Source of the DNA: Caulobacter mirabilis
GTDB taxonomy: Bacteria; Pseudomonadota; Alphaproteobacteria; Caulobacterales; Caulobacteraceae
DNA: 64,000 nt
Assembly (NCBI RefSeq): GCF_002749615.1
Contig: NZ_CP024201.1
Span: 744,001-808,000, forward strand
Reading direction: 5' to 3'
How positions within the stretch are numbered: the stretch's first letter is position 1; each line of letters begins with the position of its first letter. Positions 1 to 64,000 of the stretch are shown piece by piece. Under the pieces are notes generated by a model. That model ran no database searches. It saw only the letters and a list, made by a program, of their open reading frames with translations, and was not told where the DNA came from. Both the position numbers and the translations under genes were made by a program.

Positions 1-572
1 GTGACCAGGCGGTTCTGCTCCTCCTCGGCCTCCTGGCGAACCGCTTCCTGCTTGCGGCGCTCGTCTTCCAGCGTCTCGATGTAGATCGAGATGGCGAAGT
101 CCATGTCCAGCAGGACGGCCTTCATCAGGGCGGCCAGGGCCGAGCCCGCGCGCGCGGTCGCGGCGGCGTCCTTGCCGCCGAGCCGGGCCTTGGGCCACAG
201 GTCGCGCACCGTGGCCTTGATCAGATGTTCTGTGATCAGGGCGTAGCCGCCGATGTACCAGCGCGGCTCCAGGCCCAGGCGCGCGTGCGCCTGGCCGATC
301 GCCCGCACGCCCCGGACATAGGCGTCGCCATAGTCGGCCGAGCCGATGATGCCCCAGTGCTGCTCCTGCCGCCGCCGCGCCGAGGACAGCATGTCCTGGT
401 TGGTGAAGAAGCGGCGAACCTCGGGGAAGGCTTCGACCCGGGTGTAGAAGGTGTCCATCGCCCCGCCGATCTCGCGCTCGAGAGTCGGCTTCAGACTGGC
501 CAGCGCGACGCGGCCGGCGGCGTCCAGCTGCATGAAATCGAGACGCTGACTGAGAGCGTAGTCATTCGACAT
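1..572 (-). CDS. Globin-coupled sensor (chemoreceptor-type), N-terminal part, cut by window edge
   Basis: The minus frame opens with ATG at 572 and stays open to base 1, giving about 190 residues. The translation is a protoglobin sensor domain: a helical N-terminus, W73 in the middle, and the stretch around residues 92-110 (IGQAHARLGLEPRWYIGGY) that carries the proximal heme histidine, here H96. After about residue 150 the helix becomes charged and coiled-coil-like (ETLEDERRKQEAVRQEAEEE), as in globin-coupled sensors before their output domain. The output module (methyl-accepting, GGDEF or kinase) lies outside the window; chemoreceptor is the commonest in this group. Expected role is oxygen or gas sensing through bound heme in the cytoplasm. 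The family call is firm; the output type is inference. Confidence 0.85.
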   Translation of the reverse strand, partial: MSNDYALSQRLDFMQLDAAGRVALASLKPTLEREIGGAMDTFYTRVEAFPEVRRFFTNQDMLSSARRRQEQHWGIIGSADYGDAYVRGVRAIGQAHARLGLEPRWYIGGYALITEHLIKATVRDLWPKARLGGKDAAATARAGSALAALMKAVLLDMDFAISIYIETLEDERRKQEAVRQEAEEEQNRLV

Positions 573-671
573 CGGGAGCTCCCCCGCGTTCCGGGGGCGA
601 GCCGCCCCGGAGTCGGCGCGGCGAAGCGGACGCTCTGCGCGCCCCCGCCGCGCGACTAGTCGTCGGGTGGA

Positions 672-679
672 ATGGTTAA
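672..679 (-). promoter_or_regulatory. Candidate CtrA half-site upstream of the globin sensor
   Basis: On the minus strand the bases read TTAACCAT, the described alphaproteobacterial CtrA half-site, about 100 bp upstream of the globin-sensor start and in the same direction. CtrA controls motility and chemotaxis genes in Caulobacterales. An 8-base match can occur by chance, so this is only a candidate. Confidence 0.3.
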
Positions 680-691
680 TGGTTTGCTATT

Positions 692-725
692 CTGGGTAGA
701 GTGGAATTTCGCCCGCTCTACCCAG
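692..725. terminator. Perfect 10-bp inverted repeat after carB
   Basis: CTGGGTAGAG at 692-701 and CTCTACCCAG at 716-725 pair perfectly around a 14-nt loop. The element starts 14 bp past the carB stop codon, so it could end carB transcription, but no U-tract follows on the minus strand. It could also be an operator for the globin sensor. Function unproven. Confidence 0.4.
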
Positions 726-738
726 GATTTGTGCACGA

Positions 739-4032
<3,294 letters not shown>

Positions 4033-4186
4033 CTTGTCTTTTCGCGCGCAGGGGCCGTCGCGCGCCAAGGCGCGGCCGGTCCGGACAAACTTCAGGTTAA
4101 GGCGCCCGTTTAGAGAGGGAGTCGGTCCAGGGCAACCCCGGAATGGGCCGGAGGCGACGCGAGGTCACAGGCGCCGACATTCCACG

Positions 4187-5341
4187 TCAGGAGGCGGGCG
4201 CGGCCGGGTCCCGCCAGGCCTCGCCGGCCGCTGCTCGGTCGTAGCCCATCTGGAACAGCTTGAGCATGTTGTCGGCCTTGAAGTTCAGGCCCTGAGCCTC
4301 GGCCTCGTCGGGGATTTCACTGACCTCCATGGTCAGGCCGTTGCGCTGGGCGAAGGCGGCGGTGGCGGCCAGGTGCAGGCGGGTCGAGGCCTTGCTCATG
4401 GCGTCGTAGGACCGCGCCAGGATGCCCAGAAGGTTGCCCTTGGTGACGCCGAACTGCGAGCCGACCTGGCCGTTGATGACCACATAGAGGTTGCCCTTGT
4501 GGACGGCGCCCTGCGGGTCGGTCCACAGCATCATCGCCTCGGGCACGGTGAAGAAGGGGGTCGTGACCCCGCCGTCGACGTGCATCTCGCGGAACACGCC
4601 GCTGGGGCCGTCCATCTCGATCATCACCGGCGGAAAGACCCCGGGGATGCTGGCCGACGCGACCAGGACGTTGTGAAACAGCTCCAGCGCATGGTTGTCG
4701 CCGCGCGCGGCCCGCGTTGCGATGGCGCCCATGTCCCAGATGGCGGTTTCCTGAGTGTCGAGGTTCGTCGTCGCGACCAGCAGGCGCCGGCCCTTGGCGT
4801 GCTCGGCGGCGATGGCCTTCAGCATCTCGGGCGTGACGTAGGTCTCGACCAGGTGGCGCACCGGGGCGGCGCTGAAGAAGGAGGGGCCCTTGAAGACGGT
4901 GATCGCCTTGAAGCTGATCATCCCTTCGGTGCCGCCGTCGGTGTAGGCGGCCTTCAGCCGGTCGTCCCATTGCGAGCCGAGGAAGGCGAACGGCGCGGTG
5001 AGGGCGCCGGTGCTGACGCCGGTGACGACATCGAACTGCGGGCGCTTGCCGGCGGCGGTCCAGCCGGCCAGCACCCCGGCGCCGTAGGCCCCGTTCGCGC
5101 CGCCGCCGGACAGGGCCAGGACGTTGAAGTCGCCGGGACGCTCGCGCCGCTCCTTGATGATCGTCGACTTGCTCATCGCCGCGTTGGCGTCGGCGGCGCT
5201 GTAGCGCACGTCGGACAGGCCCGCGGGGGCGCCGATGCGCTGGTCGATGGGGTCGAAGGCCTCGCGGGAGACGGTCCCGCAGGCGGCCAGCAGCAGCGCG
5301 CCGGCCAGGGCGGCGATCCGGGTCAGGGGGCGGGCGAACAT
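4187..5341 (-). CDS. Patatin-like phospholipase, predicted lipoprotein
   Basis: Predicted lipid acyl hydrolase with a Ser-Asp dyad, tethered to a membrane. The 384-aa protein starts with a lipoprotein signal (hydrophobic core, then LLAAC with C21 as lipidation site). The patatin features are all present: the glycine-rich oxyanion loop LSGGGANGAYG at about 77-87, nucleophile S110 in GVSTG, and catalytic D256 in VDGG. The ATG at 5341 has AGGTG about 6 nt upstream; a GTG three codons earlier is possible but less well placed. It sits between carA and carB without an obvious metabolic link, and diverges from the cupin gene at 5455. Substrate unknown. Confidence 0.9.
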   Translation of the reverse strand: MFARPLTRIAALAGALLLAACGTVSREAFDPIDQRIGAPAGLSDVRYSAADANAAMSKSTIIKERRERPGDFNVLALSGGGANGAYGAGVLAGWTAAGKRPQFDVVTGVSTGALTAPFAFLGSQWDDRLKAAYTDGGTEGMISFKAITVFKGPSFFSAAPVRHLVETYVTPEMLKAIAAEHAKGRRLLVATTNLDTQETAIWDMGAIATRAARGDNHALELFHNVLVASASIPGVFPPVMIEMDGPSGVFREMHVDGGVTTPFFTVPEAMMLWTDPQGAVHKGNLYVVINGQVGSQFGVTKGNLLGILARSYDAMSKASTRLHLAATAAFAQRNGLTMEVSEIPDEAEAQGLNFKADNMLKLFQMGYDRAAAGEAWRDPAAPAS

Positions 5342-5454
5342 GCAGGTCACCTGTCGGTCCGGAGGACCCTATGGAAGTAGCGCGAGACGAGGTTCGGTGA
5401 AAGGCTGCCGCGCATCGCCTCGGGATTCTTCCGGAGAGCGCGCAGGAGGGGTGG

Positions 5455-5862
5455 ATGTTCCGGACCGCATTGCTTGTTTCGTCGGCCTTTGCGGCGTCCG
5501 CCGCCCTGGCCCAGGGCGCGCCGGTCGCGACGCCGCGAGGCAGCTTCACCGCCACGAACAGCGGTCAGCCGATCATGCCGCCGGCCGGTCCGGTGCAGGT
5601 GACGGTGCAGACCGTGACCTTCGCCGCCGGCGCGGTCCTGCCCGCGCACCGGCATCCCTACACCCGCTACGGCTACGTTCTGTCGGGCCGGATACGGGTC
5701 GACAACCTGGGTACGGGCCAGTCGGAGGTGTTCGCGACCGGCCAGCCGGTCATCGAGGCGATCGGCCAGTGGCACAGCGGCACGGCCCTGGAGCCGACCA
5801 CCCTGCTGGTGATCGACCAGGTCCCGCCGGGGCAGGGCAATATCGAGATGAAGCCGCGCTAA
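5455..5862 (+). CDS. Secreted cupin-domain protein
   Basis: A 135-aa protein with a clear signal peptide (MFRTALLVSSAFAASAALAQ, cleavage after AQ), so periplasmic or exported. A single small cupin barrel follows: the first metal-binding block is around residues 62-75 (LPAHRHPYTRYGYVLSGRI), with two histidines; the second block near the C-terminus has IGQWHSG with another histidine. This set could hold one divalent metal. A good Shine-Dalgarno (GGAGGGG) lies just before the ATG. The catalytic role, if any, is unknown. The gene is followed within 10 bp by a dispersed palindromic repeat that separates it from convergent carA. Confidence 0.8.
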   Translation: MFRTALLVSSAFAASAALAQGAPVATPRGSFTATNSGQPIMPPAGPVQVTVQTVTFAAGAVLPAHRHPYTRYGYVLSGRIRVDNLGTGQSEVFATGQPVIEAIGQWHSGTALEPTTLLVIDQVPPGQGNIEMKPR

Positions 5863-5867
5863 GCATT

Positions 5868-5983
5868 GATCCTCCCCTCTGGGGGAGGTGGCTCGCCGCA
5901 GGCGAGACGGAGGGGGGCAAGGGTCTCGGCAGGACCCTCTCAGTCGGCTGCGCCGACTGCTCCCCCCTGGGGGAGCATCCTCG
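5868..5983. repeat. Dispersed palindromic repeat, family A, copy 1
   Basis: A 116-bp intergenic element made of nested hairpins: CCTCCCCTCTGGGGGAGG at the left, GGCTCGCCGCAGGCGAG in the middle, and CTCCCCCCTGGGGGAG at the right. It fills the gap between the cupin stop and the carA stop exactly. A second copy, inverted, is at 16754-16870. It may act as a bidirectional terminator or mRNA 3'-end stabiliser. Confidence 0.8.
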
Positions 5984-7153
5984 TCAGCGCTTGTATTCGT
6001 CCATCAGGCCGGCGAAGCGGTCGAACAGGTAGAGGCTGTCCGTCGGGCCGGGTGAGGCTTCCGGGTGGTGCTGGACGCTGAACACCGGACGGTCCTTCAG
6101 CGCGATGCCGGCGTTGGTGCCGTCGAACAGGCTGACGTGGGTCTCCTGCACGGGCTCGGGCAGGCTGTCGCGGTCGACGGTGAAGCCGTGGTTCATCGAG
6201 ACGATCTCGACCTTGCCGGTGGTCAGGTCCTTCACCGGATGGTTCGCGCCGTGGTGGCCCTGCTCCATCTTCACGGTCTTGGCGCCCAGGGCCAGGGCCA
6301 GCATCTGGTGGCCCAGGCAGATGCCGAACACCGGCCGGCCGCTCTCGACCAGCTTCTTGATCTCGGGGACCGCGTATTCGCCGGTCGCGGCCGGGTCGCC
6401 CGGGCCGTTCGACAGCAGCACGCCGTCCGGGTTGCGGGCCAGGATGTCCTCGGCCTTGGTGTCGGCCGGCACGACGGTGATCTTGGCGCCGGTCGAGGCC
6501 AGGGCGCGCAGGATGTTGCGCTTCACCCCGTAGTCGACGACTACAACCTCGTACTTCGGCTCGGCCAGCTTGCCGTAGGCGTCCGGCCAGTTCCACAGGG
6601 TCTCGTCCCAGACGAAGCTCTGGCGGGTGGTGGCGTCCTTGGCCAGGTCCAGGCCGACCAGGCCCGACCATTCGCGGGCCTTGGCGACCAGGGCGTCGAT
6701 GTCGAACTCGCCGGTCGGGCTGTGGGCGATGACGCCGTGCGGCATGCCGTTCTCGCGGATCGCCTTGGTCAGGGCGCGGGTGTCCACGCCGGCCAGGCCG
6801 ATGACGCCCCGGCGCTTCATCCAGCCGTCCAGGTCGCTGTCGGCGCGCCAGTTGGCCGGATCGGTCGGGACGTCGCGGAAGATCGCGCCGCGCGCCGAGG
6901 TCTCGGCGCCGCCGCCGATCTGCTCCAGGTCCTCGGCGTTGGTGCCGACGTTGCCGACGTGCGGGAAGGTGAAGGCCACGATCTGCGACATGTAGGAGGG
7001 GTCCGTGAGGATCTCCTGGTAGCCGGTCATGGCGGTGTTGAAGCAGACCTCGCCGACCGCGTCGCCGATCGCGCCGACGCCGATCCCCGAGAGCACCGCG
7101 CCATTGGCGAGCGCGAGAACGCCCGTGGCGCCAGGGATAACCTTGCTCGCCAT
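5984..7153 (-). CDS. carA: Carbamoyl-phosphate synthase small (glutaminase) subunit
   Basis: CarA hydrolyses glutamine and channels the ammonia to CarB. The protein is 389 aa, normal for the family. The N-terminal half contains the typical [20 protein letters not shown] block near residue 34. The C-terminal class I glutamine amidotransferase domain shows the nucleophile C279 in GICLGHQ, and the H363/E365 pair in HHPEASPGP, so it should be active. ATG at 7153 is preceded by AGGAG at a good distance (AGGAGCACACA). carB lies downstream on the same strand, but the two intervening genes, one on the opposite strand, mean carA and carB are not one simple operon. Confidence 0.98.
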
Positions 7154-7245
7154 TGTGTGCTCCTAACCTGCTGGACAAACGGGCGCGTTGGTAGTGACTC
7201 GGTCCCCTCGGGTCAAACGTTAATCCGCCCTGGAAGGATCATTCG

Positions 7246-7488
7246 ATGCTGCAGATGCGCCCCAACTGCGAATGCTGCGACCGCGACCTGGCGCCGAACG
7301 GCGGCGAGGCGAGGATCTGCAGCTTCGAATGCACCTTCTGCGCCGACTGCGCGGAGGCGAGATTCGACGGGCGATGCCCCAACTGCGGCGGCGACCTGGT
7401 CCCTCGGCCCGCCCGCCCGGCGACCTTGCTGGCGAAGTTCCCGGGCAGCGCCGAGCGGGTGCGCAAGCCGCATGAGGCGTGTGTGTAG
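7246..7488 (+). CDS. DUF1272 small cysteine-rich protein
   Basis: An 80-aa protein with nine cysteines in CxxC-like pairs (NCECC, ICSFECTFCADC, CPNCGG) between residues 8 and 47, the pattern of the DUF1272 family, which probably binds zinc. Function is not known; a nucleic-acid or protein-binding zinc ribbon is plausible. It diverges from carA across about 90 bp that must hold both promoters. It is followed by a copy of repeat family C. Confidence 0.8.
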   Translation: MLQMRPNCECCDRDLAPNGGEARICSFECTFCADCAEARFDGRCPNCGGDLVPRPARPATLLAKFPGSAERVRKPHEACV

Positions 7489-7493
7489 GGGGC

Positions 7494-7609
7494 GTGGTTC
7501 GAGACGCGGACCTGAGGGTCCGCTCCTCACCATGACGAAGGTGGGGGGGCGATCTCCTGAATTCGTCATCCTGAGGAGCGAGCTTCAGGCGAGCGTCTCG
7601 AAGGACGCA
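7494..7609. repeat. Dispersed palindromic repeat, family C, copy 1
   Basis: The element begins TTCGAGACGCGGACCTGAGG at 7498 and ends with GCGTCTCGAA, so its termini are inverted repeats; inside are GGACCTGAGGGTCC, a palindrome, and paired CTCCTCAccATGACGAA / TTCGTCATccTGAGGAG arms. A second copy in the same orientation is at 8404-8513. Confidence 0.8.
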
Positions 7610-7656
7610 CGGAGGTCGGGTTGGCGCCCGGCGCCCGCACCGCTACATCCCGGCCC

Positions 7657-8355
7657 ATGACCATCACCACCATCGGCCTCGACGCCGACGACACGCTTTG
7701 GCACAACGAGACCATCTTCCGCCTGACCCACAAGCGGTTCGTGGAGCTGCTCGCGCCCTACGCCGACGAGCAGGCGCTGGAGAGCAAGCTGGCCGAGACC
7801 GAGAAGCGGAACCTGCGGCTCTACGGCTATGGGGTGAAGGGATTCACCCTGTCGATGATCGAGACGGCGATGGAGCTGACCCAGGACAAGGTCTCCATCG
7901 GCGTGATCAAGCAGATCCTGGCCGCCGGGCGCGAGATGCTGACCGAACCGGTCGAGCCGCTGCCGGGCGTGGATCTGGCGCTGCACCAGCTGTCGGAGCG
8001 CTATCGCCTGGTGCTGATCACCAAGGGCGACCTGCTGCACCAGGAGCAGAAGCTGGCGGCCAGCGGCCTGGGCGACCTGTTCGCCGCCGTGGAGATCGTC
8101 AGCGAGAAGGACGCCGACACCTACCGCCGCGTCTTCGCCCGCCACGGCAGCGGGGCGGAACAGGCGGTCATGGCCGGCAACTCCATGCGTTCGGACATCC
8201 TGCCGGCGCTGGAGGCGGGCAGCTGGGGCGCGCTGATTCCCTATCCGCTGGTCTGGGCCCACGAGGCGGCCGACGCGCCGGTCGATCACGGGCGCTACGT
8301 CGAGCTCGGCTCGATCGCCGAGCTGCCGGCCTGGGTGGACAAGGTCGCGGGATAG
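7657..8355 (+). CDS. HAD-family hydrolase
   Basis: A 232-aa haloacid-dehalogenase-type phosphohydrolase. Motif I is DADDTLWHN near residue 8 (nucleophile D8, acid D10); motif II is the LITKGD segment near residue 120; motif III/IV appears as K near EKDADTY and the MAGNSMRSDILPALEAG stretch near 172, where the usual GDS is GNS. A helical cap lies between motifs I and II, so it is a C1-type member acting on a small soluble phosphate ester. Substrate unknown. ATG 7657 gives the conserved beginning MTITTIGLDADDT; a TTG 36 bp upstream is in frame but encodes repeat-derived sequence. The gene is bracketed by two same-orientation copies of repeat family C. Confidence 0.85.
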   Translation: MTITTIGLDADDTLWHNETIFRLTHKRFVELLAPYADEQALESKLAETEKRNLRLYGYGVKGFTLSMIETAMELTQDKVSIGVIKQILAAGREMLTEPVEPLPGVDLALHQLSERYRLVLITKGDLLHQEQKLAASGLGDLFAAVEIVSEKDADTYRRVFARHGSGAEQAVMAGNSMRSDILPALEAGSWGALIPYPLVWAHEAADAPVDHGRYVELGSIAELPAWVDKVAG

Positions 8356-8403
8356 GCCTTGCGTCCCCACGGGACCGACCGCAGGTCGGCCCGAAGGCAG
8401 GCT

Positions 8404-8513
8404 TTCGAGACGCGGACCTGAGGGTCCGCTCCTCAGGATGACGAAGGTGGGCGGGCTGCACTAAGTTCGTCATGGTGAGGAGCGAGCCTTCCGGCGAGCG
8501 TCTCGAACCACGC
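8404..8513. repeat. Dispersed palindromic repeat, family C, copy 2
   Basis: Near-copy of 7494-7609 in the same orientation: TTCGAGACGCGGACCTGAGG at the left, GTTCGTCATGGTGAGGAGCG in the middle, GCGTCTCGAA at the right. It ends about 15 bp before the TTG start of the next gene and supplies part of its leader. Confidence 0.8.
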
Positions 8514-8527
8514 AGGGAGTTTCCGCT

Positions 8528-10300
8528 TTGAAGTTCGCCGAGTCCGCCGTCGTCGCTTCCTGCCTCGTGCTCGCCTCCTGCTCGACGCTTCCGGCCTTCC
8601 CGGGCGCGCGAGCCTCCGCCCCCGCCGCCATCGACGCCGGTCCCTACGACATCGTCATCCGCGGCGGCATGATCTACGACGGCTCGGGCGGCGAGCCCTA
8701 CATCGGCGAGGTCGGCGTCCGGGGCGACCGGATTGTCGCCGTCGGGCCGAAGCTCAAGGGCGAACGCGCGTCCGAGATCGACGCGACCGGCCAGGCCGTG
8801 GCGCCGGGCTTCATCAACATGCTCAGCTGGGCGACCGAAAGCCTGGTCGCCGACGGCCGCGGCCTGTCCGACCTGAAGCAGGGGATCACCCTGGAGGTCA
8901 TGGGCGAGGGCAGTTCCATGGGCCCGCTCAACGACGCGATGAAGCGCCAGGAGCAGAGCCGCCAAGGCGACATCAAATATCCGATTGGCTGGACCACGCT
9001 GGACCAGTACCTGACCTGGCTGGAAGCCAAGGGGATCAACCCCAACGTCGCCTCCTTCGTCGGGGCCGAGACGGTCCGCACCCATGTGCTGGGCGAGAAC
9101 GACGAGGACCCGACCCCCGCCCAGCTGGCCCAGATGCGGGCGCTGGTGGTCCAGGCGATGGAGGACGGCGCGCTCGGCGTCGGCTCGTCGCTGATCTACG
9201 CGCCGGGCAGCTACGCCGACACCGGCGAGCTGACCGCCCTGGCCACGGAAGCGGGCCGCTGCGGCGGCATCTACATCAGCCACATGCGCAGCGAGGGAAA
9301 CCGGCTGCTTGAGGCGATCGACGAGCTGATCGAGATCTCCCGCAAGTCGGGCGCGCCGGCTGAGATCTTCCACCTGAAGGCGGCCGGCAAGAGCAACTGG
9401 GGCAAGCTGGACGCGGCCATCGCTAGGATCGAGGCGGCCCGCAAGGACGGCCTGCGCATCACCGCCGACATGTACAACTACACCGCCGGCTCGACGGGGC
9501 TCGATGCGGCCATGCCGACGTGGGTCCAGGCCGGCGGCCGCGAGGCCTGGATCAAGCGGCTGAAGGATCCGGCGACCCGCCGCGAGGTGATCGCCGAGAT
9601 GCGCACCGACAGCCCGGCATTCGAGAACCTCTACCGCCACGCCGGGGCCGAGGGGACCCTGCTGGTCGGTTTCCGCAACCCCAAGCTCAAGCCCCTCACC
9701 GGCAAGACCCTGGCCGAGGTGGCGCGCGAGCGGAAGGTCAGCCCCGAGGACGCCGCCATCGACCTGGTCATCGAGGACGGCAGCCGGGTGCAGGTCGTCT
9801 ACTTCCTGATGAGCGAGGAGAACGTGAAGCGCCAGACGGCGCTGCCCTGGATGAGCTTCGGCTCCGACGCCAGCGCCCAGGCGCCGGAGGGCGTGTTCCT
9901 GCAGTCGAGCACCCACCCGCGCGCCTACGGCAACGTCGCCCGGCTGCTCGGCAAGTACGTGCGCGAGGAGAAGGCGCTGACCCTGCAGGACGCGGTGCGC
10001 AAGCTGACCAGCCTGCCGGCTCTGAACCTTGGCCTGCGCGAGCGCGGGGCGCTGAAGGCGGGCTATTTCGCCGACGTGGTGGTGTTCGATCCGAACACCG
10101 TCGCCGACAAGGCCACCTACGAGCAGCCCAAGCAGTTCGCCGTCGGCATGAACTGGGTGCTGATCAACGGCGGCGTCGCTCTGCGCAACGGCGAGCCGAC
10201 CGGCGCCAAGACCGGCCGCGTCGTCCGCGGCCGCGCCTGGAAGGGCTGGGAAGGCGGCGGCTGCAAGGCGTCGGCGAAGGACTGGCAGTGGGCTTGGTGA
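8528..10300 (+). CDS. N-acyl-D-amino-acid deacylase-like amidohydrolase, predicted lipoprotein
   Basis: A 590-aa amidohydrolase of the D-aminoacylase type. The signal peptide ends in a lipobox (LVLASC), so the enzyme is probably anchored in the cell envelope. The domain begins YDIVIRGGMIYDGSGGEP and has late elements typical of the family (GVFLQSSTHPRAYGN; ADVVVFDPNTV). In place of the usual PGFIDxHxH metal motif it reads PGFINMLSWATES, so the two histidines are absent; the remaining metal ligands would be the central histidines (HMRSEG, FHLKAAG). It would act on N-acyl D-amino acids or related cyclic amides. The start is TTG 8528, supported by AGGGAG about 9 nt upstream and by the signal peptide it restores; no ATG is nearby. 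Confidence 0.85.
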   Translation: MKFAESAVVASCLVLASCSTLPAFPGARASAPAAIDAGPYDIVIRGGMIYDGSGGEPYIGEVGVRGDRIVAVGPKLKGERASEIDATGQAVAPGFINMLSWATESLVADGRGLSDLKQGITLEVMGEGSSMGPLNDAMKRQEQSRQGDIKYPIGWTTLDQYLTWLEAKGINPNVASFVGAETVRTHVLGENDEDPTPAQLAQMRALVVQAMEDGALGVGSSLIYAPGSYADTGELTALATEAGRCGGIYISHMRSEGNRLLEAIDELIEISRKSGAPAEIFHLKAAGKSNWGKLDAAIARIEAARKDGLRITADMYNYTAGSTGLDAAMPTWVQAGGREAWIKRLKDPATRREVIAEMRTDSPAFENLYRHAGAEGTLLVGFRNPKLKPLTGKTLAEVARERKVSPEDAAIDLVIEDGSRVQVVYFLMSEENVKRQTALPWMSFGSDASAQAPEGVFLQSSTHPRAYGNVARLLGKYVREEKALTLQDAVRKLTSLPALNLGLRERGALKAGYFADVVVFDPNTVADKATYEQPKQFAVGMNWVLINGGVALRNGEPTGAKTGRVVRGRAWKGWEGGGCKASAKDWQWAW

Positions 10301-10340
10301 CCTGACGCCCTGGTCATGGTGAGCAGGCCGCGCAGCAGCC

Positions 10341-10420
10341 GGGGACATGCTCCCGCAGGGTGCGTGTCCCCGATCACCCCGCGGCCAGGGGACACGCACC
10401 GCTATGCGGAGCATGTCCCC
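10341..10420. repeat. Dispersed palindromic repeat, family B, copy 1
   Basis: An 80-bp element with GGGGACATGCTCC at the left end and GGAGCATGTCCCC at the right end (perfect inverted termini), and inner arms GGTGCGTGTCCCC / GGGGACACGCACC. It sits between the convergent amidohydrolase and permease stops. Other copies: 34090-34170 and 58468-58550. Confidence 0.85.
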
Positions 10421-10424
10421 GCCG

Positions 10425-11711
10425 CTAGATCTTCTCCCGCTTCCGCAGCTTCAGGCCCCACCAGACCGGCACCGACAGCGCCAGCAGGGCCAGGGCGGGC
10501 CAGGTCGACTTCAGGCCGGAGGTCGCGATCACCAACAGGCTGAAGGCCAGGGCGGCGGCCGCCAGCAGTTTCGCGCCGGGACGCTGGTCCGGGTCGCGCA
10601 GCAGGGCCAGGCTGCACAGGGCGTAGACGGCCATAAACAGCACCACGGCGACGTTGATCAGCACGTTGAACTGCGTGTTCAGGGTCGGCGAAATGGTGGC
10701 CAGGGTGGCGATGGTCATCAGAATCCCCGCCGTGATCAGCCCGCGGCGCGGCAGCTTCGCCGGATCGGTCTCGGAGGCGAAGCGCGGCATGTAGCCGGCG
10801 GCGGCGCCGCTGCGGCCGGCTTCGCCTGTGACCAGGGTCCAGCCGCCCAGGGTGCCCATGGCCTTCAGCGCCGCGCAGAGGGCGACGAAATGGCCGGCCC
10901 AGGGCCCGGCCAGCCGGGCGACCACCTCGGCGAAGGGGGCGGTCGACCTGGCGAGCTCCGCGGCCGGGATCACGCCCATCACCGCCACGCTGGCGGCGAT
11001 GTAGACCACGCCGGCCAGGGCGACGCCGCCCAGGGCCGCGATCGGCACGTTCCGCTCGGGTCGGTCGACCACCGCCGCAGCCGCGTTGGCGCTCTCCAGG
11101 CCCAGGAAGGCCCAGAATATGATCGACAGCGAGGCCGGGATCGTCTGCAGCAAGGGCTTGCCGGTGACGTTCCAGGATTGCGTGAAGACCTCGTGGTCGA
11201 ACGCCGCCAGCCCCAGCACGGTCGCCGCGCCGACCGGCAGCAGTCCGATCAGCAGGGTCAGGCCGCTCAGCCGCGTGACCAGCCGCGCGCCGAACAGGCA
11301 CAGGACCACCGACATCCAGACCAGGACGAGCGTCGCTGCCACGGTCATGCCCTTGCCGGAAAGGCCGGGGATGAATTCCGTCAGGTAGCCGACCGCAGCC
11401 AGGGCGATGGCGATGTTGCCGGTCCAGCTCGAGGTCCAGTAGGCCAGCCAGGACACGAAGCCCGCCGCCGGATGCACGCCCCGGGCCGGCCAGTTGACCA
11501 TGCCGTCGGGATCGGCGCGGGTCGCGCCCAGCACCGCGAAGACGCCGGCGATGGTCAGGGCCCCGACGGTGGCGACGATCCAGCCGATCACGCTCGACGA
11601 GCCTACGGAGGCGAGCGAGGCCGGCAGCAGGAACAGGCCCGAGCCGATCATGTTGCCGGCCACCAGCACCGTGGCCAGCAGCGGACCGATGCGGCGGGTG
11701 GTCGAACTCAC
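10425..11711 (-). CDS. APC-superfamily amino acid/polyamine permease
   Basis: A 428-aa integral membrane protein with about 12 hydrophobic segments. The N-terminus GPLLATVLVAGNMIGSGLFLLPASLA is the APC signature, with the unwound GSG substrate-binding turn of TM1. The TM6 region IIFWAFLGLESAN also matches the AdiC/PotE/CadB group of arginine, putrescine or lysine exchangers. It is 428 aa, short but normal for that group. Its start overlaps the stop of the upstream Rieske gene by ATGA, so the two are translationally coupled and the permease probably imports the Rieske substrate or exports its product. Exact substrate unknown. Confidence 0.85.
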   Translation of the reverse strand: MSSTTRRIGPLLATVLVAGNMIGSGLFLLPASLASVGSSSVIGWIVATVGALTIAGVFAVLGATRADPDGMVNWPARGVHPAAGFVSWLAYWTSSWTGNIAIALAAVGYLTEFIPGLSGKGMTVAATLVLVWMSVVLCLFGARLVTRLSGLTLLIGLLPVGAATVLGLAAFDHEVFTQSWNVTGKPLLQTIPASLSIIFWAFLGLESANAAAAVVDRPERNVPIAALGGVALAGVVYIAASVAVMGVIPAAELARSTAPFAEVVARLAGPWAGHFVALCAALKAMGTLGGWTLVTGEAGRSGAAAGYMPRFASETDPAKLPRRGLITAGILMTIATLATISPTLNTQFNVLINVAVVLFMAVYALCSLALLRDPDQRPGAKLLAAAALAFSLLVIATSGLKSTWPALALLALSVPVWWGLKLRKREKI

Positions 11712-12706
11712 GAAAGCGCCTCGGCGACCCGCGACTGGAACCAGCCGACCGCGGTCTCATGGCGCGGCGACAGCACGCCCCAGTCGTAGACGCCGGCGTC
11801 GAGGTTCCGCTGCACGGCCTCGCAGATCACCTTGTCCTCGTGGGTCAGGGTGTCCGAGGCGGCCAGGACGGCGTCCATGTCGGCGCTCTCCGGGTCATAG
11901 AAGTAGAGGTAGTCCAGCCGCGTGCGATCGTGGCCGACCGGCTGCATGTGCTCGACCATCATCATGCCGTGGCGGTAGACGTTGAACGCCAGGTTCGGCC
12001 ACAACCAGGCCCAGAGGCCGTCGTTGACGCCGCCGACGGTCGGGACCTCGTGGACGGCGACCGCCCCGTTCATGCGGACCTGGTAGCGGGCGGTCTCGAC
12101 CTCGGCCGCCAGGGCGGGATGGACGGCGTCGATGTGATAGCCCTCCAGGTAGTTCTCGACATAGGCCTTCCAGTTGCAGGCCAGTTCGTGGCTGCGGCGC
12201 AGGGTGGCCGAACCGACGGCGACGCCGCGGTCCTCGAACAGCCCGTCCAGCGGCGCGACCAGCTCGGCCAGCGGGCCGGCGGCCCCGTCGAGGTTGGCGA
12301 AGACGAAGCCGCGCCAGGTCTCCAGTCGCACGGGAAACAGGCCGAACTCGCGCGGGTCGAAACCCTCGGTCGCGCCGAAGCCGACGGCGCTGCGCAGCCG
12401 ACCGTCCAGGGCGTAGCGCCAGCCGTGGTATTTGCAGGTCAGTTCGCCGCCGCACTGGCCGCTGCGATCCGTGACCAGCGGCCCGGCGCGATGGCGGCAG
12501 ACATTGTGGAAACCGCGCAGGACGGCGTCCTTGCCCCGCACCGCCACGATCGAACGTCCCGCGACCTCGGCGGACAGGTAGTCGCCGGGCGTCGCCGCTT
12601 CGTTCTCGTGGCCCAGGAATTGCCAACCCGCGCCGAACACCGCGTCGCGCTCTCGGCCGTAGACGACCGGGTCGCGGTAGAGGGCGGAAGAGAGGGTGCG
12701 TTGCAT
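11708..12706 (-). CDS. Rieske-type aromatic-ring/quaternary-amine oxygenase, alpha subunit
   Basis: Predicted Rieske non-heme iron oxygenase. The [2Fe-2S] ligands are C70/H72 (NVCRHR) and C91/H94 (CKYHGW); the mononuclear iron histidines are H191 and H196 in ENYLEGYHIDAVHP. Length 332 aa from ATG 12706, close to the choline, carnitine and glycine-betaine monooxygenase group rather than to dihydroxylating dioxygenases. A TTG at 12742, overlapping the stop of the AraC gene, is an alternative start. No reductase partner is encoded in the window, so electrons must come from elsewhere. The coupled APC permease suggests an amine or amino-acid-like substrate; this is inference. Confidence 0.85.
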   Translation of the reverse strand: MQRTLSSALYRDPVVYGRERDAVFGAGWQFLGHENEAATPGDYLSAEVAGRSIVAVRGKDAVLRGFHNVCRHRAGPLVTDRSGQCGGELTCKYHGWRYALDGRLRSAVGFGATEGFDPREFGLFPVRLETWRGFVFANLDGAAGPLAELVAPLDGLFEDRGVAVGSATLRRSHELACNWKAYVENYLEGYHIDAVHPALAAEVETARYQVRMNGAVAVHEVPTVGGVNDGLWAWLWPNLAFNVYRHGMMMVEHMQPVGHDRTRLDYLYFYDPESADMDAVLAASDTLTHEDKVICEAVQRNLDAGVYDWGVLSPRHETAVGWFQSRVAEALS

Positions 12707-12738
12707 GGCGGTGACTTCGGCTGACGCGAGGGAACAGG

Positions 12739-13542
12739 TCAAGTCTCGTCCGGCGTGCGGTGCGGCGGGACCCCGGCGCGGTAGCGGTTGGGCGGCACGC
12801 CGAGCAGGCGCTTGAACATGGTGGAGAAGGCGGCCGGGCTGTCGTAGCCGAGATCAAGCGCCACGGTCGTCACCGGCTCGCCGGCCGTGATCCGGGGCAG
12901 GGCGACCAGCAGGCAGGCCTGCTGCCGCCAGGCGCCGAAACTCATCCCCGTCTCGCGCCGGAACAGGCGGGTGAAGGCGCGGCGCTCCATGCCCAGGGAC
13001 TGGGCCCAGGCGTCGATCGTGTCGTGCGGCCGGGGGCGCTCCAGGAAGGCGTGGCAGCGACCGGCCAGGGCCGGCGTCGCCGGGAAGGGGACCGACAGCG
13101 GCACCAGCGGGGCGCGGCCCAACTCGACCAGCAGCAGCCTCATCACCAAGCCGTCGCGCCCGCCCTCGTCGTACTCCGGTTCGATCTCGCAGGCCGTGAC
13201 GATCAGGTTGCGCAGCAGAGGCGAGACGGCGATCACCCGCGAGGCCTCGCCCAGTACGTCGCAGGCCTGCGGCGCGATCAGGATGCCGCGGCTGCTGACA
13301 TGCCCGACGCCGCGAACGGCATGCGGCACGCCGGGCGGCGTCCACACCGCGCGTTCCGGCGGCGCGATCCAGGCGCCGTAGGGCGTGCTGACGATGACCA
13401 CGCCGGTGGCGGCGTAGAGCAGCTGGCCGCGCTTATGACTGTGCCAGTCCAGCTCGAACGACGGCGGATACTCGTTGCCGACCCCGATGACCGCGCGCGG
13501 CGTGTCGTCATAGTCGTCCGGGTTGTTCCATTCGGCGGCCAT
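12739..13542 (-). CDS. AraC-family transcriptional regulator
   Basis: A 267-aa regulator. The N-terminal half is a cupin sensor domain (FELDWHSHKRGQLLYAATGV, then WTPPGVPHAVRG), the C-terminal half a double helix-turn-helix ending SFGAWRQQACLLVALPRITA and VALDLGYDSPAAFSTMFKRL, the AraC signature. The layout resembles NimR-type regulators, which usually control a divergent MFS exporter; here a fosmidomycin-type MFS gene diverges 89 bp away. It also lies just upstream of the Rieske and permease genes on the same strand, with the stop touching a possible TTG start of the Rieske gene, so it may control both sides. Confidence 0.88.
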   Translation of the reverse strand: MAAEWNNPDDYDDTPRAVIGVGNEYPPSFELDWHSHKRGQLLYAATGVVIVSTPYGAWIAPPERAVWTPPGVPHAVRGVGHVSSRGILIAPQACDVLGEASRVIAVSPLLRNLIVTACEIEPEYDEGGRDGLVMRLLLVELGRAPLVPLSVPFPATPALAGRCHAFLERPRPHDTIDAWAQSLGMERRAFTRLFRRETGMSFGAWRQQACLLVALPRITAGEPVTTVALDLGYDSPAAFSTMFKRLLGVPPNRYRAGVPPHRTPDET

Positions 13543-13631
13543 GTCCCACTCGCGAAAGTGAAAGTCCCGACATGGAATGCGGGGCGTCGGTCAAATCCCT
13601 ATCGCCGGAGCCCTCGCATGGGAACCGCAAC

Positions 13632-14852
13632 ATGACCGATACGACCGCCGACCCCAGTCCTGCCCCCGCATTCACGCCGGAGAAGACCGCCTTCGGCGTG
13701 ATCCTGGCGATCAGCTTCTGCCACCTGCTCAACGACATGATGCAGTCGCTGCTGCCGGCCATCTATCCGAACCTCAAGGCCGAGCTGAACCTCACCTTCG
13801 GGCAGATCGGTCTCGTGACGCTCGTGTACCAGGTGACCGCCTCCATCCTGCAGCCGATGGTCGGCTGGTACGCGGACCGGCGGCCGACGCCGATGGCGCT
13901 GCCGGGCGGGACGCTGTTCTCGCTGGCCGGGCTGGCGGTCCTGGCGGTGGCGCACAGCTATGCGCTGTTGCTGGTCGGGGCCTGTCTGCTGGGCATGGGA
14001 TCGTCGGTGTTCCACCCCGAGTCCTCGCGGGTGGCGCGGATGGCCGCCGGCGGCCGCCACGGCCTGGCGCAGTCGCTGTTCCAGGTCGGCGGCAACGCCG
14101 GCTCGGCCCTGGGACCGCTGGCGGCGGCCGTCGTGGTCGTGCGCTGGGGCCAGTCGAGCCTGGCCTTCTTCGCCCTGCTGGCGTTGCTGGCCGGCGGCAT
14201 CCTGTGGAACGTCGCCCAGTGGTATCGCCACCACGGCCTGGCGCGCCTGAAGGCCGCCGCCGCCCGCGGCGTCGCCGAGGCTCCGCTGCCGCGCGGGGCG
14301 GCCGGTCGAGGCATCGCCATCCTGCTGGCGCTGATCTTCTCGAAGTACGTCTACCTGGCCAGCCTGACGAGCTACTTCACCTTCTATCTGATCCAGCGCT
14401 TCCAGCTGTCTGTCGAGCACGCCCAGATGTACCTGTTCGTGTTCCTCGGCGCGGTCGCGGTCGGCACCATCGCGGGCGGGCCGCTGGGCGATCGCTTCGG
14501 ACGCAAGCCGGTGATCTGGCTGTCGATCCTGGGCGTGCTGCCGTTCAGCCTGCTGCTGCCCCACGCCAGCCTGTTCTGGACCGGGCCGCTGTGCGTGATC
14601 ATCGGCCTGCTGCTGGCCTCGGCCTTCCCGGCCATCGTGGTCTTCGCCCAGGAGCTGACGCCCGGCCGGGTGGGCATGATCTCCGGCCTGTTCTTCGGCT
14701 TCTCGTTCGGGATGGGCGGGCTGGGCGCCGCGGCGCTGGGCTACGTCGCCGACGCCGCCGGGATCGAGACCGTCTACCGGATCTGCGCCTTCCTGCCGGC
14801 CATCGGCCTGCTGGCGGCCTTCCTGCCCAACCTCCGCAAGGCGACGGCCTGA
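13632..14852 (+). CDS. MFS transporter, fosmidomycin-resistance (Fsr) type
   Basis: A 406-aa major facilitator protein with 12 hydrophobic segments. The block GMGSSVFHPESSRVARMA followed by GGRHGLAQSLFQVGGNAGSA is characteristic of Fsr-type pumps, which expel fosmidomycin and probably other small acidic compounds. The second-half MFS signature is GPLGDRFGRKPVIW. ATG 13632 (MTDTTADP) is preferred to an upstream in-frame ATG because the extra residues are not family-like and would overlap the promoter. The divergent AraC gene, 89 bp away, is the likely regulator. The native substrate is not shown by sequence. Confidence 0.9.
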   Translation: MTDTTADPSPAPAFTPEKTAFGVILAISFCHLLNDMMQSLLPAIYPNLKAELNLTFGQIGLVTLVYQVTASILQPMVGWYADRRPTPMALPGGTLFSLAGLAVLAVAHSYALLLVGACLLGMGSSVFHPESSRVARMAAGGRHGLAQSLFQVGGNAGSALGPLAAAVVVVRWGQSSLAFFALLALLAGGILWNVAQWYRHHGLARLKAAAARGVAEAPLPRGAAGRGIAILLALIFSKYVYLASLTSYFTFYLIQRFQLSVEHAQMYLFVFLGAVAVGTIAGGPLGDRFGRKPVIWLSILGVLPFSLLLPHASLFWTGPLCVIIGLLLASAFPAIVVFAQELTPGRVGMISGLFFGFSFGMGGLGAAALGYVADAAGIETVYRICAFLPAIGLLAAFLPNLRKATA

Positions 14853-14861
14853 CTGAACTTT

Positions 14862-14911
14862 TGTGACACGCTGTTCCGGCGGCGTGTCACAACCGTCCCG
14901 CCTGTATCGTC
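14862..14911 (+). promoter_or_regulatory. ECF41-type promoter within a perfect inverted repeat
   Basis: TGTCACA at 14885-14891, a 16-nt spacer, then CGTC at 14908-14911: this is the described ECF41 promoter signature. The -35 element is the right arm of a perfect 10-bp inverted repeat (TGTGACACGC 14862-14871, GCGTGTCACA 14882-14891). The operon that ends with the ECF41 gene starts 26 bp downstream, so autoregulation is expected. The left arm gives a mirror-image TGTCACA on the minus strand with CGTC after 15 nt. Confidence 0.8.
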
Positions 14912-14937
14912 TTCCCCTCAGAGAGAGGGAGACGACT

Positions 14938-15327
14938 ATGATCCAACGCGGGATCGCGGCGCTGCTGGGCGGGGGCCTGGCCGTCAATGCGCTGTTCATG
15001 CTGGCCAAGCCGCTGCCCTGGTACGACGCCGTGCCGGGGGTGCCGCTGACCGGCGCCTTCAACCCCCACTTCGTCCGTGACATCGGCATGGCCTATGCGG
15101 TCGTGAGCCTCGGCCTGCTGTGGTTCGCCTGGCGGCCGCGACAGGGCTGGCCGGCGCTGGTCTGCGCCGCGGCCTTCCTGTCGCTGCACGCCGCCATCCA
15201 CGTCGGCGACGCCAGCTGCTCGGGCAGCTTCTGGGGCGACCTGGCCCGCGATTTCCCCGGCGTCTTCCTGCCCGCCCTGATCGCGACGGCCATCGCCGTC
15301 CTGTCCCGTCCCACGAAGGAGGCCTGA
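14938..15327 (+). CDS. Small integral membrane protein, first gene of the ECF41 operon
   Basis: A 129-aa protein with four predicted membrane segments: about residues 5-22, 44-64, 72-90 and 103-122. I do not recognise a named family with certainty. Conserved-looking features are the segment between TM1 and TM2 (PWYDAVPGVPLTGAFNPHFV) and HxxxHxGDASC near 86-95, a possible metal or redox site. ATG 14938 follows GAGAGAGGGAG, a strong Shine-Dalgarno. It lies directly behind the ECF41-type promoter and one base before the next gene, so it is a core member of this sigma factor's own regulon. Confidence 0.8.
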   Translation: MIQRGIAALLGGGLAVNALFMLAKPLPWYDAVPGVPLTGAFNPHFVRDIGMAYAVVSLGLLWFAWRPRQGWPALVCAAAFLSLHAAIHVGDASCSGSFWGDLARDFPGVFLPALIATAIAVLSRPTKEA

Positions 15328-15328
15328 C

Positions 15329-15883
15329 ATGCTGAAAGCCCTGCTCCGTCGCCAGCTGGCGAACTTCGAGAGGACCTGGGGATACGACGCGACCTACATG
15401 CGCGAGTTCCTCGACGACGATCCCTGGGCCTTCATCCGCTTCGGCTTCGTCGCGTCGCTGGGCCACGGCAAGCGGGCCCCGGCCGAGGCCGTCGCGGCGG
15501 CGGGGGTGGTCGGGACCCTGGCCGGCGACTGCGGGCCCTGCACCCAGCTCGGGATCGACATGGCCGCCGCCGACGGCGTCGCGCCCGGGGTGCTGCGCGG
15601 AGTCCTGGCCGGCGACCGCCAGGCGATGGGCGAGGCAGCGGCGCTGGGCTACGACTTCGCCCACGCCGTCCTCGACCGCCGGCTGGCCGACGCCGACGAG
15701 ATCCGCGAGGAGATCCAGCGCCGCTGGGGGCGTCGTGCGCTGCTCGACATCGCCCTCGCCCTGACCACCGCCCAGATGTATCCCACGCTCAAGTACGGTC
15801 TCGGCCATGGCCGGTCCTGTCAGCAGGTGACGGTCGGCGGCGTCGCCGCCCCCTTCCAGCATGCGGAGCGCGCAGCGGCATGA
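15329..15883 (+). CDS. Carboxymuconolactone-decarboxylase/AhpD-like protein
   Basis: A 184-aa mostly helical protein with CGPC at 68-71 (GDCGPCTQLGIDMAA), the redox CxxC of AhpD-type proteins, and the GVAPGVLRGVLAGD element that follows it. It probably acts in thiol-dependent reduction or hydroperoxide removal rather than in carboxymuconolactone breakdown. ECF41 sigma factors are typically encoded next to proteins of this superfamily, and here the stop overlaps the sigma-factor start (ATGA). Its starting codon is one base after the preceding stop. Family call is by motif; it is more divergent than classical AhpD. Confidence 0.75.
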   Translation: MLKALLRRQLANFERTWGYDATYMREFLDDDPWAFIRFGFVASLGHGKRAPAEAVAAAGVVGTLAGDCGPCTQLGIDMAAADGVAPGVLRGVLAGDRQAMGEAAALGYDFAHAVLDRRLADADEIREEIQRRWGRRALLDIALALTTAQMYPTLKYGLGHGRSCQQVTVGGVAAPFQHAERAAA

Positions 15884-16746
15884 ACACCCGATCCATCGAT
15901 CTCTTCGAGCGCGAACGCGCGCGGCTGCAGCGTCTCGCCTACCGCATGCTCGGCTCGGTCAGCGAGGCCGAGGACGTGGTCCAGGACGCCTGGCTGCGCT
16001 GGGACCGCGCCGGCGAGGCGGCCGAGAACCCGCAGGCCTGGCTGATGCAGACCGTCACCCGCCTGTGCCTCGACCGGCTGAAGTCGGCCCGCGCCCGCCG
16101 CGAGACCTACGTCGGCCCCTGGCTGCCCGAGCCGCTGATCGAGGAGATGCCCGAGGATCCGGTCGAACGGGCCGAGGACGTGTCCGTCGCCTTCCTGCTG
16201 GCGCTGGAGCGGCTGTCGCCGCTGGAGCGGGCGGTGTTCCTGCTGCATGACGTCTTCGACCAGGACTACGCCGACATCGCCCGCCAGCTCGGCCGGGGCG
16301 AGCCCGCGGTGCGCCAGCTGGCCGCCCGGGCGCGAGGCCACGTCAAGGACGGCCGGCCGCGCTTCACGGTCTCGCAGGAGAAGACCATGCAGCTGGCGGC
16401 GGCCTTCATGGCCGCGGCGGTCGGCAACGACACCGCCCAGCTGTCCAGCCTGCTGGCCGAGGACGCGGTGCTGATCTCCGACGGCGGCGGCAAGCGTCCG
16501 GCGGCTCTGCGCCCGATGGTCGGCCGCGACGACGTGATGGGGCTGATCTCCGGCATCATCAACACGCACGGCGCCTTCGCCCGGCCGCTGGCCATGCGTC
16601 CGGCGCTGATCAACGGCGTGCCCGGCGTGGTGATGGAACTGGAAGACGGCGTCCAGACGATGGCCTTCGAGGCCGGCGACGACGGCAGGCTGGCGGCCAT
16701 CTACATCATGCGGAACCCGGACAAGCTGGGGCATGTGAGGACGTAA
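15880..16746 (+). CDS. ECF41-family sigma factor with SnoaL-like C-terminal domain
   Basis: A 288-aa extracytoplasmic-function sigma factor. Region 2 (LQRLAYRMLGSVSEAEDVVQ, about 17-36) and region 4 (LSPLERAVFLLHDVFDQDYA, about 112-131) bind the core enzyme and promoter. It carries the ECF41 hallmarks: WLPEPL at 81-86 in the linker, DGGGK at 201-205 and NPDKL at 279-283 in a roughly 120-residue C-terminal extension. In studied members this extension both activates and restrains the sigma factor, replacing an anti-sigma factor; none is encoded here. The start overlaps the AhpD-like gene by four bases. The promoter at 14885-14911 fits its expected target. Confidence 0.93.
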   Translation: MNTRSIDLFERERARLQRLAYRMLGSVSEAEDVVQDAWLRWDRAGEAAENPQAWLMQTVTRLCLDRLKSARARRETYVGPWLPEPLIEEMPEDPVERAEDVSVAFLLALERLSPLERAVFLLHDVFDQDYADIARQLGRGEPAVRQLAARARGHVKDGRPRFTVSQEKTMQLAAAFMAAAVGNDTAQLSSLLAEDAVLISDGGGKRPAALRPMVGRDDVMGLISGIINTHGAFARPLAMRPALINGVPGVVMELEDGVQTMAFEAGDDGRLAAIYIMRNPDKLGHVRT

Positions 16747-16753
16747 CGCGGCG

Positions 16754-16870
16754 AGGATGCTCCCCCCTGGGGGAGCTGTCGGCGCGAAGCGACGACTGAG
16801 GGGGTTATGGGCATGTGACGAACCCCCTCCGTCTCGCCTGCGGCGAGCCACCTCCCCCAGAGGGGAGGAT
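16754..16870. repeat. Dispersed palindromic repeat, family A, copy 2
   Basis: Inverted copy of 5868-5983: begins with GCTCCCCCCTGGGGGAGC and ends with CCTCCCCCAGAGGGGAGG, with CTCGCCTGCGGCGAG inside. It lies between the convergent ECF41 and sulfotransferase stops and touches the latter, exactly as copy 1 touches the carA stop. Confidence 0.85.
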
Positions 16871-17767
16871 CTAGGCCGAAGCCCTAAGCCACTCTCTGTA
16901 GTCCACGCGCGCCCACCGTTCCGCCGCCTCGCGCACCTCGGTCGGCGCCTCCGCCCGTTTCCGCGCGGTGTCGGGGGTGAAGTCCTGGTCTGGCGACTTG
17001 GCGTCGGCCGTCGCGGCGGCCCGCATCACGGCCCGCTCCTCCGGCGTGAGGCCGAGCGCCGGCAGCCGGGGCAGGGCGTCGACCAGTTCGGGATAGCCGA
17101 TCCCGATCAACGCTTCGCGATGGTCCAGCGCCGTGCGGTACAGCGCGCCCTGCACCGCCGCCGCCAGCTCGTCGCGCGACAGGCGGTTGCGCTCGTCCTC
17201 GGTCAGGCCCAACCGCGCCGGATCGACCGTGTCCCGCACCGTCATCAGGCTGGGCATCCGCGACAGCGAGACCAGCACCTCCAGGGGGTCTCGATAGATG
17301 AAGAGCGTCGGCGCGGCCGGGAAGGCCCGCCGCAGCAGCGGCAGCTCGAACAGATGCCAGGCGTCCAGCTTCACGAACAGCCGCTCGGGCGGCCTGGTCT
17401 GGGAGCGGGCGAACGCCGCCATCGCGCCGCGCAGCCAAGCGATCTTCCGCGTCTCCGGAGCGTCCGGCGTCCGCCGCAGGATATCGTCGACGACCGGCGC
17501 CTCGGATACCGCCAGATGATGCGCCGGGGCGCCGAGCATCCGTGTCGCCAGCGTCGAGCCGCAGCGCGAGACGTGGAAGATCAGCGCGGCGGGGTCGGCC
17601 TCGTCCGCCTCGAGCGCCGACGGCGGCGTGGTCCAGGCCGCGCCGCCGGCCCGGCGCCAGCGGGCCAGGGTCTCCTCGAAGAAGGGCTCGGTGAAGCGCC
17701 CGCCGTCGCCGGCGCGCCATTCGACCTCGCCCTGCGTCAGGCGGCTTGGCGCGGCGTATGGCGACAT
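16871..17767 (-). CDS. Sulfotransferase-family protein
   Basis: A 298-aa protein with both PAPS-binding signatures: the 5'-phosphosulfate loop FHVSRCGSTLATRML near residue 64 and the 3'-phosphate motif FIYRDPLEVLVSLSR near 156, with R159. It is predicted to move a sulfo group from PAPS to an alcohol or amine, in the cytoplasm; the acceptor is unknown. ATG 17767 is chosen because GGGGAG lies 6 nt upstream; two earlier in-frame starts (17794, 17845) lack this and overlap or crowd the divergent Rid gene. The ending R/W-rich C-terminus (RWARVDYREWL) is typical of bacterial members. Confidence 0.85.
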   Translation of the reverse strand: MSPYAAPSRLTQGEVEWRAGDGGRFTEPFFEETLARWRRAGGAAWTTPPSALEADEADPAALIFHVSRCGSTLATRMLGAPAHHLAVSEAPVVDDILRRTPDAPETRKIAWLRGAMAAFARSQTRPPERLFVKLDAWHLFELPLLRRAFPAAPTLFIYRDPLEVLVSLSRMPSLMTVRDTVDPARLGLTEDERNRLSRDELAAAVQGALYRTALDHREALIGIGYPELVDALPRLPALGLTPEERAVMRAAATADAKSPDQDFTPDTARKRAEAPTEVREAAERWARVDYREWLRASA

Positions 17768-17825
17768 GCGATCTCCCCAGCGTGGCTTCGCCATGATGGC
17801 GCGCCGCCCGTCCAGGAGCCTCCGC

Positions 17826-18209
17826 ATGCCGACCCGTATCGTCAACGCCCCCGACGCCCCGGCCGCCGCCGGCGGCTACGCCCAGGCCCTTGAGGTCACG
17901 GGCGCTGAGCGCCTGCTCTTCGTCAGCGGCCAGATCCCGGTCGCGCCCGACGGCTCCATGGCGGCCGACTTCCCCGGTCAGGCGCGGCAGGCCTGGGCCA
18001 ACCTCGAGGCTCAGCTGCGGGCGGCGGGCATGGGGCTCGACAACCTGGTCAAGCTGACCGTCTTCCTTTCCGACCGCCGCTGGGCGATGGACAACCGCGC
18101 CATCCGCCAGGAGGTGCTCGGCGACCGCCGCGTGGCGATGACGGTGGTCATCGCCGGCATCTTCGACGAGGCTTGGCTGCTTGAGATCGAGGCTGTCGCC
18201 GCGGCCTGA
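17826..18209 (+). CDS. Rid (YjgF/UK114) family protein
   Basis: A 127-aa single-domain Rid protein (GGYAQALEVTGAERLLFVSG near the start; the family core QARQAWANLEAQLRAAGMGLDNLVKLTVFL in the middle; LLEIEAVAAA at the end). Classical RidA deaminates reactive enamines and imines using an arginine in a PAR[ST] motif; here the equivalent stretch reads RRVAMTVV, so the arginine seems missing and the activity may differ, as in other Rid subfamilies. ATG 17826 has CAGGAG just upstream. It diverges from the sulfotransferase gene and precedes dnaG by 59 bp on the same strand. Confidence 0.88.
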   Translation: MPTRIVNAPDAPAAAGGYAQALEVTGAERLLFVSGQIPVAPDGSMAADFPGQARQAWANLEAQLRAAGMGLDNLVKLTVFLSDRRWAMDNRAIRQEVLGDRRVAMTVVIAGIFDEAWLLEIEAVAAA

Positions 18210-18268
18210 TCCGCGTCCTTCGAGAGGCGTTACTGGCGAGAAGGCCCTTCGCCGCGCTATGACGGCGC

Positions 18269-20170
18269 ATGCGTTTCGACGACCGCTTCCTCGAGGAGAT
18301 CAAGTCGCGCGTCCGGCTGTCGGACGTGATCGGCAAGACCGTGAAACTCAAGCGCCAGGGGCGCGAGTACGTGGGGCTGTCGCCCTTCACCAAGGAGCGG
18401 TCGCCGAGTTTCTTCGTCAATGACGACAAGGGATTCTACCACGACTTCTCGTCGGGCAAGCACGGCGACCTGATCAGCTTCCTGCAGGAGACCGAGCGGC
18501 TGACCTTCATGGAGGCGGTCGAGCGGCTGGCGGCCGAAGCGGGCATGGCGCTGCCGGCGCCCGATCCGCAGTTCGCCGAACAGGAGAAGAAGCGCCAGGG
18601 CCTGGGCGACTGGATGGAGCTGGCCGCCTCCTGGTTCGAGGGCGAGCTGCACCGACCGGTCGGCAAGGCGGCGCGGGACTATCTGACCCGCCGGGGCCTG
18701 CCCGAGCAGGAGTGGAAGCGGTTCCGCATCGGTTTCGCGCCGAACAACCGCACGGCGCTGAAGGACTATCTGATCACCAAGGGCGCCAAGGCCGGCGATC
18801 TGGTCGAGGCGGGACTGCTGATCTCGCCGGAGGATGGCGGCGCGCCGTACGATCGCTTCCGCGACCGCATCATCTTCCCGATCGCCGACGCCCGCGGGCG
18901 AACCGTCTCGTTCGGCGGGCGAGCGATGGATCCGGAGGCGCGGGCCAAGTACCTGAACGGTCCCGAGACCAGCCTCTTCCACAAGGGGCGGCTGCTCTAC
19001 GGCTTGCCCGAGGCGCGAAAACTGCTCCACGCCAGCAACGATGAGCAGCTCGTGGTCGTTGAAGGCTACATGGACGCCATCGCCTGCCAGCGTGCGAACA
19101 TCCCCGCCGTCGCTCCCTTGGGCACCGCCCTGACCGAGGATCAGATGGAGGTGCTCTGGCGGCTGCATCCGGAGCCGACGCTCTGTTTCGACGGCGACGG
19201 GGCGGGCATGAGGGCGGCGGCGCGTTCGATCGATCGCGCCCTGCCGTTGCTCAAGCCGGGCAAGAGCTTCAAGTTCGCCATCGTCGTCGGCGGCAAGGAT
19301 CCCGACGACGTGCTGCGCGAGCAGGGCCCCAACGCCCTGAAGGCCCAGCTGGCCGAGACCACGCCGTTCGTCGACGCCCTGTTCACCCGTGAGCGCGACG
19401 CCGAGCCGCTGGATACCCCCGAGCGCAAGGCCGGGCTCAAGCAGCGGCTCCGGGCCGCGGCCGGAAGCATCGCCGACAAAGACCTGGCCCAGGCCTACAA
19501 GGACGACCTGTACGGCCGCCTCGACGTCCTGTTCGCCCGGCCCGGCCGGGGCGGAGGAGGCGAGGATGGCGGCGCGCCGCGTCAGGCCCGCCGCCCCTTC
19601 CAACCGGGTGCGGGCAAGGGGCAGAGGGGCGCCATGACGTTCGACGCCTTCCCGACGCCGGAGGGCAAGGAGGCCGCCAAGAAGCTGGCGGTTTCGCTCG
19701 ATCCGTTGGCCGCCGCCCTGGCCAAGGGCGCTCTGGACGATCCCCATCGCCTCGACGACCACCTGGAGCTGCTCGAACGCTCCGGGTTCGGAGATCCTGG
19801 GCTTTCGGAATTGGCGAAAGAAATCATTCGCCTGCGACTCGACGCCGATCACCTTGACAGCGGGGCCCTTGCACGCCATCTGCGGGACCGTGGATTTGCC
19901 GGGCTGCTGACTGACATCGACCGGGCCGCTGCAAGAGCAGGCGCGCCCTTCCTGAAACAGGATGTCACCCTCGCCGCCGCCAGATCCCAGTGGACGCACG
20001 CTTTTGAGGTGTTGAACCGATTGGCTGCGCTCGAGACCGCCCTGTCGTCCGCCAAGGCCAACCTTGGGGGGCGTTCCGACATGGCGGCATTCGAACGCCT
20101 GAAGGCCGAGCGAGACACTTTGAAGCGGGCGGTGCGCTCTGGGGACATCTGGACGGACGGCGAAGCCTAA
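18269..20170 (+). CDS. dnaG: DNA primase, with degenerate zinc-binding domain
   Basis: DnaG makes RNA primers at the replication fork with DnaB helicase. The 633-aa protein has the N-terminal CHC2 fold, the TOPRIM catalytic core (VVVEGYMDA near 265 and CFDGDGAGMRAAARS near 308) and a C-terminal helicase-binding domain. The four zinc ligands are replaced: where E. coli has CPFH and HCFGC, this protein has SPFT (S38, T41) and HDFSS (D59, S62), so the domain keeps its fold signature (PSFFVNDDKGFYH) without a metal site. Low-complexity linker near 435-460. rpoD follows 75 bp later on the same strand, the usual macromolecular-synthesis pairing; rpsU is absent. Confidence 0.97.
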   Translation: MRFDDRFLEEIKSRVRLSDVIGKTVKLKRQGREYVGLSPFTKERSPSFFVNDDKGFYHDFSSGKHGDLISFLQETERLTFMEAVERLAAEAGMALPAPDPQFAEQEKKRQGLGDWMELAASWFEGELHRPVGKAARDYLTRRGLPEQEWKRFRIGFAPNNRTALKDYLITKGAKAGDLVEAGLLISPEDGGAPYDRFRDRIIFPIADARGRTVSFGGRAMDPEARAKYLNGPETSLFHKGRLLYGLPEARKLLHASNDEQLVVVEGYMDAIACQRANIPAVAPLGTALTEDQMEVLWRLHPEPTLCFDGDGAGMRAAARSIDRALPLLKPGKSFKFAIVVGGKDPDDVLREQGPNALKAQLAETTPFVDALFTRERDAEPLDTPERKAGLKQRLRAAAGSIADKDLAQAYKDDLYGRLDVLFARPGRGGGGEDGGAPRQARRPFQPGAGKGQRGAMTFDAFPTPEGKEAAKKLAVSLDPLAAALAKGALDDPHRLDDHLELLERSGFGDPGLSELAKEIIRLRLDADHLDSGALARHLRDRGFAGLLTDIDRAAARAGAPFLKQDVTLAAARSQWTHAFEVLNRLAALETALSSAKANLGGRSDMAAFERLKAERDTLKRAVRSGDIWTDGEA

Positions 20171-20245
20171 CCCCGTAAGACGCCCCGCGTCCTTTAGAGA
20201 TCACTTGGCGCCGTCGTGCATCGGCCGCGCCGACCGGAGACCGCG

Positions 20246-22198
<1,953 letters not shown>

Positions 22199-22210
22199 GA
22201 CCTACGGGAA

Positions 22211-22240
22211 GGGCGGCTCGCTGGAGCCGCCCTCTTTCGT
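22211..22240 (+). terminator. Intrinsic terminator of rpoD
   Basis: GGGCGGCTC (22211-22219), loop GCTG, GAGCCGCCC (22224-22232): a perfect 9-bp GC stem 12 bases after the rpoD stop, followed by TCTTTCGT. The U-rich tail is short but adequate for a rho-independent terminator in a GC-rich genome. Confidence 0.85.
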
Positions 22241-22288
22241 CTGTGGCGATGCCGTGCGTCCTTCGAGACGCGGACCGCGCATGGCGCC

Positions 22289-22636
22289 TTACACTTCCAG
22301 CACCACCGCGAAACCGCCGTAGATCATGCGCTTGCCGTCGTAGGGCATGTCCATGTTCCGCATGCGCTCGTCCTGCATGATCTTCTCCCAGGCGGCGTCG
22401 CGGACGGCCTTGTCCGGCCAGGTGATCCAGCCAATGGCGACGGTCTCGTCGGCGGTGGCCTGCACCGCGCGTTTGAAGTCGGTGACCTTGCCGTCCGGCA
22501 CGTCGTCGCCCCAGGCCTCGGTGACGCTCAGCGCCCCGGCTTCCTTGAACAGGACGTCGACCTTCCGGGCGTGCTCCAGATAGGCGTCCTTGTTGGCGGT
22601 CGGCACAGCCATCACAGTCATGTCGATGTAGCTCAT
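22289..22636 (-). CDS. DUF1428 family protein
   Basis: A 115-aa protein of the DUF1428 family, a dimeric alpha-beta barrel (ferredoxin-like) fold. Typical features: MSYIDMTVMAVPTANKDAYL at the start, EAWGDDVPDGKVTDFKRAVQ in the middle, GWITWPDKAVRDAAWEKIM and MPYDGKRMIYGGF near the end. No catalytic function is established for the family. ATG 22636 follows AGGGAGAG. It is divergent from an HxlR-type regulator across 69 bp, an arrangement often seen for regulators and their target genes, so control by that regulator is likely but unproven. Confidence 0.9.
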   Translation of the reverse strand: MSYIDMTVMAVPTANKDAYLEHARKVDVLFKEAGALSVTEAWGDDVPDGKVTDFKRAVQATADETVAIGWITWPDKAVRDAAWEKIMQDERMRNMDMPYDGKRMIYGGFAVVLEV

Positions 22637-22705
22637 GGTTCTCTCCCTTTCGCGGCCCCGCCGCCTGGTTGAGAGTCATGACCTATCGAGTTATATTAGG
22701 CAAGT

Positions 22706-23367
<662 letters not shown>

Positions 23368-23371
<4 letters not shown>

Positions 23372-23628
23372 CGCGCCGGTTCGACCGCCGCCGCCACGAT
23401 CCGGCGCACGAGCGGCAGCACCGCCAGCAGGGTCGGGAAGGCCACGATCCAGGACAGGCCCCAGGCCGACATCCAGATGGAAGGGAAGTCGGAGCCGAGG
23501 CCTCGGCTGCGCAGCGTGGCCACGGCCGAGACCACGAAGGTCATCAGCACCGACAGCACCAGCGGCATGACGAAGCCGGCCCATCGCGCGGGCAGGCGGC
23601 GGAAGCGGATGATCGAAGGGTGGGGCAT
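23368..23628 (-). CDS. DUF2798 small membrane protein
   Basis: An 86-aa protein with two predicted transmembrane helices (about residues 18-40 and 55-76), matching DUF2798: RRLPARWAGFVMPLVLSVLM at the first, and WGLSWIVAFPTLLAVLPLVR at the second. Function unknown. ATG 23628 (MPHPSII) is preceded by GAGAG about 8 nt upstream; an in-frame ATG at 23658 is possible. Its stop overlaps the stop of the convergent HxlR gene. Confidence 0.8.
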
Positions 23629-23768
23629 CAAGGCGTCTCTCAAGAGGGTCGTCGGCATGGCGGCATCGCCCCGGCCGAGGACCGGGCAGGATGCGTTGCC
23701 TGACGTGAGACGCTTACGGCGCGATGAGGCGCGCCGATCGTCTAGCCCATATGCGAACCATTCGCAAG

Positions 23769-26333
23769 TCAGAGTCGCGGATCGATCGGTTCGCTCTCCA
23801 GCGCCAACACGGCGAAGACGCACTCGTGCACCTGGCGCAGCGGCCGGTTCTCCACGAAGCGCTTCAGCGCCTCATGGCCGAGGGCGAACTCCCGCAGGGC
23901 CAGGTTGCGCTTGCTGTTCAGGCCGCGCGTCCTGAGGCGGTCGAGATGCTCCGGCGCGTCGTACTCGGGACCGTAGATGATCCGCAGGTACTCCGGCCCG
24001 CGCACCTTGAGCGCCGGCTGGATCAGGCCCTTGGGTCCGCGCGTGACGAAGTCCAGCGGCTTGACCACCATGCCTTCGCCGCCGGCGCCGACCAGGGCCT
24101 CCCACCAGGCGACGGCCTCGGCCCAGGACGCGTTGTCCCCGAGATCGACCGTCCGCCAGCGCGTCGGGGCGATCACCGCCTGGCCCGCGCCGGCCAGTCG
24201 CTCGGCCATGCCCATGTGCCAGGCGTGGTCGCGATCGAAGTGGACCGCCCCCTCGCTGGCCAGCACATGGAACGGCGCGACGCGCAGGTCGTCGACGCCC
24301 GACACGGGCCAGACGTAGGGCGCCCACGCCCGGGCGTAGCGCGCGGCGCGGTCGGCGCGGTCCTCGAACCGGGCGGCGAAGTCGCCGGCGGCCACGCCGC
24401 GGGCTGCGGCGCGCGCCAGGGCGTCGGACGCCGCCGCCAGGCCGGCCCGCGACGAGACCGCCACGGGCGCATACTGGCCGTCGATCAGCGATCCCGCCTT
24501 GGCCGACCAGGGCATGATCTCGGCGTCCAGCAGCAGCCAGCCGGTCTTCAGCTCGTCCCACAGCCCGGCGGCGTCGACCGCCGACCGCAGCCGCGCCAGC
24601 AGGGCCTCCGTCGTCTCCGGCGCGTTGAAGAAGCCGCGCCCGGTCCGGGTCCAGATCGCGCCGCCCTCCTCGCCGGTCACGCCGAAGCGGGTCCGGGCGA
24701 CCTCGGCGTCGCGGCACAGGGCGATCACCGCCCGCGAGCCCATGTGCTTCTCCTCGCACACGGCCGTCGCCACGCCCTGCTTGCGGAAGTAGTCGAGCGC
24801 TTCTTCCGGCCGTTCCAGCCAGCCCTCGCGGGCGCTGGTTTCCGAGGGCGACATGGTCGGTGGCAGGTAGGTCAGCCACTGGGGCGCGACGGCGAACCGG
24901 CTCATCACCTCCAGCGCCGCGGCCGCGTTCTCCTCGGCCACGACCACGCGGCCGCGCAGGCTGGTGTCGATCCAGCGGCGGCCGCTGACATCCTCCATGT
25001 CCAGCAGCGTATCGGCGACGGCCTGGGCGTCGCGACCGTCCTGCGCGCCGATCATCGGCCGCATCGGCTCGGACCAGACCGCGCGCGCCGGGACCTCGAC
25101 CAGGTCCGTTTCGGGCCAGCGCAGGGCCGTCAGCTTGCCGCCGAACACGCAGCCGGTGTCGATGCAGAGGGTGTTGTTCACCCACTGCGCCTCGACCGTC
25201 GGGGTGTGGCCGTAGATCACCGCCGTCGGGCCGCGGTAGTTCGCGGCCCAGTCGGCGCGGACGGGCAGGCCGAACTCGTCGATCTCGCCGGTGGTTTCGC
25301 CGTAGAGGGCGAATTCGCGCACCGCGCCGGAGCCGCGGCCGATCATCTCCTCCTTCAGGCCCGCGTGCGCGACGCACAGCCGCCCACCGTCCAGCCAGAG
25401 ATGGCTGCGCAGGTCGGCGAGGAAGCCCGGGAGGGCCTCGCGGAAGCCGCGGTCGACGGTTTCCATCTGCTCGACGGTCTGCTGCAGGCCGTGGGCGATG
25501 GTGACCTTGCGGCCCTCCAGCCAACGGCCGAACTTGCGCTCGTGGTTGCCCTGGACGCAGTAGGCCGCACCGGCGGCGACCATGCTCATGGCGATGCGCA
25601 GCACGTCCGGCGAGTTCGGGCCGCGGTCGACCAGGTCGCCGAGAAAGATCGCCCGACGGCCCGGCGGCGGCGTGACCGTCACCGTCCGTTCGCCGCGATC
25701 CTCGCCCCAGGCCACCGTGTAGCCGAGCTTGCCGAGCAGGTCTTCCAGCTCCGCCGCGCAGCCGTGGACGTCGCCGATGATGTCGAACGGCCCGTGGTCG
25801 TCGCGCTTGTCGGTCCACAGCGGGCGGCGCTCGATCGTCGCGGCGTCGATCTGCTCCACATTCATCAGCCTGTAGACCTGCCGGAAGCCCTCGCGGGGCA
25901 GGCCGCCCTGGCCCTTCCGGATCTCCTGGGTCATGCGCCGCACGATCTGGGCTCCGGACGGACGGTTCGGCCGCGCGCTGTTGCGGGCGACGCAGACGTC
26001 GATGCCCGGGTCGACCACGATGGCGACGGGCAGGGCGTGCCAGCGGCGCGCCAGGGCGATCCAGTCCTTGCGGTCGGCGGCGCGGACGTTGGTGGCGTCG
26101 ATCACCGTCAGCTTCCGGTGCTTGAGCCGCTTCTCGGCGATGGCGCGGACCAGATCGAAGGCGTCGCCGCTGATCGACTGGTCGGTCTCGTCGTCCGCGA
26201 CCATGGCCCGGCAGGCGTCCGAGGAGATCACCTCCGTCGGCAGGAAGTGGCGGGCGGCGAAGGTCGACTTGCCCGAACCGGTGGAGCCGATCAGCACGAC
26301 CAGTGCGAAGTCGGGGATTTCGAGCCTGCTCAT
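23769..26333 (-). CDS. pnkp: Bacterial RNA-repair polynucleotide kinase-phosphatase-ligase (Pnkp)
   Basis: An 854-aa three-domain RNA-repair enzyme, close to the length of clostridial Pnkp. Residues 1-170 are the 5'-kinase: P-loop GSTGSGKST at 16-24 and TNVRAADRKDW near 89. About 178-430 is the metallophosphatase that removes 2',3'-cyclic phosphates: GDVHGC, GDLVDRGPNS, GNHERK, YGHTPT. About 460-854 is the adenylyltransferase/ligase: EKHMGSRAV holds the lysine to be adenylated, with LLDAEIMPW and GGEGMVVKP as later motifs. ATG 26333 overlaps the hen1 stop (ATGA), so the two are coupled. In studied systems Hen1 is needed to activate ligation and marks the repaired end with 2'-O-methyl. Expected targets are tRNAs cut by ribotoxins. 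Confidence 0.95.
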   Translation of the reverse strand: MSRLEIPDFALVVLIGSTGSGKSTFAARHFLPTEVISSDACRAMVADDETDQSISGDAFDLVRAIAEKRLKHRKLTVIDATNVRAADRKDWIALARRWHALPVAIVVDPGIDVCVARNSARPNRPSGAQIVRRMTQEIRKGQGGLPREGFRQVYRLMNVEQIDAATIERRPLWTDKRDDHGPFDIIGDVHGCAAELEDLLGKLGYTVAWGEDRGERTVTVTPPPGRRAIFLGDLVDRGPNSPDVLRIAMSMVAAGAAYCVQGNHERKFGRWLEGRKVTIAHGLQQTVEQMETVDRGFREALPGFLADLRSHLWLDGGRLCVAHAGLKEEMIGRGSGAVREFALYGETTGEIDEFGLPVRADWAANYRGPTAVIYGHTPTVEAQWVNNTLCIDTGCVFGGKLTALRWPETDLVEVPARAVWSEPMRPMIGAQDGRDAQAVADTLLDMEDVSGRRWIDTSLRGRVVVAEENAAAALEVMSRFAVAPQWLTYLPPTMSPSETSAREGWLERPEEALDYFRKQGVATAVCEEKHMGSRAVIALCRDAEVARTRFGVTGEEGGAIWTRTGRGFFNAPETTEALLARLRSAVDAAGLWDELKTGWLLLDAEIMPWSAKAGSLIDGQYAPVAVSSRAGLAAASDALARAAARGVAAGDFAARFEDRADRAARYARAWAPYVWPVSGVDDLRVAPFHVLASEGAVHFDRDHAWHMGMAERLAGAGQAVIAPTRWRTVDLGDNASWAEAVAWWEALVGAGGEGMVVKPLDFVTRGPKGLIQPALKVRGPEYLRIIYGPEYDAPEHLDRLRTRGLNSKRNLALREFALGHEALKRFVENRPLRQVHECVFAVLALESEPIDPRL

Positions 26334-27730
26334 TGGGCGGTCCTCCGGAACACGGCCATCTGGGTCGGGGCGCCCAGCGCCTCGTCCAGCTTGCCGATCG
26401 GCGACAGCTCCGCCGTGTAGCCGTAGGTCTCGCCCACGCGGTCGACCCAGGCGCGGAACTGGGCCCGGCTCCATTCGAAATGATGGTCCGGGTGGCGGAA
26501 GGCGGCGGCCGCCAGGTTCGGGAACAGGGCGTTGTAGTCGGCGTTCGGCGTGGTCACGACCACGATCTCCGGCCGGGCGACGCCGAACACCACCTGTTCC
26601 AGCGCGGGCAGGCGGTCTTCGTCCAGGTGCTCGATCACCTCGACCAGGGCTGCGGCGTCGACGCCTTCCCAGCGCCGGTCGCGATAGGTCGCCGAGCCGT
26701 GCAGCAGCATCACCCGGCCCTCGGGCGGGCCGCCGGCCTCGCGCAGCTTCAGCCGCTTGGTCGCCCATTCCAGTTCGCGGGCGGCCGGGTCGACCCCGAT
26801 CAGCCGCTCGACCCAGCGCTCGCGCACCAGCTTCTGCAGCAGCTTGCCCTCGCCGCAGCCCAGATCGACGACGCTCCTGGCCCCCGAGGCGCGCAGGGCC
26901 TCGACGACGGCCAGCATGCGTTCGTCGTTCAGGCGCAGCGGCGTCTCAAGCGCGTCCTCGCCCGCTCCGGGGCGGGCGGCCGGTTCGACGGCGTCCTCCT
27001 GGACCGTCTCCGGCGCCAGCCGCGCCAGGGCTTCCCGCGCCAGGGCCTTGCGGTGGATCAGGTAGCGAAGGACGATCAGGTCCCTGGCCGGATGGCTCTC
27101 CAGCCAGCCTTCGCCCCGTCGCAGCAGCTTGGCGACCTCGTCCTCGCCGACCCAGTAGTGCTTGTCGTCATCCAGCACCGGGATCAGGACGTAGAGGTGG
27201 TTCAGCAGCGCGCTCAGCCGCGCTGCTCCGGCCAGCTTCAGCGTGACATAGTGGGACGCCCGGCCGGCCTGCGCGCCGACGTCCTCGATCGGCTCGACCG
27301 TCGTCGCCCAGCCCAGAGGCTCGAACAGCGCCCGGACCAGCGCCTCGCCGCCGCGCGCGGGCAGGGGCGTCACCACCGCCTCCAGCGGGATTTCCGTCTC
27401 GGCCAGGGCCTGGCGATCGCGGGAACTGCCGCTCATCGCCGTGCGCAGGGCCCGGGTCAGGGCCACCGACAGGAAGGACGAGGCCGCATAGGGCCGGTCG
27501 TTCACATACTGGTCGAGCAGGCCTTCGCTGCGGCCCTTGCCGCGAACCAGGCCGATCGGATCGACGTCCAGCACCAGGGCCGCCTCGCAGCGGGCCTCAT
27601 TGGCCTCGGGATAGAAGACCAGCGCCTTGCCGAACGGCAGTTCGGTCTCGTGCAGGCGGTCGGGGTGCTTGTGCAGCAGATAGCCCAGGTCGGTGGCGGG
27701 GCGGTGAGTGGTGGCGACGGACAGGTACAT
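26330..27730 (-). CDS. hen1: 3'-terminal RNA ribose 2'-O-methyltransferase Hen1
   Basis: A 466-aa protein. The N-terminal half (about 1-240) is the bacterial Hen1 domain that activates Pnkp ligase (MYLSVATTHRPATDLGYLLH at the start, YVNDRPYAASSFLSVALTRA near 75). The C-terminal half is the methyltransferase: SAM loop VDLGCGEG at 288-295, and the manganese-binding residues E364, E367 and H368 in EVIEHLDE plus the H416/H417 pair in PDHHFEWSR. It methylates the 2'-OH of a broken RNA 3' end before sealing, so the repaired RNA cannot be cut again at that bond. It is the first gene of the operon; the upstream 55 bp and a strong hairpin at 27785-27825 are likely control elements. Confidence 0.95.
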   Translation of the reverse strand: MYLSVATTHRPATDLGYLLHKHPDRLHETELPFGKALVFYPEANEARCEAALVLDVDPIGLVRGKGRSEGLLDQYVNDRPYAASSFLSVALTRALRTAMSGSSRDRQALAETEIPLEAVVTPLPARGGEALVRALFEPLGWATTVEPIEDVGAQAGRASHYVTLKLAGAARLSALLNHLYVLIPVLDDDKHYWVGEDEVAKLLRRGEGWLESHPARDLIVLRYLIHRKALAREALARLAPETVQEDAVEPAARPGAGEDALETPLRLNDERMLAVVEALRASGARSVVDLGCGEGKLLQKLVRERWVERLIGVDPAARELEWATKRLKLREAGGPPEGRVMLLHGSATYRDRRWEGVDAAALVEVIEHLDEDRLPALEQVVFGVARPEIVVVTTPNADYNALFPNLAAAAFRHPDHHFEWSRAQFRAWVDRVGETYGYTAELSPIGKLDEALGAPTQMAVFRRTAQ

Positions 27731-27779
27731 GGCTTGGCGGCTTCGGTTCTACGGATCGATTGGGCCGGTCGGCGGGGGG

Positions 27780-27825
27780 CAGAAACGACGAACCCCTCCA
27801 GGCCGGGCCGGGAGGGGTTCGTCGT
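27780..27825 (-). terminator. Strong hairpin/terminator between the small ORF and hen1
   Basis: Arms at 27785-27799 and 27811-27825 pair perfectly over 15 bp (ACGACGAACCCCTCC on the plus strand with its complement) around an 11-nt loop. On the minus strand TTTCT follows the stem, so it fits an intrinsic terminator 25 bp after the stop of the 30-codon ORF and 54 bp before the hen1 start. It could end a separate small transcript or attenuate hen1-pnkp. Confidence 0.7.
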
Positions 27826-27849
27826 CAGGTCGGTCGGATCGCGGATCCG

Positions 27850-27942
27850 TCAGCCTGGCAGTCCCTCCACGCGCGTGCGTTCGCACTCGGCTTTGAAGCC
27901 GGGGCGGTTCAAGACGCGCAGAGGGTTGATCGAGATCGTCAT
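27850..27942 (-). CDS. Candidate 30-aa small protein or leader peptide
   Basis: ATG 27942 opens a 30-codon frame (MTISINPLRVLNRPGF... ending VEGLPG) that stops just before a perfect terminator-like hairpin. I do not recognise the peptide. It contains a single cysteine and many arginines. The 329-bp gap between hen1 and the ArsR gene otherwise holds no gene. Support comes from the ORF-plus-terminator layout, not from a ribosome binding site, which is weak. It may be an independent small protein, a regulatory leader of the RNA-repair operon, or part of a small RNA. Confidence 0.4.
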   Translation of the reverse strand: MTISINPLRVLNRPGFKAECERTRVEGLPG

Positions 27943-28025
27943 CGACCGGGGCGATAGCACGGGTCTGCGACGACGGGCAACGGGGGCCGCTCGCCTTTCA
28001 CTTTAGAAGATGCTTTACTTTTTTC

Positions 28026-28062
28026 TTGACGCGCGCGCCTCGTCTTCATACTTAAGTGTATG
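28026..28062 (+). promoter_or_regulatory. Promoter and putative ArsR operator of the SRPBCC operon
   Basis: TTGACG at 28026-28031, a 17-nt spacer and TACTTA at 28049-28054 form a good sigma-70 promoter. Overlapping the -10 box and the start codon is an inverted repeat CATAC-N6-GTATG (28047-28062) with the inner palindrome ACTTAAGT. The position suits an autorepressing ArsR protein. The predicted transcript start would fall at or next to ATG 28060, implying a leaderless mRNA. Confidence 0.6.
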
Positions 28063-28401
28063 CTTCAGCAATCGCCCGCGCTCGACCACGTCTTCCATGC
28101 CCTCTCGGACCCCGCCCGGCGCGGGATGCTGGAGCGGCTGAGCCGTGGACCCGCTTCGGTCAGCCAGCTGGCCGAGCCTCTGCCGATGAGCCTGTCGGCC
28201 GTCGTCCAGCATCTGTCGGTGCTGGAGGGGGCGGGGCTGGTGAAGACGGAGAAGGTCGGGCGGGTGCGGACCTGCACGCTCGACACCTCGGTCCTGACCC
28301 AGGCCGAGAAGTGGATCAACGACCGGCGGACCTTCTGGGAAGGCCGGCTCGACGCCCTCGGCGCGTTCCTGGCCGAGACCAAGCCCGCCGACGAGGCCTG
28401 A
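28060..28401 (+). CDS. ArsR-family winged-helix repressor
   Basis: A 113-aa metalloregulator-like repressor: DHVFHALSDPARRGMLERLS at the start, the recognition helix SLSAVVQHLSVLEGAGLV near 44-61 and a wing TEKVGRVRTCTLD. There is no CxC metal motif, so it belongs to the group that pairs with SRPBCC (AHSA1-like) proteins rather than to true arsenic or metal sensors. ATG 28060 lies inside its putative operator with no room for a Shine-Dalgarno sequence. It is followed after 5 bp by the first of three SRPBCC genes, with which it should form an operon. Confidence 0.92.
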   Translation: MLQQSPALDHVFHALSDPARRGMLERLSRGPASVSQLAEPLPMSLSAVVQHLSVLEGAGLVKTEKVGRVRTCTLDTSVLTQAEKWINDRRTFWEGRLDALGAFLAETKPADEA

Positions 28402-28406
28402 CGCCT

Positions 28407-28874
28407 ATGACCGAACCGACCGCTATCCACGCGACCCTGACGCTCGACCGGCTCTATGACGCCGCCCCCGGACGGGTGTTCGCCGCCTGGGCTGATCCCG
28501 GCGCCCGCGCCCGCTGGGGCGCGCCGACGCCGCGGCATGAGATCGTCTTTCTGGAGACCGACTTCCGCGTCGGCGGGCGGGACTTCAGTTGCTGCGGCCT
28601 GGTCGGCGACCCGTCGATCGCCGTGGAGGCGCGCTACGAGGACATCGTCGAGGGACGGCGGATCGTGTTCACCGAGACGGTGCTCCATCAAGGCGTCCGG
28701 CTGTCGGTCTCGCTGGTCACCGTCCTGCTGCAGGTCGAGGGCCTGGCCACGCGGCTGACGCTGACCTGCCAGATCACCGCCCTGGACGGTTCCGACATGG
28801 CCGCCGGCGCGCGCAGCGGCTGGACCGCCGCCCTCGGCAATCTCGCCGCCGAGCTGACGCGCGAAGCCGCCTGA
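28407..28874 (+). CDS. SRPBCC (AHSA1-like) protein, tandem copy 1
   Basis: A 155-aa START-like domain protein: LDRLYDAAPGRVFAAWADPG, then FRVGGRDFSCCG and IVEGRRIVFTETVL, the common AHSA1/SRPBCC pattern with a deep hydrophobic pocket. These proteins bind small hydrophobic ligands; most have no known function. The start is 5 bp after the ArsR stop. It is clearly related to the next two genes but has lost the GAYL/GAYF segment near its C-terminus that the other two share. Confidence 0.85.
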   Translation: MTEPTAIHATLTLDRLYDAAPGRVFAAWADPGARARWGAPTPRHEIVFLETDFRVGGRDFSCCGLVGDPSIAVEARYEDIVEGRRIVFTETVLHQGVRLSVSLVTVLLQVEGLATRLTLTCQITALDGSDMAAGARSGWTAALGNLAAELTREAA

Positions 28875-28889
28875 CCGAAGGGGGTTCCG

Positions 28890-29354
28890 ATGACCACGCG
28901 ATCCGTCACCCACGCCACCTTCCATATCGAGCGGGTGTTCGACTGCACCCCGGCCCGGCTGTGGCGCGCCTTCGCCGATCCGGAGCAGAAGGCCCGCTGG
29001 TCCTGTCACGACGACTGGCGGATGAAGGAGATGACCTTCGCCGTCGGCGGGCGGGAGATCGCCGGCGGCTCAAGCGCCGGCGGCCCCTACTGGGAGTTCG
29101 ACGGAACCTATCTCGACATCGTCGACCAGCAGCGGTTCGTCGTCGCCTACAGCATGAGCCGCGACGGCCTGCGGGTGTCGGGCTCGCTCATCACCTGGCA
29201 GGTCGCCGCCGATCCCGGCGGGGCCCGCCTGACGTTCACCGACCAGGGCGCCTACCTCGACGGCCATGAAGACCCGGCCGTCCGCGAGGCGGGCTCCGGC
29301 GTCGGCCTCGACAATCTCGCCGCCTTCCTCGCCGCCGAGCGGGATGCGGCCTGA
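28890..29354 (+). CDS. SRPBCC (AHSA1-like) protein, tandem copy 2
   Basis: A 154-aa member of the same family: HATFHIERVFDCTPARLWRA, FAVGGREIAGGSSAGGPYWE and LTFTDQGAYLDGHEDPAV. A good ribosome site (GAAGGGGG) precedes the ATG by about 7 nt. It is 15 bp after copy 1. The motif EQGAYLD/DQGAYLD and the ending GLDNLAAFLAAE place it close to copy 3. Probably in one transcript with ArsR and regulated by it. Confidence 0.88.
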   Translation: MTTRSVTHATFHIERVFDCTPARLWRAFADPEQKARWSCHDDWRMKEMTFAVGGREIAGGSSAGGPYWEFDGTYLDIVDQQRFVVAYSMSRDGLRVSGSLITWQVAADPGGARLTFTDQGAYLDGHEDPAVREAGSGVGLDNLAAFLAAERDAA

Positions 29355-29379
29355 CCCTCATATCTTACGGAGAGTTCCG

Positions 29380-29898
29380 ATGACCGGTTCTGTGACCCAC
29401 GCCACCATCTGCCTCGATCGCGTCTACGACGCTCTTCCCGCCCGTGTGTACACGGCCTTTACCGACCCGGAAGCGCGCAAGCGCTGGTTCTTCCAGGCCG
29501 ACGTCTGGTCCCTGCATCGCCACAGCGGCGGCGAGACGGCGGTCGGGGCGGCGGAATCGAGCGCCTTCTCGCCCCCGGGTGCGGACGTGGTGATCACCAA
29601 CGACAGCATCTACCTCGATGTCGTGCCGAACGAGCGGCTGGTCTTCGCCTACCAGATGACCATCGCCGGCAAGCCGATCAGCGCGTCTCTGGCCACCGCC
29701 GAGTTCAAACCCGAGGGTAGGGGCACGCGCCTGGTCTTCACCGAGCAGGGGGCCTACTTCGATGATCCGGGCCAGGTCGCCAGCCGCGAGGAAGGCACGC
29801 GCGAACTCCTCGAAGCCCTGGCCGCCGAGCTGGAGGGACGGGTGCGGATCCGCGTCCCGCATGGCGATCATATCGAGTCGTACGAGCAGCCTGCCTGA
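29380..29898 (+). CDS. SRPBCC (AHSA1-like) protein, tandem copy 3
   Basis: A 172-aa third paralogue: HATICLDRVYDALPARVYTA, DPEARKRWFFQADVW, and LVFTEQGAYFDDPGQVASRE. It has about 18 more residues at the C-terminus (RIRVPHGDHIESYEQPA) than its neighbours. ATG 29380 is preceded by ACGGAGAG. It ends the ArsR operon; the next gene is on the other strand. The three copies differ enough to suggest an old duplication with different ligands. Confidence 0.88.
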   Translation: MTGSVTHATICLDRVYDALPARVYTAFTDPEARKRWFFQADVWSLHRHSGGETAVGAAESSAFSPPGADVVITNDSIYLDVVPNERLVFAYQMTIAGKPISASLATAEFKPEGRGTRLVFTEQGAYFDDPGQVASREEGTRELLEALAAELEGRVRIRVPHGDHIESYEQPA

Positions 29899-29945
29899 GG
29901 CGGCGGAAAGGCCTTCGCGAGTGACAGGGGGCCCCAGGCGTCGAC

Positions 29946-30155
29946 CTAGGCCAGCATGTCCAGCAGCGTCCCCGTCATCTTGTCGGCTGTGCGGATGACG
30001 GCGGCGTTGGCCTTGAAGTCCTGCTGGGCCTGGATGCGCGCGACCGTTTCCTTCTCGAGGTTATCGAGCGGCGCGGCGGCGGTCCGGCGGGCGCTGGCGT
30101 CGAACCGGCTGGCGGCGTCGAGCAGGCCGGACGCGGCGATCGGCAAGGCTTGCAT
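29946..30155 (-). CDS. Minimal flagellar rod-like protein (FlgB/FlgC C-terminal type)
   Basis: A 69-aa protein. Its C-terminal 40 residues (LEKETVARIQAQQDFKANAA, then VIRTADKMTGTLLDMLA) match the C-terminal helix of flagellar rod and hook proteins, where helices of neighbouring subunits pack in the rod core. The N-terminal 20 residues (LPIAASGLLDAASRFDASAR) match the paired N-terminal helix. Almost nothing lies between, so it is a rod fold reduced to its two helices. No other flagellar gene is nearby. ATG 30155 has GAGGGAGA upstream; an in-frame ATG 18 bp earlier lacks one. Confidence 0.65.
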   Translation of the reverse strand: MQALPIAASGLLDAASRFDASARRTAAAPLDNLEKETVARIQAQQDFKANAAVIRTADKMTGTLLDMLA

Positions 30156-30235
30156 GGGCTTCTCCCTCGACAAGTCCCGGCCAGTCTAGCCACGGCGGCC
30201 TTAACGGCGCGCGTAGGAACGTGATGAACGCGGCT

Positions 30236-30439
30236 TTACGCCGCCGCGTTCTTCCGCAGCCATTCGGCGGCCTCGTCCGAGGCGGCGTGGACGTGTCCGC
30301 CGTCGATGCCCAGCCGCAGCTCGCAGGCGGGCTTCAGGGGCGCGGGGAGGGTCTCGTAGAGCTGACGGGCGGCGCGGGGATCGGTCAGATCGAAGACCCA
30401 GGCGCCCATGAAGCGACGTTCGGTAAAGGCGGAAGCCAT
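30236..30439 (-). CDS. Hypothetical 67-aa protein
   Basis: I do not recognise this protein. From ATG 30439 it reads MASAFTERRFMGAWVFDLTD, followed by an amphipathic stretch and GIDGGHVHAASDEAAEWLRK. The composition is that of a real soluble protein, and codon third positions are GC-rich. In-frame ATGs at 30472 and 30550 could lengthen it but look less protein-like. It diverges from the SDR gene at 30570. Confidence 0.55.
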   Translation of the reverse strand: MASAFTERRFMGAWVFDLTDPRAARQLYETLPAPLKPACELRLGIDGGHVHAASDEAAEWLRKNAAA

Positions 30440-30569
30440 GACTGCACTCTCTTTCCACGGAGCAGTGTGCATGGTGAAGATGAACCGAACCTGAGCGCCG
30501 TTCGGCGGGCTGGCGCGGGTCGCGGCGAGGCGGCTAGTCTCGCCCTGCAATCAAGCCAGGAGCCCCGCC

Positions 30570-31352
30570 ATGTCCGTCGATCTGTTCTCCCTCAAGGGCC
30601 GCACGGCCCTGATCACCGGCGGCTCGCGGGGCATCGGCAGGATGATCGCGGCCGGCTTCATCGCCGCGGGGGCCAAGGTCTACATCTCCTCGCGCAAGGC
30701 GGCGGCCTGCGACGCGGCGGCGGCCGAGCTGTCGGCGGGCGGCGGGACGTGCATATCGCTGCCGCAGGACGTCTCGACCGTCGAGGGTTGCCAGGCGCTG
30801 GCCAAGGCCTACGGCCGGCATGAGGACAGGCTCGACATCCTGGTCAACAACGCCGGCGCGGCCTGGCTGGCGGAGTTCGACGCCTTCCCGGAAAACGGCT
30901 GGGACAAGGTCGTCGACCTGAACCTGAAGTCGCCCTTCTTTCTGACCCAGGCCCTGGCTCCGGCCCTGCGCGCCTCGGCTTCGGCGGAGCGTCCGGCGAA
31001 GGTCATCAACATCGCCTCGATCGACGGCATTCGGCCCAATCCGCAGGAGACCTACAGCTATCAGGCCAGCAAGGCGGGACTGATCCACCTTACGCGCCGG
31101 ATGGCGGCGCAGCTGATCCGAGACAACGTCGTGGTCACCGCGATCGCGCCGGGCGCCTTCGCCTCGGACATGAACACCACAGCCCGCGACCAGGCCGAGG
31201 CGGTCGCCGCCCGCATTCCGGCGCGGCGGATCGGGACCGACGAGGACATGCAGGGCGTGGCCATCTACCTGGCCTCCCGAGCAGGGGATTATGCGGTCGG
31301 AATCACCGTCGCCGTCGACGGCGGCGTCGCCTACGCCAGCCTGGGGATCTGA
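30570..31352 (+). CDS. Short-chain dehydrogenase/reductase
   Basis: A 260-aa classical SDR. NADP-binding TGGSRGIG at 16-23, NNAG at 93-96, and the catalytic S150, Y164 and K168 (SYQASKAG). The serine-arginine pair right after the glycine motif favours NADP(H). Sequence around NPQETYSYQASKAGLIHLTR and the C-terminus ITVAVDGGVAYASLGI resemble RhlG/FabG-like 3-ketoacyl reductases. Substrate not determinable. ATG 30570 has CAGGAG at a good distance. It converges with the repeat protein at 31357, 4 bp away. Confidence 0.9.
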   Translation: MSVDLFSLKGRTALITGGSRGIGRMIAAGFIAAGAKVYISSRKAAACDAAAAELSAGGGTCISLPQDVSTVEGCQALAKAYGRHEDRLDILVNNAGAAWLAEFDAFPENGWDKVVDLNLKSPFFLTQALAPALRASASAERPAKVINIASIDGIRPNPQETYSYQASKAGLIHLTRRMAAQLIRDNVVVTAIAPGAFASDMNTTARDQAEAVAARIPARRIGTDEDMQGVAIYLASRAGDYAVGITVAVDGGVAYASLGI

Positions 31353-31356
31353 CGGA

Positions 31357-32235
31357 TCAGTCCAGGACGGTCAGGCCGGGTCCGGCCCGGCTGGTCGCGC
31401 CGTTGTCGACGCGGCCGTCGCCGGTCCAGCCGCCCTCCTGCCAGCAGACGTAGAGGCTGTCGTCCTCGTCGTTGCCGCGATGGACGCAGCAGAGCCGCTG
31501 CGAGAAGGGGACCGTACAGGGGATGCCGTCGGTCTGGTTGCCCTGGGGAAACTGCTGGTCCTCGGTCCAGCCCGTGCCGCTGTAGGTGCACCACCACATC
31601 GACTGGTCGCCGCCGCCGCCCCGGTGGATGAAGTAGAGATAGCCCTGGTAGCTGATCAGCCAGCCGCCGCCGAGGCAGCGGTTGCCCTGGTCGAACGGCT
31701 GGTCCTCGGCCCAGTTCTGGCCGTCGAAGGCGGTCCACCAGAGGCTGTCGTCGTCCCACTGGCCGGAATGGACGCAGACCAGTTGGCCGTTGTGGACCGC
31801 CAGGGCCGGGGTGCTGCCGCACTGGTTGCCCTGGTTGAACTCGTTGTCGCCGCTCCATTCGCCGACCGCGGGATCGAAGGTGCACCAGTAGAGATTGTTG
31901 TCGCCGTCGCCGCCCTTGTGCACGCAGAACAGCTTGCCGTCGTAGAGGGCGACCGCCGGACCGGCGTTGGTCTGGTTGCCGTTGAACGATTGGCTGGGCG
32001 TCCAGCTCTGGTCGGCGGGGTCATAGGCGCACCACCAGAGGTTCTGGTTGTCGCTGCCGGTGAACACGCACCACACCTTGCCCCAGGCCTGGACCAGCGC
32101 CGGCGCCGCGCCGCTGTGCGCGCCGTTCGGGAGGGCCGATGCCCCGGTCCAGTCGCCGCCGTCGGGCAGGAACATCTGGTACAGGGTGGCGTCGCCGCCG
32201 CCGCCCGGAAACACCGCCATCAGCGTCTGGCCCAT
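31357..32235 (-). CDS. Tryptophan-rich tandem-repeat protein, probable beta-propeller (lectin-like)
   Basis: A 292-aa protein built of about six repeats of roughly 45-50 residues. Each has the form GNQ...PALA, then a W or L-rich strand pair (DGKLFCVHKGGDGDNNLYWC; GQLVCVHSGQWDDDSLWW; GYLYFIHRGGGGDQSMWW; QRLCCVHRGNDEDDSLYVCW). The pattern of four short strands per unit with conserved W, H, D and G fits a beta-propeller of the kind found in sugar-binding lectins, and the Asp-rich loops could bind calcium. No signal peptide is visible. ATG 32235 follows GGAGGGAGG. Function unknown; ligand binding is inference. A small membrane protein gene lies just upstream on the same strand. Confidence 0.7.
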   Translation of the reverse strand: MGQTLMAVFPGGGGDATLYQMFLPDGGDWTGASALPNGAHSGAAPALVQAWGKVWCVFTGSDNQNLWWCAYDPADQSWTPSQSFNGNQTNAGPAVALYDGKLFCVHKGGDGDNNLYWCTFDPAVGEWSGDNEFNQGNQCGSTPALAVHNGQLVCVHSGQWDDDSLWWTAFDGQNWAEDQPFDQGNRCLGGGWLISYQGYLYFIHRGGGGDQSMWWCTYSGTGWTEDQQFPQGNQTDGIPCTVPFSQRLCCVHRGNDEDDSLYVCWQEGGWTGDGRVDNGATSRAGPGLTVLD

Positions 32236-32331
32236 CGTCGCCTCCCTCCGAGAGCGCGCGAGCATGCGCCCGGCTCAATTCCCGGTCGAGTTCCATTTGG
32301 GACTTGCGGCGCCCGGTCGAGGCGGGCGCGG

Positions 32332-32493
32332 TTAGCCCGCGCCGCGCCGGCGGGTGATGAAATACAGCGCCAGGCCGACAGCCGCGCCGACCACGGCGCC
32401 GGCGATTCCGCCCGCGATCCAATCGTGCTTGAGCGTGACCAGGGCCGCCGTCACCGCGGCGGCGATGGCGCCGGCCAGAACATCCACCCGCAT
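32332..32493 (-). CDS. Small two-helix glycine/alanine-rich membrane protein (53 aa)
   Basis: ATG 32493 opens a 53-aa frame (MRVDVLAGAIAAAVTAALVT, a short KHDW loop, then AGGIAGAVVGAAVGLALYFI and the basic tail TRRRGAG). It has two hydrophobic glycine-zipper-like helices and a positive-inside C-terminus. GGGAGGGA precedes the ATG by about 6 nt, which strongly supports translation. It is 97 bp upstream of the repeat protein and likely shares its transcript. Family unknown. Confidence 0.7.
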   Translation of the reverse strand: MRVDVLAGAIAAAVTAALVTLKHDWIAGGIAGAVVGAAVGLALYFITRRRGAG

Positions 32494-32638
32494 AAATCCC
32501 TCCCGCTGAGATCGACGGAACGCTCGCAGCCGCCGCGGTCAGCGCCAAGGGCGCGGCGGTTGCTGATCGACGAACGGCGCCGAATTCCGGACGAGCGGCC
32601 CCGTTTGCGCTAGCTTTCGCCTGGGGAGGTCGAAGCGA

Positions 32639-33448
32639 ATGGCCGGTTTCGGAGCGATGTCCAGAGGAGCGCTGACGGCCGGGATCACCGCCGGAGCCTG
32701 GGCGGCCTACTATGCCTCGCGCCTGTCGGGGGCGCTGTTCGACTTCGGCGCGACACGGGCGACGGCCTGTCTCGCCCTGGCGCTGGCGGTCGCCTGCCTG
32801 TTCGCCGCCGGGATGTGCCTGGGCCTGGACCGCTTGATGACAAGCCTGACCGGCCGATCGCTGGCGCTTCGCCTGACGCTGGCGATCGTGCTGACCAACC
32901 TGGCCGCCATCGCCTGGACGATCGCCAACCGGCTGGTCCTGTATCCAGCCGCCGAGGGGGTGTTCTCGGCGCTCGGGCTGGTCGACGGCTCGTTCGCCGC
33001 CGGAGCGATGCAGGCCCATGACTCGACCTTCGTGGTCTGGCTGGTCTTCCTGGCCTGGGCCGGACTGAGACTGGCTCTCGACGGCGCGGCGACACGGACG
33101 GAGCCGGCCTACGACGACGAGCTCTGGGCCGTGACCGGGCGGGAAGCCATCCGCCTGCCGCTGGCCGACGTCCTTTGGTTCGAGGCGGAGGGCGACTACA
33201 TGCGGGCGCACCGGCGCGAGGGGCGGCCGGTGCTGATGCGCGAGCCGATGCACGCCCTGATGAAGCGGCTCGATCCGGAGCGCTTCCTGCGCATCCACCG
33301 GTCGACCATCGTCGCTCTGGCCGCGATCGAGCAGGTGCGCCGGCGGGGAGCCAAGGGCCTTGAGGTGGCGCTGGCCGGCGGCGTCGCCTTGCCGGTCGGG
33401 CGCAGCTACCAGCCCCTGATCCGCCGGATCAGCGCCAGCCGTAGTTGA
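32639..33448 (+). CDS. Membrane-bound LytTR transcriptional regulator
   Basis: A 269-aa protein with four predicted membrane helices in residues 10-145 and a C-terminal LytTR DNA-binding domain at about 165-265: LPLADVLWFEAEGDYMRAHR, then PMHALMKRLDPERFLRIHRS and the ending VGRSYQPLIRRIS. The signal is thus sensed in or at the membrane and passed directly to DNA. Such one-component proteins are found beside their target genes; neighbours here are the small membrane protein and repeat protein (divergent) and a 2OG-Fe(II) oxygenase (convergent, 20-nt overlap). Target not known. Confidence 0.88.
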   Translation: MAGFGAMSRGALTAGITAGAWAAYYASRLSGALFDFGATRATACLALALAVACLFAAGMCLGLDRLMTSLTGRSLALRLTLAIVLTNLAAIAWTIANRLVLYPAAEGVFSALGLVDGSFAAGAMQAHDSTFVVWLVFLAWAGLRLALDGAATRTEPAYDDELWAVTGREAIRLPLADVLWFEAEGDYMRAHRREGRPVLMREPMHALMKRLDPERFLRIHRSTIVALAAIEQVRRRGAKGLEVALAGGVALPVGRSYQPLIRRISASRS

Positions 33449-34046
33449 AGCTGATCGAGATGCGGTCGGCCTTGGCGTTCGAGGGCGGCACCTCGTGGCG
33501 CAGCCAGCTTTCCCACAGCAGCAGGTCGCCCGGCTGGGGTTCGACGACGACGAAGGCGCGCTGATCCTCCGGCGCATCGGGCAGGCGGATGGGCGCGGCC
33601 ATCATCAGGGCCAGGCGCGGATCCTCGAAACGGATGCCCTGGGCGCCCTTGGGCATCGCGACATAGTAGGTGCCGCTGAGCACGCTGTGCGGGTGGATGT
33701 GGCCGCTATGCCCGCCGCCGGGCTTCAGCACGTTGACCCAGAAGCTGTCCATCTTCAGCCGCCGGCCGCCCAGATCCAGGCCCAGCTCCTCTGCGAAGGC
33801 GGCGACGTTGCGGTCGAGCTTCTTCTTGAGGTCGGCGAAGGCGGTGGCGCGATGCCAAAGCTCGCCCGGGGAGCTGTAGGAGGTGTAGCCGCGGTAGTGG
33901 TTGCGTTTGCTCCAGGCGCGGCCGGCTTCGTCCTCCGCCTCCATCATCCGGCAGGCGTCTTCGAGATCGGCGTTGAAGGCCTCGAAGCCCTTGTCGCCGG
34001 CCAGGCTGGCGCGGTGGATGCGGGTTGCGAAGTGCAGCGTGCTCAT
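33429..34046 (-). CDS. 2-oxoglutarate/Fe(II)-dependent oxygenase, TIGR02466-like
   Basis: A 205-aa double-stranded beta-helix protein. Metal ligands are visible around GGGHSGHIHPHSVLSGTYYV (two or more histidines) and near the end in LRHEVPPSNAKADRISISFN, where the last histidine and the 2-oxoglutarate-binding arginine lie. It resembles the family of putative 2OG-Fe(II) oxygenases annotated TIGR02466. Substrate unknown. The C-terminal 20 bases overlap the 3' end of the LytTR gene on the other strand. Confidence 0.82.
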   Translation of the reverse strand: MSTLHFATRIHRASLAGDKGFEAFNADLEDACRMMEAEDEAGRAWSKRNHYRGYTSYSSPGELWHRATAFADLKKKLDRNVAAFAEELGLDLGGRRLKMDSFWVNVLKPGGGHSGHIHPHSVLSGTYYVAMPKGAQGIRFEDPRLALMMAAPIRLPDAPEDQRAFVVVEPQPGDLLLWESWLRHEVPPSNAKADRISISFNYGWR

Positions 34047-34089
34047 GGCCTGCCGTTAGGCTCGGAGGGGGAGAGAGTCAAAGCTCCCC

Positions 34090-34170
34090 GGGGACATGCT
34101 CCCGCAGGGTGCGTGTCCCCTCACACGGCGGAGGCGGTGACACGCACCGGCTTCGCCGGAGCATGTCCCC
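34090..34170. repeat. Dispersed palindromic repeat, family B, copy 2
   Basis: GGGGACATGCTCCCGCAGGG at the left end and CGGAGCATGTCCCC at the right end, with inner arms GTGCGTGTCCCC and GTGACACGCAC. It ends exactly at the esterase stop codon, a position shared with copies 1 and 3 at the ends of genes. Confidence 0.85.
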
Positions 34171-35802
34171 TCAGACCACCGCCTTCCGCGTCGCCGCGTA
34201 GGGGTCGTTCACGACCCGGCTGTCGATGTCGAAGATCATCGTCGCCCGCCGTTTCGCCTCATAGGCCGGCCATTTCGGCAGGCCCTTCACGTTCGGATCG
34301 CCCTTCCGCGCGAAGGCCAGCCAGGCGGCGCTCATCTGCTTGGCCATCAGCAGCGGCTCGGGGCCCGGACCGGTGAAGACGCGGGCGCTCTCGACGGTGT
34401 CGAACACCAGCGGCACCTCCAGCATGTGCGGCGAGCGGAACGGTCCGACCGGGGTCTCCCAGTCCAGGATATAGAACCAGGCCTTGGCCCCGCCTTGCGC
34501 CGCCTTGCGCTCGGCGATCTGGACCGAGCCGGCGAACATCCGGCCATAGGTGGTCAGGTGGGTGGCGAGATAGGTCGGACTGTCCTTCGGGAAGTCGGTC
34601 TTCAGCGCGGTCAGCACCGCGGGCGCCTTCTCGCCGTAGATCGCCGCGGCCATCTTCTGCAGCCCGGCCTCGTCCAGCTTCCCGAACCAGGGGGCGGAGG
34701 CCATGAACAGGGTCATCTCGTCCTTGTTGATCCCGATCAGCACCGGCACGTCGCGGGCCGTGGCCGGGGCGGCGGGATCCCAGGGCTGGGCGGGAAGGAC
34801 GCCGTCGCCGGCGACCGGCGAGAAGCCCGAGCGATCGAAGCCCACGCCGGGCTGTTTGGCCTCCGCCGCCCGCGCCGCCGCCAGCAGCCTGTCGGCGGGC
34901 AGGGCGCGCAACCCGGCGACGTCGCCTTCGACCAGGCCGAGTTCCTTGTAGAGGTCGCCGCGCAGGGCGGCGGCGCGATCGCGCGGCACGGCCTTCACGC
35001 CCGGCCCGCTCTGGATGACGGCGCGGTGGAACAGGCCCTTGGCCTTGGGCATGGCCAGCAGGTAGCTGACCTTCGCCCCGCCGCCGGACTCTCCGAAGAT
35101 GGTGACGTTGCTGGGATCGCCGCCGAACAGGGCGATGTTGTCGCGCACCCATTCCAGGGCCGCGACGAGGTCCAGCATGCCGGCGGCGCCCGAGCCCGCG
35201 ACCTCCGGCAGGTCCAGATAGCCGAAGACGTTCAGCCGGTGGTTCACCGAGACCACGACCGCGCCCTGGGCGGCCAGCCTGGAGCCGTCGTAGACCGGCC
35301 ACTGGGCCGAGCCGTAGGCGAAACCGCCGCCGTGCAGCCAGACCATCACCGGTCGGCGCTTGCCGGGGTCCCGCATGGTCCAGACGTTCAGGACCAGGCA
35401 GTCCTCGCTCTGCGCCTCGACGTCGGCCCGGGCCGGGAAGACCGCTTGCAACGCCTTGCCCATCTCCGACGTGGGGTTCACCGCCGAGGGGGAGGGGTTC
35501 TGGATCGCGGTGGGGCCGAACAGGCCGCCGTCGCGGACGACGGTCCAGGGCTTCGCGGGCTTGGGCGGGGCGAAGCGGAGGTCGCCGACCGGCGGCGCGG
35601 CGTAGGGGATGCCTTTGTAGGCCAGGACGCCGGGGGTCTCGCTGATCCCGGCGCTGACCGGCCCGCCACGCGTCTGCACCATCGGCAGAGGCGGAGGCAT
35701 AGCCCGCCCGGCGACCGGAGCCAGGGCGGCCAGCGCGGCGCCGGCGCCCAGCAGACCGCGTCGTGAAAGCCTGTGTTCGTCGGCCTTGTTTTCCCTGGCC
35801 AT
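34171..35802 (-). CDS. Carboxylesterase type B, Tat-exported
   Basis: A 543-aa serine esterase. The N-terminus has a twin-arginine signal (SRRGLLGAGAALAALAPVAG), so it is exported folded to the periplasm. The type B features are the oxyanion block WLHGGGFAYGS near 128, the EDCLVLNVW block before it, and the nucleophile elbow FGESGGGAKVS near 232. A histidine at SPHMLEVPLVF near 450 completes the triad. Substrate range is usually broad (esters of xenobiotics or polymers). ATG 35802 follows GGGAGGAC. It diverges from an alcohol dehydrogenase gene across 162 bp; ester hydrolysis followed by alcohol oxidation is possible but unproven. Confidence 0.92.
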   Translation of the reverse strand: MARENKADEHRLSRRGLLGAGAALAALAPVAGRAMPPPLPMVQTRGGPVSAGISETPGVLAYKGIPYAAPPVGDLRFAPPKPAKPWTVVRDGGLFGPTAIQNPSPSAVNPTSEMGKALQAVFPARADVEAQSEDCLVLNVWTMRDPGKRRPVMVWLHGGGFAYGSAQWPVYDGSRLAAQGAVVVSVNHRLNVFGYLDLPEVAGSGAAGMLDLVAALEWVRDNIALFGGDPSNVTIFGESGGGAKVSYLLAMPKAKGLFHRAVIQSGPGVKAVPRDRAAALRGDLYKELGLVEGDVAGLRALPADRLLAAARAAEAKQPGVGFDRSGFSPVAGDGVLPAQPWDPAAPATARDVPVLIGINKDEMTLFMASAPWFGKLDEAGLQKMAAAIYGEKAPAVLTALKTDFPKDSPTYLATHLTTYGRMFAGSVQIAERKAAQGGAKAWFYILDWETPVGPFRSPHMLEVPLVFDTVESARVFTGPGPEPLLMAKQMSAAWLAFARKGDPNVKGLPKWPAYEAKRRATMIFDIDSRVVNDPYAATRKAVV

Positions 35803-35869
35803 GACGTCCTCCCGCCCGATGCGCGGGAACACCGGTATCGCAGTCGCCCGCCTCCCGTCGAGATTTTCG

Positions 35870-35883
35870 CGAACAGTTGTTCG
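35870..35883. promoter_or_regulatory. Inverted repeat in the esterase/ADH divergent region
   Basis: CGAACA-GT-TGTTCG is a perfect 6-bp inverted repeat, containing GAAC-N4-GTTC, midway between the divergent esterase (start 35802) and alcohol dehydrogenase (start 35965) genes. It may be an operator for either. It looks like a Gram-positive SOS box, but alphaproteobacterial LexA uses a direct GTTC-N7-GTTC repeat. Confidence 0.4.
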
Positions 35884-35964
35884 ACGGGCCTTCCGCTCCG
35901 CGCCTGAACGGCGATAACCTCGCGCCCAACCAACAAGGACCCAAACAACAAGGGGAAGTACGCG

Positions 35965-37041
35965 ATGAAGGCCGCAGTCCTGCGTGAGATCGGCAAGCCG
36001 CTGTCGATCGAAGATGTCCAGATCAGCAAGCCCGGTCCGCACGAGGTGCTGATCCGCACCGCGGCTGCGGGGGTCTGCCACTCGGACCTGCACTTCGTCG
36101 AAGGCTCCTACCCGCACCCGCTGCCGGCCGTGCTGGGCCATGAGAGCGCCGGCGTGGTCGAGGCGGTGGGTTCGGAGGTCCGCACCGTGAAGCCGGGCGA
36201 CCACGTCATCACCTGCCTGTCGGCCTTCTGCGGCCACTGCAATCACTGCGTCACCGGCCACATGGCCCGCTGCGTCAGCGGCGACGTGCGCCGCGCCAAG
36301 GACGACGCCCCGCGCCTGGGCAACGGCCTGAACCAGTTCCTGAACCTGTCGTCCTTCGCCGAGCAGATGCTGATCCACGAGCACGCCTGCGTCGCGATCC
36401 GCAAGGACATGCCGCTGGACGTGGCGGCCCTGATCGGATGCTCGGTGACCACCGGCGTCGGCGCGGTGGTGCAGACCTCCAGCGTCCGCGCGGGCGAGAC
36501 CGTGGCCGTCATCGGCTGCGGCGGCGTGGGCCTGGCGGCGGTCAACGGGGCGGCGATCGCCGGCGCGGGCCGGATCATCGCCATCGACATGCAGGGCTCC
36601 AAGCTGAACCTGGCCAAGGCCTTCGGCGCGACCGACGTGATCAACGCCAGCGAAGTCGACCCGGTGAAGGCGGTGATCGAACTGACCAAGGGCGGCGTCG
36701 ACCATAGCTTCGAGGCCATCGGCCTGAAGAAGACCACGGAGCAGGCCTTCAAGATGCTGGCCCGCGGCGGCACCGCCAACGTGATCGGCATGATCCCCGT
36801 CGGCACCATGATCGAGCTGCACGGCGCCGACTTCCTCGGCGAGAAGCGCATCCAGGGCTCGCTGATGGGCTCCAACCGCTTCCCGGTCGACATGCCGCGC
36901 CTGGTCGACTTCTACATGTCCGGCAAGCTGCACCTCGACCAGATGGTCTCGCAGCGGATCAAGCTGGAGCAGGTCAACGACGCGTTCGAGGAGCTGAAGC
37001 GGGGCGAACTGGCCCGCTCGGTCATCGTCTTCGACGCCTAG
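35965..37041 (+). CDS. Zinc-dependent alcohol dehydrogenase
   Basis: A 358-aa medium-chain dehydrogenase. Catalytic zinc ligands: C38 (GVCHSD), H59 with E60 (LGHES), and C159 (IGCSVTTG). Structural zinc cysteines: C89, C92, C95 and C103. The Rossmann motif is VIGCGGVGLAAVNGA near 176, followed by D-containing IIAIDMQ, which favours NAD. Layout is of the class III-like/NDMA-dependent alcohol dehydrogenase group; substrate cannot be read from sequence. ATG 35965 follows AACAAGGGGAAGT. The stop overlaps that of the convergent winged-helix gene in one CTAG. Confidence 0.93.
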   Translation: MKAAVLREIGKPLSIEDVQISKPGPHEVLIRTAAAGVCHSDLHFVEGSYPHPLPAVLGHESAGVVEAVGSEVRTVKPGDHVITCLSAFCGHCNHCVTGHMARCVSGDVRRAKDDAPRLGNGLNQFLNLSSFAEQMLIHEHACVAIRKDMPLDVAALIGCSVTTGVGAVVQTSSVRAGETVAVIGCGGVGLAAVNGAAIAGAGRIIAIDMQGSKLNLAKAFGATDVINASEVDPVKAVIELTKGGVDHSFEAIGLKKTTEQAFKMLARGGTANVIGMIPVGTMIELHGADFLGEKRIQGSLMGSNRFPVDMPRLVDFYMSGKLHLDQMVSQRIKLEQVNDAFEELKRGELARSVIVFDA

Positions 37042-37532
37042 GTCGAGGACAATCCCGCGTACTGGGCTCGCCGCAGGGCCGCCACCAGCCGATTGAAGCT
37101 GGTGTAGGTCTCAAGGCCCGCGGCGAGCATCGCCGGCCGCATCAGGGCGGCCTCGGTGATCACGACGCCGCGCCGGCCCATGCGCGTGCAGAGGCCTTCG
37201 TCGACGAGCAGGTTCACGTAGCGGCGCGTCGTCTCGTAGGGGATGCCGATCGAGCCGGCGATCGACATCACGCTGACCGGCCGCCGCTCGCGTTCGCTGG
37301 CGAGAACCGGCACCGCCTCGCTGTTGGCTACGGCGATGGCGGTGAAGATGATCCCCTTCAGGAGGTCGTTGCCGTGCGCCCTGGCCACGATCTCGACGCC
37401 GCGGATGAAGAATTCGCCCCCCAACCGGGCGGCGACTTCGACCTGTGAATTGTCGGAAAGCAGAATTTCCTCGGCGCTCAACGGGCCCTCACAAACTGTC
37501 TGCGACTCGACCGGCAGGTTCGATGGAGACAA
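37038..37532 (-). CDS. Winged-helix-like regulator, paralogue 1
   Basis: A roughly 164-aa protein, unrecognised as a named family but clearly paralogous to the gene at 37903. The shared core is a helical N-terminal half (GNDLLKGIIFTAIAVAN) and a putative recognition unit PVSVMSIAGSIGIPYETTRR followed by YVNLLVDEGLCTR. The latter looks like a MarR/GntR-type winged helix. No ATG fits the frame: TTG 37532 or TTG 37553 are the candidates, so the N-terminus is uncertain. The best Shine-Dalgarno (AGGAG) precedes instead an out-of-frame ATG at 37536 that opens a 15-codon peptide ending at 37489. An EcfG-like promoter lies upstream. Confidence 0.65.
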   Translation of the reverse strand: MSPSNLPVESQTVCEGPLSAEEILLSDNSQVEVAARLGGEFFIRGVEIVARAHGNDLLKGIIFTAIAVANSEAVPVLASERERRPVSVMSIAGSIGIPYETTRRYVNLLVDEGLCTRMGRRGVVITEAALMRPAMLAAGLETYTSFNRLVAALRRAQYAGLSST

Positions 37533-37591
37533 CCATACGGCGTGACTCCTCAAAGTGGGTAGTCGCTTTCCCCCCAATCCTCTTCTCGAAG

Positions 37592-37616
37592 TACGCTCAC
37601 TACGGGTTGTGGTTCC
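37592..37616 (-). promoter_or_regulatory. EcfG (general stress)-like promoter of winged-helix paralogue 1
   Basis: On the minus strand GGAAC (37616-37612), a 16-nt spacer and CGTA (37595-37592). The alphaproteobacterial EcfG/sigma-T consensus is GGAAC-N16/17-CGTT, so one base differs. The -10 element is about 60 bp upstream of the TTG start. Around it, in the 370-bp gap 37533-37902, I see only the hairpin at 37764 and a fragment of repeat family D near 37865. Confidence 0.5.
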
Positions 37617-37763
37617 GGGGGGATGCTGGGGCGAAATGTCGCGCCAACCAAATCCCTGGAACGGTGTTTTGTAGGTCATGGGCCGTCGCGACGTCAGGCT
37701 GACTCCTCGCGGCGACCCCATGCCAGGCGGCCCCCTGCCCCCCCCGATGCGGTCGCCTGAGGC

Positions 37764-37792
37764 TGCCCCGGCTCCGAAAAGGAGCCGGGGCA
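37764..37792. terminator. Perfect 12-bp hairpin between the two paralogues
   Basis: TGCCCCGGCTCC (37764-37775), loop GAAAA, GGAGCCGGGGCA (37781-37792). It lies 111 bp beyond the stop of paralogue 2 on the minus strand and before paralogue 1. There is no U-tract, so it may be a rho-dependent or roadblock-type end, or an mRNA stabiliser. Confidence 0.5.
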
Positions 37793-37902
37793 CGCTCCTC
37801 TCGAGGACAGCGTTGGTCCGATACTGAGATCACGACCCAGCCCCGACCGTCCCGGCGGAGCCCGGGATGACCGGAGCGGGCCGGACGCCGGCGCCTAGAG
37901 GC

Positions 37903-38367
37903 CTAGTCGTCGAAGCTGACGCCGCCGGTCTTCAGGTCGTCGAGGAGCTGCCGGAGGTTCTCGTAGTTCTGCTTGAGGCCGATGACGAAGGCCTCGCGCC
38001 CCAGGACCTCGCCCGGCACGATCACGCCGCTGTCCCCGCGCGCGCACATGCCGTCGTTGATCAGCCGGTTCACGTGTCGGCGGGTGGTCTCGTAGGGGAG
38101 GTCCAACTCCAGCGCCAGGGCGTGGATGCTGATCGGCCGCCGCGCTTCATCCGGGACGCGGTCATCGGCGCCGGAATGGGTTTGGGCGAAGACGTCGCCG
38201 GGGCGCAGGTGCCTGACGTTGGCGTCGACGATGGCCAGGAAGATCAGCGTCCGCAGGATGTCGCCGTTGCCGACGATGCGGTTGAGGACCCGCGCCGAGC
38301 GCAGCATGTAGGTCGTCGCGGCGCGGAGGGCGAGCCGTTCCCGGACCTTCTCGGGTTCATTGGGCAA
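37903..38367 (-). CDS. Winged-helix-like regulator, paralogue 2
   Basis: A 154-aa protein paralogous to the previous gene: GNGDILRTLIFLAIVDAN aligns with GNDLLKGIIFTAIAVAN, and RRPISIHALALELDLPYETT with RRPVSVMSIAGSIGIPYETT; both then read RRHV/RRYV and end in a helix with NL. The function is unknown; a small DNA-binding regulator is the best guess. The start is TTG 38367, with AGGGGG 8 nt upstream, and no in-frame ATG is near. An EcfG-like promoter (one mismatch) lies 43 bp upstream of the start. Confidence 0.65.
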   Translation of the reverse strand: MPNEPEKVRERLALRAATTYMLRSARVLNRIVGNGDILRTLIFLAIVDANVRHLRPGDVFAQTHSGADDRVPDEARRPISIHALALELDLPYETTRRHVNRLINDGMCARGDSGVIVPGEVLGREAFVIGLKQNYENLRQLLDDLKTGGVSFDD

Positions 38368-38409
38368 GCAGACGCCCCCTACTGGCAGTCAGGAACCGGA
38401 ACCGTGGTT

Positions 38410-38434
38410 AACGAATCCACGTAACCCAGTTTCC
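38410..38434 (-). promoter_or_regulatory. EcfG-like promoter of winged-helix paralogue 2
   Basis: On the minus strand GGAAA (38434-38430), 16-nt spacer, CGTT (38413-38410); one mismatch to GGAAC-N16-CGTT. With the similar element before paralogue 1, it suggests general-stress control of both genes. Overlapping it is TTAACCAC, one base from a CtrA half-site. Confidence 0.45.
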
Positions 38435-38456
38435 CAAGCGGGGGCAAGGAAAACGG

Positions 38457-39599
38457 CTATTCTGCGGCCTGGAGCTCCGCGGCCTTGGCGGCTTCGATCT
38501 CGGCGGCGCGCGCCTCGACCAGGCCGACGATGTGGTCGATCATCTGGTCGTTGTCCATCTTGTGGTCCGGACGGCCGGACACATAGACCATGCCCGATCC
38601 CTTGCCGCCGCCGGTGAAGCCCAGGTCCGTCATCAGCGCCTCGCCGGGGCCGTTGACCACGCAGCCGATGATCGACAGCGACAATGGCGTCGAGACGTGC
38701 GCAAGGCGCTGCTCCAGGGCCTCGACCGTCTGGATGACGTTGAAGCCCTGACGAGCGCAGGACGGGCAGGCGATGATGTTCACGCCGCGGTGGCGCAGGC
38801 CCAGCGACTTCAGCATGTCGAAGCCGACCTTGACCTCTTCCACCGGATCGGCGGCCAGGCTGACGCGGATGGTGTCGCCGATGCCGGCCCAGAGCAGGCT
38901 GCCCATGCCGATGGAGGACTTCACGGTGCCGGTGCGCAGGGCCCCCGCCTCGGTGATGCCCAGGTGCAGCGGGCAGTCGATGGCGTCCGCCAGCTGCTGA
39001 TAGGCGGCTACGGTCATGAAGATGTCCGAGGCCTTCACGCTGATCTTGAACTCGTGGAAGTCGTGATCCTGCAGGATCCGGGCGTGGCTCAGCGCGCTCT
39101 CGACCATCGCGTCGGGGCAGGGCTCGCCGTACTTCTCGAGCAGGTCCCGCTCCAGCGAGCCGGCGTTGACGCCGATGCGGATCGAGCACCCATGGTCGCG
39201 GGCAGCCTGGACGACCTCGCGCACGCGGTCGGGGCTGCCGATGTTGCCGGGGTTGATGCGCAGGCAGGCGGCGCCGGCCTTGGCCGCTTCGATGCCGCGC
39301 TTGTAGTGGAAGTGGATGTCGGCCACGAGCGGGACCTTCACCTCGCGGGCGATGGTCTTGAACGCCTCGGTGGATTCCACGTCGGGGCATGAGACCCGGA
39401 CGATGTCGGCACCGGCTTCCTCCAGCTGGCGGATCTGGTCGATCGTCGCCGCGGCGTCGGCCGTCAGGGTGTTGGTCATCGACTGCACGGCGATCGGGGC
39501 GTCGCCGCCGATCGGCACATTGCCGACGTGAATCTGACGCGAGACGCGGCGGTCGATGCGGCGCCAGGGGCGGACGTGGGTGTGATCGTCGTGGCTCAT
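38457..39599 (-). CDS. ispG: (E)-4-hydroxy-3-methylbut-2-enyl-diphosphate synthase
   Basis: IspG (GcpE) converts MEcPP to HMBPP in the MEP isoprenoid pathway, using a [4Fe-4S] cluster. The protein is 380 aa, the normal bacterial length. The N-terminal TIM barrel begins [20 protein letters not shown] and QSMTNTLT. The cluster ligands appear as [10 protein letters not shown] near 281 and [13 protein letters not shown] near 309, with the glutamate that follows. The product is a precursor of quinones, hopanoids and undecaprenyl phosphate. It is downstream of the rodZ-like gene on the same strand, 79 bp away, a common alphaproteobacterial pairing. Confidence 0.97.
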
Positions 39600-39678
39600 G
39601 CGTCGCCAAAGGTAATCCCGGGCGCGGGGTTTCCCAAGCCCGTCATGGAAAGTTCGCCGAGGAGAAACGGTGCAGGCG

Positions 39679-40674
39679 TCAGCCGGCGAGCGCCGCGGCG
39701 GTGGTCTGGGGGGCCGGCATCAGGCTCTTGAACCGGCCGCCGACGAAGACGTCGATGGCGCGCGGATCGGTCGCCTCGACCGTCAGCCCCTTGCTGGCCG
39801 GCAGGCGATAGGCCTCGCCCGGCGCCAGGGAGCGGGCGAAGTAGATCGCGCTATCGCCGCCGCGGACGATCAGCATCGTCTGCCGTCGCGCCTGGAGAGT
39901 GACCGCGGAACTCGCGGCCGGAGCGCCGTGGATCGGGCCCTTGGCGACGAAGGCGGCGCCGACCGGCGTGTCGCTCTGGACCGCGGCGGCGGCCTCGGCT
40001 TCGCGGCGGGCCTTGCCGGCGGCCATCGCGGCGTCGGCCGAGCCGCCCGCCTGGGCGGCGGCCTCGAGGCCGGGAGTCTCGTAGACGGGCGGCGTCGAGG
40101 CTTCCGTGGGGGCCGGCAGCGGCGCGCCGACCGACATCGGCCCGGCCGGCGCCGTCGGGGCGGCGGCCATCGCCGACTGCGGGGCGGTCGGCGGCGGCGG
40201 CGCCTCTTCGCTGATCGCGCGCTGGGCGATGTTCCACAGGATGATGGCGGTGACGATCAGGGCCGCGCCGGCCATGATCGCGCCCATGCGCGGATCACGC
40301 TCCTTGCGCACCCCGACCGGAGCCCGCAGGTCGTCCTCGGCTTCCGGCGCGGCGTCCTTGAAGCGGGCGACGGCCTCGTCCGGGTCCAGGCCCAGCAGCT
40401 TGGCGTAGGCCTTCACATAGCCGAGCGTGAACGGGCGGGACGGCAGCTCCTCCAGCCGCATGTCCTCGACCGCGGCCAGGTAGGTGCGGCGGATGCGGGT
40501 CTGGTCGGCGACGTCCTGAAGCGACAGGCCGCGAAACTCCCGCGCCGCCTTCAGCGCCGCGCCGATGTCGGGTCCGTGATGCAGGGAGGGCTCCTCGGTC
40601 GGGACAAGCGAATCCACCGGGTCAATGTCCCCGGTGCGATACAGTTGCGTAACCCCGCCTGAATCCAGCGGCAT
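39679..40674 (-). CDS. rodZ: RodZ-like helix-turn-helix membrane protein
   Basis: A 331-aa protein with a cytoplasmic HTH (residues about 40-105: [34 protein letters not shown]), a linker, one transmembrane helix near 138-158 ([20 protein letters not shown]), a long Ala/Pro-rich periplasmic stretch, and a C-terminal DUF4115 beta domain near 250-325. This is the architecture of RodZ, which links the MreB cytoskeleton to the membrane and helps set cell shape. ATG 40674 is chosen; a GTG 18 bp upstream is also possible. It precedes ispG, as in many relatives. Confidence 0.85.
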
Positions 40675-40819
40675 GGCTACCGACGCCCCCACAACCTCGC
40701 GTCGCGCACGAACGCGACACCCTTCGATTCCCGTAGCCCGGGAAACCTTAACTTCACGTTTCGAATATCAAAATAACGCACAGATTTCAACGCGCTAATC
40801 AGACTCTGCCGCCTGCGGA

Positions 40820-43084
40820 TCAAACGGCGACGTACAGCTTCCTGGCCAGGGTCTCGATCTCGTTGCGAACCGAGCCGGAGGTGCCTTTCAGCAGGGTCAG
40901 GACGCCGCGTCTAGCGGCCTCTCTGTCGCAGGACAGGACCATCTGCTTGACCGGCCCGACGCCGGCCGGCGGCATCGACAGCCGGTCGAAGCCGAGCGCC
41001 ACCAGGGCGAAGGCCTCCAGCGGCCGGCCGGCCATCTCGCCGCAGACCGAGACGGGGGTGCCGGTCTCGGCGCAGGCCTGCTGGATCTGCTGCAGCGCGC
41101 GCAGGGCGGGCGGGGACAGCGGGTCGTAGCGGTCGGCCACGCGCGGGTTCCCGCGATCGGCCGCGAACAGGTACTGCATCAGGTCGTTGGTGCCGATCGA
41201 GACGAAGTCGGTCATCGGCAGCAGGGCGTCCAGGTGCCAGACCAGCGACGGGGCCTCGATCATCGCCCCGACGTCGAGGCGGGACGGGGCCGGGCGGCCG
41301 CGCCGCTGGGCCCAGGCGATCTCGCTGTCGACGAAGGCGCGGGCGGCGCGGAACTCGTCGACGCTGGCGACCAGCGGGAACATGACCCGCAGCGGCCGGC
41401 CCTTGGCGGCCCAGATCAGCGCCCGCAGCTGAAGGCGCAGCAGGGCCGGGCGGTCCAGGCCCATGCGCACCGCGCGCCAACCCAGGGCGGGGTTTTCCTC
41501 CCGCTCCAGCTCCATGTAGGGCAGCAGTTTGTCGCCGCCGAGATCGAGGGTGCGGAAGGTGACCGGCTGGCCGTCGGCGACGTCCAGGACCCGCTCGTAG
41601 AGCGCCCGCTGGGCGTCCAGCCGGGGCATCTCCTCGGCGACCATGAATTGGAACTCGGTCCGGAACAGGCCGATGCCCTCGGCGCCGGTCTCGCCCAGGA
41701 TGTCCAGGTCGACGGCCAGGCCGGCGTTCATCAGCAGGGTGACCTTGGCGCCGTCCTTGGTGAAAGCGGGCGTGTCGCGCAGACGGGCGAACTCGGCCCG
41801 GCGCTGGGCCCGGACCTCCAGCCGGGTCTGCAAGGCCTTCACGACGTCGGGACGGGGGCGCAGGAAGGCCTCGCCGGTCTCGGCGTCGACGATCACCGGG
41901 TCGCCCTCGGAGACACGATCGCGCAGGCCGGACAGGCGGCCGACGCAGGGGATGTCCAGCGCCTTGGCCACGATCGCCGCGTGGCTGGCCGATGAGCCCT
42001 CTTCCAGCAGCAGCCCCTTCAGGCGCTTGCGGTCATACTCCAGCAGGTCGGCCGGCCCCAGGTTTCGCGCGATCAGGATGGCGTCGTCGGGCAACTCCCG
42101 TGCGGTATGCCCGTCGCCGGCCAGGTGGCGCAGCAGGCGGTCGTTCAGATCCTCGAGGTCGTGCAGCCGCTCGCGCAGATAGGGGTCACGCGCCTGGCCC
42201 AGACGGGCGCGATGCTCGCTGCGCACCCGCTCGACGGCGGCCTCGGCGGTCAGGCCCGAACGCACGGCCTCTTCCAGGGACCGGTTCCAGCCGCGGTCGT
42301 GGGCGAACAGGCGATAGGTCTCCAGCACCTCGTAGGAGGCGCCGACCAGGCCGTGCTGGCCCTCCAGCATCTCGTCGATCTGGCGCTGCAAGGCCTCGAT
42401 GGCGGCGCGCAGGCGGATCTCCTCGGCCTGGGCGTCGTCGGACAGCAGCTGTTCCGGCGCGACCGGCTGCTCGTGCAGGACCGCCGTGCCGTAGGCCAGG
42501 CCGTCGGCGAAGCGCGCGCCTTTCAGCCGCTCGGGCCGGTGCGGCGCGATCTCGACGTCCTTGAGCGCCTCTTCGTTCAGCAGGTCGCCGGCGCCGACCA
42601 TCTCGGCCAGCACCATGGCGATGATCTGGAGATCTTCGACCTCCTCCTCGCCGTAGCTCCGCTCCGTCCGGTTCTGGACGACCAGGACGCCGATCGGCCG
42701 CCCGCCGCGCAGCAGCGGCACGCCCAGGAACGAGTGGTAGGGGTCTTCGCCGGTTTCCGGACGATAGGCGAAGGCCGGATGGCTCGGCGCGTCGCTGAGG
42801 TTCAGCGGCCGGCCCTGGCGCACGATCTCGCCGACCAGGCCCTCGCCGGGCTTCAGCCGGGTGACGTGGACGGCGTCGGGCGACAGGCCTTCGGTGGCGA
42901 ACAGCTCCAGATCGCCGCCGGCCCGGCGCAGGTAGATGGAGCAGACCTCGGCGACCATCGACCCGGCGATGATCCGCACGACCATGTTGAGCTTGGTCTG
43001 GGCCGGAGCATCACCGGCCATGGCCTCGCGGATCTGCCGAAGCAGAGTCCGCGGACCGCGTATCGCGAAGCTCGGCGCGACCAT
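40820..43084 (-). CDS. ptsP: Phosphoenolpyruvate-protein phosphotransferase, nitrogen PTS (EI-Ntr)
   Basis: A 754-aa EI-Ntr enzyme, first step of the nitrogen-related phosphorelay (EI-Ntr, NPr, EIIA-Ntr). Residues 1-165 form a GAF domain (EVCSIYLRRAGGDLELFATE; GVPLLRGGRPIGVLVVQNRT), which in relatives senses glutamine. The PEP-utiliser N domain holds the active histidine in EEGSSASHAAIVAKALDIP near 370; the C-terminal barrel has FRTEFQFM, SIGTNDLMQYLFAADRGNP and the cysteine in VSVCGEMAG. In Caulobacter this system feeds nitrogen state into (p)ppGpp control. It follows lysC by 88 bp on the same strand, a conserved alphaproteobacterial order. Confidence 0.96.
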   Translation of the reverse strand: MVAPSFAIRGPRTLLRQIREAMAGDAPAQTKLNMVVRIIAGSMVAEVCSIYLRRAGGDLELFATEGLSPDAVHVTRLKPGEGLVGEIVRQGRPLNLSDAPSHPAFAYRPETGEDPYHSFLGVPLLRGGRPIGVLVVQNRTERSYGEEEVEDLQIIAMVLAEMVGAGDLLNEEALKDVEIAPHRPERLKGARFADGLAYGTAVLHEQPVAPEQLLSDDAQAEEIRLRAAIEALQRQIDEMLEGQHGLVGASYEVLETYRLFAHDRGWNRSLEEAVRSGLTAEAAVERVRSEHRARLGQARDPYLRERLHDLEDLNDRLLRHLAGDGHTARELPDDAILIARNLGPADLLEYDRKRLKGLLLEEGSSASHAAIVAKALDIPCVGRLSGLRDRVSEGDPVIVDAETGEAFLRPRPDVVKALQTRLEVRAQRRAEFARLRDTPAFTKDGAKVTLLMNAGLAVDLDILGETGAEGIGLFRTEFQFMVAEEMPRLDAQRALYERVLDVADGQPVTFRTLDLGGDKLLPYMELEREENPALGWRAVRMGLDRPALLRLQLRALIWAAKGRPLRVMFPLVASVDEFRAARAFVDSEIAWAQRRGRPAPSRLDVGAMIEAPSLVWHLDALLPMTDFVSIGTNDLMQYLFAADRGNPRVADRYDPLSPPALRALQQIQQACAETGTPVSVCGEMAGRPLEAFALVALGFDRLSMPPAGVGPVKQMVLSCDREAARRGVLTLLKGTSGSVRNEIETLARKLYVAV

Positions 43085-43172
43085 CGCTGAGGCTGCCCTC
43101 CTGTTCTCTCCGGCGCCTATAGCAGATTTCCGTGAGGGAACAGTGATCGACGGTGTCGCGCCGGCGACTCGG

Positions 43173-44420
43173 TCAGACTTTGTCCAGCTCGTAGGCGGAA
43201 TGCAGGGCCCGAACGGCGAGTTCCGTGTAGGCCGCGTCGATCAGCACGCTGATCTTGATCTCGCTGGTCGAGATGACCTGGATGTTCACGCCCTTCTCGG
43301 CCAGGGCGGTGAACATGGTCTTGGCGACGCCGGCATGGCTGCGCATGCCCACGCCGATGACCGAGACCTTGGCCACGTCCTCGTTGGACTGCACGTCCTC
43401 GAAGCCGATCTCCTTCTGCGCCGCGCGCACGATCTCGACCGCCCGGGCCGCGTCGCGCTTGCCGACGGTGAACTCCATGTTGGCCGCGCCCTCGCTGCGG
43501 GCGTGGCTCTGGACGATCATGTCGACGTTGACGTTGGCGTCGGCCAGGGCGCCGAAGATCTTCGAGGAGACGCCCGGCGTGTCCGGCAGGCCGAACAGGC
43601 TGATCTTGGCTTCGTCGCGGCTGTAGGCCACGCCGCTCACGATGCGCTTTTCCACGATCTCCTCCTCGTCGCAGACGATGGTGCCTTGGCCGGGGGCTTC
43701 CCCGGGCTCGACGAAACTAGACAGGACCCGCAGCGGCGTATGGTGCGCCATGGCCAGCTCGACCGAGCGGGTCTGAAGAACCTTGGCCCCCAGCGAGGCC
43801 ATTTCAAGCATCTCCTCATAGGAGATGCGGGCCAGCTTGCGGGCCTTCTGCTCGATGCGCGGATCGGTCGTGTAGACGCCGTCCACGTCGGTGTAGATGT
43901 CGCAGGCCCCGCCGACGGCCGCCGCGATCGCCACGGCGCTGGTGTCCGAGCCGCCCCGGCCCAGGGTCGCGATACGGCCCTGGCGGTCGACGCCCTGGAA
44001 GCCGGCGATGACGGCGATTTCGCCGGCGTCGAGCGCGGCGCCCAGCTTCTCGGGCGGGATGTCGTCGATGCGGGCCTTGCCGTGCGCGTCGTCGGTGATG
44101 ATCGGCACCTGCCAGCCCATCCACGACCGGGCGTTCAGGCCCATGTTGCGCAGGGTCATGGCCAACAGGCCGGCCGTGACCTGCTCGCCGCTGGCGACGA
44201 CCACGTCGTACTCGTCGTCGGATGCCGGAAGGCCCTGGGCGGCCGCGCCGGCCCCGTCGGTCCAGGCGACCAGCTCGTTGGTCTTGCCGGCCATCGCCGA
44301 CACGACCACGGCGACCTGTTTCCCGGTCTCGACCTCGGCCGCCACCAGGCGCGCGACGCGCCGGATCCGTTCCAGGTCGGCCACCGAGGTGCCGCCGAAT
44401 TTCATCACCAGCCGTGACAC
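43173..44420 (-). CDS. lysC: Aspartate kinase
   Basis: Aspartokinase phosphorylates aspartate, the first step to lysine, threonine, methionine and diaminopimelate. The protein is 415 aa. The kinase part begins VMKFGGTSVADLERIRR, with GRGGSDTSAVAIAAA near 160 and VDGVYTTDPRI near 190. The C-terminal third has two ACT domains (SLFGLPDTPGVSSKIF near 280; VSVIGVGMRSHAGVAKTMFT near 355) for feedback control. The start is GTG 44420, giving MSRLVMKFGG; in-frame upstream sequence is not family-like. GGGAGG lies about 12 nt upstream. The 177 bp before it, shared with divergent ubiG, holds no other gene. Confidence 0.97.
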   Translation of the reverse strand: MSRLVMKFGGTSVADLERIRRVARLVAAEVETGKQVAVVVSAMAGKTNELVAWTDGAGAAAQGLPASDDEYDVVVASGEQVTAGLLAMTLRNMGLNARSWMGWQVPIITDDAHGKARIDDIPPEKLGAALDAGEIAVIAGFQGVDRQGRIATLGRGGSDTSAVAIAAAVGGACDIYTDVDGVYTTDPRIEQKARKLARISYEEMLEMASLGAKVLQTRSVELAMAHHTPLRVLSSFVEPGEAPGQGTIVCDEEEIVEKRIVSGVAYSRDEAKISLFGLPDTPGVSSKIFGALADANVNVDMIVQSHARSEGAANMEFTVGKRDAARAVEIVRAAQKEIGFEDVQSNEDVAKVSVIGVGMRSHAGVAKTMFTALAEKGVNIQVISTSEIKISVLIDAAYTELAVRALHSAYELDKV

Positions 44421-44597
44421 GTCAGGCCGCTCGCCTCCCTGGTTTGGCGGTTTTTCTTGCCCCGGGTTCGCCGGAAAAGGCGCCCCACGCGGCAAGAGGC
44501 GCCCTTCTAGCGGCCCGCGTGCGGCGCCGCAATGCGGGATCGTCCGCAGCCGCGCAGATGCGTCGACGAACCCGCCCGCGAGGACTAGATAGGAGCC

Positions 44598-45365
44598 ATG
44601 GCCCAGCCCGCTCCCGAACTCCGCACCAGCGTCGATCCCGAGGATGTCGAGCGCTTCTCGCGCATCGCGGCGGAGTGGTGGGATCCGCACGGCAAATTCG
44701 CGCCGCTGCACGTGTTCAACCCGGTCCGGCTGACCTTCGTCCGGGACCAGGCGGCGGCCCGCTTCGGCCGGGACATCAAGGCGCGCCGGCCGTTCGAGGG
44801 GCTGACGCTGCTCGACATCGGCTGCGGCGGCGGCCTGCTCAGCGAGCCGATGAGCCGCCTGGGCTTCAGGGTGACGGGCGCCGACGCCTCGGAGCGCAAC
44901 ATCGGCACGGCCCGGGCCCATGCCGCGGAGCAGGGCCTCGACATCGACTACCGCGCCACCACCGCCGAGCAGCTGCTGGCCGAGGGCGCCGGGCCGTTCG
45001 ACGTGGTCCTGAACATGGAGGTCATCGAGCACGTGGCCGACCCGGGCGAGTTCCTGCGCACCACGGCCAAGCTGCTCAAGCCCGGCGGCCTGATGATCGT
45101 CGCCACCCTGAACCGCACCCTGAAGGCCCTGGCCCTGGCCAAGATCGGCGCCGAGTACGTGCTGCGCTGGGTCCCGGCCGGGACCCACAACTGGAACCAG
45201 TTCCTGACGCCGGAGGAACTGCGCAGCTTCCTCGAGGGCCATCCCTTCGACATCGAGGGCCCCTTCGGCGTGACCTACAACCCGCTGACGGGCAAATGGA
45301 GCCAGTCGAGCGACGCCGACATCAACTACATGATGACGGTCACCCGTCCGGCGAAGGCGGGATGA
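44598..45365 (+). CDS. ubiG: Ubiquinone biosynthesis O-methyltransferase
   Basis: UbiG performs both O-methylations of the ubiquinone ring using SAM. The protein is 255 aa. It begins with the family block [20 protein letters not shown] and [14 protein letters not shown], then the SAM loop [15 protein letters not shown] near 73, an acidic strand end (VTGADAS), and [13 protein letters not shown] near 136. The membrane-associating insert [20 protein letters not shown]-like sequence (here [20 protein letters not shown]) and [14 protein letters not shown] are UbiG specific. It diverges from lysC; the stop overlaps the next gene by ATGA. AGGAG is only 2 nt from the ATG. Confidence 0.97.
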
Positions 45366-45880
45366 CGATCCGCACGACCCGCCTGCGGCTGGAGCCGGCG
45401 CGGCTGGCCGACCTGGAGGCGTTCGAGCGCGACGGCGAGGCCGGCCTGCTGCGGGCGCTGGACGTCCAGGCGGTCGACGGCTGGGCCGGGTCAGACGCCC
45501 TGGAGGCGGTCGGTCGGTCGGCGGCGTTCCTGCGCGAACATCCGCACGCGGCGGCCTGGTGGATGCACCTGTTCTTCGACGCCGCCGATGGACGCCTGAT
45601 CGGCCTGGGCGGCTACAAGGGCGCGCCGGCCAGCGGCTTCGTCGAGATCGGCTACGAGCTGGCGCCCTCGGTCCGAGGACGGGGTCTGGCGACGGAAGCG
45701 GCGCGCGGCATGGTCGACCATGCCTTCGCCCAGCCTGAGATCGATCACGTCGTGGCGCACACCCTGCCGGAGGAGAACGCCTCGGTCGCCATCCTGCGCC
45801 GCCTCGGCTTCCACCTGGACGACGTCGTCGAGGACGAGGATGTCGGGGCCGTCTGGCGCTGGCGGTTGAACCGGGCCTAG
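45362..45880 (+). CDS. GNAT-family N-acetyltransferase
   Basis: A 172-aa acetyltransferase of the RimJ/RimL-like (Acetyltransf_3) type. Beginning [20 protein letters not shown]; the acetyl-CoA-binding loop is [20 protein letters not shown] near 100-119, where R/Q-x-x-G-x-G/A is [25 protein letters not shown] near 140 is the second conserved element. It acts on an amine, identity unknown. Translationally coupled to ubiG by a 4-nt overlap. It converges with azlD, sharing stop bases in one CTAG. Confidence 0.92.
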
Positions 45881-46176
45881 GGCAGCAGGTGCCGCAGCAA
45901 CCCCGCGGTCGCCACGCCGATCAGCACCGTCGGCAGCATCGGCAGCCGCGTGGCCGCCAGGACGGTGACGGCCAGGGCGATCAGATCGGCCGGTCGGTCA
46001 GAGACGAAGGCCGGGGCGATCACCGAGATCAGCACGCAGCCCGGCGCGGCTTCCATCACGGCCGAGGCGCGCGGGCCGAGCCGGCGGTCTCGCAGCAGCA
46101 GGTAGCCCCCGATCCGGGTCAGGTAGGTCACGGCGGCCATCAGCACGATGGTCAGGACGGTGACGGCGTCGATCAT
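45877..46176 (-). CDS. azlD: Branched-chain amino-acid exporter, small subunit
   Basis: A 99-aa protein with three to four membrane helices (MIDAVTVLTIVLMAAVTYLT; YLTRIGGYLLLRD; DLIALAVTVLAATRLPM). It matches AzlD/YgaH, the small partner of AzlC in LIV-E exporters. The ATG overlaps the azlC stop by four bases. Export relieves growth inhibition by excess valine, leucine or toxic analogues. Confidence 0.92.
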   Translation of the reverse strand: MIDAVTVLTIVLMAAVTYLTRIGGYLLLRDRRLGPRASAVMEAAPGCVLISVIAPAFVSDRPADLIALAVTVLAATRLPMLPTVLIGVATAGLLRHLLP

Positions 46177-46931
46177 CCGCGCTCCTCCGCCAGCAGCCAG
46201 GCCGCGGCCAGCCCCGCCAGGGCGCCGGCCGGGACGTACCAGGCGCCGGGAACCAGCAGATGGACGCCGGCGGCGACGCCGAGGCTGACCAGCCACGGCC
46301 GCGCCGCCCGGAAGCCGCGCCACATGCCGCGCATCAGCACCAGGAAGATCGCCGGGAAGGCCATGCCGAAGCCGTAGGCCTCGATGTCGCCCAGGAACGG
46401 CCCGACCACGGCGCCCAGGGTGGTGAAGGTCGCCCAGACCAGCAGCACCGACAGGGCCGAGCCGAGGTAGTAGGGCAGGCTGAAGGCCGGGCTCCATCCC
46501 GCGGCGTGGCGCGCTTTGGCGTCGGCCAGGCCGAACGCCCAGCTTTCGTCGCACATGACGAACAGGGCGGGCAGGGCCTTGCGCTTGGGCAGATGCCTCA
46601 GGAACGGCGCCAGCGTCGCGCCCATCAGCAGGTGCCGGCTGTTCACCAGGAAGGTGATGGCCACGATCAGCAGGATGTGCGGCGGCGAGGTCCACAGCTG
46701 GATGGCCGCGAACTCCGACCCGCCGGCGAAGTTCAGGCTGGTCATCAGCAGGACCTCGACCGAGCTCAGCCCCTTCTGGGCGGCCTGGGCGCCCAGCACC
46801 AGCGCGGCCGGCAGCATGCCCAGCAGCACGGGCGTGGCGGCCGTCACGCCGCGTCGGACCTCGGCGGAGGTCGGCGGCGCGGAAGCGGTTTCGGGCGTGG
46901 CGAAGGGCAGGGATCCGTCGGGCGGGCTCAT
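46173..46931 (-). CDS. azlC: Branched-chain amino-acid exporter, large subunit
   Basis: A 252-aa integral membrane protein of the AzlC/YgaZ family: TPVLLGMLPAALVLGAQAAQ, SLNFAGGSEFAAIQLW and LVNSRHLLMGATLAPFLRHL are the family blocks, with FVMCDESWAFGLAD in the loop. It forms the export channel with AzlD. ATG 46931 (MSPPDG) is chosen, with ATG 46940 three codons upstream as the alternative; neither has a strong Shine-Dalgarno. An Lrp-family regulator diverges 111 bp away, the usual arrangement for azlC control. Confidence 0.92.
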   Translation of the reverse strand: MSPPDGSLPFATPETASAPPTSAEVRRGVTAATPVLLGMLPAALVLGAQAAQKGLSSVEVLLMTSLNFAGGSEFAAIQLWTSPPHILLIVAITFLVNSRHLLMGATLAPFLRHLPKRKALPALFVMCDESWAFGLADAKARHAAGWSPAFSLPYYLGSALSVLLVWATFTTLGAVVGPFLGDIEAYGFGMAFPAIFLVLMRGMWRGFRAARPWLVSLGVAAGVHLLVPGAWYVPAGALAGLAAAWLLAEERG

Positions 46932-46957
46932 GCTTGGCATGCTAGGCCAAGGTCCGC

Positions 46958-46990
46958 GCAATCGGGTTGCGATGATGCTGCAATCGCGTT
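46958..46990. promoter_or_regulatory. Direct repeats in the azlC/lrp divergent region
   Basis: GCAATCGGGTT (46958-46968) and GCAATCGCGTT (46980-46990) are direct repeats differing by one base and spaced 22 bp start to start, two helical turns. Placed between azlC and the Lrp gene, they are candidate operator sites for the Lrp protein. No experiment or known consensus supports them. Confidence 0.45.
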
Positions 46991-47042
46991 CAAGATTGGC
47001 ATCTACTGCTATCAACACCGAAAATTCCGGCGACGCGTGCCA

Positions 47043-47501
47043 ATGAAGCTCGACGATATCGACCGCCGCATCCTGCGCGTCCTGCAGCGGGACGGCCGCA
47101 TCCAGAACACCGAGCTGGCCAAGAAGGTGGGGCTGTCGCCGTCACCGTGCCTGCGGCGCGTACGCCTGCTCGAGGAAGCGGGCGTAATCTCGCGCTACGT
47201 CGCGATCCTGGATCCGGCGAAGATCGGCAAGGGCCAGACCTTCTTCACCCGCATCTGGCTGAGCGCTCAGGACGAGGACACGGTCGAGCATTTCGCCGCG
47301 GAGGTGAACAAGCTGCCGCAGGTGGTCGAGTGCTACATCATGCTCGGCGATTGCGACGCCATGGTGCGGGTCGTGGCGGCGGACATCGCCGAGTACCGCA
47401 AGTTCCAGTCCGAGCACCTCAGCCGCATCAGGGGCGTCCAGAACGTGAAGACGGACGTGCCCAGCCAGATCATCAAACAGTCCTACGCCCTGCCGCTGTA
47501 G
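47043..47501 (+). CDS. Lrp/AsnC-family regulator
   Basis: A 152-aa Lrp-type protein. The N-terminal HTH is LDDIDRRILRVLQRDGRIQN followed by ELAKKVGLSPSPCLRRVRLL; the C-terminal RAM domain (VECYIMLGDCDAMVRVVAAD near 100) binds an amino acid and mediates oligomerisation. It resembles BkdR/AzlB-type members that respond to branched-chain amino acids. It is divergent from azlCD, so it most likely controls the exporter. ATG 47043. Its last 19 bases overlap the phytanoyl-CoA-dioxygenase-like gene on the other strand. Confidence 0.93.
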   Translation: MKLDDIDRRILRVLQRDGRIQNTELAKKVGLSPSPCLRRVRLLEEAGVISRYVAILDPAKIGKGQTFFTRIWLSAQDEDTVEHFAAEVNKLPQVVECYIMLGDCDAMVRVVAADIAEYRKFQSEHLSRIRGVQNVKTDVPSQIIKQSYALPL

Positions 47502-48175
47502 GCGAGGGATCGGCTCCGGGGGGCGAACGCCTCGCTGGTGTCCATGCGGACGTTGCGGATGGCGCGGGCGGCGTTCTGTTCGGCGCGGTGCTGCTCCGAC
47601 AGGAAGGTCAGCAGCAGCGACCGTCGTCGGGCGCCGGAGTGGTTGCAGGTCGCGCCGTGCAGCAGGTCGGCGTCGAACACCAGGATATCCCCGGCCTCGC
47701 CCGCCAGGGTCAGGGCCAGGGCCTCGTCGGGCGCGCCCCGGTCGAGATGGCGCGGCACCACGCGGGTGGCCCCGTTCTCCGGCCCGTAGGAATCGAGGAA
47801 GATCAGGGCCGCGACCGCGGTCATGCCGGCGCCGTCGCGATGCAGCGGCTGATGGCCGCCGTCCGGCAGCGGCTCGCGGCCCTCGACCTGGCTGAGGAAG
47901 AAGGGAGCGCGCAGCATATGCGCGGCGGCGGCCAGCAGGGTCGACAGGCGGCAGGTCCGCTGCACCGTGGGATCAAGGTCGACCAGGGCGTGGCGCCAGT
48001 CGCCCCCCCTGGGTGCGGACCATTGGCTTACGGGACCCACGCCGGCGTCGAAGGCGTCGCGGAGGGCGTCTCGCCAGGTTTCCGGCACGGCGCCCCGCAG
48101 CAGCAGGTAGCCGTCGCGATCCAGGGCGGCGGCCAGCGCCCCGTCCAGAGGATCGACCATCGTGGCCGTCGTCAT
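47483..48175 (-). CDS. Phytanoyl-CoA dioxygenase (PhyH)-family protein
   Basis: A 230-aa Fe(II)/2-oxoglutarate oxygenase. Iron ligands are the HxD in HQPLHRDGAGMTA near 120 and the distal histidine in ADLLHGATCNHSGARRRSLL near 186, where the arginine binds 2-oxoglutarate. The substrate is unknown; family members hydroxylate acyl-CoA, ectoine and other small molecules. ATG 48175 (MTTATMVDPLDG) is used; MVDPLDG at 48160 is an alternative. It converges with the Lrp gene with a 19-nt overlap. Confidence 0.88.
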   Translation of the reverse strand: MTTATMVDPLDGALAAALDRDGYLLLRGAVPETWRDALRDAFDAGVGPVSQWSAPRGGDWRHALVDLDPTVQRTCRLSTLLAAAAHMLRAPFFLSQVEGREPLPDGGHQPLHRDGAGMTAVAALIFLDSYGPENGATRVVPRHLDRGAPDEALALTLAGEAGDILVFDADLLHGATCNHSGARRRSLLLTFLSEQHRAEQNAARAIRNVRMDTSEAFAPRSRSLAYSGRA

Positions 48176-48263
48176 GCTGCTCACGGTCCAGCCGCCCCCG
48201 GTGGTTGCGCTCGGAGAGCCTAGCAACCGTCGATGGCTTCTGGCGAGGGGGGGATGCGCCGCC

Positions 48264-48851
48264 CTAGATGAATTCGCCCGGCTCGATCTCGCCGCGCCGG
48301 CCGTTGAGGCTGTCGGCGATCTGTTCGGCCTGGTCGTAGTCCTCATCCAGGAAGCCGCCCTTCAGGCGATAGGCGCCCTCGGCGAAGCAGCGGATGGCGG
48401 TGGCCAGCATCATCGAGGCGCTGTCGAAGGCGATTTCGGGCTCGTCCTCGCCGGGCAGAATCTCGACGACCGCGCCGTAGTCTTCCGAGGCGGCGTCGCA
48501 GATCACGGCCAGATAGCCGCCGCCGCCGTCGGTCAGGATGGGGAACCAGCTCGCCGGCCAGATCCCGGCCAGGCCGCGGTAGTGCTCGGCCGCCTCGGCG
48601 ATCGGCATCCAATAGTAGCCGGGCACGACATGGCCGTCGCCGAGCGTCCGGCCCTCGGGCAGGTCGACGCCGTCGTGGCGGCCATACATCGAGGCCAGAT
48701 CCTCCGGGGCCGGGCCGGCCGCGGCGACGGCGTCCTCGACCTCGAACGGGGCGACCCCGGGCTTGAGCATCTCGACACAGGGCCGCTGCAGCCGCCGCAG
48801 ATGGCCGACCAGCTCGTCGACCTGCTCGAACACGAACATCATCTCGCTCAT
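48264..48851 (-). CDS. SMI1/KNR4 (SUKH) family protein
   Basis: A 195-aa protein with the SUKH-superfamily pattern: a helical start (VAPFEVEDAVAAAGPAPEDL), then LASMYGRHDGVDLPEG, where the YxxHDG element is characteristic, and a strand-rich middle (WFPILTDGGGGYLAVIC). Many SUKH proteins are immunity proteins against polymorphic toxins; others are housekeeping. No toxin gene is next to it here, so a housekeeping or orphan-immunity role is equally possible. ATG 48851; no clear operon partner. Confidence 0.82.
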   Translation of the reverse strand: MSEMMFVFEQVDELVGHLRRLQRPCVEMLKPGVAPFEVEDAVAAAGPAPEDLASMYGRHDGVDLPEGRTLGDGHVVPGYYWMPIAEAAEHYRGLAGIWPASWFPILTDGGGGYLAVICDAASEDYGAVVEILPGEDEPEIAFDSASMMLATAIRCFAEGAYRLKGGFLDEDYDQAEQIADSLNGRRGEIEPGEFI

Positions 48852-48891
48852 GCAGCGGTTCTACGCCGTCGGACGGTCGCGGCGCCAGCGG

Positions 48892-49728
48892 TCAGCGACG
48901 GCCGTTCGAAAACAGCGTGTTCAGCTCGCCCTGCGGGATCTGGCCGGCGGCGAACCCCACCGTTCCCGCGTCCAGCAGCTCGGCGGCGCACGCGCGGACG
49001 AAGCCGAGCGCCGAGCGGGCGATCGAGCCGCCCAGACTGATCCGCTGGACGCCGGCCTCCAGCAGCGCCGGCGCGGAGCCGGCCGAGTTGCCCAGGCCCA
49101 TGACCACATTGATCGGCCCCTCGATCTCGTCCGCCAGGATCCGGATGTCGTCGATGTCCGTGACGCCGGGCGCGTAGAGGCAGTCGGCGCCGGCTTGCCG
49201 GAACCGGTTGGCCCGGCGGATCGCGCCGTCCAGCCCGCCGCCGCCCTCGACCATCAGGGCGTCGGTGCGGGCGGTCAGGACGAAGCCGGCGACAGCGGCG
49301 GCTTCGGCCGCGGCGGCGATGCGCTCCACGGCCAGATCTTCGTCATAGAGTCCGCCGCGCCGCGCGTCGGCGTCCTCGATGTTGCCGCCGGCGAGGCCGA
49401 TCCCGACGGCCAGGCGGATGGTCTCGGCGACGGCCTCGGGGGCGTCCCCCCAGCCGGCCTCGAGGTCGCCGTTCACCGGGACGGGCGAGGCCGCGACGAT
49501 CTCGCGCATGCGCTCGAACATCGCCTCGCGGCTGACCGCCAAGCCGACGTCGCTGACGGCGTAGTCCGGACGCCCCATGGAGAAGGCGATGCCGGCGCTG
49601 GTCGTTGCGATCGCGGAGAAGCCCGCTTCGGCCAGGACAATGGCGCTGCCGGCGTCCCAGGCGTTGGGCATGACGAACCCGCGCGGCGCGGCGTGCAGGT
49701 CACGGAAGATTTCGACGGCCGAGGGCAT
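48892..49728 (-). CDS. Isocitrate lyase/PEP mutase-family protein
   Basis: A 278-aa TIM-barrel enzyme of the ICL/PEPM superfamily: PNAWDAGSAIVLAEAGFSAI, ATTSAGIAFSMGRPDY, PVNGDLEAGWGDAPEAVAET, and NIEDADARRGGLYDEDL. The aspartates and glutamate that bind magnesium (NGDLEAG, NIEDAD) are present. The usual lyase cysteine motif (KKCGH) is absent, so it is neither isocitrate lyase nor 2-methylisocitrate lyase; carboxyphosphonoenolpyruvate or oxaloacetate-type chemistry is possible. Substrate unknown. ATG 49728 is preceded by AGGAGC. Confidence 0.88.
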   Translation of the reverse strand: MPSAVEIFRDLHAAPRGFVMPNAWDAGSAIVLAEAGFSAIATTSAGIAFSMGRPDYAVSDVGLAVSREAMFERMREIVAASPVPVNGDLEAGWGDAPEAVAETIRLAVGIGLAGGNIEDADARRGGLYDEDLAVERIAAAAEAAAVAGFVLTARTDALMVEGGGGLDGAIRRANRFRQAGADCLYAPGVTDIDDIRILADEIEGPINVVMGLGNSAGSAPALLEAGVQRISLGGSIARSALGFVRACAAELLDAGTVGFAAGQIPQGELNTLFSNGRR

Positions 49729-49815
49729 GACGGCGGCTCCTTTGGAGGAGGCCGCATTGTATCACCCGCCCGCCGGCTATGCTTCGGTTGCGGTCGGAGC
49801 TTGCCCTCAACGCCG

Positions 49816-49912
49816 ATTGCTCCCGCGAAGGCGGGAGCCCAAGCGGCGTCCAGGCATTGCAAGCTGGCGGCTACATCAAACTCAGCTTGGGTCCCCGCAT
49901 TCGCGAGGACAT
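49816..49912. repeat. Intergenic palindromic element, family E
   Basis: TTGCTCCCGCGAAGGCGGGAGCC opens the element as a GC-rich hairpin; CCAAG/CTTGG arms pair further in, and it ends with CCCGCATTCGCGAGGAC. It fills most of the gap between the PEP-mutase-like and DUF1178 genes. Only one copy is in this window; family membership is inferred from its resemblance to common Caulobacterales intergenic elements. Confidence 0.55.
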
Positions 49913-49922
49913 ACGGAGGAGG

Positions 49923-50357
49923 TCAGTTGACCTCGGTCTTCTTCGGCGGACCGGGCGGCAGGGCGGCGACGTTGACGCCGTCTTCGACCAGCGACTTCAC
50001 CTCGGCGGGGGTGGCCTCGCCGTAGATGCCGCGGTCCTCGGATTTGCCTTCGTGGATGGCCCGGGCCTCGCGGGCGAACGCGTCGCCGACGTAGTCGAAG
50101 TTCTCCTCGACGTGGGCGCGGACCTTGCCCATGGCCTCCATGACCATCTGGCGCATCTGCGGGTTCAGGTCTGGGCCGGCGGTCTGCGCCTTGGTGCCGG
50201 CGACGGCGGGGGCCATGATCTGCTTGCGCACCGCCTTGCTGGCGCAGACGGGGCAGTCCAGCAGGCCGCGATCCTGCTGGTCGTCATAGTCGGCGGACGA
50301 GCCGAACCAGCCTTCGAACTCGTGCTCGTGCTCGCAGACGAGGGCGTATTTGATCAT
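49923..50357 (-). CDS. DUF1178 family protein
   Basis: A 144-aa protein with the DUF1178 pattern: MIKYALVCEHEHEFEGWF at the start, DQQDRGLLDCPVCASKAVRK (a CxxC) near 27, and the helical region NYVGDAFAREARAIHEG-like sequence (here FDYVGDAFAREARAIHEGKS) near 95. C8 with the CPVC pair suggests one zinc ribbon of the FmdB type. The function is unknown, though the gene is regularly linked to grx and nitrilase genes in alphaproteobacteria. It follows the nitrilase gene directly: the stop of that gene and this ATG are adjacent. Confidence 0.9.
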   Translation of the reverse strand: MIKYALVCEHEHEFEGWFGSSADYDDQQDRGLLDCPVCASKAVRKQIMAPAVAGTKAQTAGPDLNPQMRQMVMEAMGKVRAHVEENFDYVGDAFAREARAIHEGKSEDRGIYGEATPAEVKSLVEDGVNVAALPPGPPKKTEVN

Positions 50358-51179
50358 CTACGGCCCCGTGAACGCCCGGGCGTTCTTCAGGTTCGGGATC
50401 GCCGCCCGGGCCTTGTCGGAGGCCGACAGGTCGATGTCGGCGACCAGCACGCCGGGTTCGTCGTGATCGAGCTTGGCGACGATCTCGCCCCAGGGCGCGA
50501 CGACGGTCGAGCGGCCCCAGGTTCCGCGGCCGTCCTCATGGAAGCCGCCCTGGGCCGCGGCCAGCACGAAGCTGCCGGTCTCGATGGCGCGGGCGCGGAT
50601 CAGGGTCTCCCAGTGCGCCTCGCCGGTCGGGCGGGTGAAGGCGGCCGGCAGGGTGAAGACGTTCGCGCCCGCCAGCGCCAGGGCCCGGTACAGCGCGGGG
50701 AAGCGCATGTCGTAGCAGATGGTCAGGCCCAGCATGGCGCCGGCGGCCTCGACCGTCACCGCCCGGTCGCCGGGTTCGTAGGTCGCCGATTCACGGGCGG
50801 TCTCGCCGGTGGGCAGGTCGACGTCGAACATATGCAGCTTGTCGTAGGTCGCCGCGACCGAGCCGTCGGGCGCGACCAGGATCTGGCGGTTGGCCGCCTT
50901 GCCGTCCTCGCGCTCGACCAGGGCCGAGCCGATGCTCAGCCACACGCCGAGCTCCCTGGCCAGGGCGCGCAGGCCCTGGACGACGGGGTCGTCCTCCGCC
51001 GAGGTCAGGACCGGGAGCAGCCGCGCCTTGTCCTTCTGCAGGATGTTCGTGCCTTCCGGCGTGACGATCAGTTGAGCGCCCTGGGCCGCGGCCTGGCGGA
51101 CCAGCGGCTCGACATGGGCCAGGGCGGCCGCGTGCGTGGCCGGGGTGCGCAGCTGGACGAGGGCGACGCGCAGGGTCAT
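50358..51179 (-). CDS. Carbon-nitrogen hydrolase (nitrilase superfamily, Nit type)
   Basis: A 273-aa amidase with the Glu-Lys-Cys triad: E42 (VTPEGTN), K114 (YDKLHMFD) and C155 (TICYDMRFP). The order and surroundings fit the Nit1/Nit2 group, whose members act as omega-amidases or deaminated-glutathione amidases; linkage to a glutaredoxin gene favours the latter as an inference. ATG 51179 (MTLRVALVQL) overlaps the grx stop (ATGA). The next gene starts at the base after its stop. Confidence 0.92.
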   Translation of the reverse strand: MTLRVALVQLRTPATHAAALAHVEPLVRQAAAQGAQLIVTPEGTNILQKDKARLLPVLTSAEDDPVVQGLRALARELGVWLSIGSALVEREDGKAANRQILVAPDGSVAATYDKLHMFDVDLPTGETARESATYEPGDRAVTVEAAGAMLGLTICYDMRFPALYRALALAGANVFTLPAAFTRPTGEAHWETLIRARAIETGSFVLAAAQGGFHEDGRGTWGRSTVVAPWGEIVAKLDHDEPGVLVADIDLSASDKARAAIPNLKNARAFTGP

Positions 51180-51430
51180 GCGGCCAGCAGCGCGTCCAGC
51201 TTGCCCTCGCATTCCAGGGCCATCATGTCGTCGCAGCCGCCGATATGCCGGTCGCCGACGAAGATCTGCGGGAAGGTCGTGCGGCCGGAGCGGCTCATCA
51301 TCTCCTGGCGCAGCTTGGGATCCATGCCGGCCTCGATCTCCTCGAAGTCGGCGCCCTTGTCTTCGAGCAGGGCGATGGCGCGGCTGCAGAAGCCGCAGAA
51401 GGGACGGGTGTAGATGGTGACCTTGGCCAT
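51176..51430 (-). CDS. grxC: Glutaredoxin (Grx3 type)
   Basis: An 84-aa dithiol glutaredoxin. Active site CGFC at 12-15 (the F in place of the common Y), followed by the conserved TTFPQIFVGDRHIGGCDDMM with the cis-proline. It reduces protein disulfides and glutathionylated proteins with glutathione. ATG 51430; the stop overlaps the nitrilase start. Located between comF and nitrilase genes, a stable alphaproteobacterial order. Confidence 0.95.
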   Translation of the reverse strand: MAKVTIYTRPFCGFCSRAIALLEDKGADFEEIEAGMDPKLRQEMMSRSGRTTFPQIFVGDRHIGGCDDMMALECEGKLDALLAA

Positions 51431-51459
51431 GACGCGTAACGGAGCCTGTTGCTTACCCG

Positions 51460-52200
51460 TCATATAGTGACATCCGCCCCGGCGCGCACCTTCGCGATGA
51501 CGGCCAGGCTGACCGAGGCCGCCCCGGCCGCCTTCAACGCCCGGGCGCAGGCATGGGCGGTGGCGCCGGTGGTCAGGACGTCGTCGACCAGCAGGATGCG
51601 CCGACCCTCGACCTGGCGCCGGCGCGCGGCCGGGACGGAGAAGGCGCCGGCCATGTTCCGACGACGGCCGGAGGCGGACTTGCCGCCCTGGCTCTCGGTG
51701 TCGCGGATCCGGACCAGGGCGTCGGGCAGGTAGGGCAGGCCGCACCGGCGACTGAGCGGCCGGGCGATCTCGGCGGCCTGGTTGTAGCGCCGCGTCATCA
51801 GCCGCCAACGATGCAGCGGCGTCGGCGTGATCAGGTCGGCCTCCGCGATCAGCGGCGCGGCGGCGCGCGCCAGCCAGGTCGCCGCCAGCCCGGCCAGGTC
51901 GGTGCGATCGGCGTGCTTCAGCTTCAGGATCAGATCGCGCGAGGCCTCGTCGTACAGGCAGGCGGCCCGGGCCCGGTCGAAGGCGCGCGGACGGCTCGCG
52001 CAGGCGGCGCAGCGCACGTCAGGGCCGGGGTCGAACTCGAACGGCGAGCCGCAGCCGTCGCAGACCGGATCCTCCAGGAAGGCGATGCGGCTCCAGACCT
52101 GGGCGGCGAGGCCGCCGGTCTGCGCCGTCGCCCCGGCCAGGTCGCGCGGCGGCAGGATCAGGTCCAGCAGGCCGCGCGCCGCGACGCTCAGCGGTTCCAT
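51460..52200 (-). CDS. comF: ComF-family phosphoribosyltransferase-like protein
   Basis: A 246-aa protein. An N-terminal zinc region with four cysteines (CDGCGSPF near 48 and CAACASRP near 65), then the PRTase domain: DLITPTPLHRWRLMTRRYNQ near 123 and the PRPP loop ILLVDDVLTTGATAHACARA near 202. ComF proteins take part in DNA uptake and single-strand handling in natural transformation; in proteobacteria the role is less clear. ATG 52200 (MEPLSVAARG) is chosen; an ATG at 52233 in frame would meet the divergent methyltransferase start. Confidence 0.92.
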   Translation of the reverse strand: MEPLSVAARGLLDLILPPRDLAGATAQTGGLAAQVWSRIAFLEDPVCDGCGSPFEFDPGPDVRCAACASRPRAFDRARAACLYDEASRDLILKLKHADRTDLAGLAATWLARAAAPLIAEADLITPTPLHRWRLMTRRYNQAAEIARPLSRRCGLPYLPDALVRIRDTESQGGKSASGRRRNMAGAFSVPAARRRQVEGRRILLVDDVLTTGATAHACARALKAAGAASVSLAVIAKVRAGADVTI

Positions 52201-52231
52201 TCGTCCGCGTGAAGGGCCATGTTCCGCCCGC

Positions 52232-53152
52232 ATGACCGCGACGCCCCCCATCCTGTTCGACCGCGACCTTCACCGCCGCCGCCTTGACCGCGCCGCGGCC
52301 GGCTACGACCAGGCCGCCTTCCTCAAGCGGCGGGCGGCCGAGGACGCCGTCCAGCGCCTGGAGGCGATCATGCGACGGTTTCCGGTCGCCGTCGATCTGG
52401 GCGCGAGGAACGGCGCTTTCGCAGCGGCGCTGGCGGACAGCGACGCGGCCGGGAAGATCGATCTGCTGGTCGAGACCGACCTCTCGACCGCGATGCTGAC
52501 GGGGCGCGCCGGCCCGCGGCTCGTGGCGGACGAGGAGCGATTGCCGTTCGCGGCCGCCAGCCTGGACCTGGTGGTCTCGACCCTGGCGCTGCACTGGACC
52601 AACGACCTGGTCGGGGCGCTGATCCAGATTCGGCGGGCGCTGAAGCCGGACGGCCTGTTCATCGGCGCGCTGCTGGGCGGAGCCACCCTGACCGAGCTGC
52701 GCCAGAGCCTGCTGGAGGCCGAGGCCGAACTGAGCGGCGGGGCCGGCCTGCGCGTCTCGCCCTTCGCCGACGCCTTCGACGCCGCCGCCCTGCTGCAGCG
52801 GGCCGGCTTCGCCCTGCCGGTCACGGACGTGGACCGGGTGACGGTGCGCTACGCCAATCCGCTGGAGCTGCTGCGCGACCTGCGGGCGATGGGGGAGGGC
52901 AACGTCCTCCTCGACCGGCCGCGCAAGCCGCTGCGCCGCGCCGTGCTGCTGCGGGCGATGGATATCTATCAGGCCCGCTTCGCCCAGGCCGACGGCCGCG
53001 TGCCGGCGACGTTCGAGATCGTCACCATCACCGGCTGGGCGCCGCACGAGAGCCAGCAGAAGCCGCTCAAGCCGGGATCGGCGAAGATGCGGCTGGCCGA
53101 CGCCCTGGGGACGGTGGAGAAGAGCGCGGGCGAGAAGCCGGGCGAGGCCTAG
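52232..53152 (+). CDS. SAM-dependent methyltransferase-fold protein, NDUFAF5/BioC-like
   Basis: A 306-aa protein beginning LFDRDLHRRRLDRAAAGYDQ, characteristic of the bacterial relatives of NDUFAF5, followed by a SAM-binding fold (VAVDLGARNGAFAAALAD near 52, LPFAAASLDLVVSTLALHWT near 105, RRALKPDGLFIGALLGG near 133). In mitochondria NDUFAF5 hydroxylates an arginine of complex I; its bacterial counterpart may do the same or act like BioC in biotin synthesis. Strict assignment is not possible from sequence alone. It diverges from comF by 31 bp and converges with the Flp pilin gene at a shared CTAG. Confidence 0.85.
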   Translation: MTATPPILFDRDLHRRRLDRAAAGYDQAAFLKRRAAEDAVQRLEAIMRRFPVAVDLGARNGAFAAALADSDAAGKIDLLVETDLSTAMLTGRAGPRLVADEERLPFAAASLDLVVSTLALHWTNDLVGALIQIRRALKPDGLFIGALLGGATLTELRQSLLEAEAELSGGAGLRVSPFADAFDAAALLQRAGFALPVTDVDRVTVRYANPLELLRDLRAMGEGNVLLDRPRKPLRRAVLLRAMDIYQARFAQADGRVPATFEIVTITGWAPHESQQKPLKPGSAKMRLADALGTVEKSAGEKPGEA

Positions 53153-53316
53153 CCGCTGATCGCGGTTCCGATCACGTCGCTGATCATCTTGATCATGTCG
53201 CTGGTCTTGTTGCCGAAGGCCGTCACCGAGGTGACGATGACCAGGAAGATGAGCGCGCAGATCAGGCCGTACTCGATCGCGGTGGCCCCGCTCTCGTCGC
53301 GTCCGAAGGCCTTCAG
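53149..53316 (-). CDS. Flp/TadE-type IVb pilin without a standard start codon
   Basis: A 55-aa Flp pilin. The prepilin site is GRDESGATAIEYGL, cleaved after G10, with E at +5 and Y at +6, followed by the hydrophobic helix GLICALIFLVIVTSVTAFGN. The frame has no ATG, GTG or TTG near its beginning. The only fitting codon is CTG 53316, which overlaps the mutT stop (CTGA), so translation may reinitiate there by coupling. Alternatively the 5' end is lost and this is a remnant. No tad/cpa secretion genes are in the window. Length and motif are otherwise normal. Confidence 0.65.
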   Translation of the reverse strand: MKAFGRDESGATAIEYGLICALIFLVIVTSVTAFGNKTSDMIKMISDVIGTAISG

Positions 53317-53738
53317 AGAAAATCGCGCAGGTAGGCCACCAGCGGTTCGTCCGCCGGGGGCATCGGATACTCGCTGAGTTTGTCCGGTCTTACCCAAGCC
53401 AGAGCCTCGTGTTCGCGCGCCGTCACGAAGCCGTCCCAGCGCCTGCATAGGTAGAGTGGCATAAGTAGGTGAAACGAATCGTAACCGTGGGACGCAAAAA
53501 CGAACGGGGCCAGGCAGGCCTCCTTCACCTGGATCCCGAGCTCCTCGTCCAGCTCGCGGATCAGGCAGGCCTCGGGCGTCTCGCCGGGCTCGACCTTGCC
53601 GCCCGGAAACTCCCACAGCCCGGCCAGCTGCTTGCCCTGCGGCCGCCGGCAGATCAGCACGCGGCCGTCGGAATCGACGAGCGCTGCGGCGGCGACGAGG
53701 ACGATCTTCTTTCCGGCGGACGCGGCGGCTTCGGTCAT
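53313..53738 (-). CDS. mutT: NUDIX hydrolase, MutT (8-oxo-dGTP diphosphatase) type
   Basis: A 141-aa NUDIX protein. The Nudix box is GGKVEPGETPEACLIRELDE followed by ELGI at about 46-69, intact. The start MTEAAASAGKKIVLVAAAAL and the LAGLWEFPGG block fit MutT, which removes 8-oxo-dGTP from the nucleotide pool. Its position between argJ and a methyltransferase gene also fits alphaproteobacterial MutT. The stop codon overlaps the only plausible start (CTG) of the Flp pilin gene. Confidence 0.92.
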   Translation of the reverse strand: MTEAAASAGKKIVLVAAAALVDSDGRVLICRRPQGKQLAGLWEFPGGKVEPGETPEACLIRELDEELGIQVKEACLAPFVFASHGYDSFHLLMPLYLCRRWDGFVTAREHEALAWVRPDKLSEYPMPPADEPLVAYLRDFL

Positions 53739-53836
53739 GCGGCGGAGGTAGCAGGCGAGGCGGAACGGCGCCAGCGGCGCCGGTTGATCCGGTGACCTGC
53801 TCCGCCTAGCCTGTCTGGACTGCGGGGGAAACCATC

Positions 53837-54433
53837 ATGCGTCTTCGGCTCCAGCGAGCGGTCGCTGCCGTCCTGGCCGCCATCGGCGGCGCGCTGATCT
53901 GCGCCGCGCCTGCCCGCGCTGAACTCGTCGAGGCCTTCGACACGCTGTGCATCGGCACCGACGCCCGGATCGACGCCGTGACGAAGGAGGCGTTTCGGCT
54001 GGGCTGGAAGATGTCCCCGCCCTCTCCGCGCACCAGAGCGCCGCGCGAGGGCGAGATAGGCGTCACGCTCGTCAACGTCGGCCACAAGCAGATGGTCCGC
54101 GCCAACGTTATCGTCCCCGACGTCCCTCTTGACAGCGGTTCCGTCTCTTCGGTCTGCGCAGTGTTCGGGGATCAGATGGCGACGTCGTTGCAGTCGGGCC
54201 TCGCGGCGAAGCTCGGCAAGGCCTTCATCAACGGCGAGGGCCGGCATGTCTGGATGTACTCGCGTCGCGAGGGCGCGATCGTTCCGGAGACGGGCCTGTT
54301 CAACAGCAGCCCGGCCGCCATCGCCGCCGCCTGGGCCGATCGCACCGTCCATACGGTGTTCGTGGTGGAGGAGAAGGACGGGCGCGGCAGCATCTTCATG
54401 ACCGTAGCGCGCCGCCCGGACGAGCCGCGCTAG
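53837..54433 (+). CDS. Hypothetical exported protein
   Basis: A 198-aa protein with a clear signal peptide (RLQRAVAAVLAAIGGALICA, then APARAELVEAF, cleavage after ARA). The mature part has two cysteines near 38 and 107 (TLCIGTD, SSVCAVFG), which could form a disulfide, and no family that I recognise. GGGGGAAACC before the ATG gives good support. It stands alone between divergent mutT and the convergent Sel1-like gene. Function unknown. Confidence 0.75.
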   Translation: MRLRLQRAVAAVLAAIGGALICAAPARAELVEAFDTLCIGTDARIDAVTKEAFRLGWKMSPPSPRTRAPREGEIGVTLVNVGHKQMVRANVIVPDVPLDSGSVSSVCAVFGDQMATSLQSGLAAKLGKAFINGEGRHVWMYSRREGAIVPETGLFNSSPAAIAAAWADRTVHTVFVVEEKDGRGSIFMTVARRPDEPR

Positions 54434-54435
54434 CG

Positions 54436-54457
54436 CCGGTCGTCCCCGTTGATCGCC
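54436..54457. repeat. 22-bp direct repeat, left copy (partner 55106-55127)
   Basis: CCGGTCGTCCCCGTTGATCGCC here and CCGGTAGTCCCCGTTGATCGCC at 55106-55127 are identical in 21 of 22 bases. The right copy encodes the last residues of ArgJ (AINGDYR); the left copy, 670 bp away, lies just past the Sel1-like gene. It looks like a duplicated end of argJ. Confidence 0.7.
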
Positions 54458-54488
54458 GCATGGCCGGGCCGCGGCCGATGAGCCGACG

Positions 54489-55067
54489 TCATCCCAGTTT
54501 GAAGATCAGCTCCCGCGCCCGCCGCTTGGTCATTCGAGGACGCGTGAGGGCCATCTCGTCGACGACCTCGGCGATCAGTCGGCTTCGGGGCGGTCCCAGA
54601 GCCGCCTCGCCACGAACGATGGCTTCGGCCCATTTCTGCAGGCTCGCGGCGTCCTCCTCGCCCTTCAGGAAGGCGTCGAGCATCATGCCGACTACGGACG
54701 TGTCGATCTCCTCAAGGAAGAGCATCGGCGCCCGGCCGCCTCGGCGTCGGATGTCGGCGATGACGCGCTGAAAGGTGATGGCCTCCTCGTCGCCCCGGTC
54801 CGCGGCGACCTTCAACCAATGGAAATAGCGACGCCGATTGCCGCGCATCCGGTGATGCATGGCCAGGTTCCACGCCGGAGCCGCCTCGCCGGAGCGGGTG
54901 GCGCGATAGCTCCAGCGCAGACCCTCGGCCTCGTGCGGCGAGCCGGGACGGCTAAGAATGACCCCGAGGTTCATCTGAGCCGTCCTGTCCCCGAGGATCG
55001 CTGCACGCCGATACAGGGTGATCGCCCCGTCCAGGTCGCCAGCGTCCTCAAGGTCGCTGGCCGCCAT
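54489..55067 (-). CDS. Sel1-like repeat protein
   Basis: A 192-aa mostly helical protein. The N-terminal 75 residues contain two Sel1-type repeats (GDLDGAITLYRRAAILGDRT with AQMNLGVIL, and WSYRATRSGEAAPAWNLAMH), used in protein-protein contact. The rest is helical without an assigned domain. No signal peptide is visible, so it is probably cytoplasmic. ATG 55067 with GAGG upstream. It starts 33 bp after argJ on the same strand and is bracketed by the 22-bp direct repeat, which suggests later insertion beside argJ. Confidence 0.7.
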   Translation of the reverse strand: MAASDLEDAGDLDGAITLYRRAAILGDRTAQMNLGVILSRPGSPHEAEGLRWSYRATRSGEAAPAWNLAMHHRMRGNRRRYFHWLKVAADRGDEEAITFQRVIADIRRRGGRAPMLFLEEIDTSVVGMMLDAFLKGEEDAASLQKWAEAIVRGEAALGPPRSRLIAEVVDEMALTRPRMTKRRARELIFKLG

Positions 55068-55099
55068 GATCAGCGCCTCGGCGTCCTCCGGTTCGGCGC

Positions 55100-56590
55100 T
55101 CAGCTCCGGTAGTCCCCGTTGATCGCCACGTATTCCTTGGTCAGGTCGCAGGTCCAGACGCTGGCCGAGCCGCGGCCGACGCCGACGTCGACGCTGACCT
55201 CGAGCTCCTGCTTCTTCATGTAGGCGCTCATCTTGGCCTCGGAGTAGTCGGTGGCGACCAGGCCGTCGTGGGCGGCGAACAGCTCGCCGAACTTGATGCT
55301 GACCTTCTCGCGGTTCACCGGCTCGTCGGCGCGGCCGATGGCCATGGCGATGCGGCCCCAGTTGGCGTCCTCGCCGGCGAAGGCGGTCTTGACCAGCGGG
55401 CTCTCGGCGATGGTGCGGGCGATCTTGCGGGCGCTGGCCGGGCTCTCGGCGCCGGTGACGTTGATCTTCACGAACTTGGTCGCGCCCTCACCGTCCTTGA
55501 CCAGCTGCAGGGCCAGGTCGAGCAGAACGGCCTCCAGCTTCTCGCGGAAGTCGGCCAGCCGGTGGTCGCCGGCGCGACTGATCCGCGGCGCGCCGGACAT
55601 GCCGGTCGCGAACAGCATCAGGGTGTCGTTGGTCGAGCGGTCGCCGTCGACGGTGACGCAGTTGAAGGTCGTGCGGGTGTAGAGGCTGACCAGGGTCTGC
55701 AGGGCCTTGGGCGCGATGTTGGCGTCGGTGGCCACGAAGGCCAGCATGGTCGCCATGTCCGGCGCGATCATGCCCGACCCCTTGGCGATGCCGTTGATCC
55801 GCACCGTGCGGCCGTCGATCTTCGCCGTGGCGGTCGCGCCCTTGGCGAAGGTGTCGGTGGTCATGATCGCCCGGGCGGCGTCCTGCCAGGCGTCGTCGGT
55901 CAGCCGATGCTCGAGATCGGGCAGCTTGGGCGTGATCCTGCCGTCGTCCAGCACCACGCCGATGACGCCGGTCGAGGCCATCATCACGTCGCGCTGGCGG
56001 CAGTCGAAGCGCTTGGCCACGGCTCCGGCCACGCGGCGCACCGCGTCGGCGCCGGGCTTGCCGGTGAAGCTGTTGGCGCAGCCGGCGTTGACCACCAGGG
56101 CCTGGACGTTGTCGCCGCCCGAGGCTTCCAGCTGGCGCTTGCACCAGTCGACCGGCGCCGAGCCGATGCCGTGGCGGGTGAAGACCCCGGCGCAGGCGGT
56201 GTCCTTGGCGAACCGCATCAGCAGCAGGTCCGGACGTTCGTGCTTGTAGAAGCCGGCCCGACCGATGGCCATCTGCACCCCGGCGATCGGCGGCATCTTG
56301 GGCAGCGGCGCGGCCATCGGCGAGACCTTCAGGCCCGGTTTGCCCGGCGCTCCGGCGGCGGCCGGGGCGGCGGCCTCGACCGGCGCGTCCGCCGCGGCGA
56401 ACTGGCGGCTTTCCTTCTCCGCCCGACGCAGGCCGGCGCGTTTCAGCGCCGTCGCCAGCGGGTCGAGGGCGCGCTCGACCGCATGGCCCATGGCCTCCAC
56501 CGGCTTGGCGGCGGCCTCCAGCGCTCCGAGCGCCTTGAGCTTCGTGGGCTTCGCCTTGGGCGCGGGGGTCTTGGGCGGCGTCTTGGTCAT
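55100..56590 (-). CDS. argJ: Arginine biosynthesis bifunctional protein ArgJ, with N-terminal extension
   Basis: ArgJ transfers acetyl from N-acetylornithine to glutamate (and in bifunctional forms makes N-acetylglutamate). The 496-aa protein has a normal core from about residue 90 (KMPPIAGVQMAIGRAG, ALVVNAGCANSFTGK, ASTGVIG). It should self-cleave before T281 in KGSGMIAPDMATMLAF. The first 88 residues are an Ala/Lys/Pro-rich extension with an amphipathic helix (LKALGALEAAAKPVEAMGHA) not found in typical ArgJ (about 400 aa). ATG 56590 is right after the stop of the foldase gene (TAGATG), so it is translationally coupled, which supports the long start. Confidence 0.95.
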   Translation of the reverse strand: MTKTPPKTPAPKAKPTKLKALGALEAAAKPVEAMGHAVERALDPLATALKRAGLRRAEKESRQFAAADAPVEAAAPAAAGAPGKPGLKVSPMAAPLPKMPPIAGVQMAIGRAGFYKHERPDLLLMRFAKDTACAGVFTRHGIGSAPVDWCKRQLEASGGDNVQALVVNAGCANSFTGKPGADAVRRVAGAVAKRFDCRQRDVMMASTGVIGVVLDDGRITPKLPDLEHRLTDDAWQDAARAIMTTDTFAKGATATAKIDGRTVRINGIAKGSGMIAPDMATMLAFVATDANIAPKALQTLVSLYTRTTFNCVTVDGDRSTNDTLMLFATGMSGAPRISRAGDHRLADFREKLEAVLLDLALQLVKDGEGATKFVKINVTGAESPASARKIARTIAESPLVKTAFAGEDANWGRIAMAIGRADEPVNREKVSIKFGELFAAHDGLVATDYSEAKMSAYMKKQELEVSVDVGVGRGSASVWTCDLTKEYVAINGDYRS

Positions 56591-57571
56591 CTACTTCTTG
56601 GCCGGCGGGGCGGGAACAACGGGAGCGGCGGGTTGCGGCGCGGCGGGCGCGGCGGCCGCGGGCGGCGGTCCGGGCGGGGCCGAGGCGGGTTCGCGCGGCG
56701 CGCCGGGCACGTCGGGCTGCTTGCCGAGCAGCACCTCGACCTTGGCCTTGCCGCGCAGGTTTTCGAGCAGCTCGCGCACCTCGTCATAGGTCAGGAAGCG
56801 GACGATCTGCGGTCGGGCGGCCTCAAGCGTGATCGGAGCCTCCTGGCGCTTCTCCTCGACGCGGACCAGGGCGAAGCCGCCCTCGACCGGGAACGGGCCG
56901 ACCATGTCGCCGGCCTTGGCGTCCTTCAGGGCGGCCGTGTAGGCCTCCGGCATCACGTCCAGGGTGAAGTAGCCGCCGAAGTCGCCGCCGCTGAAGCGGG
57001 TGGCGGCGTCGGTCGACCGTTCCATGGCCAGGGCCTCGAACGAGGCGCCGGCGGTGATCAGCTTCTTGATCTCCTCGGCCTGGGCCTGGCTCGGGACCAC
57101 GATCTGGCGGGCCTTCATCTCGTCGGACTGGCGGGAGAGGCGCAGCTGTTCCTGATAGAGGCCGCGGATGGCGCTCTCGGTCACTTTCTTCTCGACCACG
57201 CCCTCGACCACCATGTCGGCCAGGATGCGTTGCTCTGCGGCGCGGATGCGCTGCTGGGCGATCGGATCCTTGTCGAGCTTCTGGCGGATGGCCTCGGCGG
57301 CCAGCAGGCGCTGGTCGACGACCTCGTCCAGCACGCGGCGGAACAGGTCGGACGAGACGTCCAGCGGCTCGCCCTCGCCGATCAGGCCCTGGGCCACCGC
57401 CTCGCGCTTCACGTCCGAGGCCCAGATCGCCCGGCCGTCGACGCGAGCCACGGCGGTGTCGCCGGCCTCGGGCGGACGTTCGGACCCCTTGTTGCGGTCG
57501 CAGGCGGCCACCGTGAAGACGAGGGCCAGGGCCAGCAGGGCGCTCCAGGCGCCGTGTCGCGCGATCTTCAT
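56591..57571 (-). CDS. Parvulin-type peptidyl-prolyl isomerase (PpiC/SurA-like), predicted lipoprotein
   Basis: A 326-aa envelope foldase. The signal peptide ends in a lipobox (LVFTVAAC). A SurA-N-like helical region follows (VARVDGRAIWASDVKREAVA; FRRVLDEVVDQRLLAAEAIR), then the parvulin domain near 155-250 (MKARQIVVPSQAQAEEIKKL; STDAATRFSGGDFGGYFTLD; VGPFPVEGGFALVRVEEKRQ). The last 45 residues are a Pro/Ala-rich tail. It should assist outer-membrane protein folding. It lies between secA and argJ, in keeping with the alphaproteobacterial order secA-ppiC-argJ; its stop touches the argJ start. Confidence 0.92.
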   Translation of the reverse strand: MKIARHGAWSALLALALVFTVAACDRNKGSERPPEAGDTAVARVDGRAIWASDVKREAVAQGLIGEGEPLDVSSDLFRRVLDEVVDQRLLAAEAIRQKLDKDPIAQQRIRAAEQRILADMVVEGVVEKKVTESAIRGLYQEQLRLSRQSDEMKARQIVVPSQAQAEEIKKLITAGASFEALAMERSTDAATRFSGGDFGGYFTLDVMPEAYTAALKDAKAGDMVGPFPVEGGFALVRVEEKRQEAPITLEAARPQIVRFLTYDEVRELLENLRGKAKVEVLLGKQPDVPGAPREPASAPPGPPPAAAAPAAPQPAAPVVPAPPAKK

Positions 57572-57673
57572 GACGGCCGGTTCTCCACGGCGAGGTTCAT
57601 CCGCTCCCTAGAGCATGCCCGGGTCGGATGGAACCATCTATAACGCGGGGGAATCCACTGTCCGGGAGCCGAC

Positions 57674-58465
57674 ATGACCCTTCCCGCCGATCCGCCGAAC
57701 AACACCGCCCAGATGGCCTCGCCGTCCTATCGCCTGGCCGCCCTCGACGGGGACTTCCTGCTGGGCGATTCGATGCGCGGCGTCCGCTTCCTGCTGGAAT
57801 ACGCCAAGGCCGAGGAAGCGCTGCGCGCCTGGGGCGTGCGTTCGACCATCGTGGTGTTCGGCAGCGCCCGCGTCGGCCCCGATCACGGCGAACGCCAGGC
57901 CCGCTGGTACGAGGAGGCGCGGACGTTCGGGCGGATCGCCTCGGAGCGGGGCGGGGCGATCCTGAAGGGTTCGGGACCGCGCGACAACGTCGTCGCCACC
58001 GGCGGCGGCCCGGGGATCATGGAGGCCGCCAACCGCGGCGCCGCCGAGGCCGGCGCGCCCTCGGTCGGCTTCAACATCACCCTGCCGCACGAGCAGGAGC
58101 CGAACCGCTACTCCACCCCGGAGCTGACCTTCCGCTTCCACTACTTCGCCATGCGCAAGATGCACCTGGCCATGCGCGCCAACGCCCTGGTCGTGTTCCC
58201 GGGCGGGTTCGGCACCTTCGACGAGCTGTTCGAGATCCTGACCCTGCGCCAGACCGACAAGGCGCCGCCGATCCCGATCGTGCTGTTCGACGAGGCCTAT
58301 TGGCGTTCGGTGGTCGGCTTCGACGCCTTGATCGAACACGGCATGATCGCGGCCAAGGACATGGAGCTCATCCGCTTCGCCGAGGACGCGGAGGGCGTAT
58401 GGGCGCAACTGCTGAAGTGCGGCCTGAAGCCCGGCGAGAGCATCGAGGCGGAGGCGCTGACCTAG
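57674..58465 (+). CDS. LOG-family (TIGR00730) Rossmann-fold protein
   Basis: A 263-aa protein with the LOG signatures GGGPGIMEAANRGA at 110-123 and PGGFGTFDELFE at 176-187. Enzymes with both motifs release free cytokinin-type bases from nucleoside monophosphates (phosphoribohydrolase); many are wrongly named lysine decarboxylases. In bacteria without cytokinin the role may be nucleotide salvage or clearance. ATG 57674 with GGGAG about 7 nt upstream. It is divergent from the foldase gene by 102 bp. Confidence 0.9.
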   Translation: MTLPADPPNNTAQMASPSYRLAALDGDFLLGDSMRGVRFLLEYAKAEEALRAWGVRSTIVVFGSARVGPDHGERQARWYEEARTFGRIASERGGAILKGSGPRDNVVATGGGPGIMEAANRGAAEAGAPSVGFNITLPHEQEPNRYSTPELTFRFHYFAMRKMHLAMRANALVVFPGGFGTFDELFEILTLRQTDKAPPIPIVLFDEAYWRSVVGFDALIEHGMIAAKDMELIRFAEDAEGVWAQLLKCGLKPGESIEAEALT

Positions 58466-58467
58466 GC

Positions 58468-58550
58468 GGGGACATGCTCCCTCAGGGTGCGTGTCCCCGC
58501 GGCTCTCTAAGGAATGGGGACACGCACCGGCCCTGCCGGAGCATGTCACC
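58468..58550. repeat. Dispersed palindromic repeat, family B, copy 3
   Basis: GGGGACATGCTCC at the left, inner arms GTGCGTGTCCCC/GGGGACACGCAC, and GGAGCATGTCACC at the right (one base changed from the other copies). It starts 3 bp after the LOG gene stop. A short fragment of family C (GTCTCGAAGGACGCA) follows it. Confidence 0.85.
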
Positions 58551-58634
58551 GTCAACGTCTCGAAGGACGCAACGCCCATCCGCCTCAAACTGCGGCGCCC
58601 AGGTCACGACCTGCGCGTGCGCCGGGCCGCCGCG

Positions 58635-58663
58635 TTGACACTGTCTTGACCGCTGCTTAAGTC
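58635..58663 (+). promoter_or_regulatory. Probable sigma-70 promoter of secA
   Basis: TTGACA at 58635-58640, a 17-nt spacer, then TAAGTC at 58658-58663, about 100 bp upstream of the secA ATG. The -35 box is a perfect match to consensus; the -10 box is weak, as is usual in this group. No other candidate stands out in the 297-bp gap, which is otherwise repeat B and untranslated leader. Confidence 0.5.
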
Positions 58664-58762
58664 TCCGGCGCGCTGGGAAAGGCGGTTTTTCGAGCGAGCC
58701 TGGAGGCTTGCGCGAACCGAACGCCGCCGATGCGCCCTATTATTCACCGGAAACCCGCTCGC

Positions 58763-61534
<2,772 letters not shown>

Positions 61535-61565
61535 CGACCGCGCCGACCCTGGCAGGGGCGTGAAG

Positions 61566-61598
61566 CGCCGCTCGTCCGAAAGGACGGGCGGCGTTTTT
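61566..61598 (+). terminator. Intrinsic terminator of secA
   Basis: CGCCGCTCGTCC (61566-61577), loop GAAA, GGACGGGCGGCG (61582-61593), then TTTTT: a 12-bp stem with one G-U pair and a GNRA-type loop, 31 bp past the secA stop. A classic rho-independent terminator. Confidence 0.92.
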
Positions 61599-61610
61599 CA
61601 TCGGAGTGGT

Positions 61611-61720
61611 GTCATCCCGGAAGCCTCGCAGAGGCTGTCCGGGACCCAGTGGCCGGCGCGGAGCGGTTGGCCTGGGTCCCGGCTCTGCGGTCCGCTGCGC
61701 GGCCCTTCGGCCGGGATGAC
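61611..61720. repeat. Intergenic inverted-terminal element, family D
   Basis: GTCATCCCGG at 61611 and CCGGGATGAC ending at 61720 are perfect inverted termini; inside, GGGACCCAG and CTGGGTCCC pair. The element lies between the secA terminator and the stop of the DUF4139 gene. A short related fragment (CCCGGGATGACC) is near 37863-37875. Confidence 0.75.
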
Positions 61721-61726
61721 CAAAGG

Positions 61727-63304
61727 CTACGGCCGGGTCTCGACCGTGTAGCGCAGGGTCTGGGTCTCGCCCGGCTGCAGCTTCAGCGTCCAGGTGCGGC
61801 CGGCCGGCTTGACCTGGTGGCGCTGGCTCTCCGAGACGATGCGCATCGGGCCGTAGGCCAGCTGCACCGCCTCGAAGGTCGCGGGATAGGCGCGGTCGTT
61901 GGTCACCGCCACCTCGTACTCGGTCAGGTCGCGCTTGCCGCGTTTCCAGGCGCGCACGACCTTCGGCCGCACCTCGATGTCGGTAGCCGACGCCAGGGTC
62001 AGCTCCAGCGGCGCGTTGATCGCCGTGTTCTCGAAGGTCGTCTCGGCGGCCAGCAGGCGGCGGCCCTCCGGCGTCGTCTGCAGGATGGTCAGCTTGCCGC
62101 CGGGCAGGGGCAGGCCCAGGCCCTTGGCCTTGGTGTTGTCGGTGCGCAGCAGCAGGCTGGGGGCGACGACCTGATCCGGCTCCCACGTCGCGCCGGGCGC
62201 GTTGCGGAACTGGTAGATGCGATCGAAGCGGACGCCGTCCTGGCTCAGCATCGCCACCTGTTTCGTCTGGCGCGCCGCGACGGTGGTCGGGGTCGGCAGA
62301 CTGTAGAGCTTGTAGTCGCCGAGCTCGCTTTGCACGGCCATGACGGCGACAACGCTCACCATCGCCTCGGAGCGGCGCATGGCGGAGACGACCATGTCCA
62401 TGGCGGGCGGCGCTGGCGCGGGGGGAGGCGGCGGAGGGGGTGGCGGCGGGGGCGGTCGCAGCCGTCCGGACGTCGTGTCCATCGGCCAGCAGGCCGGACT
62501 GCGGGTCTTGGCCCGGGTGATGGTCGCCCGGCCCTCGCCGGTGGTCTCCAGCTTGCCGGCCACCACCTGGGTCGGGGCGTCGGCGAAGGTCGTGCCGCTG
62601 AGGTTCTTGAGCGTGATCCAGCCCAGCAGGTCCATGCCGCCGTCGTCGCGCGCCTGGGCGACATAGTCCGCCTGCCACAGCAGCCCGACCGCCAGATAGG
62701 TCAGCTTCACCGGATAGCGGCCGGCCTCGCGGACGTTCAGCGTCACCGACAGCGTCGGCCGGTCGGTCAAACCCTCGGGCGTGCGCTCGAACACCAGCCG
62801 CTCGGGCCCGCCGCCGCAGCCCATGGCTTCGAACCGGCCGTCGATCTCCAGCACCACGCCGTTAGGGCCGGAGCGGATGATGGCCTCGTCCACGGTCTCC
62901 TGACCGGTCCTGGCGTTGGTCCGCACCCGCCTGACCCGCTCGCCGACCGAGCCGGCGATCAGCGCGCCCGGGCTGAGCAGGTCGAAGTCCTGGTTCTGCT
63001 CGACCAGCCGGGCGGGAAGGCCCTCCAACGTCGCCGTCTCCGGGATGATGCCCTCCGCCACCGCGCGCAGCCGGACGGTCGTCTCGCCGGCCGGGACTTC
63101 GACGGTCCGCCATTCTGTGACCAGGGCCAGCCCGGTGCTCGGGTCGAAGCCGAAGATCTCGGCGATGTCGTCGACGGCCTGGTCCGGATAGATGGTCAGG
63201 GTCGTCGACTCGGGCCGCTCGGACGTGACGACGGGCGCCGCCATCGCCGGAAGGGCGACAGAGGCCAGCAGGGCGATCAGCAGGGCGCCGACGCCTGCGC
63301 GCAT
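61727..63304 (-). CDS. DUF4139 domain protein, exported, with polyproline run
   Basis: A 525-aa protein with a signal peptide (ALLIALLASVALPAMAAP). It is of the DUF4139/mucoidy-inhibitor-like beta-rich type: TLTIYPDQAVDDIAEIFGFD and VTEWRTVEVPAGETTVRLRA at the start, QADYVAQARDDGGMDLLGWI near 210, LGDYKLYSLPTPTTVAARQT near 335 and LTEYEVAVTNDRAYPATFEA near 470. Between the two halves is a run of twelve prolines near residue 283. Function unknown; probably periplasmic or surface. ATG 63304 follows the stop of the upstream paralogue by 2 bp, so the two are in an operon. Confidence 0.82.
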   Translation of the reverse strand: MRAGVGALLIALLASVALPAMAAPVVTSERPESTTLTIYPDQAVDDIAEIFGFDPSTGLALVTEWRTVEVPAGETTVRLRAVAEGIIPETATLEGLPARLVEQNQDFDLLSPGALIAGSVGERVRRVRTNARTGQETVDEAIIRSGPNGVVLEIDGRFEAMGCGGGPERLVFERTPEGLTDRPTLSVTLNVREAGRYPVKLTYLAVGLLWQADYVAQARDDGGMDLLGWITLKNLSGTTFADAPTQVVAGKLETTGEGRATITRAKTRSPACWPMDTTSGRLRPPPPPPPPPPPPAPAPPAMDMVVSAMRRSEAMVSVVAVMAVQSELGDYKLYSLPTPTTVAARQTKQVAMLSQDGVRFDRIYQFRNAPGATWEPDQVVAPSLLLRTDNTKAKGLGLPLPGGKLTILQTTPEGRRLLAAETTFENTAINAPLELTLASATDIEVRPKVVRAWKRGKRDLTEYEVAVTNDRAYPATFEAVQLAYGPMRIVSESQRHQVKPAGRTWTLKLQPGETQTLRYTVETRP

Positions 63305-63306
63305 GG

Positions 63307-64000
63307 TCACCAGCCGTTCTCGAACGACACCGTCACCGTGGTCTCGCCGTTGGCCGGGACCGCCACCTCCCAGGCCCGGGTGAAGGCGTTCAGGCTCTGG
63401 CTGGGCAGGCTTTCCTTGAGGATCTTGGCGCGCCGGCCGAAGCCCGACTGGCGCACGTTGACCACCACCGGCTCGGGCCGGGCGTTGCGGACCAGATAGG
63501 TCATCTCGTAGCGAGTGCGCTGGTCGTTGATCCGCTCCTGCGAGACCAGGGTCGGCTGCAGGGTCACGTCGAACGCCCGGCCGGTCTGCACGGACAGGTC
63601 CGAGCCGGCCGGGGTGTGGGGGATGTTGTTCTCGCCGATGAACTTGGGGTCGCCCTTGGCGTCGCGGATATAGACCCGGATCACACCGGCCGGCATCTGC
63701 GGGCTGCTGGCGGCGCCGGAGCCGGCGGTGAAATCCAGGCGGACGTCGGCCGAGATCGGCTGCTCCTGGCTGGTGAAGTCGCCCAGCTGGACGCGATAGA
63801 CCTTCTTGGCCGGCGCCTGCTGCACGCTGAGGAAGCTGACCTGCTTGGTCTGGTTCTGCGCGATCGTGGTCCGCTCGGGCAGAGTGTAGAGGTAGTAGTC
63901 GCCCAGCGCGCCTTCGCCCGACTGGGTTCCGGCCGAGGTCACGATCCCCGGCGCGCCGCGCGGCGGACGGGGGCGCGGCGACGCCGCCCCGCCGACGTTG
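63307..64000 (-). CDS. DUF4139 domain protein, C-terminal part, cut by window edge
   Basis: The minus frame is open from the window edge to the stop at 63307, giving about 230 residues. Recognisable parts match the downstream gene: GDYYLYTLPERTTIAQNQTK equals GDYKLYSLPTPTTVAARQTK, and RTRYEMTYLVRNARPEPVVV fits the later block. The visible N-terminal part is rich in Pro, Arg and Gly, a linker like the polyproline run in the other copy. The start lies outside the window. The two are tandem paralogues with possibly linked function. Confidence 0.8.
   Translation of the reverse strand, partial: NVGGAASPRPRPPRGAPGIVTSAGTQSGEGALGDYYLYTLPERTTIAQNQTKQVSFLSVQQAPAKKVYRVQLGDFTSQEQPISADVRLDFTAGSGAASSPQMPAGVIRVYIRDAKGDPKFIGENNIPHTPAGSDLSVQTGRAFDVTLQPTLVSQERINDQRTRYEMTYLVRNARPEPVVVNVRQSGFGRRAKILKESLPSQSLNAFTRAWEVAVPANGETTVTVSFENGW

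Follow-up and report, generated by a model that had tools for sequence, protein, structure and literature searches.

The window, as we call the whole stretch of DNA analysed here, comprises 64,000 nucleotides from Caulobacter mirabilis. On its plus strand, a gene for an MFS transporter (13632..14852; PF07690, E = 1.4e-46) ends 8 nt 5' of an inverted repeat, and a three-gene operon follows on the same strand. The first gene of the operon (14938..15327) encodes a 129-aa protein for which the Pfam search returned no match; one remote relative of this protein gave matches to DUF4345 and DoxX_2 that fell below the cut-off. The second gene (15329..15883) encodes a carboxymuconolactone-decarboxylase (CMD)-like protein with an invariant CGxC motif, found in 17 of 17 aligned homologues, only one of which matches PF02627, and that weakly (E = 0.027). 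ECF41 factors are expected beside a COE gene, encoding a CMD with CxxC, an oxidoreductase or an epimerase, and gene 2 is a candidate for this role. The third gene (15880..16746) matches the SigJ model NF007214 with 357.2 bits (cut-off 271) over residues 4–287 of 288, and TIGR02957 with 323.4 bits, which is at the cut-off of 323.25. It carries sigma2 (PF04542, E = 3.9e-14) and sigma4 (PF08281, E = 1.9e-14) domains, and its translation contains GPWLPEPL, the WLPEP linker motif that has been named as characteristic of the ECF41 group (Wecke et al. 2012, PMC3426412). The span of the NF007214 match indicates that the C-terminal extension of ECF41 factors (about 100 aa, SnoaL-like) is present; taken alone, the SnoaL_2 Pfam match is weak (E = 0.14). 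On these sequence features, we identify gene 3 as an ECF41 sigma factor that closes the three-gene operon.

Ahead of the operon stands TGTCACA-N16-CGTC, with the -35 box TGTCACA at 14885..14891 and the -10 box CGTC at 14908..14911, both on the plus strand. The mapped start of the SMb20029-rpoE9 operon of S. meliloti is 9 nt downstream of the same motif (PMC3616915), a spacing that would place the transcription start of the window operon at 14918..14921, about 9 nt past CGTC. The occurrence of TGTCACA-N16-CGTC upstream of such genes has reporter and 5'-RACE support in two organisms (Wecke et al. 2012, PMC3426412). The pattern TGTCACA-N15-17-CGTC is matched twice in the window, compared with a mean of 0.09 in dinucleotide shuffles, and the whole genome (4.58 Mb) holds three exact matches, namely this forward site, a mirror site on the opposite strand and one site elsewhere.

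Of 75 genomes of the genus, in collections with one genome per species, 23 contain the gene-2 protein (E <= 1e-10), that of the window among them; the relative loci analysed number 102, with 22 from the genus and 80 from named genomes. The pattern [TC]GTCAC[AG]-N15-17-[CT]GTC occurs at the expected place in 96 of the 102, and no promoter was found by pattern in the searched stretch of L092, L097, L099, L100, L104 and L111 (for L111, only 281 bases upstream). Removal of 12 duplicates left 84 distinct promoters, which were chosen by this pattern, so that their agreement with it is no proof by itself; the spacer is N16 in 83 of them and N15 in one. Within the genus, 21 of the 22 other loci have TGTCAC[A/G] and CGTC separated by N15-16, and the remaining one has CGTCACA-N16-CGTC. 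A matrix built from the 84 relatives gives the forward site, which is outside the training set, 29.0 bits, compared with a median of 29.9 and a range of 12.4–35.4 for the relatives scored in-sample; sites outside the matrix (L003, G008 and G213) score 20.7–33.3 bits. The original prediction of an ECF41-type promoter before three operon genes, the last of them for an ECF41 factor, is supported, and we regard the site as a standard ECF41 promoter of the known kind.

The genome contains two further loci of this type. Its third exact match (L003:1501-1527, genome 3113987-3114013; 33.3 bits) stands before a lone CMD gene (PF02627, E = 9.3e-24), which is likely a second target. A second ECF41 factor is encoded at genome 3396080-3396919 (L005; 240.2 bits), where a divergent ORF appears CMD-like by eye (CxxC) and a weak promoter candidate, CGTCACA-N16-CGTC, scores 13.0 bits.

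The feature that sets the window promoter apart is the inverted repeat over its -35 box. The left arm, TTGTGACACGC, lies at 14861..14871 and the right arm, GCGTGTCACAA, which contains the -35, at 14882..14892 of the plus strand. It had been predicted that the -35 box forms part of the right arm of a perfect palindrome with 10-bp arms; the placement and the perfect symmetry hold, and the arms prove to be 11 bp long, with a loop of 10. When the mononucleotides of the upstream 60 nt were shuffled 20,000 times, an 11-bp arm on the -35 arose twice, and the corresponding RNA hairpin (-23.1 kcal/mol, z = -4.56) is more stable than all of 200 shuffles. Size alone does not make it rare among perfect repeats, since six in the window have arms of 11 bp or more around loops of 3–20. 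The pair TGTGACA-N4-34-TGTCACA occurs only once in the genome, as the window palindrome itself, and we accordingly rejected the possibility that the palindrome belongs to a genome repeat family. A different inverted repeat, GGTGCGTGTCCCC...GGGGACACGCACC, does recur, at 10359-10400 and 58486-58528 of the window and at L003:1422-1463, and is perhaps a REP-like element.

The palindrome is private to the window genome among the relatives examined. It is found at none of the 22 other genus loci, though all 22 have the promoter, and in none of the 84 distinct relatives, where the longest arm on the -35 is 5 bp with an upstream partner and 6 bp when a downstream partner is allowed. A promoter kept where the palindrome is not had been named beforehand as the outcome that would refute the original interpretation, and this is what the relatives show.

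The setting of the left arm suggests where it came from. Within the genus, 11 relatives of the MFS gene were found (E <= 1e-60), 10 of them next to an AraC gene. None of the 74 other genus genomes combines the MFS gene, at E <= 1e-60, with the gene-2 protein, at E <= 1e-10, and the MFS gene is absent from the analysed stretch of all 102 relative ECF41 loci, so that the palindrome lies where an AraC-MFS block meets the ECF41 operon. In 7 of the 11 MFS relatives, a hairpin, GGCCAGCC-N4-GGCTGGCC, is found 22–32 nt past the MFS stop and is followed by 4–6 T in 8 nt; no such terminator-like hairpin lies behind the window MFS gene (14853-14900). We rejected the palindrome as a conserved 3' element of the MFS gene, since the 10 relatives with a readable 3' flank (that of L131 was unreadable) have a different hairpin or none.

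A strong, G+C-rich stem directly past a stop codon could nonetheless act on the MFS transcript, and it had been proposed that the site doubles as a terminator. The window stem is no canonical intrinsic terminator because a T-run is absent on either side: the 8 nt that follow hold one T on the plus strand and two on the minus strand, compared with the 4–6 behind the hairpins of the relatives. A consensus terminator scan likewise found none in the window, which is weak evidence in that the same scan also misses the hairpins of L122 and L127. We give a canonical terminator for the MFS gene next to no chance. A looser version, in which the RNA hairpin acts on the MFS transcript by termination, pausing or stabilisation, takes the place of the hairpin seen in the relatives and blocks read-through into the ECF41 operon, has more in its favor: the stem begins 8 nt past the MFS stop and is unusually stable, the hairpin of the relatives is missing in the window, and some hairpin with z < -2 lies within 40 nt before the -35 in 8 of the 84 relatives. 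However, 76 of the 84 lack such a hairpin, the missing T-run counts against this version as well, and an insulator of this kind would have no need of a copy of the -35. We therefore consider it unlikely, if worth keeping in mind. One of the eight relatives with a hairpin, L014, is fairly near to the window, and its stem, which is imperfect and weak (-9.4 kcal/mol), covers part of the -35.

The left arm also creates a second promoter-like match, TGTCACA-N15-CGTC, on the minus strand (14843..14868), with TGTCACA at 14868-14862, CGTC at 14846-14843 and 15 nt between them. The pattern match confirms this mirror site as originally described, and it raised the possibility of a bidirectional ECF41 promoter that would also produce antisense RNA to the MFS gene. 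Genuine back-to-back ECF41 promoters exist. The pattern TGTGACA-N4-34-TGTCACA-N15-17-CGTC is found in 2 of 75 genus, 3 of 390 family and 8 of 385 class genomes, with the window genome counted each time, and in G008, G213 and G428 it corresponds to pairs with N16-CGTC on both sides, located in the gap from which an ECF41 gene and a CMD-like gene diverge. This is the <ECF< >COE> arrangement described by Wecke et al. 2012 (PMC3426412). Three other class matches (G634, G697 and G707) showed no match to the window ECF41 in the stretch fetched. The divergent pairs share with the window two TGTCACA boxes in mirror order. Whereas each of their sides has N16-CGTC and a gene, and both sides score 20.7–31.3 bits in G008 and G213 (G428 was outside the scoring), the window mirror has a spacer of N15 and a poor -10, and it lacks a divergent gene. 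Its spacer is matched by 1 of the 84 relatives, but its score of 2.9 bits, compared with 29.0 for the forward site, is lower than that of every relative (lowest 12.4), and at least seven other window positions among the matches listed outscore it. The base after its CGTC is G, which is seen in none of the 84 relatives, its CGTC falls within the last codons at the MFS 3' end, and it is directed into that plus-strand gene. On the matrix score and the comparison with the divergent pairs, we judge the mirror non-functional and reject the bidirectional promoter, which we would now call highly improbable.

The remaining function considered for the palindrome is binding by a protein. In this model, both arms would be bound by a protein dimer, which may be the sigma factor itself in the absence of RNA polymerase, and this would block or tune the promoter. 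Two perfectly symmetric 11-bp arms are what such an operator might look like, and a similar case exists in another alphaproteobacterial genus, three species of which (G422, G550 and G648) have TGTGACATC-N9-GATGTCACA holding the -35 of an ECF41-gene operon (L138:1501-1547, also L137 and L139). In these three genomes, the only ones of their family in the collections, the 9-bp arms are identical and the loop differs at one base, with flanks that are nearly as conserved; an ORF upstream is co-directional, and the promoter pattern is unmatched on the mirror side. A class-wide survey of 65 of 66 ECF41 genes (the second ECF41 gene of the window genome was left out) with a stricter pattern on both strands gave 30 distinct promoter-like sites in 29 loci and missed others, including G428; the arm is 9 bp in three sites, all in the other genus, 11 bp in the window and at most 6 bp in 26. 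Arms of at least 9 bp arose in 14 of 20,000 shuffles of the window upstream region, which corresponds to about 0.08 expected in about 110 promoters, so that two lineages are above chance. This excess could reflect recurrent selection or recurrent inverted duplication. The heptamers are separated by 16 nt in the window but by 13 nt in the other genus, which counts against one common binding protein. The absence of the palindrome from all 84 relatives and the single occurrence of the heptamer pair in the genome also argue against an operator, and the loci of the genus, with the promoter throughout and the palindrome nowhere else, lend no support to the earlier suggestion that another protein binds the site. 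An operator of either kind of protein is thus, in our view, improbable. Still more doubtful is its strongest form, in which -35 palindromes arose independently in two alphaproteobacterial lineages and serve as operators; the protein bound there, which could be the free sigma factor using two sigma4 domains, would hold the operon repressed pending a signal. If true, this would represent a second level of control for ECF41 factors, one that is not described in the available text of the two reports on this promoter type (PMC3426412 and PMC3616915).

A second inverted repeat (14907..14935, plus strand; 13 nt, 85% complementary, loop of 3) connects the -10 box with the Shine-Dalgarno region. The putative start lies inside its loop, and therefore only read-through RNA would mask the ribosome site. 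Pairing of the Shine-Dalgarno region with at least 4 of the first 8 leader nucleotides is seen in 72 of 83 relatives (a start codon was found for all but one of the 85 loci), with a median z of -0.7 and z < -2 in 18 of the 83. In a swap test on 80 loci, the window included, own pairs were better than swapped pairs (-8.85 vs -7.95, sd 0.18; none of 5000 swaps equal), and own pairs were also better in 58 loci outside the genus. Within the genus (22 loci), the test was not significant (p = 0.16), and a control spacer stretch differs as well (-7.80 vs -7.10, p = 0.0012). The control difference and the null result in the genus point to relatedness as a possible cause of the own-pair advantage, and relatedness may thus lie behind the apparent signal of Shine-Dalgarno sequestration.

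Taken together, we favor, with some confidence, a model in which the operon is autoregulated through a standard ECF41 promoter and the palindrome, specific to this lineage, arose by inverted copying of the -35 region at the AraC-MFS/ECF41 junction, most likely without a regulatory role. By analogy with published ECF41 work, the sigma factor would activate its own operon (the small protein, the CMD-like protein and the sigma factor itself) through this promoter. An AraC-MFS block would have been placed directly upstream of the ECF41 operon, and the left arm would have arisen at the junction as an inverted copy of the -35 region. A template switch at a block join can leave an inverted copy, and such an event may have been the source of the left arm here. 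The palindrome itself would then most likely have no regulatory role of its own; at most, the MFS transcript would be terminated or shielded by its RNA hairpin. Counting against an accident are the very low likelihood of an 11-bp arm by chance, the 9-bp counterpart in three species elsewhere and the weak stem over part of the -35 in L014. Even so, the palindrome is more probably an accident of evolution where two gene blocks meet than a two-way promoter.

With this site, the ECF41 promoter family gains a clear member from Caulobacter. As in the ECF41 target promoters described by Wecke et al. (PMC3426412), TGTCACA-N16-CGTC lies ahead of the candidate COE gene of a COE-ECF-type operon, and the first 11 letters of the promoter, TGTCACAACCG, are identical to those of R. 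sphaeroides RSP_0606 in that report. The words "palindrom" and "inverted repeat" are absent from its main text. The S. meliloti rpoE9 promoter (PMC3616915) shares the motif with the window site, and the available text of that report mentions no palindrome; nor did an open-access literature search find a report of a palindrome in ECF41 promoters. Our case separates the conservation of a promoter from a striking but private palindrome: the motif and its place before the operon are those of the known ECF41 promoters, whereas the perfect 11-bp inverted repeat over the -35 is, among the promoters compared, found only here.
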